A stretch of 36,382 bases of DNA. Origin: a virus. A program made the position numbers and the translations under genes. Shown here piece after piece: positions 1-36,382 of this stretch; positions within the stretch are counted from its first letter, which is position 1, and every line of letters starts with the position of its first letter. The stretch lies in the IMG/VR virus record IMGVR_UViG_3300026512_000039, positions 1 to 36,382 of that record; one strand, given 5' to 3'. The notes beneath the pieces are model-generated. The model was not told the origin of the DNA. It was given only the letters and a program-made list of their open reading frames with translations, and did no database searches.

Positions 1-5
1 AAGAG

Positions 6-881
6 ATGAGAATTAACCATTATATGAACTTTAGAGAGATTGAAAATAACATTGACCAATATGGCTTTACGGATTTAAGGAATATGTTTAACGAAGGCAA
101 AATAAGTTATAATCAATATGTATCAGCCGTAAGAGAAAAATCAGGTGAGATAGAGGATACTCCTGAAAATTCCGTATTGTATCATAAAACAGAACAGATG
201 ATTTTAAACGGCGTGTTTGGTAATGATGATAATGCAGTTTATAACTTTGCTAAATATTTAGATGAGAATGTTAATGATTTAACACCAAAACAGAGAAAAA
301 CACTTATGAGTATGTTTGATAAATATACATTACATTTATCCAAAAACTCAAATGAATTGCCACCTGAAAGAAAACAGTATATTAAGGATATACAAAAAAC
401 TATAACATCTATGGATATGGATATAACTAATGTAACACTTGGGAATAAGGTAAAAGATATAGGTAGTGATTTAGATACTTTTAAATCTACAGCAAATTAT
501 ATATTTATAAAAGAATTGCAAGATAATAATTATTTTAAAGGCTTAAGTGATGATGATTTTAGGAAAAGAATAAATGATGCAAAGGTAAAAGCTATGGATA
601 TAGCAATGCTTAAATTAACACAACAGCATTTAGATGACCAAATCGATAGTGGTTTAACGAAATTTAAAGAAGCTCTTAAATCGGAATATGGCGATGTTAA
701 TTTAAATATATCAGATAAAACACGAAAAGCTATTTATGATGCTATTTACAGGTATGCTGAAAAATATAATATAGTGAATATTGATGATAATACTTATATT
801 AAGAATGTTTTTTCGGTTAAAATAAATGACAAAGTCTATCCTGTTAGTATAAAATATGGTGGCTTTGTAATAGAAAAATAA
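6..881 (+). CDS. Putative internal virion protein (unrecognised)
   Basis: A 291-aa protein I do not recognise by sequence. It is hydrophilic, rich in Asp, Asn, Lys and Ile, looks largely helical, and has no evident signal peptide or membrane segment. It sits between the small gene that crosses the window ends and the 100-aa gene at 895, just before the 1706-aa protein. T7-like phages carry their gp15/gp16 internal core proteins in this position, so an internal core or DNA-ejection role is inferred from position only. The ATG at 6 overlaps the TGA of the preceding gene (ATGA) if the window is closed into a circle. The ribosome-binding site would then lie across the junction (AAAGAG). Confidence 0.6.
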   Translation: MRINHYMNFREIENNIDQYGFTDLRNMFNEGKISYNQYVSAVREKSGEIEDTPENSVLYHKTEQMILNGVFGNDDNAVYNFAKYLDENVNDLTPKQRKTLMSMFDKYTLHLSKNSNELPPERKQYIKDIQKTITSMDMDITNVTLGNKVKDIGSDLDTFKSTANYIFIKELQDNNYFKGLSDDDFRKRINDAKVKAMDIAMLKLTQQHLDDQIDSGLTKFKEALKSEYGDVNLNISDKTRKAIYDAIYRYAEKYNIVNIDDNTYIKNVFSVKINDKVYPVSIKYGGFVIEK

Positions 882-894
882 AAAGGAGGAATGT

Positions 895-1197
895 ATGTCT
901 GGAAGAAAAAAACATCACGATGATGTAAGTCCTAAATGTGAAAAGGTTTTAGAAATTATAGAGGATTTTAAGAAAACAAAAACTAAAACAAAGCAAGCCG
1001 AAAATCCGTATAATGGTATAAAAGGTTATTTGTTTATGGGTGAAAAATGTGTTATAAATGTATATAATATGTTACCGAGAATTGCTAATGAGTGCTTAAA
1101 AACAGTATCGGATATTAAAATTGAAAGTGTAAAAGAAATTTATGGAATGGGTAGCAAGCCACCGCACACTGAAATAGTTATAATAAAAGGAAAATAA
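895..1197 (+). CDS. Hypothetical protein, 100 aa
   Basis: Small basic protein with a Lys/His-rich start (MSGRKKHHDD) and no membrane segment; not recognised. AGGAGG at 884-889 lies 5 nt before the ATG at 895, so this start is preferred to the out-of-frame ATG at 891. The stop codon abuts the ATG of the 1706-aa gene at 1198, suggesting translational coupling. Its position inside the internal virion protein block suggests a virion or assembly accessory role; the sequence itself does not show one. Confidence 0.6.
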   Translation: MSGRKKHHDDVSPKCEKVLEIIEDFKKTKTKTKQAENPYNGIKGYLFMGEKCVINVYNMLPRIANECLKTVSDIKIESVKEIYGMGSKPPHTEIVIIKGK

Positions 1198-4100
1198 ATG
1201 GATGCACAGATTGAAATAATTGCGGATACTACTGAACAAACTACAGAGCCACCGAAACCAAAGGTTACTAATATAGATGTAATACCTATTAAATCAGAAA
1301 ATCAAGAGATTATACAGCAAGACGAAGGTAATGGTTTTATAGGTAATATAGTTCATAGTATCCGCAGTCTTTTCAATTTAGATGATAGCGACAAATACGA
1401 TTATTTACACGAATTGGCAATAATGGAATATGGTAATTCAAGTCCTGAAAATGTTAACAAAATATTAGATAAGTTATCAGACGCTGGATTTGAAAGTGCT
1501 AAATCAGATTATCAAGCTCACGATGTTGTAGGAAACTTTTTAGAAGAAACAACGGTAGGATTATATAAAAAACCTGATATTAGAGCTTTAGGTTTTGGAC
1601 AAGCGTTAGCTAATGCCGTTAGCGGTTTCGCTGGATTAGTGGTTGGTTTTGGTGCTTCAGAAAAGATGGCTGGTGAAGCTTTTAAGTTGTTTACCGAAAC
1701 CACTAAAATAAAGGATATAATGCCTAAATTAAGATTATTAACATCACTTGAGGAAAAATATCCTGTATTCAAAAATGCACTTATAAAAGCTGGCAACGGT
1801 TTTGCTACATATATGGCAGTTGAAAGTTTAGTCAGCACGGCAGAGGAGCAACCTGAATTATATCAAAATATCAAGCAAGCTGTTGAGGCTGGCACAGTTG
1901 GTAAAATTTATGGTTCGGGCTTTAGCATTATAGATACTATTAAAAGTCCTATAGCTAAAGGCATTGCTGGATTACTTTTGACCAATGCTGTATCTAAAGT
2001 AACAACAGGTAAATTCTCAACACTTGATATTAAGCACGCTTTACAATCGCAAGACCCAGAAGCATTTGCGCAGGATATTATGGATACACTTATGGGCTTA
2101 TTGCCTGTAGCAACGGCAAGAATTGAAGAGTTTGACAGAAAACTAATGAAAGAAAATGAGACCAGAGAAAACATCATCAGAACAAAAAAACTAATGAAAG
2201 AGTTTGCCGATGCTGATATAAATCAAGAAAGTATTCTTGACGCAATAGATGAGGTTAGTAATTATGTAAGTAAAGCTGAAGAAGCTAAAGATATATTATA
2301 TGATTATGAATATGTAAAGCCATCTTTAGAAAATGATATTGATACTAAAGATTATTTAAATACCGTTGATAGATTTTTTAGCGATATAGATAAGCAACAA
2401 GGAATATTGAATAGTGGCAATTTAGAGATAAAATTAGATGTTTTAGAAACGTTAGCAGAAGACAAAGACGTATTAGATAATGTAGAAAATAAAGATAAAA
2501 TTGTTAAAAAAATAAATAATATAAAAGAAAAAATTAACGATATAAAAGAATTTGAAAATAATAGACTTAATAATATATCAGAAAAAATAATAAAACAAAA
2601 ATATAAAACAATATCAGATGAAATCTATAATGCCGTTAAAGAAATAGAACAAAAATATGAGGAAACAACAACTGATATTGCAGAAAATAACAAAATTAAA
2701 ATTACAGATAAACTGTTACCACATAAAGAACTTGAAAAACTTAAATTTAAATCGAAAATCGGTGAAGCTACTGTTTGGGATGTTTTTACGAATGGTGATA
2801 ATGTAGATTTTGTAACATTAAGATTGCCAACAGGTGAAAAGAAAACTTTTAAGTATAGTATTCTTGAAGATATTTTTAAGGGTAATAACATAAAAGAATT
2901 AAGCAAAAAAGAAATATCATTTTTGGAAAGGTTGCATCATCCGATAATTACATCTATGTTAAAAATGCAACAAGAAATAAACAATATGTTACAAGAGAAA
3001 TATTCTCAATATCTTAAAAAAGATGGAACACTTAAAAAGAGAATAGCAAAAGATGTTAAAAAGAAAATTGATAAAAATATTAAGTCTATAGAGGAAAAAT
3101 ATAAAACCAAAAATTTATTTACGGATAATGTAAAAGAAACTGAAAAAACATCACAAAAACAAGAACAAGTAGAGCCAACGCCACAACAAGAGTATCAAGA
3201 GATAGTAGATGAAGTTGCAAAAGGTAAAAATGAGAATGTAAATAAAATTAAAAATATTAAAGATTTATTATATGAAGAAGATAATAACAAAAAAAATGGT
3301 GGTAGTGTTCTATGGGAATTGGCAAATGCTGAAGCAGGTGAAAGAATAGCTACAGATGCAAATGCTGAAGAATGGATTGGAATTCCATCGTCATTCCCAG
3401 ATTGGATGCCTGAAAATACAAGAAGAAGAGCTGTTATTGACGCAGTGCTAGAGCATATAGAAAATGGAACAGAACCTAAAAAAAATGCAACAAGACAATG
3501 GGCTTTGCTTGATGCAATGCAAGATGAGTTAGAGAGACGTTTAGGCAAAGGCAAATATGCTCCAAATAAAGAAAGTGATATTGATTGGGATAATTTAACT
3601 GATGAGGAATGGAGAAATATTGATTTAATAGATATATTTGACTTCGGCGGTGCTATGTGGCATACGCTTAAAAGAACTATAGCTGATACTTTTGGACACG
3701 TAACTACAGGCAGGGAAGAGGGTATGGATGTATCATCTTATTGGCTATCAACACCTTATCAGTTATCAAGAAGTAAAAACCCGATAGCCGCTAAAACATT
3801 TAAAAAAGTTTATGATGGTTATTTAGATGTTGTAGGTAAAGTAACAAAGGTAATATCATCTATTGATGGTTTACATTTATCGCCTGTTAAAGAAACCATA
3901 AAAGTTAAATATAAAGATAATCCTATAGTTGAAAAGGTTTTTGTTGATTTAGTAAATGAGTTTGACGCAGAGAATACGGCAATTAAGGGTATAACAAAAG
4001 AAAATAGCAAAAATGAATATGATATAAATGACTTAAAAGAATATATAAAAGGTTATGCGAAAGATAAAAAAATAGAATTAACAGATGAACAAGTAAATGA

Positions 4101-6318
4101 TATTTATAACTCAATTAAAAACTTGCAAAGGTTTTATCAAAAAGCTGAAAGGCAAAGAAACCTTGAGTTTAAAAGACAGCTTAAAGAAATAAAAAAACAC
4201 TATAAAGATAGCGAAACTGTAGAAAACTTAATAAAGTTTTTTGAAAAATCAATGTATGATATTAACCCGTCAAGAGTTTTTTATTCTCATAGAGACAGAG
4301 GATTGGGAAATGTCTTTATAAGAGTTAGAAACGAAGACGGCAAAGTAATATACAGAAGCGAAAATATGCTTGACCCTTGGGCTATGTTTACGGGCGGAAA
4401 GCGTTATTTAAAAACCACAGAGATAAAGCGTGCAGAGATAGCAAAGAAGTATCCTGAAGACAAAGGTTATACAATAGAGGTTAAGAGTTTAGAACAATCG
4501 GATATAAACAAAGCGGATGTCGGAGATTTATTTGAGTTCTTTTTAGATGTTTTAGATAACGCAGATATAACGTTTAAACAAAAAGACCAAATATTGGGTG
4601 ATATGTATGCTAAATTAAAATCACAAGGCTTTGCGTCAACAACTATAAAAAGAAGTGATAGATATATAGAAGGCTTTAATAAAGATGTTATAGCAAACGC
4701 CGTAGCATACAGAAATAAACTTGATGGATTTTTGAGACACCAAAAGCTTAAAGCATATTTGAATGATTTAGAAGAGGAGCTCTTAACTAATTACAAAGAT
4801 GACAAAACACTTATTAAAGCTTTTAGAAGTGTTAAGAATGAGATGTTACGCAATAAAACAGCAATGGATGTTGTTGTTGGCAAAACAAGAGGTTTAATGT
4901 ATGTTAAGTATATAGCGGGCATTGCAAGACCTGTATTGGTAAATATGTTACAAACGCCTATTATGACAACATCACATCTTATGAATGAAGCAAATATTGG
5001 AATGGCTGAAGCTCACAAAATAACATCAAACGCATTAACTGATTTGCTAAATAACAAATTAAGCGAAAAAGAACAAAAAGTAATGAACGAGATTGAAAAG
5101 CAAGGAGTGTTTGAGCCGCAACATACGAAGTTTGTTTCGGGCAGTGCTGATTATAAAGACGCATTTATTAGAAAATCTATGGATTATTTAAGTTATGGTT
5201 TTTCTAAAAGCGAAACATTAAATAGAAAAATTGCGGCGTTGTCATATATAAGAGTTCATAATGATTTTGATTTTAATCAGTTGGTATATGGAGCAAGAGA
5301 CTTTAGTTATTATACAAACGGAATGTATGGAAATGTCAATTTGCCTATGTGGATGATGGGTAAAGATGGCTTAAAGCAAATAATGAGAGCTGGTTATACA
5401 TTTAAAAGCTATAATCAACAAATGATGATGGGTTTATTGCATTTATATCGTAACAATCCAAAGGCTTTTGCACATTCTATAGGTATGCTAATATTATTTG
5501 GCGGCGTATCAGCGATGCCTTTATTCCAATCGTTATCTGTTGCTTATAGCAAATTAACAGGCAATGACTTAAAACAAGAAATAATAAATAATGTAAATAG
5601 CTGGATTGGCAGTAAAGCAATGTCTGATATTATGTATGGTGGAATATTTTCATTGGTTGGAATAGACTTGTCAAGTTCGCTCATGATAGATGTTCCATTA
5701 TCTGATATAAAATACTCAAGTGATTTTTCGGATTATATAATGACTATGGTTGGTGGAGTATTTTGGTCAACGCTTAAAGATGAGTATAAGGCTTTAACAT
5801 CATTGCGTAATGGAGAATATGTAAAGGCACTATCGTATGGTTTACCTGCTAAATTTATTACATATCCACTTAAAGCTATGCACGATTATAGTATAGGATT
5901 AACATCTAATAATAATATAATTTTACGAGACCCTGTAACAGGTGATGCGATTAAGACTGATGAAGCAGAAATGATATTGCAGGCAATAGGGTTTAATCCA
6001 TTGCGTATATCGGAATATAAACACGCTTTGAATTCATATATAACATTAACAAACTATTATGCAAATATAAAACACAGTTGGAGTGTTGCTTGGCATTTAG
6101 CATACGCAAATCAAGACTATGAAAAAATGAATAAGTTAATAAAAAGAATGCACAAGATAAATAGAGATATAGTAGATAAAGGTTTAGTTGGTATAGTATC
6201 GCCTATTGATTTTAAAAGGATTAGGCGTTATGATGTTGGCAGGACAAATATTCATTTAACTAATTACTTTATTAAAAACAATATTGGAGGAATTTATGGC
6301 AGTAGTAACAACAAATAA
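1198..6318 (+). CDS. Giant internal virion / DNA-ejection-type protein
   Basis: A 1706-aa protein, the largest in the window. By position and size it corresponds to T7 gp16-like internal core proteins that form the ejection channel. The N-terminal about 70 residues are acidic and Thr/Pro-rich. Around residues 135-165 and 235-265 there are Gly/Ala-rich hydrophobic helices. Residues about 300-660 are a Lys/Glu coiled-coil zone. Near residues 1410-1510 there is a hydrophobic stretch followed by a segment like SLVGIDLSSSL, which resembles the C-terminal domain of large phage 'polyvalent' proteins (LPD38-like). I see no lysozyme, transglycosylase or polymerase motif. The next gene starts inside its last 23 bases. 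Virion location is inferred; assignment to a large ejection-type protein is moderately sure. Confidence 0.7.
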   Translation: MDAQIEIIADTTEQTTEPPKPKVTNIDVIPIKSENQEIIQQDEGNGFIGNIVHSIRSLFNLDDSDKYDYLHELAIMEYGNSSPENVNKILDKLSDAGFESAKSDYQAHDVVGNFLEETTVGLYKKPDIRALGFGQALANAVSGFAGLVVGFGASEKMAGEAFKLFTETTKIKDIMPKLRLLTSLEEKYPVFKNALIKAGNGFATYMAVESLVSTAEEQPELYQNIKQAVEAGTVGKIYGSGFSIIDTIKSPIAKGIAGLLLTNAVSKVTTGKFSTLDIKHALQSQDPEAFAQDIMDTLMGLLPVATARIEEFDRKLMKENETRENIIRTKKLMKEFADADINQESILDAIDEVSNYVSKAEEAKDILYDYEYVKPSLENDIDTKDYLNTVDRFFSDIDKQQGILNSGNLEIKLDVLETLAEDKDVLDNVENKDKIVKKINNIKEKINDIKEFENNRLNNISEKIIKQKYKTISDEIYNAVKEIEQKYEETTTDIAENNKIKITDKLLPHKELEKLKFKSKIGEATVWDVFTNGDNVDFVTLRLPTGEKKTFKYSILEDIFKGNNIKELSKKEISFLERLHHPIITSMLKMQQEINNMLQEKYSQYLKKDGTLKKRIAKDVKKKIDKNIKSIEEKYKTKNLFTDNVKETEKTSQKQEQVEPTPQQEYQEIVDEVAKGKNENVNKIKNIKDLLYEEDNNKKNGGSVLWELANAEAGERIATDANAEEWIGIPSSFPDWMPENTRRRAVIDAVLEHIENGTEPKKNATRQWALLDAMQDELERRLGKGKYAPNKESDIDWDNLTDEEWRNIDLIDIFDFGGAMWHTLKRTIADTFGHVTTGREEGMDVSSYWLSTPYQLSRSKNPIAAKTFKKVYDGYLDVVGKVTKVISSIDGLHLSPVKETIKVKYKDNPIVEKVFVDLVNEFDAENTAIKGITKENSKNEYDINDLKEYIKGYAKDKKIELTDEQVNDIYNSIKNLQRFYQKAERQRNLEFKRQLKEIKKHYKDSETVENLIKFFEKSMYDINPSRVFYSHRDRGLGNVFIRVRNEDGKVIYRSENMLDPWAMFTGGKRYLKTTEIKRAEIAKKYPEDKGYTIEVKSLEQSDINKADVGDLFEFFLDVLDNADITFKQKDQILGDMYAKLKSQGFASTTIKRSDRYIEGFNKDVIANAVAYRNKLDGFLRHQKLKAYLNDLEEELLTNYKDDKTLIKAFRSVKNEMLRNKTAMDVVVGKTRGLMYVKYIAGIARPVLVNMLQTPIMTTSHLMNEANIGMAEAHKITSNALTDLLNNKLSEKEQKVMNEIEKQGVFEPQHTKFVSGSADYKDAFIRKSMDYLSYGFSKSETLNRKIAALSYIRVHNDFDFNQLVYGARDFSYYTNGMYGNVNLPMWMMGKDGLKQIMRAGYTFKSYNQQMMMGLLHLYRNNPKAFAHSIGMLILFGGVSAMPLFQSLSVAYSKLTGNDLKQEIINNVNSWIGSKAMSDIMYGGIFSLVGIDLSSSLMIDVPLSDIKYSSDFSDYIMTMVGGVFWSTLKDEYKALTSLRNGEYVKALSYGLPAKFITYPLKAMHDYSIGLTSNNNIILRDPVTGDAIKTDEAEMILQAIGFNPLRISEYKHALNSYITLTNYYANIKHSWSVAWHLAYANQDYEKMNKLIKRMHKINRDIVDKGLVGIVSPIDFKRIRRYDVGRTNIHLTNYFIKNNIGGIYGSSNNK

Positions 6319-7123
6319 TAAAGTCAAATATACAATTACAAGTGGAGTATATGATTATTCTTTTGATTTTCTGGTTTTAAAACATGAGGATTTAAAAGTT
6401 TATATTTATGATAATGATAATAATGAGACACAATTAACATTTGATGTAGATTATATTATAAATGGTATTGGAGATGAGAATGGTGGTTATATAACATTAT
6501 TAACTACACAAACACCAGGTTATACATTATTGATTTATAGAGAGGTTAAAGAGACACAAGAAACAAGATATACAGAGGGCGACCCATTTCCTGCTGAAGA
6601 ACACGAAAAAGCTTTAGATAAATTAACTATGATAACACAACAACTTTCTGAAAAAATAAAAAGAGCTTTGTTGAGAAATGTAATTAATGATAGTATAAAT
6701 TTTAATGGAGCTTCTATATATAATCTTGGTAGTGCTAATGGAATTGATACAAATGCTGTAAATTTAGACGATGTAAAATCATTAGCTTTAGTTTTAAATG
6801 GTAATGATTATGATGCCAAAAATAAACATATAAAAAATGTAGCTAATCCTGATACTGGAACAGATGTTTGCAATTATCAAACAGTAGTTTCATTATTAGC
6901 TGGAAATATAAGTATACATAATTTAACAGAAAAAGAAACAACAATAGCAGATGATGAAATTATTATAGCAGATTCTGAAGATAACTATACAAATAAAAAA
7001 GTATTATTAAAAAATGTTGTTGGAACAAGTGGGGGAGCTGATTATTATATAGATGGTGGTTCTTCAAGTTCGGTATATTTAGTATCACAAGTATTGAATG
7101 GTGGAGACGCAAAAAATGAATAA
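6296..7123 (+). CDS. Tail fibre adaptor, T7 gp17-like N-terminal domain
   Basis: 275 aa from the ATG at 6296. GGAGG at 6286-6290 lies 5 nt upstream, so an in-frame TTG at 6284 is rejected. Residues about 1-125 match the T7 tail fibre N-terminal domain that docks fibres to the tail: a beta-rich start with YDYSFDFLVL, then LTFDVDYIING, then YREVKETQETRYTEGDPFPA and a helix ending in QQLSEKIKRALL. The remainder (FNGASIYNLGSA, KNKHIKNVANP) looks like short shaft repeats. At 275 aa it is about half the length of T7 gp17 (553 aa) and lacks a receptor-binding tip, so it probably works as an adaptor for the spike and fibre proteins encoded next. Confidence 0.85.
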   Translation: MAVVTTNNKVKYTITSGVYDYSFDFLVLKHEDLKVYIYDNDNNETQLTFDVDYIINGIGDENGGYITLLTTQTPGYTLLIYREVKETQETRYTEGDPFPAEEHEKALDKLTMITQQLSEKIKRALLRNVINDSINFNGASIYNLGSANGIDTNAVNLDDVKSLALVLNGNDYDAKNKHIKNVANPDTGTDVCNYQTVVSLLAGNISIHNLTEKETTIADDEIIIADSEDNYTNKKVLLKNVVGTSGGADYYIDGGSSSSVYLVSQVLNGGDAKNE

Positions 7124-7140
7124 ATGTGGAGGTTTATGAT

Positions 7141-8982
7141 ATGGCAACACAAATACAGTTTAGACGTGATATAGCAATCAATTGGACAGATACAAATCCT
7201 GTTTTAGCTGAAGGCGAACTCGGATATGAAACTGACACTAAACAGTTTAAAATTGGTGATGGAACTACAGCATGGAATCAATTACCATATTATGATACTG
7301 GAAGCAGTGGTAGTAGTAGTGTTAATAATATACAAGAATTATTATCGGCTACACAACAAGGAGTAATTACTGTTTTAGGTTATCATACAAAAGATGATGA
7401 TGGTGGGGGCATATTTTATTGGGATGCTAACAAACCTAAGTCAGAACATAATGGTGGAACAATAATCGACCCTAACAAAATGTTTCCAACGAATTGGTCA
7501 GACCAAACTCAATTAAATAATTGGTTTACGGCTAATACAACTACAGATTTAGGATGTTGGATTAGATTATTAAATAAAGATATATTTGTTGAGTTTTTTG
7601 GAGCTAAAGGAGATGGTATTACTGATGATACGCAAGCAATACAAGCAACAATAAATAATAGTGAAAAAATATATTTTATGGAAAAAAAATATAGAATAAC
7701 AAATACAATAAATATACCATCAACATCATTTATACAAGGAATTCCTCCTTCTGGAAGTGGTTGGTATGCATTGGGTTCAGTAATAGAAGTTGATAGTGGT
7801 TTTTCTGGAAGTAGAGTATTTAATTGTTATAATGGTTATAAACAAATAGTAACTGGACTTGAAATTAGTAATTTATATTTTAATTGTAATAAAGTTACTG
7901 TACCTATTATAACTATAAAAGCTGGATATGACCATGTAACTTTTAGAAATATTACAATTAACAATGAATATGGAAGAGCAATAGAAGTTATACCAAATGA
8001 TGTAAGTAGTACTAATATATCGCAAACACATTATTATGAAAATTTACTAATAATACGTGGTGATAATACTAATAATAAAAATGATTTATTCGAACCATTA
8101 TTTTATGCTGAAAGATTGCAAGAAGCCACGTTTATAAATTGTAAATTTTTTGCAGGAAAACAAGTTCCTGCAAATGATGGTAAAATAGTTTCAAATTCAA
8201 ATGGTTATTGTGTAAAATTGGTAGATAGTAGAGGTATATCATTTATATCCACATCTTTTGCAAATTCAAATCACGATGCTGTTGTTTTAACTTCAGTAAA
8301 AAGACGTAGTGGGTATATGACTTTTACAGGTTGTTTATGGGAAGTTATAAATGGATATTTAATAAATGCAACTGGAGCGTCTGCAACCGATGTAAATTTA
8401 ATGATGTATAATATAAAAGTTATAATGCCACGACAAGAAACATCTCATGGTTACGGGTTTAAGATAAAAAATACAAAACTTAGTCATTTTGATTCTTTAA
8501 ATTATGATGCTACAAGTTTAATAGATACTGGCTGTAAATATAATGTATTTTATTTAAATTACAGCGATACTGTTACAAATAATTCTGGAAATGAAACGAA
8601 TACTATAATACAATTTAATAATCCTTATTTTTATAACTCTTTTACTATACCGAATAATTTTTATACTAAGAGAAATATAAATGCTGCTGGATATATAAAA
8701 GGTGATATAAGAGATAAATCTGTAACATTTGCTAATGTAAAATCTCAGAGAGCTTTTTCAACAACCTATCATAATAGTACTAATAAAGGTAGATTTGTTG
8801 CTGTTTCATTGGAATCTCCAACAGCTGGTTATGTAGGTATATTTATATCTCAAGATGGAAATACATTTACACCTGTGTCGCAAGGCAAATATAATACTTT
8901 TGCTTTTGTGCCTGCTGGATGGTATTATAGAGTAACAGCAAGTGGAACATTATATTTTTGGACAGAATATAATATATTATAA
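7141..8982 (+). CDS. Tailspike with Mtd-like N-terminus and pectate-lyase-like beta-helix
   Basis: 613 aa from the ATG at 7141; GGAGG at 7128-7132 is 8 nt upstream, so an in-frame GTG at 7126 is rejected. Residues 1-50 form a small domain (IQFRRD, LAEGELGYETDT, KIGDGTTAWNQLPY) typical of the N-terminus of BPP-1 Mtd and many phage fibres. After a Gly/Ser linker, about residues 150-175 read VEFFGAKGDGITDDTQAIQ, the signature of pectate-lyase superfamily beta-helix spikes. A long beta-rich, Asn-rich solenoid follows, with a distinct C-terminal domain in the last about 80 residues (GRFVAVSLESPTAGYVGIFI). The likely role is binding to, and possibly cleaving, host surface polysaccharide. The substrate cannot be read from the sequence. 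Confidence 0.85.
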   Translation: MATQIQFRRDIAINWTDTNPVLAEGELGYETDTKQFKIGDGTTAWNQLPYYDTGSSGSSSVNNIQELLSATQQGVITVLGYHTKDDDGGGIFYWDANKPKSEHNGGTIIDPNKMFPTNWSDQTQLNNWFTANTTTDLGCWIRLLNKDIFVEFFGAKGDGITDDTQAIQATINNSEKIYFMEKKYRITNTINIPSTSFIQGIPPSGSGWYALGSVIEVDSGFSGSRVFNCYNGYKQIVTGLEISNLYFNCNKVTVPIITIKAGYDHVTFRNITINNEYGRAIEVIPNDVSSTNISQTHYYENLLIIRGDNTNNKNDLFEPLFYAERLQEATFINCKFFAGKQVPANDGKIVSNSNGYCVKLVDSRGISFISTSFANSNHDAVVLTSVKRRSGYMTFTGCLWEVINGYLINATGASATDVNLMMYNIKVIMPRQETSHGYGFKIKNTKLSHFDSLNYDATSLIDTGCKYNVFYLNYSDTVTNNSGNETNTIIQFNNPYFYNSFTIPNNFYTKRNINAAGYIKGDIRDKSVTFANVKSQRAFSTTYHNSTNKGRFVAVSLESPTAGYVGIFISQDGNTFTPVSQGKYNTFAFVPAGWYYRVTASGTLYFWTEYNIL

Positions 8983-8997
8983 AGGAGGAATATAGTT

Positions 8998-9528
8998 ATG
9001 GCTTATATAATACAAATAAGAAGAGATACATCAACAAATTGGATAAATGCAAATCCTATTTTAGCTGATGGTGAATTTGGATACGAAATAGATACTAAAA
9101 AATATAAGCTTGGTGATGGAACTACGGCTTGGATAGATTTACCTTATGGATTTACTGATGCACAAAGTGTTGGTGGATATACTGCTAATAAATTAGCAAA
9201 AATAAATAATGACAAAACAATTTATTTTACGTTACAAGAATATACTGGAAATGGTTCAATAAATATAAATTGGACACAAGGAAACTATGCAAAATTAACA
9301 TTAACTGCTAATACAACATTATCATTTACAAACCCAACAGGTGCTTGCACGCTTAACTTACATATATTCCAAGACAGTGTTGGTGGGCATACATTAACGC
9401 TACCAAGTGGTATAGTTTGGGTAGATAATGACGTTCCATCGCTATCAACAGCGGCTAATGCTAAAGCAACAATAATATTACAATGGGACGGTTCGGAATA
9501 TTTAGCAAGTTATGTTAAGTATCAATAG
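8998..9528 (+). CDS. Short tail fibre / receptor-binding-like protein with Mtd-like N-terminus
   Basis: 176 aa. Residues 1-50 (IQIRRD, LADGEFGYEIDT, KLGDGTTAWIDLPY) are a paralogue of the first 50 residues of the upstream tailspike, 32 of 50 identical by my count. The rest is beta-rich: a TLTANTTLSFTNPTG core followed by LHIFQDSVGGHTLTLPSG and IILQWDGSEYLA, a small jelly-roll-like domain seen at phage fibre tips. AGGAGG lies just upstream of the ATG at 8998. It is encoded between the spike and the LamG protein, so it probably belongs to the same adsorption apparatus, as an alternative or accessory receptor binder. Confidence 0.75.
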   Translation: MAYIIQIRRDTSTNWINANPILADGEFGYEIDTKKYKLGDGTTAWIDLPYGFTDAQSVGGYTANKLAKINNDKTIYFTLQEYTGNGSININWTQGNYAKLTLTANTTLSFTNPTGACTLNLHIFQDSVGGHTLTLPSGIVWVDNDVPSLSTAANAKATIILQWDGSEYLASYVKYQ

Positions 9529-9536
9529 GAGGGTGT

Positions 9537-10235
9537 ATGGCTAATACAGTAAATAATGTTGACCCTTTTGGTGATGGTAGCGGTGTTGCATTATATCAGT
9601 TTGATGGTAATGCAAATGACACAGGTGAGAATTATAATGGCACTTGGAGTGGTAACGAGCAGTATGATACAGGAAAGTTTGGACAAGCGGCAAAGTTTAA
9701 TGGCAGCAGTTATATAGCAACGCCTTTAACAGGGAACGATTTCTCTGGGGATATTACGATTTCAGTATGGATACACAATATAGTAGATAATAGTAGTAAC
9801 CAACAAATTATACAGAATAGATACGACGAAGACTCAGATTATAAAGCTTCACTGGCATTGGTATTAGATTTTAGAAATTCTAAAAGATATATAGCTTCTT
9901 ATGGTGGAGATGGGTCAGCATACTATTATTGTAGTTACAGTCTTGATGGTATAAATTTTAATATCCCACATCATTTAGTAGCTATTAGAACTAATTCCAA
10001 TATAAAATTATATCTTGATGGTGTTTTAGTAAATAGCACAGCATCGGGGGCTATATATAAATCTAACAATAAATATTATATAGGAGGAAACTACAGTAAT
10101 AATCATTTTTACGGTGTAAATGGTCTCATCGATCAAGTCCGTATTTTCAACAGAGCATTAACGGCAGAAGAAGTTGCTATTTTGTATAATGAAAAAATAC
10201 CATCAAAAAGTTTTGCATGTTCTAATATTTTTTAG
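9537..10235 (+). CDS. LamG / concanavalin-A-like virion protein
   Basis: 232 aa. Almost the whole protein is a laminin-G-like (LamG/Con-A) sandwich: ALYQFDGNANDTGENYNGTW near the start, KFGQAAKFNGSSYIATP, DITISVWIHN, HHLVAIRTNSNIKLYLDGVL, and the usual closing GLIDQVRIFNRALTAEEVAILYNE. Such domains bind glycans and occur in phage tail tips and decoration proteins. The start is supported by AGGAGG 5-7 nt upstream, overlapping the preceding stop. There is no signal peptide. In this cluster a role in adsorption to a surface carbohydrate is likely; the ligand is unknown. Confidence 0.82.
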   Translation: MANTVNNVDPFGDGSGVALYQFDGNANDTGENYNGTWSGNEQYDTGKFGQAAKFNGSSYIATPLTGNDFSGDITISVWIHNIVDNSSNQQIIQNRYDEDSDYKASLALVLDFRNSKRYIASYGGDGSAYYYCSYSLDGINFNIPHHLVAIRTNSNIKLYLDGVLVNSTASGAIYKSNNKYYIGGNYSNNHFYGVNGLIDQVRIFNRALTAEEVAILYNEKIPSKSFACSNIF

Positions 10236-10244
10236 GAGGTTAAA

Positions 10245-10793
10245 ATGTTTTATAAATATAATACAGTAACAAAAAAATATGAAGGTGAAGTTGATAATGC
10301 TAAATACAATGTTATGACAGGTAAACTAATAGAAGGATATACAGACAAAGAGCCACCAACAATACCTAAAGGTAAAGAATTGTTTTATGAAAATAACGAA
10401 TGGGTTTTAAAAGATATAGATTATCAAGCAATATTTGAAAAAAACAAACAGAATAAATTATCTGAAGTTAAAACTAAATTTATGGATAAACTCAATAATG
10501 GTATAATGCACTCAACAGTTTTAGATAAAGATGTCAATGCAAGAAAAGGAATAGATGATGTTAACGTGCAAAGCTTAATAGATTTAATGATAGCCACAAA
10601 TCAAACAGCAACGCAATTTAGATGTGCTGATAATAACTTTATTAAAATAACATTAGACCAATTGAAACAATTAAAACTTGAAATGATACAGTTTGGTTTT
10701 AGTTTGTATCAAAAAAAGTGGCAACTTGAGACACAAGTTGAGCAAGCAAAAACACAAGAGGAGTTAGACGCTATAAATGTTAGCTTTGATTAG
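10245..10793 (+). CDS. Tail fibre assembly / DUF4376-type protein
   Basis: 182 aa. The N-terminal half is a short Tyr-rich domain (MFYKYNTVTKKYEGEV, ENNEWVLKDIDY). The C-terminal half, from about residue 70, has the pattern of DUF4376-type domains found at the end of fibre operons: a helix, RKGIDDVNVQSLIDLM, then FRCADNNFIKITLDQLKQL and a final helix ending QVEQAKTQEELDAI. Proteins of this kind are commonly tail fibre chaperones or fibre-associated proteins. TAGGAGG immediately before the ATG supports the start. The next gene begins inside its last 17 bases. Confidence 0.65.
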   Translation: MFYKYNTVTKKYEGEVDNAKYNVMTGKLIEGYTDKEPPTIPKGKELFYENNEWVLKDIDYQAIFEKNKQNKLSEVKTKFMDKLNNGIMHSTVLDKDVNARKGIDDVNVQSLIDLMIATNQTATQFRCADNNFIKITLDQLKQLKLEMIQFGFSLYQKKWQLETQVEQAKTQEELDAINVSFD

Positions 10794-11118
10794 ATGGATA
10801 TTTTTATCGTTACTTGCTTATATTTTGGTTGTTACTTTAACGCCTTTGATTGTGTCATTGAATTTATACAAAGGTGTTGATTACTTGAAAACTGTTGCCA
10901 TCGGCTTTGACCAAGCTGGTGGTTCTGTGTTATATAATGAAGAAGATTGGACTATTAGTAGTTACTCATATATGTTATGCTTGAAATATAAAGGTATTTA
11001 CTGTATAATAAAGATGTTAATAGATATGTTATTTGGTGTAAACCATTGCAGGAATAGTTATGAAAACGAAATTAAAAAAATGCGAAAGGAGCTAAAAGAT
11101 GGAAATGGATTACAGTAA
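10777..11118 (+). CDS. Membrane protein of the lysis cluster
   Basis: 113 aa with one strong N-terminal transmembrane segment (about residues 5-28, WIFLSLLAYILVVTLTPLIV). The soluble part contains AIGFDQAGGSVLYNEEDWTISS and a later NHCRNSYENEI. This D-Q-x-G-G ... WTISS ... HC pattern recalls a family of small phage membrane proteins encoded near lysis genes, of unknown function. It overlaps the preceding gene by 17 nt; AGAGGAG lies 13 nt before the ATG, a long spacing. A holin role cannot be excluded, but a single transmembrane segment with a conserved soluble domain argues for something else. Confidence 0.55.
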   Translation: MLALIRWIFLSLLAYILVVTLTPLIVSLNLYKGVDYLKTVAIGFDQAGGSVLYNEEDWTISSYSYMLCLKYKGIYCIIKMLIDMLFGVNHCRNSYENEIKKMRKELKDGNGLQ

Positions 11119-11272
11119 AATTGTAGGCGCAGTAATGGCAGAGGCTATGGAAATTAAGAGAGATGTAGATGACAAGAAAATTACAGTGAACGAATTGCTA
11201 AATGTGGTTCAAACAGCAGTAAATAAGTTAGGAATAGGTAACAAAGTTATTATTGATTTAGAGAAGGTATGA
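11099..11272 (+). CDS. Small protein, 57 aa, of the lysis cluster
   Basis: A 57-aa frame (starts MEMDYSKIVGAVMAE, ends IGNKVIIDLEKV). AAAGGAG lies about 5-6 nt before the ATG at 11099, it overlaps the upstream gene by 20 nt in another frame, and its TGA overlaps the ATG of the next gene. The protein is mostly helical and acidic, with DDKKITVNELLNVVQ resembling a small two-helix unit; there is no membrane segment. Tight coupling on both sides is the main evidence that it is real. Function not recognised. Confidence 0.6.
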   Translation: MEMDYSKIVGAVMAEAMEIKRDVDDKKITVNELLNVVQTAVNKLGIGNKVIIDLEKV

Positions 11273-11475
11273 TGGAAAAACATTGGGCTAAATCAAAAAC
11301 AATTTGGAGTGCTACGGTATCTTTGATTAGTTTTATGGTTATGGGTTATGCTGGACGGCATAACCCCGACACTCTTGCTACTGCTGTAGCTGGTGCGTTG
11401 GGTTCTGTTGGTAGTATCTATGGCAGAATAAAAGCAAAACATAAATTGGTTTTTAAGGAGCGCAAAATTGTTTAA
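11272..11475 (+). CDS. Holin-like small membrane protein
   Basis: 67 aa (68 if the overlapping ATG at 11269 is used; AAGG at 11264-11267 fits 11272 better). It begins EKHWAKSKTIWSATVSLISF, followed by VMGYAGRH, a second hydrophobic Gly/Ala-rich segment (TLATAVAGALGSVGSIYG) and a basic tail (RIKAKHKLVFKERK). The KSKTIW start with two membrane segments and a basic C-terminus is a common layout for phage holin-like proteins, so it is the best holin candidate here. The likely action is permeabilising the inner membrane to release the endolysin encoded at 12168-12728. Confidence 0.6.
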   Translation: MEKHWAKSKTIWSATVSLISFMVMGYAGRHNPDTLATAVAGALGSVGSIYGRIKAKHKLVFKERKIV

Positions 11476-11674
11476 GTTACCCTTTGGCGGTATTATAAAT
11501 ATAGTTTCTTTTGGTGTTGATGTATATAAAAAAGTAAAACGCAGAAAGAGGTATGAAAAAGATGCAGAGACAATCGCTGAATTGGAAGGAATTATTGATA
11601 ATAACGACACTGCTGACACTAATAATAGTAGTAACAAGTTGCGTAACAAAACAAGTAAAGATAACAGACAATAG
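11468..11674 (+). CDS. Small basic protein, possible inner-membrane spanin partner
   Basis: 68 aa starting at TTG (11468), with AAGGAG at 11455-11460, 7 nt upstream; no in-frame ATG serves. The N-terminus is mildly hydrophobic (GGIINIVSFGVDVY), followed by a basic patch KKVKRRKRY and a polar acidic helix. The next frame, a lipoprotein, starts inside this gene and runs past its end. That is the nested layout of Rz/Rz1 spanin pairs. The membrane segment is weak and the protein shorter than usual i-spanins, so the spanin reading rests mainly on gene arrangement. Confidence 0.45.
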   Translation: MFKLPFGGIINIVSFGVDVYKKVKRRKRYEKDAETIAELEGIIDNNDTADTNNSSNKLRNKTSKDNRQ

Positions 11675-11813
11675 AATAATGGCTCACTGGATGATAGCTG
11701 GCGAAAAAGCGCCTTATGACGGTGTTTTGTTAAACAGCTACACTTATCAAAATTTAGTTTACAAAGCTAAAAAATGTAAAAGGGTTAATAATGGTAGAAA
11801 TAGCGGAAATTAA
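11562..11813 (+). CDS. Lipoprotein, o-spanin-like
   Basis: 83 aa from the ATG at 11562 (an in-frame ATG at 11553 is only 1 nt from the GAGG at 11548-11551, so 11562 is slightly preferred). Hydrophobic signal segment ELLIITTLLTLIIVV followed by a lipobox VTSC; lipidation would be at that Cys, as in Rz1-type outer-membrane spanins. The mature part is about 60 residues (VTKQVKITDNRIMAHWMIAG ...). The first half is embedded in the preceding gene in another frame. If it is an o-spanin, it implies a host with an outer membrane. It lacks the Pro-rich body of lambda Rz1, so a different lipoprotein function is possible. Confidence 0.55.
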   Translation: MQRQSLNWKELLIITTLLTLIIVVTSCVTKQVKITDNRIMAHWMIAGEKAPYDGVLLNSYTYQNLVYKAKKCKRVNNGRNSGN

Positions 11814-12171
11814 AGATAACTTAAATAAACTTCAAACATCTATGGCTGTTATGCAATCATCTATTGATAGACAAAACGAAACGCTTGACAAATTGACCGA
11901 AGCATTTTCGCAATTAAGTATTTATGTAGAAAAAACAAATCAAAATGACGAAAAAATAAATACCCTTTTTAAAAAATTAGATAACATTTATGAAAACGGA
12001 ACAAGAAATTGCCCAATTCATAGTGAGAAAATGACGGCGTTTGAAAAAGAATTAAAACGCCAATCAGCAAGGCTTGACAATCTACAAAAGGTGCTGGTAG
12101 GCTTTGCCGTTGGCGTTGGTATGCAATTTTTTGGAATAATTATTTATATGATTGAGAAACACATAATTTAG
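11791..12171 (+). CDS. Coiled-coil protein with C-terminal membrane anchor (XhlA-like layout)
   Basis: 126 aa. Residues 1-95 form heptad-rich helices (IKDNLNKLQTSMAVMQSSID, LDKLTEAFSQLSIYVEK). Residues about 100-122 are a transmembrane segment (VLVGFAVGVGMQFFGIIIYM), with a short HII tail. The order coiled coil then C-terminal membrane segment is that of XhlA-type haemolysin/lysis proteins, though an i-spanin-like role is also possible. AAAGGG lies about 6 nt before the ATG; it overlaps the lipoprotein gene by 23 nt. It is the last gene of the late operon, and its TAG overlaps the TAA of the convergent endolysin gene by two bases. Confidence 0.6.
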   Translation: MVEIAEIKDNLNKLQTSMAVMQSSIDRQNETLDKLTEAFSQLSIYVEKTNQNDEKINTLFKKLDNIYENGTRNCPIHSEKMTAFEKELKRQSARLDNLQKVLVGFAVGVGMQFFGIIIYMIEKHII

Positions 12172-12728
12172 TCATAATGCAAATACTCTTCAAGCTTAAG
12201 CGTTCTATTTATCCAACCACATCTATATCGTTTTTTACCGTTCATATACCATTTACGTCTTAATAAAAAGTAAATACAACTTAATTCATAATGAAATAAA
12301 TATAATTCTTCTAATGCTTTTATTGTATGTTTACCTATTATGCCATCTACTTTTAAAGGTTTAACATTAACTAATTGAGAATTTTCGCCTGATATATTTT
12401 TATTAACTGTTTCTTGCAATATTTTAGCGGCGTTTTTTTCTCCAGCGTTAAACGCAAAATCAAAGTAATTTGCGAATATTTCAAATGATATATTTTCTTT
12501 TAAGTAAATATCTTTAGCATAAAGCATTTCTCCAAACATTTTGCTATATGCGTTTATTACTGCTTCATCTTTGTTTTTGTGTGATTTTAAATCTGATTGT
12601 AACGTTGCAAATATCTTTGGATGGTATTTCTTTGTTATGCCATAAATGGTTTCAATATCTTCACTATCATACCCTTTACCTTCTAATTCATAAGCAATAA
12701 ACAAAAATAAATCTGCTAAAGTTTTCAT
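12168..12728 (-). CDS. Endolysin, GH108-type peptidoglycan hydrolase
   Basis: 186 aa. The N-terminal domain has YELEGKGY followed by IYGITKKYHP, the GH108 pattern in which the Glu of E-G-x-G-Y is the catalytic residue of N-acetylmuramidase-type enzymes. The middle has FANYFDFAFNAGEKNAAKIL, and about residues 125-140 read VDGIIGKHTIKALE, the start of the associated peptidoglycan-binding domain. It closes with GWINRTLKLEEYL, also typical. Length is normal for the family and there is no signal peptide, so export would depend on a holin. It is the last gene of the leftward early operon, away from the other lysis genes, and starts in an ATGA overlap with the upstream methylase gene. Confidence 0.85.
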   Translation of the reverse strand: MKTLADLFLFIAYELEGKGYDSEDIETIYGITKKYHPKIFATLQSDLKSHKNKDEAVINAYSKMFGEMLYAKDIYLKENISFEIFANYFDFAFNAGEKNAAKILQETVNKNISGENSQLVNVKPLKVDGIIGKHTIKALEELYLFHYELSCIYFLLRRKWYMNGKKRYRCGWINRTLKLEEYLHYD

Positions 12729-13630
12729 ACTAACACCTCATATATTCTTTTATTTGCCATTTCTATATATTTTGAATTTAATTCAATTCCTAAATAATTT
12801 CTACCCAACATTTTTGCTACAACTGCAGTTGTTCCACTACCCATAAATGGGTCCAAAACAATACCGTTTTTTGGGCAACCTGCTTTTATGCAAATTTCTG
12901 GAATATCTTTAGGAAAAACTGCGAAATGAGAACCTTTGAATGATGCTGTATTTATAAACCAAGTTGTTCTTTTATTTTTCCCTTTTAAATTACCATTATT
13001 TACATTTTCTGCAAATTTTTGTGAACCTTTTGACTTAACTGCGCCCTGAATATCTCCCTTACACTGATTATAAGCATATTTAATCCTTTTAAAAGTTGTA
13101 TCACTAAAAGGCTCAAATTGTTGTTTAAAATAATATTTTTCTTGTTTTACAAAAAAGAATATTTTTTCAAAATCTATTGTAAATCTATCTTTAACACTTG
13201 ATGGCATTGCATTGGGTTTATGCCAAATTATTTCATTTCTTAATATCCACCCTCTTTCTACCATACCAATAGCAAAACGAGAAGGAATTTGGACCAAACA
13301 TTTATTAGGTAATTTACATTTTATAGGTTCTATTCCTTTTTTCGCTCCATCGACTTTTTTTCTGTCATTATTATTAATTCCTGTAAAATAAGTATCTCCC
13401 AAATTAACCCAACAAGTTCCTGTTAATTTTAAAATTCTATAAACTTCATCAAATATTTTCCATAATTTATCTAAATATTCTTGAAAATTTGTTTCTAATC
13501 CTATTTGCCCATCAACACCGTAATTTCTCAATCCCCAATATGGTGGCGATGTAACAACACAATCTATACTTTCGCTTTTTAATGTTTTTAATACTTGTAA
13601 TGCATCACCTTGTATTATTGTATTTTTCAT
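12725..13630 (-). CDS. DNA methyltransferase, TSPPY type
   Basis: 301 aa. N-terminal motif IV is TSPPYWGLRNYG (about residues 28-39); the AdoMet-binding motif comes at the C-terminus as LDPFMGSGTTAVVA (about residues 262-275), followed by RNYLGIELNSKYIEMANKRI. This order is that of beta-class amino-methyltransferases; (T)SPPY is commonly associated with N4-cytosine methylation, although N6-adenine cannot be excluded. No restriction endonuclease is encoded beside it, so it is probably an orphan phage methylase protecting or marking phage DNA. It overlaps the genes on both sides by 4 nt. Confidence 0.9.
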   Translation of the reverse strand: MKNTIIQGDALQVLKTLKSESIDCVVTSPPYWGLRNYGVDGQIGLETNFQEYLDKLWKIFDEVYRILKLTGTCWVNLGDTYFTGINNNDRKKVDGAKKGIEPIKCKLPNKCLVQIPSRFAIGMVERGWILRNEIIWHKPNAMPSSVKDRFTIDFEKIFFFVKQEKYYFKQQFEPFSDTTFKRIKYAYNQCKGDIQGAVKSKGSQKFAENVNNGNLKGKNKRTTWFINTASFKGSHFAVFPKDIPEICIKAGCPKNGIVLDPFMGSGTTAVVAKMLGRNYLGIELNSKYIEMANKRIYEVLV

Positions 13631-13848
13631 ACACCTTCCTCAAGTAAGTTTAATTCTTTTAATTGTTTAATAACCCTATTAACCTTATATTTGCTTAAAT
13701 TTAATATATCCATCATCTCATCATCAGTCATTTGTGATTTACGTTCTACATAAAACATATAAGTTAAAACAAGCTTTGTTTCGGGTAGCATATATTTATC
13801 AGTTAAAACTTCTCGTATAATCTCATACTTACTAATTCCCTTTTTCAT
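13627..13848 (-). CDS. Small winged-helix/HTH protein
   Basis: 73 aa. Residues about 20-70 have the pattern of a helix-turn-helix / winged-helix N-terminal half: PETKLVLTYMFYVER, then MTDDEMMDILNLSKYKVNRV and IKQLKELNLLEEG. Such DNA-binding modules occur in phage replication and regulatory proteins. It overlaps the neighbouring genes (17 nt upstream, 4 nt downstream), so it is part of the same transcript. No catalytic domain is present. The target is unknown; a regulator of early genes is a guess from context. Confidence 0.6.
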   Translation of the reverse strand: MKKGISKYEIIREVLTDKYMLPETKLVLTYMFYVERKSQMTDDEMMDILNLSKYKVNRVIKQLKELNLLEEGV

Positions 13849-14017
13849 AATACTCTGCCTCTATCAAAAATTGTTTTAACAATAACTGCTTGCCTGTTAG
13901 GATAAAATACTCAACACTATCCTCATATCTGTCTACATACTTAACCTCCAATTCTTCTAACTTTTTGTTTACATACTCCAATTCTTTTAATAACCTATCT
14001 ACTGTTATTTGTTTCAT
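13832..14017 (-). CDS. Hypothetical small coiled-coil protein
   Basis: 61 aa, almost entirely charged helix (VDRLLKELEYVNKKLEELEV, then EYFILTGKQLLLKQFLIEAE). No recognised family. It starts in a 4-nt overlap with the upstream gene and ends 17 nt inside the downstream HTH gene, which supports expression within the operon. It could be a dimerising accessory protein, but nothing in the sequence gives a specific role. Confidence 0.55.
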   Translation of the reverse strand: MKQITVDRLLKELEYVNKKLEELEVKYVDRYEDSVEYFILTGKQLLLKQFLIEAEYYEKGN

Positions 14018-14232
14018 TTTGATAACCTCAATATTTTAGAAATAGTGTTATCCAATGTTTCGCTGTAATATTCAATTCCGTGTTTAAATCCGTGAATAAA
14101 CGCTGTTTTGTAATGAAACCCAACAATATCAATAATATCATTTGAAACACTATGGGTTTTTAAAACCTTACATAAATATTCCCAGTGCTCTCTTGCCAAC
14201 TGTTTAGCTTTTTCTTCTTGTTCTTTAGTCAT
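14014..14232 (-). CDS. Conserved phage hypothetical protein, 72 aa
   Basis: Small helical protein with REHWEYLCKVL and IVGFHYKTAFIHGFKHGIEY. The FHYKTAFIHGxKHG segment is a pattern I recognise from small unannotated phage early proteins; function unknown. It is spaced 9 nt from the upstream dCTP deaminase gene, with an AGGAG ribosome-binding site, and overlaps the next gene by 4 nt. No membrane segment and no cysteine pair. Confidence 0.6.
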   Translation of the reverse strand: MTKEQEEKAKQLAREHWEYLCKVLKTHSVSNDIIDIVGFHYKTAFIHGFKHGIEYYSETLDNTISKILRLSK

Positions 14233-14241
14233 AGCTATCTC

Positions 14242-14793
14242 CTATATTTTAGCTGTTGTTAGTTCTATTTGTTTCTGATATTTCCCTTTTTTATCCGCAT
14301 AGCTTATTAAACACTCTTCATCACTTTCCAAAAACAAAACCTGTGCTATACCTTCATTTGCATAAATCTTTGCTGGAATTGGCGTTGAGTTGGATATTTC
14401 AATTGTTACATAGCCTTCCCATTCGGGTTCAAACGGCGTTACATTTACGATTAGTCCACATCTTGCATAGGTTGATTTACCGACACAGATGGTTAATATG
14501 TTTCTTGGTATTCTAAAATACTCAATGCTTTTTGCTAAAACAAAACTATTCGGTGGAATAATACAAACATCGCCTTTAAAATCCACATAGTTTTTATCGC
14601 TAAAGTTTTTCGGGTCGACTATTGTATTATTTACATTTGTAAAAATCTTAAACTCATCGGCTATTCTCATATCGTAACCGTATGAGCTTACACCGTAGGA
14701 TATAACGCCTTTTCTTACTTGTCTGTCGGCAAACGGCTCTATCATACCTTTTTTAGCCTGTTCAATAATCCATTTGTCGGATTTAATACTCAT
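14242..14793 (-). CDS. dcd: dCTP deaminase
   Basis: 183 aa, the normal length of Dcd. It carries the family motifs in order: [17 protein letters not shown] near residues 30-45, [33 protein letters not shown] (about residues 112-131), [10 protein letters not shown] containing the conserved Glu corresponding to the catalytic one, and the closing [13 protein letters not shown]. It converts dCTP to dUTP (or dUMP in bifunctional forms), feeding dTMP synthesis. The neighbouring ThyX-like and thioredoxin-like genes make a nucleotide-metabolism group. Its ATG overlaps the upstream gene by 4 nt. Confidence 0.93.
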
Positions 14794-15446
14794 TTTTCCT
14801 CCTTCTTAATAATTTCGTTAATATTAGGTATTACTTTTTTTAACTCCTTTAACCGCTTAATACCTATTGTGCGTCCAGCTTTTGTGTCAGTTATTATAGA
14901 TGAAATAGCGTGAGTTCTGCCTGTTAAATAAACAGACAGTTGTTGTTTAGTTTCAAACTTATGTTTTTTCATATATTCTTTTACTTTCTTATTAAACTTA
15001 TCAATATTAATCTTTACTGTTTGCTTTGTTTTAATCTCTTTTAATTTTGATTGTATCAATTTTTTGTTTGAAGTATATGACATTATTTTATCGTATATAT
15101 ATGGCGACATTTTGCCTTTTATTAAGGCTTGTCTGACTGCCGCCGCACTATCTCTATGCTCTTCATTAACCTTAAATAATTGATACATACTAATACCTTT
15201 ATCCATAACTTTTTGCAACGCTCGTTTTGCTTCATTGAATTTCTTTTGTGATACCGTAGGTTTTTCTTTTAACTTACACAAAACCTTTTGATTTTTTTCT
15301 TTAAAATAAGTTTTGCTATAAATTTTAAAAGCGTCCTCATCTGTAAATCCGTGTTTGCGTTCAGTGTTTTTTATCATTTCCATAGCTTGTTTATCTGTCA
15401 TACCGCAAGCTTCGAAAACCTTTATTGTATGTTCTATAATATTCAC
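14790..15446 (-). CDS. Hypothetical protein, 218 aa, possible DNA-binding
   Basis: Basic, Lys-rich, helical protein with no recognised family. Residues about 88-125 ([20 protein letters not shown]) and especially about 168-205 ([20 protein letters not shown] then [19 protein letters not shown]) look like helix-turn-helix units, so DNA binding is plausible. It has 4-nt overlaps with both neighbours (ThyX-like and dcd), placing it inside the nucleotide-metabolism group, yet it shows no nucleotide-enzyme motif. The region 1-60 has two short helical hairpins ([20 protein letters not shown]). Confidence 0.6.
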
Positions 15447-15985
15447 AACACTTCCTCCAATAACGGTAACGATTTAATCCATTTACAGAATGTTTTCCAT
15501 TCATTAAGTTTATGGTCTTTTCTTTGCCAATAAATATTTTTTAACTGCAAATAGTTTGTTGTTATTCTCATTTTAAGTGTAAATCCTAATGGTAAATTAA
15601 CTAATAGATTTTTCCAATCCTCTTTGCTTTTTGTAGATAACCATCTATCGTATAGGTATAATAATCTTTCTTCTATAATACTGTCTATATTGTTGGGTAA
15701 ATTACCTATCAAAAATTCCTTGCTTTGCAAGCTATGCATTTTGCTTGTAGACATAACAATATCTAAAAAATGGTAGCGTTGCATTTCAATAATGAAATAA
15801 TGCGGTGCATCTAACATAAAACTAACTGTAATGCCTTTAAGAAAACTATCGTGTCCACTACAAGGCTTTGCACTTGCAAGTTTTTTGGCAAGATTAAAAT
15901 CAGCTTTGTTGTGATTGTAACTTAACCCTATATCTCTTACGGCGTCATCAAGTCCATAAACTTTAGCATCGTAAATAAGTATCAT
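15443..15985 (-). CDS. Divergent ThyX-like protein
   Basis: 180 aa. The middle reads HYFIIEMQRYHFLDIVMSTS followed by KMHSL, which lines up with the ThyX signature region (RHR...S...S.RY), and the C-terminal half has LKMRITTNYLQLKNIYWQRK then LNEWKTFCKWIKSL, resembling the ThyX helix with its substrate/FAD-binding arginines. Canonical ThyX is about 210-250 aa; this one is shorter, and the signature Arg-His-Arg is replaced by Gln-Arg-Tyr-His. It may therefore be a flavin-dependent thymidylate synthase variant or a related enzyme acting on another pyrimidine. Its placement between the thioredoxin-like and dCTP deaminase genes supports a role in pyrimidine nucleotide metabolism. Confidence 0.5.
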   Translation of the reverse strand: MILIYDAKVYGLDDAVRDIGLSYNHNKADFNLAKKLASAKPCSGHDSFLKGITVSFMLDAPHYFIIEMQRYHFLDIVMSTSKMHSLQSKEFLIGNLPNNIDSIIEERLLYLYDRWLSTKSKEDWKNLLVNLPLGFTLKMRITTNYLQLKNIYWQRKDHKLNEWKTFCKWIKSLPLLEEVL

Positions 15986-16248
15986 AAACCCTCCAAACTC
16001 TCTCTCATTTTGTTAATGTCTGTATCTCCAATAAACATATTAACTACGGCATTATTACGTTTAATTACCAAACAAGGAACGCTTCTAACGTTATACATCA
16101 TCAGTTGTCCAATCACCTCTTCATCGTCAATGTCATAAGTTTTAAATTTGTATTTGCTACCAAATTCTTTTTTCAACTTTTCTACTTTTTCCTTCATTGG
16201 TTTACAGCCAACGCAATGCTCTCCCGTAAACAAAATAACTTCAATCAT
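15982..16248 (-). CDS. Thioredoxin/glutaredoxin-like protein
   Basis: 88 aa with the thioredoxin-fold active site CVGCKPM (residues 14-20, a CxxC pair) after a beta strand (VILFTG), then YDIDDEEVIGQLMMYNVRSV and the cis-Pro element SVPCLVIKRN, and a final helix. Length is typical for phage and NrdH-type glutaredoxin-like redoxins. It would supply reducing equivalents; no ribonucleotide reductase is encoded here, so the partner would be a host enzyme. It overlaps the genes on both sides by 4 nt. Confidence 0.85.
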   Translation of the reverse strand: MIEVILFTGEHCVGCKPMKEKVEKLKKEFGSKYKFKTYDIDDEEVIGQLMMYNVRSVPCLVIKRNNAVVNMFIGDTDINKMRESLEGL

Positions 16249-16985
16249 ATCAACACCCCCTGTGATTTAATTCTTTTTTTAGCTATCTCACAATACTCTT
16301 CACTTATTTCTATTCCAATCCATTTTCTATTAAGTTTTTCACAAGCAACTGCTGTTGTTCCTGAGCCAAGAAAAGGGTCAAAAATTAAATTGTTTTTATT
16401 AGATAATGTTTCAATTAAATATATAATAAACTTTAATGGTTTAATAGTAGGATGATTATATTTTTTATTTCCTATAGAATACTCCCAATATAACTCTTTA
16501 TATCCATAATTTCCTCTATTAAATGTCCATTTACCTTTAATTCCCCATACCCCAAATTCAAATGAGTTAGTAAATAATCTATCTCTATTAGAAGGTATTG
16601 GGTTTTTTTTCTTTAAAACTAAAGGTCTTTTAACTGTAACATTTATTTGCTGCAATGAATTAGATATTGTTAATAAATTTTGCCAACTATTAAATATAAT
16701 AATATTAACATTATTATTTAAAATATTTTCTAAATTTAATATCCATCTTTCTTGATTAAATCCTTTATCCCATTCTCCAAAATCAATACCTTTATAATTA
16801 TTATATCTTTCCATAGTTTTAAAATTATTTTTTTTACTTACATTATACGGCGGGTCAGTTAGCAATAAATCAACACTATTCTCTGGCATTTGTTTCATAA
16901 TATCTAAACAATCAGCACAGTATAATATTCCATTATAATTTTCATAATATCTATTCTCTTTAGGGAATTTATCTTTCCAACTCAT
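16245..16985 (-). CDS. DNA methyltransferase, DPPY type
   Basis: 246 aa. Motif IV LLLTDPPYNVSKKNN occurs near residues 39-53; the AdoMet-binding motif is C-terminal, LIFDPFLGSGTTAVACEK (about residues 200-217), followed by WIGIEISEEYCEIAKKRI. DPPY with this order indicates a beta-class adenine-N6 (less often cytosine-N4) methyltransferase. It is a second methylase of a different subtype from the one at 12725-13630, again without a nuclease partner. Its 3' end overlaps the thioredoxin-like gene by 4 nt and its start overlaps the GNAT-like gene by 17 nt. Confidence 0.9.
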   Translation of the reverse strand: MSWKDKFPKENRYYENYNGILYCADCLDIMKQMPENSVDLLLTDPPYNVSKKNNFKTMERYNNYKGIDFGEWDKGFNQERWILNLENILNNNVNIIIFNSWQNLLTISNSLQQINVTVKRPLVLKKKNPIPSNRDRLFTNSFEFGVWGIKGKWTFNRGNYGYKELYWEYSIGNKKYNHPTIKPLKFIIYLIETLSNKNNLIFDPFLGSGTTAVACEKLNRKWIGIEISEEYCEIAKKRIKSQGVLI

Positions 16986-17469
16986 TTTTACTTCCTTTCA
17001 TTACCATAACACTTGCGTTTTTAGTTTTACTTACACATTTAAAACCCAAAGATAAGTGCCACTTATAAGTTTTAGGGTTTTCTTTATCATCGTTAATAAC
17101 TACTATCATCTCAATATATTGTTTGATATACTCAAAGAATTTTTTGCTAATAGTATGCATTATTTTTTTGCAAGATAATGTTTCCGTAACGCTCTTATCA
17201 AAAAATGCGGAGCTTTCGGCAACATACGGATTAACAAATACAACACCGAAAACCGCACAAGTATACATATCTTTAATGTTTTGAGCTACAAAAATGGTAT
17301 CAACATCTGTATATTTTCTATTGTTTTGGTAAATAAACGGCAATGACGCCATAAACTCTTGCTCAAGTGGTTTGTCTATATCTCTAATTTCTCTAAAATA
17401 AATAATACCGTTATCGCCTCGATACGGCATAACAGCAACATCATCGATAACTAAATTCTCTAATGTCAT
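16969..17469 (-). CDS. GNAT-like acetyltransferase
   Basis: 166 aa. The fold pattern is GNAT-like: an N-terminal strand-helix, a central strand with YTCAVFGVVFVNPYV, a helical part around HTISKKFFEYIKQYIEMIVV, and the closing TYKWHLSLGFKCVSK, which resembles the 'Y..lGF' end of GNAT enzymes. The acetyl-CoA loop Q-x-x-G-x-G/A is not clearly visible, so activity is uncertain. T7 gp13-like and other phage proteins share this fold. It is the gene just after the tandem-repeat protein gene, with AGGAG before its ATG. Confidence 0.55.
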   Translation of the reverse strand: MTLENLVIDDVAVMPYRGDNGIIYFREIRDIDKPLEQEFMASLPFIYQNNRKYTDVDTIFVAQNIKDMYTCAVFGVVFVNPYVAESSAFFDKSVTETLSCKKIMHTISKKFFEYIKQYIEMIVVINDDKENPKTYKWHLSLGFKCVSKTKNASVMVMKGSKNELER

Positions 17470-17478
17470 AGTATCTCC

Positions 17479-18255
17479 TTAAAACGATATTTCGTCTAAC
17501 ATTTTTATGAAACGAGCATACCATTTACCTGTTTTATCTTCTTGTATAACTATATTTTGCAATTTCTTAACAATTGTATTTTCTGTATCTTTTGCAAAAT
17601 AATAAGTCCATTTTCCTTTTTTATCTTTCTTTATAATAGCATTTTCTAATTTTTGTATATCTACATTTGGAATAGTTTTTGCAAAATAATAACACCATTC
17701 TCCTGTTTTATCTTTTTCAATTACTACATTTTGCAATTTTTTAATGTCTGCTCCTTTAATATCTTTTGCAAAACGATAAATCCATCTTCCATCTTTATCC
17801 TTTTTAATTACTGCATTTTGTAATTTTTTTATATCTGCATCTGGAATATATCTTGCAAACCAATAACACCATTTTGCTTCTTTTTCTATTACTGCATTTT
17901 GTAATTTTTTTATATTTGCATTTGGTATATCTTCTGCATAATTATAAACCCATTCACCTGTCTTATCATATTTAATCAATTCATCTAAAGTTTCCACTTT
18001 TCTTATTACTTTTATTTTATCACCAACTGCTTTATCATTATATTTATCAACGACGTTGATGTCTACAAGTGCATACTCTGTGCTTTCTGATACAGGATAA
18101 TAATCTACAGTTTCTGATATATCGAAATTTGCTGATGCGTGAAAACCGTATTCACATATTTTAACTTGTTCTTTTGGTATCTCATAAGTTTTACCGACTT
18201 CATATTGAAATCCTTTACATACTAACCCTTTATCAAATGCTTTAATGGTAATCAT
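17479..18255 (-). CDS. DUF7666-like domain plus tandem 29-residue repeats
   Basis: 258 aa. Residues about 1-85 match a small phage domain with LVCKGFQYEVGKTYEI, then VKICEYGFHASANFDISETV and YYPVSESTEYALV (DUF7666-like). Residues 97-239 are five repeats of about 29 residues (97-125, 126-152, 153-181, 182-210, 211-239; the second is 27) with consensus DKxGxWxYxFAKxI, then ADIKKLQNAVIEK, followed by a partial sixth. The repeats should stack as a helical solenoid, a protein-binding surface. The protein ends LDEISF, similar to the SSB-type tail of the primase encoded just upstream. Its target is unknown; an early host-takeover or defence-blocking role is a guess. Confidence 0.6.
   Translation of the reverse strand: MITIKAFDKGLVCKGFQYEVGKTYEIPKEQVKICEYGFHASANFDISETVDYYPVSESTEYALVDINVVDKYNDKAVGDKIKVIRKVETLDELIKYDKTGEWVYNYAEDIPNANIKKLQNAVIEKEAKWCYWFARYIPDADIKKLQNAVIKKDKDGRWIYRFAKDIKGADIKKLQNVVIEKDKTGEWCYYFAKTIPNVDIQKLENAIIKKDKKGKWTYYFAKDTENTIVKKLQNIVIQEDKTGKWYARFIKMLDEISF
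17482..17967 (-). repeat. Coding tandem repeats of 87 bp
   Basis: DNA encoding the 29-residue repeats of the preceding gene. Units are diverged at the DNA level but keep AAxTTGCAxAATGxxxTxAT-type segments encoding KKLQNAVI. One unit is 6 bp shorter. Confidence 0.75.
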
Positions 18256-18264
18256 AACGCCTCC

Positions 18265-20466
18265 TTAAAATGGTATTTCGTCTAACTCGTTTTCTGTGGG
18301 TTTTTGTATATCATTTTTGTATCGTAAACCCAAGAAAACTGTTCTCTGATTGCCGCCGAATACCCTAATTCTTGTTTTCTCAAAGCCCATTTCTTGCATT
18401 TCAATATAAATTTCTTTAGTCCTATAAACAGGCTGTGATGTTTTCTTTAACCAAGTGTTTAAGCTATCTATGAAATCAGATGTAATGATGTAATCATTAC
18501 TATTATGTGTAATCTCGCATTGCTGTTCGATATACATTCTGATAGGATTAGATAAATCCATATACGTTTTCTCAACATCTTCATCAACACTAAATTCAAA
18601 ATCTCTATCGTAAAGTTCTTTTAATGCCTGAATAGACTTATAAAGCATATATTCATAATCTTCTTCTTTTATTTTGCGTAACAATGTTGGGTCCCGTTTT
18701 TCTTTTTCTATCTGTTTAAACTTAACAATAACTACTCGCCTAAAAAAGCCGTCAGTGGTATCGGTCGTTGCTGGTATTTTATTCGTTGCAAACATCAGCT
18801 TTGCATAGTTAGTAAACTCAAAACTATCTGTAAATTTAAACTGTCCTTCAATCGGGTCTTCGCCTGTTAGGTCTTTTAATGCCTTTGTATTTATCAACTT
18901 ATCGTAACCTATCTCACCAGCGGAATTTAAGAGCTTATTAAACAACCTTGCTGGTGCAAATCTATCGTTTAACAATTCATTCAATCCGACGTGAGCAACA
19001 TTGTTTACCTGTTTATGAATACCACATAATAGTTTGTCTAATAGGTTTAAGAATGTAGTTTTACCATTACCGCCTTTACCGTATAAGATAAACCATTTGT
19101 TTTTAGGATAATGTTTGATAAGTGAGTAACCTATAATCTCATATAATAATTTTGGATTATCTACCCAATCGTTAAAAAGTTTGTCGATTATAAAGCTTTT
19201 AGCATTCGGATTATAATTAAATGGTATACGGTTAATAATAAAATAACGCTCATCAAAATGTTTAGTTGTTAAGTCTTCATAATTAACACTCGTATTTTTT
19301 AAATGAACATATTTAACATCAGGAACAATAAGTTCTTGTTTCATTTGAACAAATGTGTCTAACTGTGTCTTTAGTTGGTTCATTTTGTTTGGCATATTTA
19401 TACCTCGTTTTGTTAAAAATGTTTTATAATAGTGTTCTGGATTTTTAATACGTTTGTATTCTTTTTTGTCGGTATCCCATTTATAAAGCATATCGTCTTT
19501 ATAAACAACATTTAATTTCGGTAATAAACCAATAGCCATAGTTCGGATTGATGGCTCATACCACTTTGATTTTTGAGATATTTGGTCATAAACTACCATT
19601 ATATTTGTCTTAATTGCATAGAGTATATCTAATTTCTTTTTAAAGAAATCTTTTTCGGGTTTGATTTGCCATATTTCGTTTATATCTTTTTTGCCTATAT
19701 CTTTAGGGAATATTATGTATATATCCATAAGCTTTTCGTGGTAATAGTCTCTCATTATTTCATAGATATTGGTAATAAACTTTTCACCTGCCTCATCACT
19801 TTCACATACTATAACTATTGTATTAAAATCTTGTATGTTTTCAAAAAATGTATGATGTGGCGTTGAAGCGCCGGGAAAACCTATTGCTGGAATACCGTTT
19901 TGCCATAATGTCTGGGTATCACTTTCACCCTCAACTATCCAAATAGTCTTTTTATTTGCTTTTGGTAATAACCACAATCCGTATGGTTGCGGTTTAATGC
20001 CTTTATCACTCCACATTCTTTTATTGTGGCTTCTGTATTTATTGTAAAGAAACTTATTATTAACATCGTAATATGGCATTACTACATTGTTATCTGATGA
20101 TAGTTTAAATGTTTTTTGTAAAAACTTTTCGTCTAACTTTTTTTCTTTAACATAATCAGATAATGTGTATGGACTGTTTGTTTTAGGTTTTGATTTTGGC
20201 TTTGTGTCATTACTATTTTCGTCTATTAAATTACCAAAATCATCTATACGTTTACCGAAATGTTTTGCAAGTGTGTAGATATTACCGTGAGCACCGCAAT
20301 CTGGGTTAAAACAATTGTAAACACCCTTCTCAATGTTAATGCTGAATGATGGATTAGTATCCTTATGGAATGGACACTTTATTAGCTGTTGCGGTTCATC
20401 TAATAGTGTAATACCTAACAGCTCTTCAAAAATACGTTTGTTTTCATACTTACTAAATTCTGCCAT
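18265..20466 (-). CDS. P4-type primase-helicase
   Basis: 733 aa. N-terminal zinc-binding motif CPFH (residues 31-34) with CFNPDCG (52-58), as in DnaG-type CHC2 domains. Toprim domain: WIVEGESD (about 176-183) and VCESDEAG (220-227) supply the metal-binding acidic residues. C-terminal SF3 / D5-like helicase: Walker A LYGKGGNGKTTF (about 460-470), then NSAGEIGYDKL, DLTGEDPIEGQFK and MFATNKIPATTDTTDGFFRR. This is the fused primase-helicase of P4-like replication; it would open the origin, unwind DNA and make primers, while DNA synthesis must be by a host polymerase because none is encoded. The C-terminus ELDEIPF mimics an SSB tail. Confidence 0.93.
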   Translation of the reverse strand: MAEFSKYENKRIFEELLGITLLDEPQQLIKCPFHKDTNPSFSINIEKGVYNCFNPDCGAHGNIYTLAKHFGKRIDDFGNLIDENSNDTKPKSKPKTNSPYTLSDYVKEKKLDEKFLQKTFKLSSDNNVVMPYYDVNNKFLYNKYRSHNKRMWSDKGIKPQPYGLWLLPKANKKTIWIVEGESDTQTLWQNGIPAIGFPGASTPHHTFFENIQDFNTIVIVCESDEAGEKFITNIYEIMRDYYHEKLMDIYIIFPKDIGKKDINEIWQIKPEKDFFKKKLDILYAIKTNIMVVYDQISQKSKWYEPSIRTMAIGLLPKLNVVYKDDMLYKWDTDKKEYKRIKNPEHYYKTFLTKRGINMPNKMNQLKTQLDTFVQMKQELIVPDVKYVHLKNTSVNYEDLTTKHFDERYFIINRIPFNYNPNAKSFIIDKLFNDWVDNPKLLYEIIGYSLIKHYPKNKWFILYGKGGNGKTTFLNLLDKLLCGIHKQVNNVAHVGLNELLNDRFAPARLFNKLLNSAGEIGYDKLINTKALKDLTGEDPIEGQFKFTDSFEFTNYAKLMFATNKIPATTDTTDGFFRRVVIVKFKQIEKEKRDPTLLRKIKEEDYEYMLYKSIQALKELYDRDFEFSVDEDVEKTYMDLSNPIRMYIEQQCEITHNSNDYIITSDFIDSLNTWLKKTSQPVYRTKEIYIEMQEMGFEKTRIRVFGGNQRTVFLGLRYKNDIQKPTENELDEIPF

Positions 20467-20473
20467 AACGCAC

Positions 20474-20683
20474 CTACTCTATAATATCAGCGATTTTTAC
20501 CCCTAAAACATCAGCTATTTTATTAGCTGTTTTGATTCTAATACTACCTCTATGAAAGTAATTATAAATTGTAGCTTCGGATAGATTAAGCTTTTTTGAT
20601 AAATCGTGTATAGTCATATTCTTTTCAATAAAGAGTTTTCTAATCTTATCCTTATCTATCTTTACACTTGAAAAATTAGCCAT
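20474..20683 (-). CDS. Cro/CI-type HTH protein
   Basis: 69 aa from the ATG at 20683; GGGGG lies 6 nt upstream, and an in-frame GTG at 20686 is less well placed. Residues about 20-68 are a full helix-turn-helix of the Cro/CI (HTH_3/XRE) kind: KNMTIHDLSKKLNLSEATIY, then IRIKTANKIADVLGV. No dimerisation or protease-like domain, so it is a Cro-sized regulator. It lies between the VRR-NUC nuclease and primase genes, 200-400 bases downstream of the phased 18-bp repeat array, which makes it a candidate binder for that array or for the control region. Confidence 0.85.
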   Translation of the reverse strand: MANFSSVKIDKDKIRKLFIEKNMTIHDLSKKLNLSEATIYNYFHRGSIRIKTANKIADVLGVKIADIIE

Positions 20684-20963
20684 CACATACCCCCTTCAAA
20701 ATATTTTTAACATCATCGACACTCCTTGCGATAAAGGCAGTGCCGTTACATTTAATAATAGTTTCAATAAACTTTGTTTGCAACGCCGTTGGTCTACCCT
20801 TTTCGTTTTTAACTTCAATTGCTACAAACTTCCCATTACAACAACACAAAATATCTGAAATGCCTGCTGTTGAATAAGCACCCTGCGCCACTTTAAAACA
20901 GTGGCAACAGGGTAAAGTTTTAAGATAAGCTAAAATCTTGCGTTGAATGTTTTTCTCAAGCAT
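20676..20963 (-). CDS. VRR-NUC domain nuclease
   Basis: 95 aa, a stand-alone VRR-NUC. The core is GISDILCCCNGKFVAIEVKN (about residues 34-53): Asp, Glu and the E-V-K triad of the PD-(D/E)xK fold. GRPTALQTKFIETI and a final TAFIARSVDDV complete the pattern, and a conserved Glu is present near the N-terminus (MLEKNIQRKIL). Stand-alone phage VRR-NUC proteins are structure-specific nucleases, often next to SNF2-type helicases and primases, as here. An AGGAG site lies a few bases before the ATG. It is separated from ssb by the phased repeat array. Confidence 0.9.
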   Translation of the reverse strand: MLEKNIQRKILAYLKTLPCCHCFKVAQGAYSTAGISDILCCCNGKFVAIEVKNEKGRPTALQTKFIETIIKCNGTAFIARSVDDVKNILKGVCDG

Positions 20964-20982
20964 AATTTACACTCCTAACATC

Positions 20983-21126
20983 TGGCTGTCTTCATTAGCG
21001 TGGTTCACTTTTTTCGTATGGTTGTCTAACCGCTTATGGTTCACTTATTGCCTTTGGTTGTCTTGCGTATTTTAGTTCACTTAAACTCTCTGGTTACCTA
21101 TCAACTCTTGGCTCACTTCTGTCTAA
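20983..21126 (-). repeat. Eight direct repeats with exact 18-bp phasing
   Basis: On the plus strand a conserved 9-mer starts at 20983, 21001, 21019, 21037, 21055, 21073, 21091 and 21109: exactly 18 bp apart, each followed by 9 variable bases. The copies are TGGCTGTCT, TGGTTCACT, TGGTTGTCT, TGGTTCACT, TGGTTGTCT, TAGTTCACT, TGGTTACCT and TGGCTCACT. Two subtypes (TTCACT and TTGTCT) mostly alternate, giving a 36-bp super-period. The array fills the only sizeable gap in the early operon, between ssb and the VRR-NUC gene. The strand given is that of the operon. It looks like an iteron or RNA/protein binding array. Confidence 0.9.
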
Positions 21127-21488
21127 AACGGTATATCTTCTTCACTACCGTTATTTTGTTTCGGTTTCTGATTATTTCCCTTTAAAAACTGAAAACCCTC
21201 TAATATTATAGTGGTTTTATGCTGTTTCTTGCCTTCGCTGTCTTCCCATTCATCTCGTTTAAGTCTGCCTTCACAATACAATGGGTCGCCTTTGCTAACA
21301 TACTGTGATATTAGCTCTGCTTGCTTGCCAAAAGCTACTATACTTGCGAAATAGGTTTCCTCGCTGTCTTTACGTTTAGTGTTTATGGCAAGTGTAATAT
21401 TAGTTATTGCCACACCGTTTTTGCTTTGCCTTAACTCTGGTTCTCTTACTACATTACCAATCAACAAAACTTTGTTTAAATTAGCCAT
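21123..21488 (-). CDS. ssb: Single-stranded DNA-binding protein
   Basis: 121 aa. OB-fold SSB of the bacterial type: MANLNKVLLIGNVVREPELR at the start, GVAITNITLAINTKRKD, TYFASIVAFGKQAELISQYV, KGDPLYCEGRLKRDEWED and HKTTIILEGFQFL, then a short Gln/Asn/Lys linker and the acidic tip SEEDIPF that recruits replication and repair partners. Shorter than E. coli SSB (178 aa) because of the linker. It coats single strands for the ERF annealase and primase-helicase made from the same operon. Its start lies inside the end of the 55-aa gene. Confidence 0.95.
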   Translation of the reverse strand: MANLNKVLLIGNVVREPELRQSKNGVAITNITLAINTKRKDSEETYFASIVAFGKQAELISQYVSKGDPLYCEGRLKRDEWEDSEGKKQHKTTIILEGFQFLKGNNQKPKQNNGSEEDIPF

Positions 21489-21648
21489 TTATAACCTCCA
21501 TTTGATATTTTATTGCTTCAGTTAAACTTTTGAAAACCTTATCTGTAGTTACAAGTTGTTCACCTGTATCCACTAAATAACCGTTATCGTTAATTCCAAC
21601 GATATTACCGCTGACAATCCAATCATTTACAATTACTTTACAGTTCAT
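21481..21648 (-). CDS. Small hypothetical protein, 55 aa
   Basis: A 55-aa frame (starts MNCKVIVNDWIVSGNIVGIN, ends IKYQMEVING). Its ATG overlaps the TGA of the ERF gene (ATGA) and its TAA overlaps the start of ssb, with the ssb ribosome-binding site (GGAGG) inside its last codons. This chain of overlaps fits coupled translation from erf to ssb. The protein looks like a small beta-rich fold with a C-terminal helix (KSLTEAIKYQ); not recognised. Confidence 0.65.
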   Translation of the reverse strand: MNCKVIVNDWIVSGNIVGINDNGYLVDTGEQLVTTDKVFKSLTEAIKYQMEVING

Positions 21649-22292
21649 TTTGCTTCCTCAACTTTCATAGTTTTTATGGCTTTGTAAACTTCTGTTGCCT
21701 TTTCTTTATCGTTTATCTCTTCAAGCGTCTTAAAGCCGTGCATTTCTAATACAATTTTTAAAGCGTTATCTGATATATTGCGTTCTTTTATTAGTTTGTT
21801 TGTTAGCTCTAAAAATTGCTTGTTATCCCACTTTTCGTTTTTTTGTTTCGTTTCCTTTTTTGGTATATCTTTTTTTACTTTATCCTGTGTCTCTGTATTA
21901 GTTTCGTCTGGGTCTTGATTGTCATCAAGCAAGAACAGCCCTGATAATGCGTATTTCCTTGCATAACTGCTTGATGCTCCCGTTACCTGCGCAACATCCA
22001 TACCCTTTTTAATCTCTGGTTCTCTCGCAAAAGCTGATACAGCTATACTCTCTCCATTATACATAAACGTTGCTGTTGCCTTAACATAGATACGGTCATT
22101 AACAATAACCATATCATCAGCAACAATAAGGTTAAAATTTAATTCCTGTTGCAACTTTTTAACGGCTTCAAATATATCTTCCAACGAACGATATTTGTAA
22201 CCGCCAAAACTGTTATATTTGTTTTTAGGAACGTTAAGTTTTGATTGAACTTCAGCTAAAACGTCGTAAATCGTTTTCTTTTTTTCAGGCAT
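21645..22292 (-). CDS. ERF-family single-strand annealing protein
   Basis: 215 aa. The ERF superfamily core is clear: LAEVQSKLNVPKNKYNSFGG then YKYRSLEDIFEAVKKL, VKATATFMYNGESIAVSAFA, and GASSSYARKYALSGLFLLDD, with QDPDE (about residues 103-130). The C-terminal part from about residue 140 is a charged linker plus a small helical domain (NISDNALKIVLEMHGFKTLE), as in other Erf-like recombinases. It would anneal complementary single strands, for genome circularisation, concatemer formation or recombination, working with the SSB encoded 1 gene downstream. Start supported by a GGAGG site. Confidence 0.93.
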   Translation of the reverse strand: MPEKKKTIYDVLAEVQSKLNVPKNKYNSFGGYKYRSLEDIFEAVKKLQQELNFNLIVADDMVIVNDRIYVKATATFMYNGESIAVSAFAREPEIKKGMDVAQVTGASSSYARKYALSGLFLLDDNQDPDETNTETQDKVKKDIPKKETKQKNEKWDNKQFLELTNKLIKERNISDNALKIVLEMHGFKTLEEINDKEKATEVYKAIKTMKVEEAK

Positions 22293-22293
22293 A

Positions 22294-22686
22294 TTACCTC
22301 CTTATGCCAATTCTATTTTTCTTTGATACATTAAACAATTCTTTTATTTCGTCTTCAAGTAACGGATTGTCGGTTAATTCCTCTTTTAATACCGATGTTA
22401 ATGTTCTTGCGTTTACAGTTTCAGTAATATAATCACCAAAACCGTTTTCTTTTAACCACTCCAACGCCTCTTCTTGATTATCTTTCGGTATGCTAATATA
22501 AACGTCAGTTCTCGGGTAAACCGTTACACCGTCAACGGTTATTTTGTCATAACCAAGCTCTTGCATTTCGTTAAACAATTCTTGAGACAGGATTTCCTTT
22601 TCTTTCTTGAGAGCTTTAACATCGTTCTCAAGCTCTTTAATCCTTAAATCTAACTTGTTAATAAGCCTAACTTTCTCTTGCATCAT
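22294..22686 (-). CDS. Coiled-coil protein of the recombination module
   Basis: 130 aa. Residues 1-45 are a coiled coil (RLINKLDLRIKELENDVKAL); the middle is a small domain with MQELGYDKITVDGVTVYPRT and IPKDNQEEALEWLKENGFGD, then YITETVNARTLTSVLKEEL. Proteins of this shape sit beside ERF or RecT annealases in many phages, and are sometimes called nuclease-inhibitor-like or recombination accessory proteins; the function is not settled. Two ATGs (22686 and 22683) are possible behind the GGAGG at 22691-22695. Confidence 0.65.
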   Translation of the reverse strand: MMQEKVRLINKLDLRIKELENDVKALKKEKEILSQELFNEMQELGYDKITVDGVTVYPRTDVYISIPKDNQEEALEWLKENGFGDYITETVNARTLTSVLKEELTDNPLLEDEIKELFNVSKKNRIGIRR

Positions 22687-22705
22687 AACACCTCCTTTAA
22701 TTTGT

Positions 22706-24025
22706 TTATACGCTATTTCTTAAAGCGTCTAAATAGTAGTTTAACATAGTTTCTTTATTTTGTAAAGCAAAAAATATCACATTATCAATAATTTTTTTAT
22801 TTTCATTCTTAAGTATGTAATAAATTACCGCTTTATCCTGTCCGTATCTGTAAATACGGTCTTGCGATTGCTTAAACTCTTCGTAAGAATATGACAGTGA
22901 GTAATAAATAGCCTTTGTTACGTTTGTAAGTGTTACGCCGTGTCCTATTGTTTTCGGATGCGCTATCAAATACTGTATATTACCGTGTCTAAATTCCGAT
23001 AGCGTCCGTTGACGTTCTTTGTCGGATACTTTACCTGTTATTACGGCACTATTTGGCAATTGTGATAGCTGTTCTGCTTCGTAATCATATTGTATCCAGA
23101 TTATAGATTGTTCGTTGCCTAATATTTCTAACATTTGCTGTAGTGCCTTAAATTTACTATCACCTAAAATAACAGGCTTTCCATTATCATTATAGATAAA
23201 ACCGCTTGTTATTTGTCGCAATTTCATAAGTTTAGTTATGGCTTGCGATGCTGATATTTCGTTGTCATCAATTTCAATCAACATCTTTTTGAGCATATCT
23301 TTATAGTGTTTAGCTTCCGTTTGCGTAAATGAATAATGAATATCTCTGTAGAACTGTCCTTTTAAATCTAAAACATCATCTTTTTTAACAACGCTACTGC
23401 ATTGTTGTAACAATCCTAAAAACTTCTCTCTATCCTTAAGTTTCCATTTCCAACCGTAACGGTCGGTCGGTCTAAACCATTGCTGTCTAAATTTAAACCA
23501 GCTTTTATCTATTTTGTCAGGCATTAACAAACGGATTTGTGGATAATACTCCATTTCTGTGTTTGGTGCGGGTGTTCCAGATAATAAATAAATGTAGGGA
23601 ATATCTATTGCGTTTTTGAGTATGAGTTTTGTTATACTGCTTTTAGGGTTTTTAATCTTTTGGCTTTCGTCCAATATTAGCATTTCCCAATCAACATCAG
23701 TTAAAATCCATTTGTTGCTTAAGAGCGACTCATAATTAATAAGCAAAATATTAGCGTCCGTTACAGTCTTTTTTTTATCGTATTTGTTCTTTATGGTATG
23801 CCAATTAACTATATTTTGCGACAACGTAGGATAAAACTGTTGCGCATCCGTAAGCCAAGCGTCCGTTAGCAATATTTTAGGAGCAACGATAAGCGTTTTG
23901 AGTAGTTTTTGTTTTACGATAGATAAGCCAAGAAGCGTTTTTCCTGTTCCAGTGTCCCAGAAGAACGCCCAGCGACTGTGTCGCTGAGCTAATTCTAAGC
24001 CTTGCTTTTGATGTTTAAGTAACAT
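22706..24025 (-). CDS. SNF2/DEAD-like helicase
   Basis: 439 aa. Superfamily 2 helicase of the phage SNF2 type: Walker A FFWDTGTGKTLLGLS (about residues 21-35), motif Ia TLIVAPKILL, Walker B LILDESQKIKNP (DESQ at 119-122), motif III LLSGTPAPN, and the C-terminal motifs YLIAHPKTIGHGVTLTNVTK and QSQDRIYRYGQDK (motif VI arginines). It translocates on DNA using ATP; phages carry it next to VRR-NUC, primase and annealase genes for replication or recombination. Its ATG overlaps the upstream gene's stop. Short for a SNF2 protein: only the two helicase lobes, with no accessory domain. Confidence 0.93.
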   Translation of the reverse strand: MLLKHQKQGLELAQRHSRWAFFWDTGTGKTLLGLSIVKQKLLKTLIVAPKILLTDAWLTDAQQFYPTLSQNIVNWHTIKNKYDKKKTVTDANILLINYESLLSNKWILTDVDWEMLILDESQKIKNPKSSITKLILKNAIDIPYIYLLSGTPAPNTEMEYYPQIRLLMPDKIDKSWFKFRQQWFRPTDRYGWKWKLKDREKFLGLLQQCSSVVKKDDVLDLKGQFYRDIHYSFTQTEAKHYKDMLKKMLIEIDDNEISASQAITKLMKLRQITSGFIYNDNGKPVILGDSKFKALQQMLEILGNEQSIIWIQYDYEAEQLSQLPNSAVITGKVSDKERQRTLSEFRHGNIQYLIAHPKTIGHGVTLTNVTKAIYYSLSYSYEEFKQSQDRIYRYGQDKAVIYYILKNENKKIIDNVIFFALQNKETMLNYYLDALRNSV

Positions 24026-24405
24026 TAAACCTCCTTAAAAACTTTCTTAAGCTCTTTTAATTTCTCAACGCTTTTTTTAGTTTTTTCTCTTATAACTATT
24101 TGATTATTGATAAAATGTTCTAACCCTTCTAAATATTTAGGCATTCTGTTAATTTTGAAATACGATTGACCTATTTCTTTCCATTTATTGCAATAAGGGT
24201 CAAGCTTTACTAAAGAAGGATTTTCCCCATCAGATTTAAAATAAATTTCAGCAACAACATTCCCTAAATCGTCATTCTCATCATAAAGATGTATACCTTT
24301 TTTACCTGTAAGTTCGCAAAGTTTTTGGCAAACCTCAAAAAAGTCTTTTTTTGTAATTTCCTCATTTTCCCTTTCCCAATCGATTAAATCCAATAACCTT
24401 TTCAT
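24025..24405 (-). CDS. Hypothetical early protein, 126 aa
   Basis: Start placed at the ATG at 24405, 5 nt after GGAGG (24411-24415); an in-frame ATG at 24417 has no such site. The sequence is MKRLLDLIDWERENEEITKK, then a mixed alpha/beta body (KGIHLYDENDDLGNVVAEIY, then SLVKLDPYCNKWKEIGQSYF) and a basic helix at the end. Not recognised. It precedes the SNF2 helicase gene and overlaps it by one base, so it is co-translated. No membrane segment, no metal-binding cluster. Confidence 0.6.
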   Translation of the reverse strand: MKRLLDLIDWERENEEITKKDFFEVCQKLCELTGKKGIHLYDENDDLGNVVAEIYFKSDGENPSLVKLDPYCNKWKEIGQSYFKINRMPKYLEGLEHFINNQIVIREKTKKSVEKLKELKKVFKEV

Positions 24406-24425
24406 AACAGCCTCCATTTTAAAAT

Positions 24426-24632
24426 TTAAACGTTTTCAATTATTTCTTTGTATTCGTCAATCATAATGTTATTAAATTTTCTATTTAACATTAAGTAAAC
24501 TTCAAGCGTTAGTCCTCTTACATTGTTAGGATGTCCAATATCCTCTAAAATAAATTTTTTAAATCGTTTCACATCATTTGCCTTCTTGTAATGCCTCACA
24601 CATTCAATCACTTTTTTAATTTTTATTTGCAT
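24426..24632 (-). CDS. Hypothetical early protein, 68 aa
   Basis: Small basic helical protein: MQIKIKKVIECVRHYKKAND, then VKRFKKFILEDIGHPNNVRG and LTLEVYLMLNRKFNNIMIDE. Preceded by AAAGGAGG. The pattern of three short helices resembles small phage proteins of unknown function. It is the second gene of the early operon and so among the first made after infection. Confidence 0.6.
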   Translation of the reverse strand: MQIKIKKVIECVRHYKKANDVKRFKKFILEDIGHPNNVRGLTLEVYLMLNRKFNNIMIDEYKEIIENV

Positions 24633-24663
24633 TTTACGCCTCCTTTAAAAATAATGATAGCAC

Positions 24664-24685
24664 GGTGGAGTTTATTAACCCCACC
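24664..24685 (-). other. Hairpin at the end of the first early gene
   Basis: GGTGG (24664-24668) pairs with CCACC (24681-24685), continued by GTT/AAC across one mismatch, around a 4-nt loop. It covers the stop codon of the 60-aa gene. No run of T follows directly on the minus strand, so it is at most a weak attenuator or an RNA-stability element. Confidence 0.35.
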
Positions 24686-24857
24686 AATAATGAAACTTTT
24701 CAAGAGAATGCTCTATCTCTTTGAGCATTCTTTTAGCTTCGTCCTTTTTTAGGCGCAATGCCTTTGTTGCGCCTGTTTTTTTGATAGTCAGTACATACCA
24801 GCCGTTACCTTTTTCCTCAATCAAAAACTTTTCCGTTTCAAAAACTATTCTTGCCAT
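24675..24857 (-). CDS. Hypothetical early protein, 60 aa, first gene of the leftward operon
   Basis: Small protein starting MARIVFETEKFLIEEKGNGW, then YVLTIKKTGATKALRLKKDE and a helix AKRMLKEIEHSLEKFHYWWG. It looks like a three-stranded sheet plus helix. An AAGGAGG site lies just before the ATG and the gene starts about 25 nt after the predicted transcription start of the promoter at 24888-24916. First-made phage proteins of this size often act on host targets; nothing in the sequence names one. Confidence 0.65.
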   Translation of the reverse strand: MARIVFETEKFLIEEKGNGWYVLTIKKTGATKALRLKKDEAKRMLKEIEHSLEKFHYWWG

Positions 24858-24887
24858 AGCAACCTCCTTCTTTAAATCCTTAATTAT

Positions 24888-24916
24888 AATATAACACTAT
24901 TTATTTAGTTTGTCAA
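24888..24916 (-). promoter_or_regulatory. Leftward early promoter (sigma70 type)
   Basis: On the minus strand TTGACA (plus 24911-24916) is followed after exactly 17 bp by TATATT (plus 24888-24893). It points into the early operon, with the first ATG at 24857. A perfect -35 and near-perfect -10 imply immediate recognition by host RNA polymerase, as expected for early genes. TGCAC/GTGCA boxes begin 30 bp upstream of the -35. Confidence 0.85.
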
Positions 24917-24974
24917 GTGTTTTTTTGTTTTTTTTGAAATTTTTCTGTGCAGGGTATCTTTTTTTAGTTGCACA

Positions 24975-25120
24975 AAAAATAGATAAAGGTTAATAAAATA
25001 AAATATTGTAAAATAAATGAAATGAAGGTTAGTAAAAATGTAAAATAAAAGTAGTTGATATTTGTTAAAATAAAATTAATAAAATAAAAGAATATGAAAT
25101 AAGTTAAATAAATGTTTATT
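24975..25120. other. Very AT-rich stretch between box clusters
   Basis: About 145 bp made almost only of A and T with a few G, with recurring AAAATAAA words. It lies between the first two boxes and the 25125 cluster. An easily melted stretch next to iteron-like boxes is the layout of a replication origin unwinding element; this is inference. Confidence 0.45.
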
Positions 25121-25199
25121 TTTTGTGCAGGCTGTGCAGGGTTGTGCAACCTACCTTGCACATAGAAAAACCGCATAGAGACAAGGAAAATGGGGATTG

Positions 25200-25320
25200 T
25201 GTAAGAAATAGAGAATATATTCCTTTAGTTTGTAGAAAAGAAAAATAGAAATAGTGTATATAGGATAGAATAGAGAGAGGGAAAAAAGAGAGAAAAAAAG
25301 GGAAAAGGTATAGGAAAAAC
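25200..25320. other. Purine-rich tract
   Basis: About 120 bp in which the plus strand is mostly A and G (for example GAATAGAGAGAGGGAAAAAA near 25267-25286, and AAAAAAAGGGAAAAGG), separating the left and right box clusters. No gene is visible. It could matter for DNA structure (triplex, R-loop) or simply be compositional drift in a non-coding region. Confidence 0.4.
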
Positions 25321-25560
25321 CCTGTTTTGCTGCACAAAATACTATATATTGCCAAAAAATCCTATTCTGACGCCGTTTTCGGTGTGTAGTTTTTGTGCAA
25401 CCTACCCTGCACAACCCTGCACACATTGCACAAAATATTGCACACTTTTCATTTTTTGTTGTTTCTATGCCGTTTTTCGCTGTGCAGGGTTTGTGTATAT
25501 TTTGTGCAGTGTTTTGTGCACACCCTGCACACCCTGCACACATTGCACAGCTTGTACATT

Positions 25561-25739
25561 ATCAAACCTTTGTTATACCTATTATTCATTTACCCATATT
25601 ATTTATATCAATATTATTTATGCCAATATCCGATATAATGGTTCTGATAATTTGCATTATGTAAACTTGGGCATTTTGATTGTTAATCAGTTGAAGTGTT
25701 AAATGATATGATTTTGTTACAGAAGTGATTAAAGCATTC
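25561..25739. other. AT-rich spacer without a gene
   Basis: Between the last TGCAC box and the hairpin at 25740. AT-rich with scattered TATAAT-like words (for example GATATAATGG near 25632) but no convincing -35 partner. I see no gene or clear structure. Confidence 0.4.
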
Positions 25740-25766
25740 TTTTTGGGGAGAGGGGATACCCAAAAA
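25740..25766. other. Perfect 8-bp inverted repeat upstream of the late promoter
   Basis: TTTTTGGG (25740-25747) and CCCAAAAA (25759-25766) flank an 11-nt purine-rich loop. GGAGAG at 25747-25752 can alternatively pair with CTCTCC at 25795-25800. It lies 45 bp before the -35 of the terS promoter. It could be an operator, or part of a packaging signal next to terS; no T-run follows the right arm. Confidence 0.5.
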
Positions 25767-25810
25767 TGAGTTGGGAAGGTTTTCTCTTTAATGTCTCTCC
25801 ACTAAATTTT

Positions 25811-25839
25811 TTGACTTTTGCACCAAATTGCTATATAAT
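25811..25839 (+). promoter_or_regulatory. Rightward late/packaging promoter (sigma70 type)
   Basis: TTGACT (25811-25816), 17-bp spacer, TATAAT (25834-25839). The predicted start of transcription, 7 bp after the -10, falls on base 25846, which is the A of the terS ATG. A TGCAC box (25819-25823) lies inside the spacer. Confidence 0.85.
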
Positions 25840-25845
25840 ACTTAT

Positions 25846-26295
25846 ATGAGTAAGTCTAACATTGTTAAACCATCATACGTTACTAAATTACCATCTGATA
25901 TTACAAACGATGATGTTATAGCTTTTATTGAAGACTACAAAGATTGGTTAACTAAAGACAAACACAATGTTTCATACTCATCATTTTGCCGTGAGAAAGG
26001 TATTAAAAACCCTTATAACTTTAAAGACTACCTTATGAAAAATTTCTCGGGGTTAAATAATACAATAGATTTTCAAGCTTTATGGGCTGAGGTTGAAAAG
26101 GTTCGTGAGGATAAGCTCATAGAGCTTGGCATATTTGACAAAGATGTTAATGCTAATTTCTTAATCAACCTTATGAAGTCTCGCTTCGGTTGGCACGATA
26201 ACACTGTTGTTGTCGGTATTTCAATGTCAGATATTATTGAAGCCAAAAAGCAGGCGTTGCAAGCTCAAGACGTAGAGGTTGTCAATGAAGAATAA
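25846..26295 (+). CDS. Terminase small subunit
   Basis: 149 aa from the ATG at 25846; an in-frame TTG at 25828 overlaps the promoter and is rejected. Central and C-terminal parts have the TerS pattern: DVIAFIEDYKDWLTKDK, a helix-turn-helix-like KHNVSYSSFCREKGI, KDYLMKNFSGLNN, and FLINLMKSRFGWHDN, the common ending seen before TerL genes. It recognises phage DNA for packaging and regulates TerL. There is no Shine-Dalgarno sequence and the predicted transcript starts at the ATG. It is followed immediately by terL, which starts inside its last codons. Confidence 0.82.
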   Translation: MSKSNIVKPSYVTKLPSDITNDDVIAFIEDYKDWLTKDKHNVSYSSFCREKGIKNPYNFKDYLMKNFSGLNNTIDFQALWAEVEKVREDKLIELGIFDKDVNANFLINLMKSRFGWHDNTVVVGISMSDIIEAKKQALQAQDVEVVNEE

Positions 26296-27706
26296 GCAAG
26301 AGATAGTTGAGCTTTACCAAAATGCCTCAAAATCGCTTGTCAGCTTTTTGTCGGCGTTTGTTATTACCGACCCTGTCAAGCCAGCGAAATTCCACTATTG
26401 GTTATCTGATTTATTATTAAACAGTTCAGAGAATATAGCTGTAGAAGGTTTCAGAGAAAGTGCAAAGACGAGTTATGTTGTTTACGGTTTACCGCTTTAT
26501 TATTTAACATTTCCTAATTATAATCGTTCATATATTGTAATGTTAAAAGATAATGACGATAGTGCAAAACAAAAGCTTAAAGATATTAGGGATATGTATC
26601 TCAATAATAAGTTGATGTCAGCTAATGTTCAGAAGGTGTATGCTCAGGGTGATGTGTTCGATGTATTAACTAAAGAAGGTGTGAGGGTTCGTATAGAAGC
26701 TTATGGTAAAGGAACAAGCATTAGGGGTTTAACTTGGATGAACAGGCGTCCTGATATAGTTATTATGGATGACGTTCAGACGGTTGATGATGTTAGGTCT
26801 GATACATTAAGCGATAGAGATTGGAACTGGTTTTTATCCGATGTTTATATGTTATCTAAACAATCAAGAGTGTTTATGATAGGTAATAACTTGGGTGATA
26901 GATGTATTATTGAGCGTTTGGGTAAAGTTGGTAGAGACTTCGGGTTTAAGTTTTATCGTATACCTGCTATAAAAGATGGTAGGGCTGTGTGGCCTGAGAA
27001 GTTTACTGTTGACTATTTAATGAAAGAAAAAGAAGCATATAATAAAGCTGGTAAAATTGATATATGGTTAAGAGAGCGTATGTGTCAGTCGGTAGCGGAA
27101 GAGTTGCAAGTGTTTAAGAAATCATATTTTAATTATTATATGAAATTGCCAGAAGGTAAGTATAACTACTATACAGCGGTGGATTTGGCAATATCGGAAA
27201 AAGAAAGTGCTGACTATACGGTTGTTGTTACGATAGCGGTTTCGGAACAGAATATAAGGTTTATAGAGAGACTTGACTACTTTAGGACGAGTGATTTAGA
27301 TGTTACGATGAATAAAATATTTGAGCATGTTAGACAGTTTAGACCGCAACGAGTAGCTGTTGAAAAGGTTGCGTTTCAAGCGGCTATGGAGAAAATGCTA
27401 AAGAAAAAGATGTTAGATGAGAATATGTTTTTCACACTTGAGATGGTTCAACCAAAAGGCTCAAAAGAAATGCGTATATATTCGGGTTTACAACCGCTTT
27501 ATGCGGCGGGGGCTATATTCCATAAACAAGGGGCTGATTATTTATCGGAATTGGAAAATGAGTTGTTAATGTTTACTAAAGAGGGTGCGAAATCTGAGCA
27601 CGACGATTTAATGGACGCATTGCAAATGGTTAATGCTATAGCTAATGTTCCTGTTGGTGGGTTTCGCAAAACTCATAATAATATTCAAAGAAAGGCGGTG
27701 ATGTAA
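26285..27706 (+). CDS. Terminase large subunit
   Basis: 473 aa from the ATG at 26285, 6 nt after GAGG; an in-frame TTG at 26279 is less likely. The ATPase has Walker A GFRESAKTS (about residues 55-63), an adenine-binding RSYIVMLKDND strand region, and Walker B DIVIMDDVQ (about residue 160). The RNase H-like nuclease has YTAVDLAISEKESADYTV (first Asp, about residue 298) and KSEHDDLMDALQM (about residues 435-447). This is the packaging motor that cuts concatemers and pumps DNA into proheads through the portal. Its size matches podoviral terminases. The stop codon overlaps the next ATG. Confidence 0.95.
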   Translation: MKNKQEIVELYQNASKSLVSFLSAFVITDPVKPAKFHYWLSDLLLNSSENIAVEGFRESAKTSYVVYGLPLYYLTFPNYNRSYIVMLKDNDDSAKQKLKDIRDMYLNNKLMSANVQKVYAQGDVFDVLTKEGVRVRIEAYGKGTSIRGLTWMNRRPDIVIMDDVQTVDDVRSDTLSDRDWNWFLSDVYMLSKQSRVFMIGNNLGDRCIIERLGKVGRDFGFKFYRIPAIKDGRAVWPEKFTVDYLMKEKEAYNKAGKIDIWLRERMCQSVAEELQVFKKSYFNYYMKLPEGKYNYYTAVDLAISEKESADYTVVVTIAVSEQNIRFIERLDYFRTSDLDVTMNKIFEHVRQFRPQRVAVEKVAFQAAMEKMLKKKMLDENMFFTLEMVQPKGSKEMRIYSGLQPLYAAGAIFHKQGADYLSELENELLMFTKEGAKSEHDDLMDALQMVNAIANVPVGGFRKTHNNIQRKAVM

Positions 27707-28185
27707 TGGCAACACCAAGAAGCACATATTATTTCGGTGGAAGCGAGAGTGTGTCGGTTGCTGGTTCTGGTTCATCTTACAGTAATTATACATCTTCATC
27801 TGTTACAACGAGTACACCTATGTCAACTACTACAAAGGGTTTTATTTATTCACGTTCTCAAATAGATAATACTAAGCCAACAGTATATAACACAAAAATA
27901 GATGCTACGTATAATGTTTATAGTGGTGGTGGTAATAGCGGTTTAGGTTTTGGTTTTGGTGGTGGAGGAGGAACAAGAACAATAGTTAAAGTTATTAAAG
28001 TTAAACCTGAAGTTAAAAAACATTATACAGATGGTAGTTTGTTAAAAAAATTACCCAAACCGACAAAGACTGAATATGTTGGTTTAAAAGGTGATAAAGA
28101 TATGTTTGGTTGGTCATTATTGGGTAATTGGTTGGATTGGTTAGAGAAACACAAGACAACAATAACTAAACAATATGTGTTATAG
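27706..28185 (+). CDS. Low-complexity protein between terminase and portal
   Basis: 159 aa, not recognised. Residues about 8-50 are Ser/Thr/Tyr-rich, about 73-90 Gly-rich (a GGGNSGLGFGFGGGGG-type run), followed by a basic stretch VKVIKVKPEVKKHY, then LLKKLPKPTK and FGWSLLGNWLDWLEKH. The KKLPxP motif recurs in the next gene. The ATG overlaps the terL stop (TAATG). Location among head genes suggests a capsid-associated, decoration or assembly protein; there is no direct evidence. Confidence 0.55.
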   Translation: MATPRSTYYFGGSESVSVAGSGSSYSNYTSSSVTTSTPMSTTTKGFIYSRSQIDNTKPTVYNTKIDATYNVYSGGGNSGLGFGFGGGGGTRTIVKVIKVKPEVKKHYTDGSLLKKLPKPTKTEYVGLKGDKDMFGWSLLGNWLDWLEKHKTTITKQYVL

Positions 28186-28194
28186 GAGGTTAAA

Positions 28195-28671
28195 ATGAGT
28201 TGTCCTTTTAATAGAGATGTATATATTGGAGACCCATTTTTAGATTGGTTAGGTTCAACAACAGGTAAACCGTTAAGTTATTATGAAGGTAGATATAAAA
28301 AGAAAAAAACAGAAACAACAAATACTACATCAAAGCCTGAAGGTGTTACAGTTTCAACAAATGATACATCAGGTAGTTGGGGTTTTACTTCACAAGGTGC
28401 AAATATAAATTATAGTAATACTGCAAATAATAATGTGTCAAATAATAATTATAGTATGTTTAGAAGTAGAAATGCTAATACTAATACTAATATCAATAAT
28501 AAAGGTTCACTAACACATAATGTTTTTAAGAGTGGATATAAGAAATTACCTTTGCCAAATTATAATATGAAAAAATTACCATTACCAAATTATAATATGA
28601 AAAGATTACCATTACCAAATTATAATATGAAAAGATTACCTTTGCCATACACTATAGGTGGTAAACAATGA
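28195..28671 (+). CDS. Asn/Thr-rich protein ending in decapeptide repeats
   Basis: 158 aa, not recognised. Starts MSCPFNRDVYIGDPFLDWLG; the middle is Thr/Ser/Asn-rich and probably disordered. The C-terminus is KLPLPNYNMK repeated three full times plus a partial fourth (KLPLPNYNMK, KLPLPNYNMK, RLPLPNYNMK, RLPLPY). The neighbour upstream contains KKLPKP, so the two may be related and bind the same partner. AGGAGG lies 6-7 nt before the ATG; its end overlaps the portal start by 4 nt (ATGA). A head-associated tether is a guess from context. Confidence 0.55.
   Translation: MSCPFNRDVYIGDPFLDWLGSTTGKPLSYYEGRYKKKKTETTNTTSKPEGVTVSTNDTSGSWGFTSQGANINYSNTANNNVSNNNYSMFRSRNANTNTNINNKGSLTHNVFKSGYKKLPLPNYNMKKLPLPNYNMKRLPLPNYNMKRLPLPYTIGGKQ
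28543..28656 (+). repeat. 30-bp coding tandem repeats (3.8 copies)
   Basis: Units at 28543-28572, 28573-28602, 28603-28632 and partial 28633-28656, nearly identical (AAATTACC, then TTGCCAAAT or TACCAAAT, then TATAATATGAAA), encoding the KLPLPNYNMK decapeptides. The high DNA identity suggests recent expansion, and copy number may vary between isolates. Confidence 0.85.
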
Positions 28672-30287
28672 ATAAGATAAATGGAACTCATATAGTTCAA
28701 GAATACGATACGCTTGCGGCTAAACGCTCAACAATGGAAGGTATATGGAATGATGTAGAGAAATATTGTATGGCTGGTGTAAATCCTAACGATAATACAA
28801 CAGCGACTAAAGCATATACACTTAAAAAGGATATTTACAATAATACAGCGTTTCGTTCGTCTGCCATACTTGCGTCGGGTTTATACTCTCATTTAACTAA
28901 TCCAAGCTCTGATTGGTTTATGCTTGCGGCTAATAATGTAAATGAAGATAAAGGTTTTCAAGATTGGTTAAATAGTTTAGATATAGTAACTAAATACGTT
29001 CTATTCAATAGTAACTTTTATACAACAATGGCTATGGTTTATGAGAACTTTGTTCATTATGGTGTAGCATTGTTATATAGTGAATTTGACCCAATGAATG
29101 TTATCAAGTTTAGTTCATATCATCCAAGAAATTTTGTTTTTGATGAAGATGTTTATGGTAAGGTAACTAAAGTTCTTATATTATTTAAACTAACAGCAGA
29201 AGAAGCGGTAGAAAAGTTTGGTAATGCCGTAAGTGATAAGATTAAAAAAGCACTTGAAAGTAACTCTCCAGAGAATAAGAATAAACGGTTTGATTTTATT
29301 TTGTATGCTCATAAAGTGCGTAATAAAGATGGAACGGTTATGACAGAAGATGTGTATGTTGAGAAAGAAAGCAAGAAAATAGTATCTCAACAAATACACA
29401 ATACGCCAGAGTTGCCGTATATAATAGCACGTTGGAGTAAAAAGAATAATTATCTATATGGTTCGTCGCCATCAATGGTGGCATTGCCTGATGTTAAAAC
29501 ATTAAATAGGATAGATAAATCTGTAACTGAAGCATTAGAAGCGGCAGTGCATCCGCCGATGTCATTGCCGTATGATGGTTATATTGAGCCTATTTATTTA
29601 ACGCCTGGTGGTTTAAATTATAGATTAACGTCAGACCCGAAGGATAAGGCAGAGCCATTATATACTGTAGGTGATATATCGGCAGGTATTAAGGCTAAAG
29701 AAGAGGTAACGCAAAATATACAAGAAGCGTATTTTGTAGACTTATTTATGATGTTGCAAGATAATACGATGACAGCAACAGAAGTTATGCAAAGGGCTCA
29801 AGAAAAGATGTTATTGCTTGGGACTGTGGTTGGTAGAATTACGCACGAATTGCTAACGCCGTTAATACGTAGGGTATTGGACATAATGTTTAAGTATGGT
29901 ATAGTTGCCAATCCGTTTAATATAAATCCGTATGGTGCTTTGGATATTCATTATTTATCACCGTTAGCACAAGCACAAAAAGCGGGTAAATTCAATGGTA
30001 TGTTACAAACTATGAATACGGCGTTACAAATAGCACAGCTTAAGCCTGAAATACTTGACAATATAAATACTGATTACTTCATTAGGGAAATAGGTAATTT
30101 ACTATCTGTTCCATCGCCTATGTTTGTTGATATGGATACAGTTAATAATGAGAGAGAGCAAAGAGCTAAAGCTATTGAGCAACAACAAAAAGCTCAAGCA
30201 TTACTTGATAATGCAAAGGCTATCAAACAGTCAAGCGGTGCTCAAAAAGATGTTGCTATGGCTAAAAAGATAGAGCAGGGAGGGTAG
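28668..30287 (+). CDS. Portal / head-tail connector protein
   Basis: 539 aa, the size of T7 gp8-type connectors. Family features: the N-terminal IVQEYDTLAAKRSTMEGIWN region, AFRSSAILASGLYSHLTNPS then SDWFM, a central LPYIIARWSKKNNYLYGSSP, TLNRIDKSVTEALEAAVHPP, the GGLNYR/ISAGIKAKEE region, NTMTATEVMQRAQEKMLLLG, and a Gln-rich C-terminal helix. The dodecameric portal sits at one capsid vertex as the docking site for terminase and tail. It follows the two low-complexity genes and precedes the Bbp19-like and scaffold genes. Confidence 0.94.
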   Translation: MNKINGTHIVQEYDTLAAKRSTMEGIWNDVEKYCMAGVNPNDNTTATKAYTLKKDIYNNTAFRSSAILASGLYSHLTNPSSDWFMLAANNVNEDKGFQDWLNSLDIVTKYVLFNSNFYTTMAMVYENFVHYGVALLYSEFDPMNVIKFSSYHPRNFVFDEDVYGKVTKVLILFKLTAEEAVEKFGNAVSDKIKKALESNSPENKNKRFDFILYAHKVRNKDGTVMTEDVYVEKESKKIVSQQIHNTPELPYIIARWSKKNNYLYGSSPSMVALPDVKTLNRIDKSVTEALEAAVHPPMSLPYDGYIEPIYLTPGGLNYRLTSDPKDKAEPLYTVGDISAGIKAKEEVTQNIQEAYFVDLFMMLQDNTMTATEVMQRAQEKMLLLGTVVGRITHELLTPLIRRVLDIMFKYGIVANPFNINPYGALDIHYLSPLAQAQKAGKFNGMLQTMNTALQIAQLKPEILDNINTDYFIREIGNLLSVPSPMFVDMDTVNNEREQRAKAIEQQQKAQALLDNAKAIKQSSGAQKDVAMAKKIEQGG

Positions 30288-30533
30288 ATGATTGACCAAA
30301 AAGCGTTAGTTAGTAGGATTTTTGACGGTAAAGATGGTAAAGAGTTTGACAAATTATTGCGTAGGATATGCGGAGTTGATAGCTTAACCATTATGAACCC
30401 AGACCCTTACTTAACTTATTTCAATGAAGGCAAACGGTTTGTATATAATTATTTAGAAAAAATGAAGGAGGGCAAGTTAGATGGAAGCAGACAATCCACA
30501 GTTGCAAGAACCGACGACAACGACGGAGAATAG
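30288..30533 (+). CDS. Bbp19-like small protein
   Basis: 81 aa. Pattern IFDGKDGKEFDKLLRRICGV then YLTYFNEGKRFVYNYLEKM, as in the short Bbp19-type domain of Bordetella phage BPP-1 and relatives, encoded between portal and scaffold/capsid. Function not established. The ATG follows the portal stop directly, with GGAGGG just upstream. The last 53 bases overlap the scaffold start in another frame; the overlapping C-terminus (GSRQSTVARTDDNDGE) looks unconstrained. Confidence 0.7.
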   Translation: MIDQKALVSRIFDGKDGKEFDKLLRRICGVDSLTIMNPDPYLTYFNEGKRFVYNYLEKMKEGKLDGSRQSTVARTDDNDGE

Positions 30534-31326
30534 TCCGAATGATGGCGGTGGTAATGGTAATGTATCTCCACAGCAAATATCTCCAGAACAAATATTTGGA
30601 GAATATGCAAATGAACCAAGCATACAGAAGTTTAAAAATCCGCAGGATTTAGCGAAAAGTTATCTTAATCTTGAAAAGCTTTTAGGTAAACAGCGTATAC
30701 CGATACCAGAAAAACCAGAAGATTATGAGGTAGTTTATGATGCTTTGGGTAGACCACAAGACCCAAATGAGTATGAAATACCCGAAGTATTAGCTAAAGA
30801 AATATATCAAGGTAACGATGAAGCATTAAATAATCTTAAAGGTATGTTGCATAAATTAGGTTTAAACAAGCAACAGGCAAGTGAGTTGTTAAATTGGTAT
30901 ACGGAAGATACTATTGCGGCAAAGCAACAGTATGAAGCAATGGCTAATCAAGAAATGGAAAAAACTGTTCAAGCATTGCAACAGGAATGGGGAGATGCGT
31001 TTGAAGAGCGTATGCAGAAGGCTTCAGCTGTTTACAATCAGTTTAGTGATGAAACAAAAGCATTGATAGACCAAAGCGGATTGGGTAGAAATAAAGAGTT
31101 TATAGATTTTATGTATAAAATGGGTAATTTAACTATCGATGGCAATAACTTTATAGACAATCCGAATTCATTACAGATTAAGGTTGAAGATGCTAAAGCA
31201 GAGTTGTCAAGAATAATGGGTGATAGAAATCATCCGTATTACGATAAGTATCACCCAGAACATAATAACGCAGTTAAGGCAGTAGAAGATTTATATAAAA
31301 TAATTTATGGCAAAGAAAATACTTGA
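30481..31326 (+). CDS. Capsid scaffolding protein
   Basis: 281 aa, acidic. N-terminal 40 residues are Pro/Thr/Asn/Gly-rich and disordered; the middle holds FKNPQDLAKSYLNLEKLLGK, IPEKPEDYEVVYDALGRP then DPNEYEIPE, and a long helical zone (AANQEMEKTVQALQQEWGDA-like) with GNLTIDGNN after it. This is the usual scaffold of phages with portal-scaffold-capsid order. It would guide assembly of the prohead and be removed before packaging. GGAGG lies about 10 nt before the ATG. Its TGA is part of the following promoter's -35. Confidence 0.85.
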   Translation: MEADNPQLQEPTTTTENSPNDGGGNGNVSPQQISPEQIFGEYANEPSIQKFKNPQDLAKSYLNLEKLLGKQRIPIPEKPEDYEVVYDALGRPQDPNEYEIPEVLAKEIYQGNDEALNNLKGMLHKLGLNKQQASELLNWYTEDTIAAKQQYEAMANQEMEKTVQALQQEWGDAFEERMQKASAVYNQFSDETKALIDQSGLGRNKEFIDFMYKMGNLTIDGNNFIDNPNSLQIKVEDAKAELSRIMGDRNHPYYDKYHPEHNNAVKAVEDLYKIIYGKENT

Positions 31327-31354
31327 CAACACAAATAGAATTTTATAGTATAAT
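31323..31354 (+). promoter_or_regulatory. Intergenic promoter after scaffold gene
   Basis: TTGACA (31323-31328) with two possible -10 elements: TAGTAT (31346-31351) at 17-bp spacing, or TATAAT (31349-31354) at 20 bp. The -35 overlaps the scaffold stop codon. Transcription would start near 31358-31362 and meet a strong terminator about 100 bases on. Confidence 0.65.
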
Positions 31355-31359
31355 TATAG

Positions 31360-31462
31360 ATTTAGGCTTTTCCTTTTCCTTTTCCTTTTCATTAACCCTC
31401 GGTAGCACCGATTTCTTGTCGTAACGCCTCCGTAGGCGGGAGAAATTCCCGCCTATTTTTTT
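31360..31462 (+). ncRNA. Predicted small RNA of about 100 nt
   Basis: The unit between the promoter at 31323 and the terminator at 31433-31462 has no coding frame of note. It begins with a 23-nt pyrimidine tract of TTTTCC repeats (31368-31390), then a small hairpin (CGGT-AGC-ACCG), then CGCCT/AGGCG, which competes with the terminator stem. It may be a discrete phage small RNA or an attenuator leader. CCTTTT is complementary to the AAAAGG part of many Shine-Dalgarno sites in this genome. Confidence 0.5.
31433..31462 (+). terminator. Strong intrinsic terminator before the capsid gene
   Basis: TAGGCGGGA (31433-31441) pairs perfectly with TCCCGCCTA (31447-31455) around the loop GAAAT, followed by seven T (31456-31462). 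It lies between the scaffold and capsid genes, 12 bp before the -35 of the capsid promoter, and so insulates capsid expression from the upstream transcript, partly or fully. Confidence 0.92.
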
Positions 31463-31473
31463 GTATTATATAC

Positions 31474-31502
31474 TTGACAAAGTAATTTATTTGATATATA
31501 CT
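31474..31502 (+). promoter_or_regulatory. Capsid gene promoter (sigma70 type)
   Basis: TTGACA (31474-31479), 17-bp spacer, TATACT (31497-31502). Predicted start near 31509. A dedicated near-consensus promoter for the capsid gene would give the high dose needed for the major virion protein. Confidence 0.9.
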
Positions 31503-31508
31503 ATATGT

Positions 31509-31649
31509 AGTAAACTATTGTAGGATAACTGTATCCTCTACAGCCCTACATTATTTCGGTTTACTGTTAGCAGACCTTCCATAGTGAAGACAATCTGTAG
31601 GTATAGGCACTATGTCTAACTACAAAAAATAAAATAAGGAGATTGTCTT
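31509..31649 (+). promoter_or_regulatory. Structured 5' leader of the capsid mRNA
   Basis: About 140 nt. First domain: three nested helices, AGTAAAC/GTTTACT (31509-31515 with 31559-31565), TGTAGG/CCTACA (31519-31524 with 31545-31550) and CTGTA/TACAG (31529-31533 with 31539-31543). Second domain: CATAGTG/CACTATG (31580-31586 with 31608-31614). The loop of this second helix contains AAGACAATCT (31587-31596), the exact complement of AGATTGTCTT (31640-31649), which runs from the end of the Shine-Dalgarno AAGGAG (31636-31641) to the base before the ATG. The leader can therefore cover its own ribosome-binding site. Confidence 0.7.
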
Positions 31650-32543
31650 ATGGGTTATATTGATACCACGTTTGTAAAACAGTATTCCGATAATATAATG
31701 TTTGCAGTTCAGCAAAAGGGTTCGAGATTTAGGGGTGCTGTTAGGGAAGAGGTTTTGAGAGGCGAAGAGGGATTCTTTGATACCATCTCAAGTGTATCAG
31801 CCGCACAGGTAACTGATGATTTTACAGCTGGGAATATGCATCCAACGACTGTTTATACTGATACAGAATTTACGAGAAGAAGAGTTTCTCAAGTATTTTT
31901 GAGATGGGCAGATTTAATTGAGAGTAAAGATGTTGCAAGAATGCTTGTTGACCCAACGTCGCATTACGTTCAGGCTGGTTCTTGGGCTATCACAAGGGGT
32001 TTAGATGACCTTATTATAGCCGCCGCAACAGGAACAGCTTATGCTGGCAAGACAGGAACAACAGCCGTTTCTTTGCCATCAAGTAATATAATTACTGATG
32101 GTGGAAAAGGTATGACTATTGATAAGTTGATACAGGCTAAAGAAATACTTGACGCCGCAGATGTTGACCCTGAAGAACCAAGATTTTTAGCAATGACTTC
32201 AAGACAGTTTAGTGATTTGCTAAAAACTACAGAAGTAACGAGTGCTGATTATGATACAGTTAAAGCTCTTGTTAGAGGAGAGATAAATACATTTTTGGGC
32301 TTTACGTTTATTAGAAGTGAGAGATTAGCTACCAAGACAGCAGAAGATACGAAAGGCACAGATAATATTTGTTTTGCCTGGACGTATGAAGGCTTGTTAC
32401 TTGCTATGACCGAAGCACCGAAAGTTAGAGTAACAGAGAACCCAGAGAGGAACTTTGCAACGGAAGTATTTATTGAGATAGGTGCTGGTGCAACAAGGAT
32501 GGATGAAAGAAGGGTGGTTGAAATAGATTGCGAGAGACTATAG
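31650..32543 (+). CDS. Major capsid protein
   Basis: 297 aa. Matches the BPP-1 (Bbp17)-type major capsid family, an HK97-fold group: GYIDTTFVKQYSDNIMFAVQ at the start, RFRGAVREEVLRGEEGFFDT, RRVSQVFLRWADLIESKDVA, then AGSWAITRGLDDLIIAAATG, ILDAADVDPEEPRFLAMTSR, and INTFLGFTFIRSERL near the end, closing RMDERRVVEIDCERL. It forms the icosahedral shell with the scaffold encoded just upstream. AAGGAG lies 8 nt before the ATG and may be hidden in the leader structure. Own promoter and upstream terminator indicate separate high-level expression. Confidence 0.93.
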   Translation: MGYIDTTFVKQYSDNIMFAVQQKGSRFRGAVREEVLRGEEGFFDTISSVSAAQVTDDFTAGNMHPTTVYTDTEFTRRRVSQVFLRWADLIESKDVARMLVDPTSHYVQAGSWAITRGLDDLIIAAATGTAYAGKTGTTAVSLPSSNIITDGGKGMTIDKLIQAKEILDAADVDPEEPRFLAMTSRQFSDLLKTTEVTSADYDTVKALVRGEINTFLGFTFIRSERLATKTAEDTKGTDNICFAWTYEGLLLAMTEAPKVRVTENPERNFATEVFIEIGAGATRMDERRVVEIDCERL

Positions 32544-32553
32544 GTAAATATCA

Positions 32554-33120
32554 ATGATTAACGTTGATATAGTCAATCAAGCCCTCCAAGTGATAGGTGT
32601 TTCGCCTATCACTTCCTTTGATGAGGAAATAGAACAAGCAAGAAAAGCCAAACAAATATATGATACTACTTTACAATTTTTATTATCAGAACATAGATGG
32701 AATTTTGCTATTAAAATAAAGAAATTGCCATTACTTACTAACAATGATTTATCGGATATGTATGAGTATTGCTACTCAAAACCATCGGATATAATTAAAA
32801 TAGTTGAAGTTATAGATGTAAATGGTTACGAGATAAAATATCTTGACCAAGATGGCAAAATATATACGAACGATGAAAATGCTTATTTGAGATATGTTTT
32901 TTATCTTGAAGACGCTAATAAGTATCCGCCGTATTTTGTTGAAGCATTAAAATATAAACTTGCTTCGGAATTATCTATATCATTGGTTGGTAGAACGGAT
33001 TTGGTGCAGTTGATGTATAATCAATATACCATTGCTTTGCAAAAAGCTAAAGCTTTTGATGCGCAACAAGGAACGCCGGGCAAAATGGTATATCGTTCAG
33101 AATGGCTTGAGGGACGATGA
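32554..33120 (+). CDS. Tail tubular protein A (gp11-like, adaptor)
   Basis: 188 aa, the size of T7 gp11-type proteins. The N-terminus MINVDIVNQALQVIGVSPIT, with ARKAKQIYDTTLQFLLSEHR and WNFAIKIKKL, is the clear signature of this family; the body includes MYEYCYSKPSDIIKIVEVID, and the end is PPYFVEALKYKLASELSISL. The protein makes the ring that connects portal and nozzle. Its ribosome-binding site is weak (AGG), so translation may be coupled to the capsid gene. It overlaps the next gene by 4 nt (ATGA). Confidence 0.9.
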   Translation: MINVDIVNQALQVIGVSPITSFDEEIEQARKAKQIYDTTLQFLLSEHRWNFAIKIKKLPLLTNNDLSDMYEYCYSKPSDIIKIVEVIDVNGYEIKYLDQDGKIYTNDENAYLRYVFYLEDANKYPPYFVEALKYKLASELSISLVGRTDLVQLMYNQYTIALQKAKAFDAQQGTPGKMVYRSEWLEGR

Positions 33121-35117
33121 ATAGAATACCTGTATTATTGAATAGATTTTCTATAGGTGAAATATGTCAAGAAGCATACGGTGGAGTTGATAACGCATAT
33201 TACAGGAATTCGTTAGCAGAGTGTAAAAATGCTTTAATAACGCCATTTGGTAATGTTAAGAAACGAACAGGAACTAAATATATAGCAACAGCTAATTGTG
33301 ATAATGTTAGGTTTATACCGTTTGTTTATAGTAAAACTCAAGCGTATGTTTTAATGTTATGTGTTTCTCACGGTGGTGATGTAAATGATAATAGGATTTA
33401 TTTTTTAACTAAAGATGCTTTTGTAGCGGATACATCAACAGAATTGCCTTATTATATATCGATGCCATATACAAAAGATGATGATTTGAATGAGATACAG
33501 TATATTCAAAAAGATGATATTATGTATCTTGCACATAAAAATCACCCAATCCAAAAAATAATAAGGCACGATGAAGGCGATTGGTCTATTGATGATGTTT
33601 CATTTATAACTGATTTTATAGTTATCTATGGTGATGGTGCAAAAGCTGATATTGAAGCTAAATTACCACCTGATTTTGTAGAACCTAACAAAGTTAAATT
33701 AACATATACGGTAGGTGGAACAGAACATACTGTTACAGATGATGGCAATGGTAAATTCCCAGCGTCAAATCATATAACGTCAACTAATAGTATAGATTAT
33801 ACTACAGGCAGATTATATGTTAAATTTGACCAAGCGTTGGACGAAAATAAGCCTGTGAAAGTGAATTTTTACAACTTTGAAAATCCTTATCCTTCGGTTG
33901 TTTCATTTTATAATAATAGACTTTTGCTTGCTAATTTTAGTAATCACGGACAGACAATATGGGCATCTAATTCTGCGGCGTTTGAGGATTTAACAGTAGG
34001 CGCTACAGACAGCTCGGGTTATATGTTTACTGTAGCAAGTCAAGAAAATAATGAGATACGTTGGATAAATGGTTTAAATAAATTGCTAATAGGCACAGCA
34101 GGTAGTGAATTTGTTGTTACGGGTGGAACAAATGGAATAACGCCAACAAGTATAAATGTAACAAAACAAAGTAGTATAGGTTCGGCACACATACAGCCTG
34201 TAACAATAGGCAATCAAACGGTTTATATTCAAAGATATGGAACTAAAGTTTATGTAATGATGTATGATTATTTAACAGATACATATAAGTCAGAAGACAC
34301 AACAATACTTAATAATGATATTTTAAGAGATGGCGTTGTTTCTGTAGTGTATCAACAACAACCGTATAGTCGTATTTGGTTTTTAACTACTAAAGGCGAT
34401 ATTAAGATACTTACTTATGAGCCAGCACAAAAGACGATTGGTTGGCATACTATAGAGACAAATGGAATATTTTTAACTATGGCGTCTATACCTGCAATAA
34501 CAGAGTCTTACGATAGAGTTTATGTTGCGGTTAAGCGTGGCGATAGTATAATGATAGAAGCGTTTGACAATGAAAAAACCGATGATTATTTTGATAGTTT
34601 TTATGTAGATTGTGGTGGTGCGTATAAAGATGAATTTATTGCTATAGATGAAATAAACGTACCATATTTACCTAATGGTACTGAATTATCTATATTAACT
34701 GATACAGGTATACATCCGAATGTTATTGTTACTGATGGAAAAATAAAGTTGCAATGGAAAGCAAAAAAAATTATTTATGGATTACCGTATGAAACATATA
34801 TCAAAACATTGCCAATTGAATTTTATGGTGATGGTGTTAATACAATAAATGTGAAAAAGAAAATAAACTATTTAACTTTGAATTTGCTTAATTCTATGGG
34901 TGGGGAAATAGGTGTTAGTTTTGATAATACAGATACTTTATTTTATAGATTATTATCTTATAATATGAATGAGTTAGTGCCATTGTTTACGGGTTTTAAG
35001 AATATAATTTTTAAACAAGGTTATGGGGTTAATGCGTCAATTGCTATGAAGCATACTGACCCTGTTCCGTTTAATATTTTGGGTATATCTTGTATTCTTG
35101 ATGTATCAGATAATTAG
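33117..35117 (+). CDS. Tail tubular protein B (gp12-like, nozzle)
   Basis: 666 aa, beta-rich. Typical features: a start with EICQEAYGGVDNAYYRNSLA then ECKNALITPFGNVKKRTGTK, YISMPYTKDDDLNEIQYIQK then DDIMYLAHKNHPIQKI, PSVVSFYNNRLLLANFSNHG then QTIWAS, and GTAGSEFVVTGGTNGITPTS. This order of motifs is that of podoviral tail nozzle proteins. With the gp11-like ring it forms the short tail tube through which DNA passes. Somewhat shorter than T7 gp12 (794 aa). Followed 8 bases later by the internal virion genes. Confidence 0.9.
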   Translation: MNRIPVLLNRFSIGEICQEAYGGVDNAYYRNSLAECKNALITPFGNVKKRTGTKYIATANCDNVRFIPFVYSKTQAYVLMLCVSHGGDVNDNRIYFLTKDAFVADTSTELPYYISMPYTKDDDLNEIQYIQKDDIMYLAHKNHPIQKIIRHDEGDWSIDDVSFITDFIVIYGDGAKADIEAKLPPDFVEPNKVKLTYTVGGTEHTVTDDGNGKFPASNHITSTNSIDYTTGRLYVKFDQALDENKPVKVNFYNFENPYPSVVSFYNNRLLLANFSNHGQTIWASNSAAFEDLTVGATDSSGYMFTVASQENNEIRWINGLNKLLIGTAGSEFVVTGGTNGITPTSINVTKQSSIGSAHIQPVTIGNQTVYIQRYGTKVYVMMYDYLTDTYKSEDTTILNNDILRDGVVSVVYQQQPYSRIWFLTTKGDIKILTYEPAQKTIGWHTIETNGIFLTMASIPAITESYDRVYVAVKRGDSIMIEAFDNEKTDDYFDSFYVDCGGAYKDEFIAIDEINVPYLPNGTELSILTDTGIHPNVIVTDGKIKLQWKAKKIIYGLPYETYIKTLPIEFYGDGVNTINVKKKINYLTLNLLNSMGGEIGVSFDNTDTLFYRLLSYNMNELVPLFTGFKNIIFKQGYGVNASIAMKHTDPVPFNILGISCILDVSDN

Positions 35118-35125
35118 GGGTAGAA

Positions 35126-36079
35126 GTGAGTAAGCATACTTTTGTTGGTAAAGCTCTTGGTGCAGTAGGCGGTGCTGTAGGAGCGGCTGTTGGTAGTGTT
35201 ATACCTGGTGTTGGAACTGCTATAGGCGCAGGTATAGGAGCGGCACTTGGTAGTGGAATATCTGCGGCCGAACAAGCTCACGCACTCAATAGAGCCGCTG
35301 ACAGGCAGTATCAAGCACAATTAAGTGCTCAAGAGCAACAATATCAACTTCAACAGCAACGTTATCAATATTATGTAGATAAAGTATTGCCACTTAAACA
35401 ACAGGCGGCAGCGTTAGCATCGCAAGAAGCATATAGCGCCGCTATGGCAAATGCCGCAAGTGCGCAGTCGGCTATTGCCGAAATAATGGCAGAAGCACAA
35501 GCCGCCGTTAATGAGATTGCCGAACAGACACGGGAACAAAAAGACGCAGTATTAAGACAAGAACGCCTTAAAAAAGGCACATTGATGGCATATTATGCGT
35601 CGCACGGCGTTGAGTTTGTAGGAACGCCAATGATGGTTCTTGTCGACCAAATGAATGAGTATGCTAAAAGTTATGATAACTTAAATAGAAATATGGAAAA
35701 CAGGATTAACGCAATACGCACTAAAGCATCTGTTGCAGCTGGTAGATATGCGCAAATGGCGGCTAATTATGCAAGACAGGCACAGTATAGCTTGTTAGCT
35801 GGACAATTAAAGCAAAAGCAATTATTAGTAGAAGCGGAATTATATAAGCCTGTTAAACCGATTGCACCACCAAAACCACATCATACAAGTACATTTGGAG
35901 CGTTTTTAGGTGGTGCATTGACAAATAGTGTTACGGGTTATATGACAAAAGGTTTAACATCATTATTAACACCATCGCCGTATACAACAGTATCACCGAT
36001 GATTGGTGGTTATAGCACAATGGGTGGTGGAGTTGGTAATACAAATAGTTGGGGACTTGGCAGTGCTTGGGCTGTATAG
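35126..36079 (+). CDS. Internal virion protein with glycine-zipper N-terminus (gp14-like)
   Basis: 317 aa starting at GTG (35126), with AGGGG 5 nt upstream and no better ATG. Residues about 6-48 are a Gly/Ala-rich membrane-type segment (GAVGGAVGAAVGSVIPGVGT then AIGAGIGAALGSG), followed by Gln/Ala-rich coiled coils (QLSAQEQQYQLQQQRYQYYV) and SHGVEFVGTPMMVLVDQMNE near the middle. This layout is common for gp14-like internal core proteins that insert in the envelope to form the DNA channel. The C-terminus is Gly/Ser/Thr-rich. It is followed by the small gene at 36089. Confidence 0.8.
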   Translation: MSKHTFVGKALGAVGGAVGAAVGSVIPGVGTAIGAGIGAALGSGISAAEQAHALNRAADRQYQAQLSAQEQQYQLQQQRYQYYVDKVLPLKQQAAALASQEAYSAAMANAASAQSAIAEIMAEAQAAVNEIAEQTREQKDAVLRQERLKKGTLMAYYASHGVEFVGTPMMVLVDQMNEYAKSYDNLNRNMENRINAIRTKASVAAGRYAQMAANYARQAQYSLLAGQLKQKQLLVEAELYKPVKPIAPPKPHHTSTFGAFLGGALTNSVTGYMTKGLTSLLTPSPYTTVSPMIGGYSTMGGGVGNTNSWGLGSAWAV

Positions 36080-36088
36080 GAGCATAGT

Positions 36089-36382
36089 ATGAGATATACT
36101 AATAGTTTAAATTTATATAGCAATAAAGTTTTTGCGTCGCCTGCTATGAGTGTTGGTCAAACATCATTTGTTGCTACAAGACCTGATTATCAGGTAGCAA
36201 GAGCAACAGCTGGTTTGGCTAATTCTATGGAAAAGGTGATGAACTTTAAGTATCAGCAACAGCTTAACGATATAAATACACGTTATAAATATGAAATGCA
36301 GTCTATAAATAATCAGTTAAAACAAGCAAATGAGAATATAAAGTTGCTATCAACGATTGGCAATGCTATAAATCAAGGTTTA
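36089..36382 (+). CDS. Small virion-block protein, cut by the window end
   Basis: 98 codons to the window edge, starting MRYTNSLNLYSNKVFASPAM, ending in coiled coil (NNQLKQANENIKLLSTIGNA). AGGAG lies 6 nt before the ATG at 36089. It has no stop before 36382; joining base 36382 to base 1 adds AAG AGA and TGA (bases 1-9), giving a 100-aa protein with an ATGA overlap to the gene at 6. No membrane segment; it lies among internal virion protein genes. Not recognised. Confidence 0.7.
   Translation, partial: MRYTNSLNLYSNKVFASPAMSVGQTSFVATRPDYQVARATAGLANSMEKVMNFKYQQQLNDINTRYKYEMQSINNQLKQANENIKLLSTIGNAINQGL

Follow-up and report, generated by a model that had tools for sequence, protein, structure and literature searches.

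Dual-repeat TIGR arrays consist of alternating repeats of 8-12 nt with 9-nt spacers between them, which together form 36-nt units (Faure et al. 2025, PMC12045711), and they begin with a 5'-truncated edge repeat and end with a 3'-truncated one. Their boxes may diverge if the changes covary, the arrays typically contain 5-15 units, and a rho-independent terminator after the array is typical but not universal (PMC12045711). Experiments in the same study showed that the Tas protein binds the repeats and is needed for the cutting of pre-tigRNA within the edge repeats to 36-nt tigRNAs, and that the two spacers of a tigRNA base-pair with adjacent 9-bp halves of the target, one on each strand, with no PAM. 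The emergence, maintenance, and expansion of TIGR arrays were listed there as an enigma. Since these arrays were discovered starting from Tas proteins, arrays without an adjoining Tas would have been missed. In archaeal viruses, mini-CRISPR arrays are known to occur without cas genes (Medvedeva et al. 2019, PMC6858448).

The window analysed here, a stretch of 36,382 nucleotides, is the IMG/VR virus record of a podovirus-like phage, and the repeat element between its ssb and VRR-NUC genes is almost certainly a TIGR array. TIGR arrays are already known. A literature search that covered few subscription papers and preprints found no description of a stand-alone array without Tas in a phage whose genome is essentially complete, nor of whole-spacer replacement between sister phages.

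Genomic setting and architecture of the array

The window carries no terminal repeats. The contig of a near relative (L010) extends ~600 bp beyond the right end of the window and then continues into the left end at 100% identity; the ~600 bp in between form a single continuous open frame inside one virion gene. Because this contig joins both window ends, the phage genome can be regarded as essentially complete at ~37.0 kb, a closure that relies on the contig of the relative and not on the phage's own sequence. The virion proteins are closest to those of HTVC010P-type pelagiphages at only 30-47% identity and are therefore too distant to name the host. For the portal and major capsid proteins (window 28668-32543), the nearest are from HTVC010P-like Pelagibacter phages, at about 30% and 45% identity.

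The array fills the principal gap in the early operon, the interval between ssb and VRR-NUC, as the earlier note on this DNA had proposed. The features are given below in the direction of transcription, with the array elements assigned from the sequence.

21123-21488, minus strand: ssb (Pfam PF00436, E 4.7e-29), directly upstream of the array and in the same direction
21109-21117, minus strand: edge repeat 1, AGTGAGCCA, the first repeat past the ssb stop
21100-21108, minus strand: spacer A1, AGAGTTGAT
21091-21099, minus strand: loop repeat 1, AGGTAACCA
21082-21090, minus strand: spacer B1, GAGAGTTTA
21073-21081, minus strand: edge repeat 2, AGTGAACTA, with box C CTA instead of CCA
21064-21072, minus strand: spacer A2, AAATACGCA
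21055-21063, minus strand: loop repeat 2, AGACAACCA
21046-21054, minus strand: spacer B2, AAGGCAATA
21037-21045, minus strand: edge repeat 3, AGTGAACCA
21028-21036, minus strand: spacer A3, TAAGCGGTT
21019-21027, minus strand: loop repeat 3, AGACAACCA
21010-21018, minus strand: spacer B3, TACGAAAAA
21001-21009, minus strand: edge repeat 4, AGTGAACCA
20992-21000, minus strand: spacer A4, CGCTAATGA
20983-20991, minus strand: loop repeat 4, AGACAGCCA
20974-20982, minus strand: spacer B4, GATGTTAGG
20970-20973, minus strand: 3'-truncated edge repeat AGTG, the array end (AGTGTAAATTATG, identical in the sister phage L178)
20676-20963, minus strand: VRR-NUC or Holliday-junction-resolvase-like nuclease (PHROG 93, E 4e-24; Pfam Hjc and VRR_NUC matches weak), directly downstream of the array
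20474-20686, minus strand: small Cro/C1-type HTH gene (Pfam HTH_26, 9e-14), next in the operon after VRR-NUC

The array thus runs from 21117 to 20970 on the minus strand as four 36-nt units, each in the order edge repeat, spacer A, loop repeat, and spacer B, followed by a truncated edge repeat. On this strand the consensus edge 9-mer is AGTGAACCA and the consensus loop 9-mer is AGACAACCA. The eight 9-mers start at 20983, 21001, 21019, 21037, 21055, 21073, 21091, and 21109 with a constant step of 18 bp, exactly where the earlier note had placed them and far beyond chance. Agreement per column within the 9-mer is 8, 7, 8, 6, 8, 4, 4, 8, and 8 of 8, and the intervening nine columns are mostly variable. 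When all positions and periods of 7-60 were scanned, the array was the top-scoring phased block in the whole window; the two-repeat pattern at two or fewer mismatches has six matches in the window, all inside the array, where dinucleotide shuffles give 0.05 on average. The two subtypes do alternate as reported, with variants in copies 1 and 8 (TGGCT), copy 6 (TAG), and copy 7 (TGGTTACCT). A ninth copy, absent from the earlier note, is truncated and in phase: AGTG on the minus strand at 20970-20973 lies just before the VRR-NUC start, so that the array end reads AGTG, TAAATT, and then the ATG of VRR-NUC.

All eight spacers are 9 nt long and the phase is exact. AG...CCA boxes are present in both edge and loop repeats, and the box D dinucleotide is AG, compared to UG in TasR arrays. 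At the 5' end the array begins with a full, not truncated, edge repeat, and at the 3' end it closes with the truncated edge AGTG. No reading frame is open through the 144 bp on either strand. The earlier note was right that conservation here is at the nucleotide rather than the peptide level. An Rfam search gave no meaningful match, and the self-folding of the RNA (z 0.05) is as expected for dual-repeat TIGR arrays. No rho-independent terminator was detected downstream of the array in 20600-21700; the array passes into the gene that follows it in the operon.

The likeness to the arrays of Faure et al. lies in the alternating 9-nt edge and loop repeats ending in CCA, the 9-nt spacers, the 36-nt unit, the truncated terminal edge, and a covarying pair specific to the edge repeat. 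Unlike typical TIGR arrays, the window array has four units, no terminator, and AG as box D, and in contrast to those of Faure et al. it has no tas in its genome and sits between ssb and VRR-NUC in an early operon. A CRISPR array was considered and ruled out, because two alternating 9-nt repeats with 9-nt spacers are found instead of a single repeat of ~25-36 nt and spacers about as long.

Similar arrays beside Tas genes and the absence of a recognisable Tas from the phage

A first, looser repeat-pattern scan of viral contigs also caught collagen-like coding repeats, with 9/27-bp steps and open frames; with these removed, a clean set of non-coding arrays was left, some of which slip by one or two bases. 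Coding repeats of the collagen-like (GNQ) and SEP types also fit the DNA pattern TGGTTNNCT at 18-bp steps, and pattern searches for TIGR arrays therefore need an open-frame filter. A stricter, repeat-only pattern yielded 21 viral contigs, 13 of which encode a protein that matches NF052498 (TIGR_Tas_endo) above the curated NCBIfam cut-off, compared to 0 of 20 control viral records; one further contig has a weaker match. In an all-versus-all protein comparison of 13 array loci, a single family with an IS110/Nop-like signature was common to nine of them, and all six members that were scanned match NF052498, the "TIGR-Tas system RNA-guided endonuclease", above the curated cut-off. In 9/9 loci compared, the gene of this family shares its strand with the arrays, the nearest of which is at most ~100 bp away. 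A profile built from nine of the family's sequences matched the solved TasH in the PDB at 1.6e-53 and chain 9mty at 1.2e-37; the latter, a protein of 331 aa described by its depositors as having an IS116/IS110-type C-terminal domain, is presumably the published TasR.

The repeats of the window array are common to arrays that adjoin Tas genes: the consensus edge and loop 9-mers of one of the other loci (L067) are identical to those of the window, and two more (L199 and L203) are close. Moreover, across 30 array loci, in which related phages were counted separately, positions 3 and 6 of the edge repeat form U-A in 250 cases, C-G in 87, U-G in 20, and C-A in 18, so that a U-A, C-G, or U-G pair is present in 357 of 375 edge repeats. 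Since Y at one of these positions and R at the other were part of the definition of the edge class, only the coupling, not the totals, is informative. Loop repeats show no such covariation.

In the large phages L148 (G003), L198 (G019), and L203 (G024), tens of kilobases or more separate the Tas gene from the arrays found by pattern, which need not be the nearest ones. An array and its Tas need not adjoin, as these three cases illustrate. At some points the phase of these arrays shifts by 1-2 bases.

No Tas was found in the window, in L010, or in the contig of the sister phage by Pfam Nop (PF01798), by NF052498, or by our own nine-sequence profile, and the element is therefore filed as a TIGR array and not as a TIGR-Tas system. 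Pfam Nop misses Tas even in array-bearing viruses where NF052498 recognises one, so only the latter and our own profile are informative. Relative to the window, the sister phage differs in small ORFs, which encode about 100-140 aa and are not Tas. The sole unknown early protein longer than 200 aa (14790-15446, 218 aa) gave a low-confidence fold model (pLDDT 53) that was not used. The phage is very probably without Tas in the true sense, and a Tas too diverged for recognition is a possible occupant of its genome. Six other loci (L041, L048, L102, L195, L197, and L132) were tried as orphan arrays and are unconvincing, all being contig fragments; in L195 and L197 the contig ends close to the array, and the jumbo phage L148, which bears a Tas, is a relative of L041, L048, and L102.

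Replacement of spacers in the sister phage

The homologous locus of a close relative, the sister phage L178, is known from a 4.4-kb contig, which holds the sole recognised real array among 27 genome-contig matches. It agrees with the window in DNA identity by 96.2% in VRR-NUC, 98.1% in the HTH gene, and 88.0% in ssb. In L178 the array is likewise phased at 18 bp, its edge and loop repeats retain their 9-mers, and AGTGTAAATTATG closes it unchanged, with five repeat copies compared to eight in the window. None of the spacers is shared; their mean agreement of 2.67/9 over all pairs is at the level of unrelated sequences. Differences at third positions amount to 9/96 in VRR-NUC and 30/122 in ssb, and since neutral drift at this neighbouring rate cannot explain the divergence of the spacers, they have been replaced. 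Such complete spacer replacement, with repeats, phase, and flanks kept, is the signature of a guide array. The comparison with relatives for which the earlier note had called is thus answered in L178, where the phase is kept while the spacers change. Its observation that the 18-nt period is in frame with ssb holds for the window and fails in L178, and the array is therefore not an extension of ssb.

The locus with its array has been seen in two phages only, that of the window and L178. A pattern spanning the array end and the VRR-NUC start found no further sister phages in IMG/VR, and the more distant VRR-NUC neighbours L011-L016 showed no array. The L178 contig is binned in a Desulfurellales MAG (JAMOPP010000011.1), which is possibly a hint of the host or possibly a mis-binning. 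In 25 genomes from the phylum of this MAG, the host link being the binning of one 4.4-kb contig, no Tas was found above the cut-off; the only matches lie far below it and are probably IS110-type transposases.

The pair formed by the window and L178 gives a direct view of spacer replacement in TIGR arrays, and the window provides a clear case of a Tas-less TIGR array in an essentially complete phage.

Possible use of the array and alternative explanations

The reading that we prefer, and consider likely, is that of a stand-alone four-unit dual-repeat TIGR array in a phage without recognisable tas, the guides of which are used in trans; the use in trans, taken on its own, is somewhat more probable than its opposite. 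The array would be co-transcribed with the early operon genes, because it lies on the same strand of a packed operon with no terminator. A Tas from the host, a resident prophage, or a co-infecting virus might then bind the edge and loop repeats, the array RNA would be cut within the edge repeats to 36-nt tigRNAs, and the two 9-nt spacers of each tigRNA could base-pair, one per strand, with an 18-bp DNA target on a rival mobile element. By analogy with the cas-less mini-CRISPR arrays of archaeal viruses, the array would most likely serve in competition with other mobile elements. Of the roles suggested in the earlier note, the tandem RNA-binding site comes closest: the repeats are expected to be bound as RNA, by Tas as guides and not as a cis regulator of downstream genes.

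Targets were composed of spacer B and, after it, the reverse complement of spacer A, an order derived here from the published 8-nt 3' overhang and the C-5 rule, and also in the reverse order. At two or fewer mismatches, no spacer target was found in the window or in L010 in either order, nor was mutual targeting seen between the sister phages. The composite target of unit 4 was met in four IMG/VR contigs, which represent two independent and unrelated places, about the level of chance. The virus-borne mini-CRISPR arrays without cas (PMC6858448) resemble the window array as short guide arrays in a virus with no effector and in that close viral relatives differ in their spacers; the window array differs from them in its TIGR repeats, its paired 9-nt spacers, and the lack of any mutual targeting found between sister viruses.

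On a broader scale, Tas-less mini-TIGR arrays might circulate as stand-alone weapons, with whole sets of guides exchanged between nearly identical phages and put to use by a Tas from elsewhere, and with a mechanism that replaces dual spacers while sparing the neighbouring genes, a generalisation that we put forward tentatively, at slightly less than even chances. The ssb to VRR-NUC locus can be amplified from environmental samples, as a readout of guide turnover in populations and as a way to look for natural targets.

Alternatively, the phage could transcribe TIGR repeats to sequester or misload a hostile Tas. Racrs, RNA anti-CRISPRs that mimic CRISPR repeats (PMC10651486), are a precedent for such a decoy; like the window array they are phage-encoded mimics of guide repeats with no effector genes, and here too the repeats occur without an effector gene, in an otherwise complete phage. 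A Racr, in contrast, is a solitary repeat, whereas the window array keeps full units with exact 9-nt spacers several times over and its spacers have been replaced. A decoy has no need of spacers that differ wholly between sister phages, and we judge this explanation unlikely. Quite unlikely, too, is a relic, the non-functional remnant of a once complete TIGR-Tas locus after the loss of tas. The array is small and there is no tas, and the repeats are slightly decayed (the CTA box in edge 2 and AGGTAACCA in loop 1). Drift would be expected in a relic, yet the repeats and the 18-bp phase are intact in two phages whose flanking genes are 2-12% apart, and the spacers diverge far beyond neutral mutation.

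The earlier note had favoured replication-origin iterons or a loading site for the primase-helicase, in keeping with direct repeats inside the replication gene cluster. These roles are now very improbable: the cumulative GC skew, for which an inflection at the array had been suggested, has its only turns near 12 and 25 kb and none at 21 kb, and a separate iteron-like cluster coincides with a skew minimum at 24946-25540. Furthermore, the subtypes alternate, the copy number is eight in one phage and five in the sister, half of each unit is unconserved with spacers wholly replaced, unlike iterons, and identical repeats adjoin Tas genes in other viruses. A hexapeptide-coding repeat or decayed ssb extension is scarcely credible, for although 18 bp equal six codons and collagen-like (GNQGNQ) and SEP-type repeats fit the same DNA pattern and make up most of its other matches, no frame is open through the window array, the ssb frame is lost in L178, and related arrays slip by 17, 19, 35, or 37 bp.

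The cluster at 24946-25540 comprises ten TGTGCAGGGT-like decamers on both strands, six of them exact, compared to a shuffle mean of 0.84. Located where the GC skew is lowest, in the stretch from which the early and late operons diverge, it is a more plausible candidate than the array for origin iterons or a regulator region. Across this stretch the sequences of L010 and the window differ. Tandem coding repeats are also found elsewhere in the window. A gene at 17479-18255 with a DUF7666 N-terminus contains ~87-bp tandem coding repeats with the motif KKLQNxVIxKD, and a small gene upstream of the portal gene carries a 30-bp tandem coding repeat (KLPLPNYNM) at 28536-28647.

Follow-up and report, generated by a model that had tools for sequence, protein, structure and literature searches.

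Genes and signals around the capsid gene

The window (the whole stretch of DNA analyzed) is a virus record of 36,382 bases, in which the late genes run from terminase through portal, a small ORF, scaffold-type protein, and capsid to the tail tubes. The capsid protein of the window has at most 47% identity with pelagiphage capsid proteins (e.g., those of Greip or HTVC010P). The capsid gene and the features upstream of it are the following.

31432-31463, plus strand: intrinsic terminator that follows the scaffold-type gene and precedes the capsid promoter (11-pair stem GTAGGCGGGAGAAATTCCCGCCTAT, then a T run)
31474-31502, plus strand: promoter of the sigma-70 type for the capsid mRNA, TTGACA-17-TATACT
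31509-31565, plus strand: outer helix AGTAAAC (31509-31515)/GTTTACT (31559-31565) enclosing hairpin 1 (minimum free energy fold)
31519-31550, plus strand: hairpin 1, TGTAGG-[ATAA 31525-31528]-CTGTA(TCCTC)TACAG-[C31544]-CCTACA (best-scoring site of the window)
31570-31598, plus strand: hairpin 2, GCAGA-[C31575]-CTTC(CATAGT)GAAG-[ACAA 31590-31593]-TCTGT (loop-motif search)
31587-31596, plus strand: anti-start segment AAGACAATCT, also 3′ strand of hairpin 2 (exact complement of 31640-31649)
31636-31649, plus strand: Shine-Dalgarno AAGGAG (31636-31641) and spacer, of which 31640-31649 pairs with 31587-31596
31650-32543, plus strand: gene of the major capsid protein, 297 amino acids (PHROG 3437 major head protein, E 6.5e-78)

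The promoter is well spaced, as the earlier note had it, and the RNA start is predicted near 31508-31510. In the window, the terminator sets the capsid promoter apart from the upstream genes; this terminator is kept in L001, the single close relative available for comparison (capsid 97% identical). From the end of the −10 box to hairpin 1 there are 9-16 nt in many relatives, and likewise in the window. A sigma-70-type promoter a few nucleotides before hairpin 1 is found in the window, in phages VP2, K291, and ZP6, and in a group of marine contigs (a promoter score of at least 10 was reached in 19/107 in the scan upstream of hairpin 1). In those lineages the promoter ends just upstream of hairpin 1 and, therefore, the capsid mRNA would begin with the hairpins. 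In other lineages, including the pelagiphages, the element lies between genes without a clear promoter.

A second promoter-like site is present at 31323-31351, separated from the strong terminator by about 100 nt that include a tract of TTTTCC repeats. The segment 31323-31463, conserved in L001, could yield a short RNA of ∼110 nt just upstream of the capsid promoter. Repeats occur elsewhere in the window. The region 24900-25560, where the leftward gene block gives way to the rightward one, is dense in copies of TGTGCAGGGT/ACCCTGCACA, both direct and inverted, which are iteron-like (origin or regulatory region). At 28536-28647, a 30-bp tandem repeat encodes KLPLPNYNMK-type repeats in a small ORF of the structural region and, at 17520-17967, 87/174-bp tandem repeats lie within the minus-strand ORF 17479-18255 (a repeat protein).

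Two hairpins with the same internal loop

Hairpins 1 and 2 carry one type of asymmetric internal loop, with four nucleotides AYAA facing a single C (a 4×1 loop, AYAA/C). In hairpin 1 the loop strand is on the 5′ side (ATAA) and, in hairpin 2, on the 3′ side (ACAA). None of 20,000 shuffles of the window leader contained two sites scoring at least 8; the total folding energy of the leader is ordinary (z −1.71). The nested three-helix arm described previously is confirmed, with the helices AGTAAAC/GTTTACT, TGTAGG/CCTACA, and CTGTA/TACAG all present. What had escaped that first description is the internal-loop motif, which is present twice and of which 31570-31598 forms one copy.

In the leader region, L001 differs from the window at positions 31507, 31570, 31585, and 31628, and the outer helix 31509-31565 is identical. 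The change G to A at 31570 turns a G.U pair into an A-U pair in hairpin 2, a hairpin with more support than CATAGTG/CACTATG. The change T to A at 31585 disrupts the pairing of CATAGTG (31580-31586) with CACTATG (31608-31614), which the earlier note had taken as the second hairpin; the letters are complementary in the window, but as an arm of a switch this hairpin was rejected. It is retained solely as a possible pseudoknot, in which the loop CATAGT of hairpin 2 could pair with ACTATG at 31609-31614 (five pairs are left in L001).

The loop motif in the leaders of related capsid genes

The comparison was extended to 135 non-redundant capsid leaders, collected from capsid relatives in viral contigs and in cultured phages. 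In a letter-blind count of all 4×1 loops in these leaders, three combinations stand out: ATAA/C in 30 leaders (0.50 expected), ACAA/C in 27 (0.17 expected), and GTAG/T in 27 (0.00 expected), with the next combination in 5. Counts close to background were obtained when the loop letters were permuted or the opposite base was replaced (controls on the first 68 leaders). At least one AYAA/C or GUAG/U hairpin is present in 109/135 leaders (7.7 in dinucleotide shuffles) and at least two in 62/135 (0.1 in dinucleotide shuffles), counts that are not of independent events, as the leaders share phylogeny. The density of sites is 4.69/kb in the capsid leaders versus 0.224/kb in the rest of the loci, i.e., 21 times higher.

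In 58 of the 62 leaders with two sites, both loops are of the same type, and the type switches at least six times on the capsid tree. The alternation between AYAA/C and GUAG/U would be the expected outcome of an exchange of an A+.C for a G.U wobble pair. The loop strand is on the 5′ side in the first hairpin and on the 3′ side in the second in 42/62 leaders, as in the window, and the motif is seen in either strand orientation with spacers of 6-92 nt. The flanking helices vary widely, with 33 distinct outer 3-bp helices.

Complete genomes were scanned with the descriptor: the window, VP2, ZP6, and Baldr have the tandem pair before their capsid genes (Baldr with two further weak pairs), HTVC010P has a single good site at this place, and K291 has none as a pair. 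The window has two same-type 4×1 loops just before a PHROG 3437-type capsid gene and, thus, falls under the definition of the tandem loops. Together, the sequence comparisons establish the two predicted 4×1-loop hairpins as a conserved unit directly upstream of this capsid gene family. The phages in which the pair recurs form a large group and are mostly marine.

By eye, possible extra loop variants, GGCA/C and GCAA/T, are seen at the same places in L057, L060, L062, and L083 (in the last 165 nt before the capsid ATG); GGCA/C has three occurrences versus 0.07 expected. Two of the phages with GUAG/U-type loops, K291 (L325 22085-23140) and ZP6 (L326 22601-23626), have genes annotated as PurZ-type 2-aminoadenylosuccinate synthetase and dATP hydrolase/phosphatase (diaminopurine genomes).

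A covariance model of the leader

In the GTAG subgroup (alignment A7), RNAalifold recovers both loop hairpins and two more hairpins between them, with changes on both sides in 12 of the 24 pairs. A covariance model (R1) was built from this alignment and run on viral contigs preselected by a protein-blind loop pattern. The matches number 46, of which 44 precede an ORF of the capsid family, one is on a contig that ends too early, and one is at chance level. The model finds the leader of Vibrio phage VP2 (5901-5993, E 3.5e-4) and matches K291 at 4674-4763 (E 0.03), plus one chance-level match elsewhere in K291. It reaches also leaders of the AYAA type (L144 and L158, E about 1e-7); L119 is matched as well.

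We did not obtain a match of R1 to the window leader, which is without the two central hairpins of the A7 alignment. The membership of the window is thus based on loop motif and position, not on the model score. In bacterial genomes, matches to the loop pattern occur, none with an R1 score among the matches listed, and a capsid query against bacterial genomes did not find relatives; a cellular origin of the element was thus not seen among them. RNAalifold recovered little structure from group A8, of which the alignment is loose. The larger leaders of A7 and A8 (e.g., L033 1844-1965, L182 1356-1477, L158 1356-1479) have, between the two loop hairpins, a conserved central hairpin with the loop GRAAAGA or similar, then a second hairpin and an A-rich linker (TAAAA...AG).

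The 3′ strand of hairpin 2 can pair with the ribosome-binding site

In the window, AGATTGTCTT at 31640-31649, which runs from the last Shine-Dalgarno bases up to, but not including, the ATG, is the exact 10-nt complement of AAGACAATCT, as the earlier note had pointed out. The pairing is prolonged by GTAG/CTAC (31597-31600/31620-31623), and both anti-start arms are unaltered in L001. An equally strong helix with the start region was obtained in 21/4000 shuffles of the upstream part, and the capsid helix is the strongest among the 34 genes of the window. This segment coincides with the 3′ strand of hairpin 2, at 31587-31597. Because both use the same bases, hairpin 2 and the predicted start-hiding helix are mutually exclusive. 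The idea of two exclusive folds, one of which hides the start, is therefore kept, with 31570-31598 in place of CATAGTG/CACTATG as the competing hairpin.

The same arrangement recurs in L002, L041, L068, L100, and L112 which, with the window, have an anti-start helix of 9-11 pairs, always with the 3′ strand of hairpin 2. In these six leaders, ACAA and the stem that follows pair with the ribosome-binding site, with letters that differ between leaders (e.g., AACTCCAAATG/CATTTGGAGTT in L002). What faces ACAA departs from the single C in L041 and L100 (at one or more bases).

Compensatory changes, by which the folds had been proposed to be checked, occur in the group L102-L114 (alignment A6) in the closing helix (CCCATG/CATGGG vs. 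GCCATG/CATGGC), in hairpin 2, and in the anti-start helix. The whole structure is 96.5% paired, with four pairs changed on both sides; the anti-start helix is 95% paired, with 2/10 pairs changed on both sides, a more modest covariation. Sequence and covariation, thus, support the predicted exclusivity of hairpin 2 and the start-hiding fold.

With standard energies, the start-hiding fold is favored by 6.4 kcal/mol in the window, 5.0 in L001, and 9.6 in L002; in L100, the two folds are equal in energy. Opening of the start would, therefore, need a partner or a kinetic route.

Start-hiding is less widespread than the loops. An anti-start helix at p ≤ 0.05 occurs in 11/135 leaders versus 6.8 expected, so that the switch part is not general, and an anti-start rule for all leaders is not supported. 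As most relatives have tandem loops without a detectable anti-Shine-Dalgarno segment, start-hiding appears as a lineage-specific addition; it is the tandem internal-loop motif, as predicted from sequence, that is common to the capsid family.

A possible switch in the capsid mRNA

The reading that we prefer, with a probability of about 0.5, is that the leader acts in cis as a switch of the capsid mRNA, opened when a partner holds hairpin 2. Here, we infer both the nature of the partner and the direction of the switch. The partner, most likely an RNA-binding protein, would recognize both loops; with hairpin 2 held, the anti-start segment would be occupied and the capsid start open. Without the partner, the leader would drop into the more stable start-hiding fold, with low translation of the capsid protein. 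The occurrence of the loops in either strand orientation and with spacers of 6-92 nt suggests that the partner is probably a protein. Candidates would include the capsid and scaffold proteins, any other protein of the phage, and factors of the host.

A wider version, in which a dedicated protein partner would read the paired AYAA/C or GUAG/U loops as a new class of structured RNA and thereby tie the production of capsid protein to a signal specific to the phage (for instance, how far assembly has proceeded) in a large group of tailed phages, is put forward tentatively. The recurring pair of loops gives a concrete handle for the identification of the partner, and the concerted changes from AYAA/C to GUAG/U constitute a natural specificity experiment.

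Among the alternatives, autogenous feedback would have the capsid or scaffold-type protein bind both loops and lower capsid translation when unassembled protein builds up. The RNA is almost confined to the region upstream of this capsid gene family and tracks the family across diverse relatives, and the joint change of both loops fits a single dimeric binder. However, in the subgroup with an anti-Shine-Dalgarno segment, binding to hairpin 2 would make the start accessible, which is the wrong sign for repression, and no column of the capsid alignment cleanly follows the loop type (with 4-6 independent switches only). We regard such feedback as unlikely.

A kinetic route would dispense with any partner: hairpin 2 would form on the emerging RNA, with the start open on young mRNAs and shut after relaxation to the start-hiding fold. 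Hairpin 2 is finished before the ribosome-binding site is transcribed, and the start-hiding fold of the window, L001, and L002 is more stable by 5-10 kcal/mol, both as such a timer would have it. The conservation of the letters in the internal loops would be left unexplained, as would the loops without an anti-start segment in most relatives, and we consider a timer rather unlikely.

In the window, VP2, K291, ZP6, and many contigs, a sigma-70 transcript has at its 5′ end a pair of neighboring hairpins with unpaired features, which also recalls the put RNAs of phage HK022, where putL lies directly downstream of its promoter PL (PMC9378689). The nascent tandem hairpins would then bind RNA polymerase and block pausing or termination on the late operon, a mechanism for which no phage protein is required. 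But a search for the tandem loop motif in 11.7 kb of HK022 (29000-40751) gave no such site, and identity with put RNA was rejected. The pelagiphage leaders, with the element between genes and no clear promoter, and the overlap with the anti-start segment are not accounted for either, which makes a put-like element quite unlikely.

Still less probable is that the two like loops form the aptamer of a small-molecule riboswitch. The element is compact and conserved, lies in a leader, and has a classical anti-Shine-Dalgarno overlap. Against this stand the lack of a match to Rfam riboswitches, the variable orientation and spacing of the loops (which suggest local recognition by a protein over one binding pocket), and the lack of an obvious metabolite for a capsid gene. 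That the complementarity arose by chance in an AT-rich leader without function, as the unexceptional folding energy by itself could suggest, is contradicted by the comparative data (loop counts, covariation, the helix found in 21/4000 shuffles, and the 44/46 specificity of R1) and is very improbable.

An RNase III site was a further candidate, rejected because the upper stems would mostly have only 2-5 pairs.

Comparison with known systems

At gathering thresholds, Rfam 15 has no family matching the leaders of the window, L002, L005-L007, and 12 further loci, and permissive Rfam scans gave nothing credible. Literature searches in an incomplete library did not find a description of this leader. 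Candidate structured RNAs of phages and viromes have been catalogued in a publication that could list some of these leaders.

In marine phages, manA, wcaG, and PhotoRC-II are structured 5′ leaders (Weinberg et al. 2010, PMC2864571). They belong to metabolic or photosynthetic genes, unlike the capsid gene here, and in Rfam they do not match the capsid leaders. The HK022 put RNA is alike in that a phage transcript bears, at its 5′ end, a pair of neighboring hairpins with internal irregularities; it serves early operons, whereas the present leaders precede a capsid gene. The put RNA acts by binding the zinc-binding domain of the RNA polymerase beta′ subunit, whereby pausing and termination are suppressed.

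The coat-protein operators of single-stranded RNA phages (MS2 type) control the replicase gene and consist of a bulged-A hairpin with a tetraloop. Common to both systems are a capsid-related RNA hairpin and a possible control of translation; the difference lies in the two 4×1 internal loops upstream of the capsid gene itself. If the tentative reading with a dedicated protein partner is true, the leaders would be a counterpart, in dsDNA phages, of the coat-protein operators.

The nearest likeness is to translational leaders that sequester the Shine-Dalgarno (riboswitches and protein-bound leaders), in which a segment of the leader pairs either within an upstream hairpin or with the ribosome-binding site. 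In the window, the segment complementary to the ribosome-binding site is beyond chance and the same segment belongs to the conserved hairpin 2. The present leaders differ by the conserved pair of 4×1 AYAA/C or GUAG/U loops and by the association with a capsid gene of tailed phages. Few products of a phage are made in such abundance as the capsid protein, and regulation by a leader is little described for the capsid genes of tailed DNA phages. With the results of the descriptor scan given above for HTVC010P and K291, the loop pair stands before the capsid gene in pelagiphages (HTVC010P and Baldr), Vibrio phages (VP2 and K291), Alteromonas phage ZP6, and many marine contigs. While hiding of the Shine-Dalgarno by a leader is a principle of a known kind, the loop pair, its association with the capsid gene, and its spread appear new.
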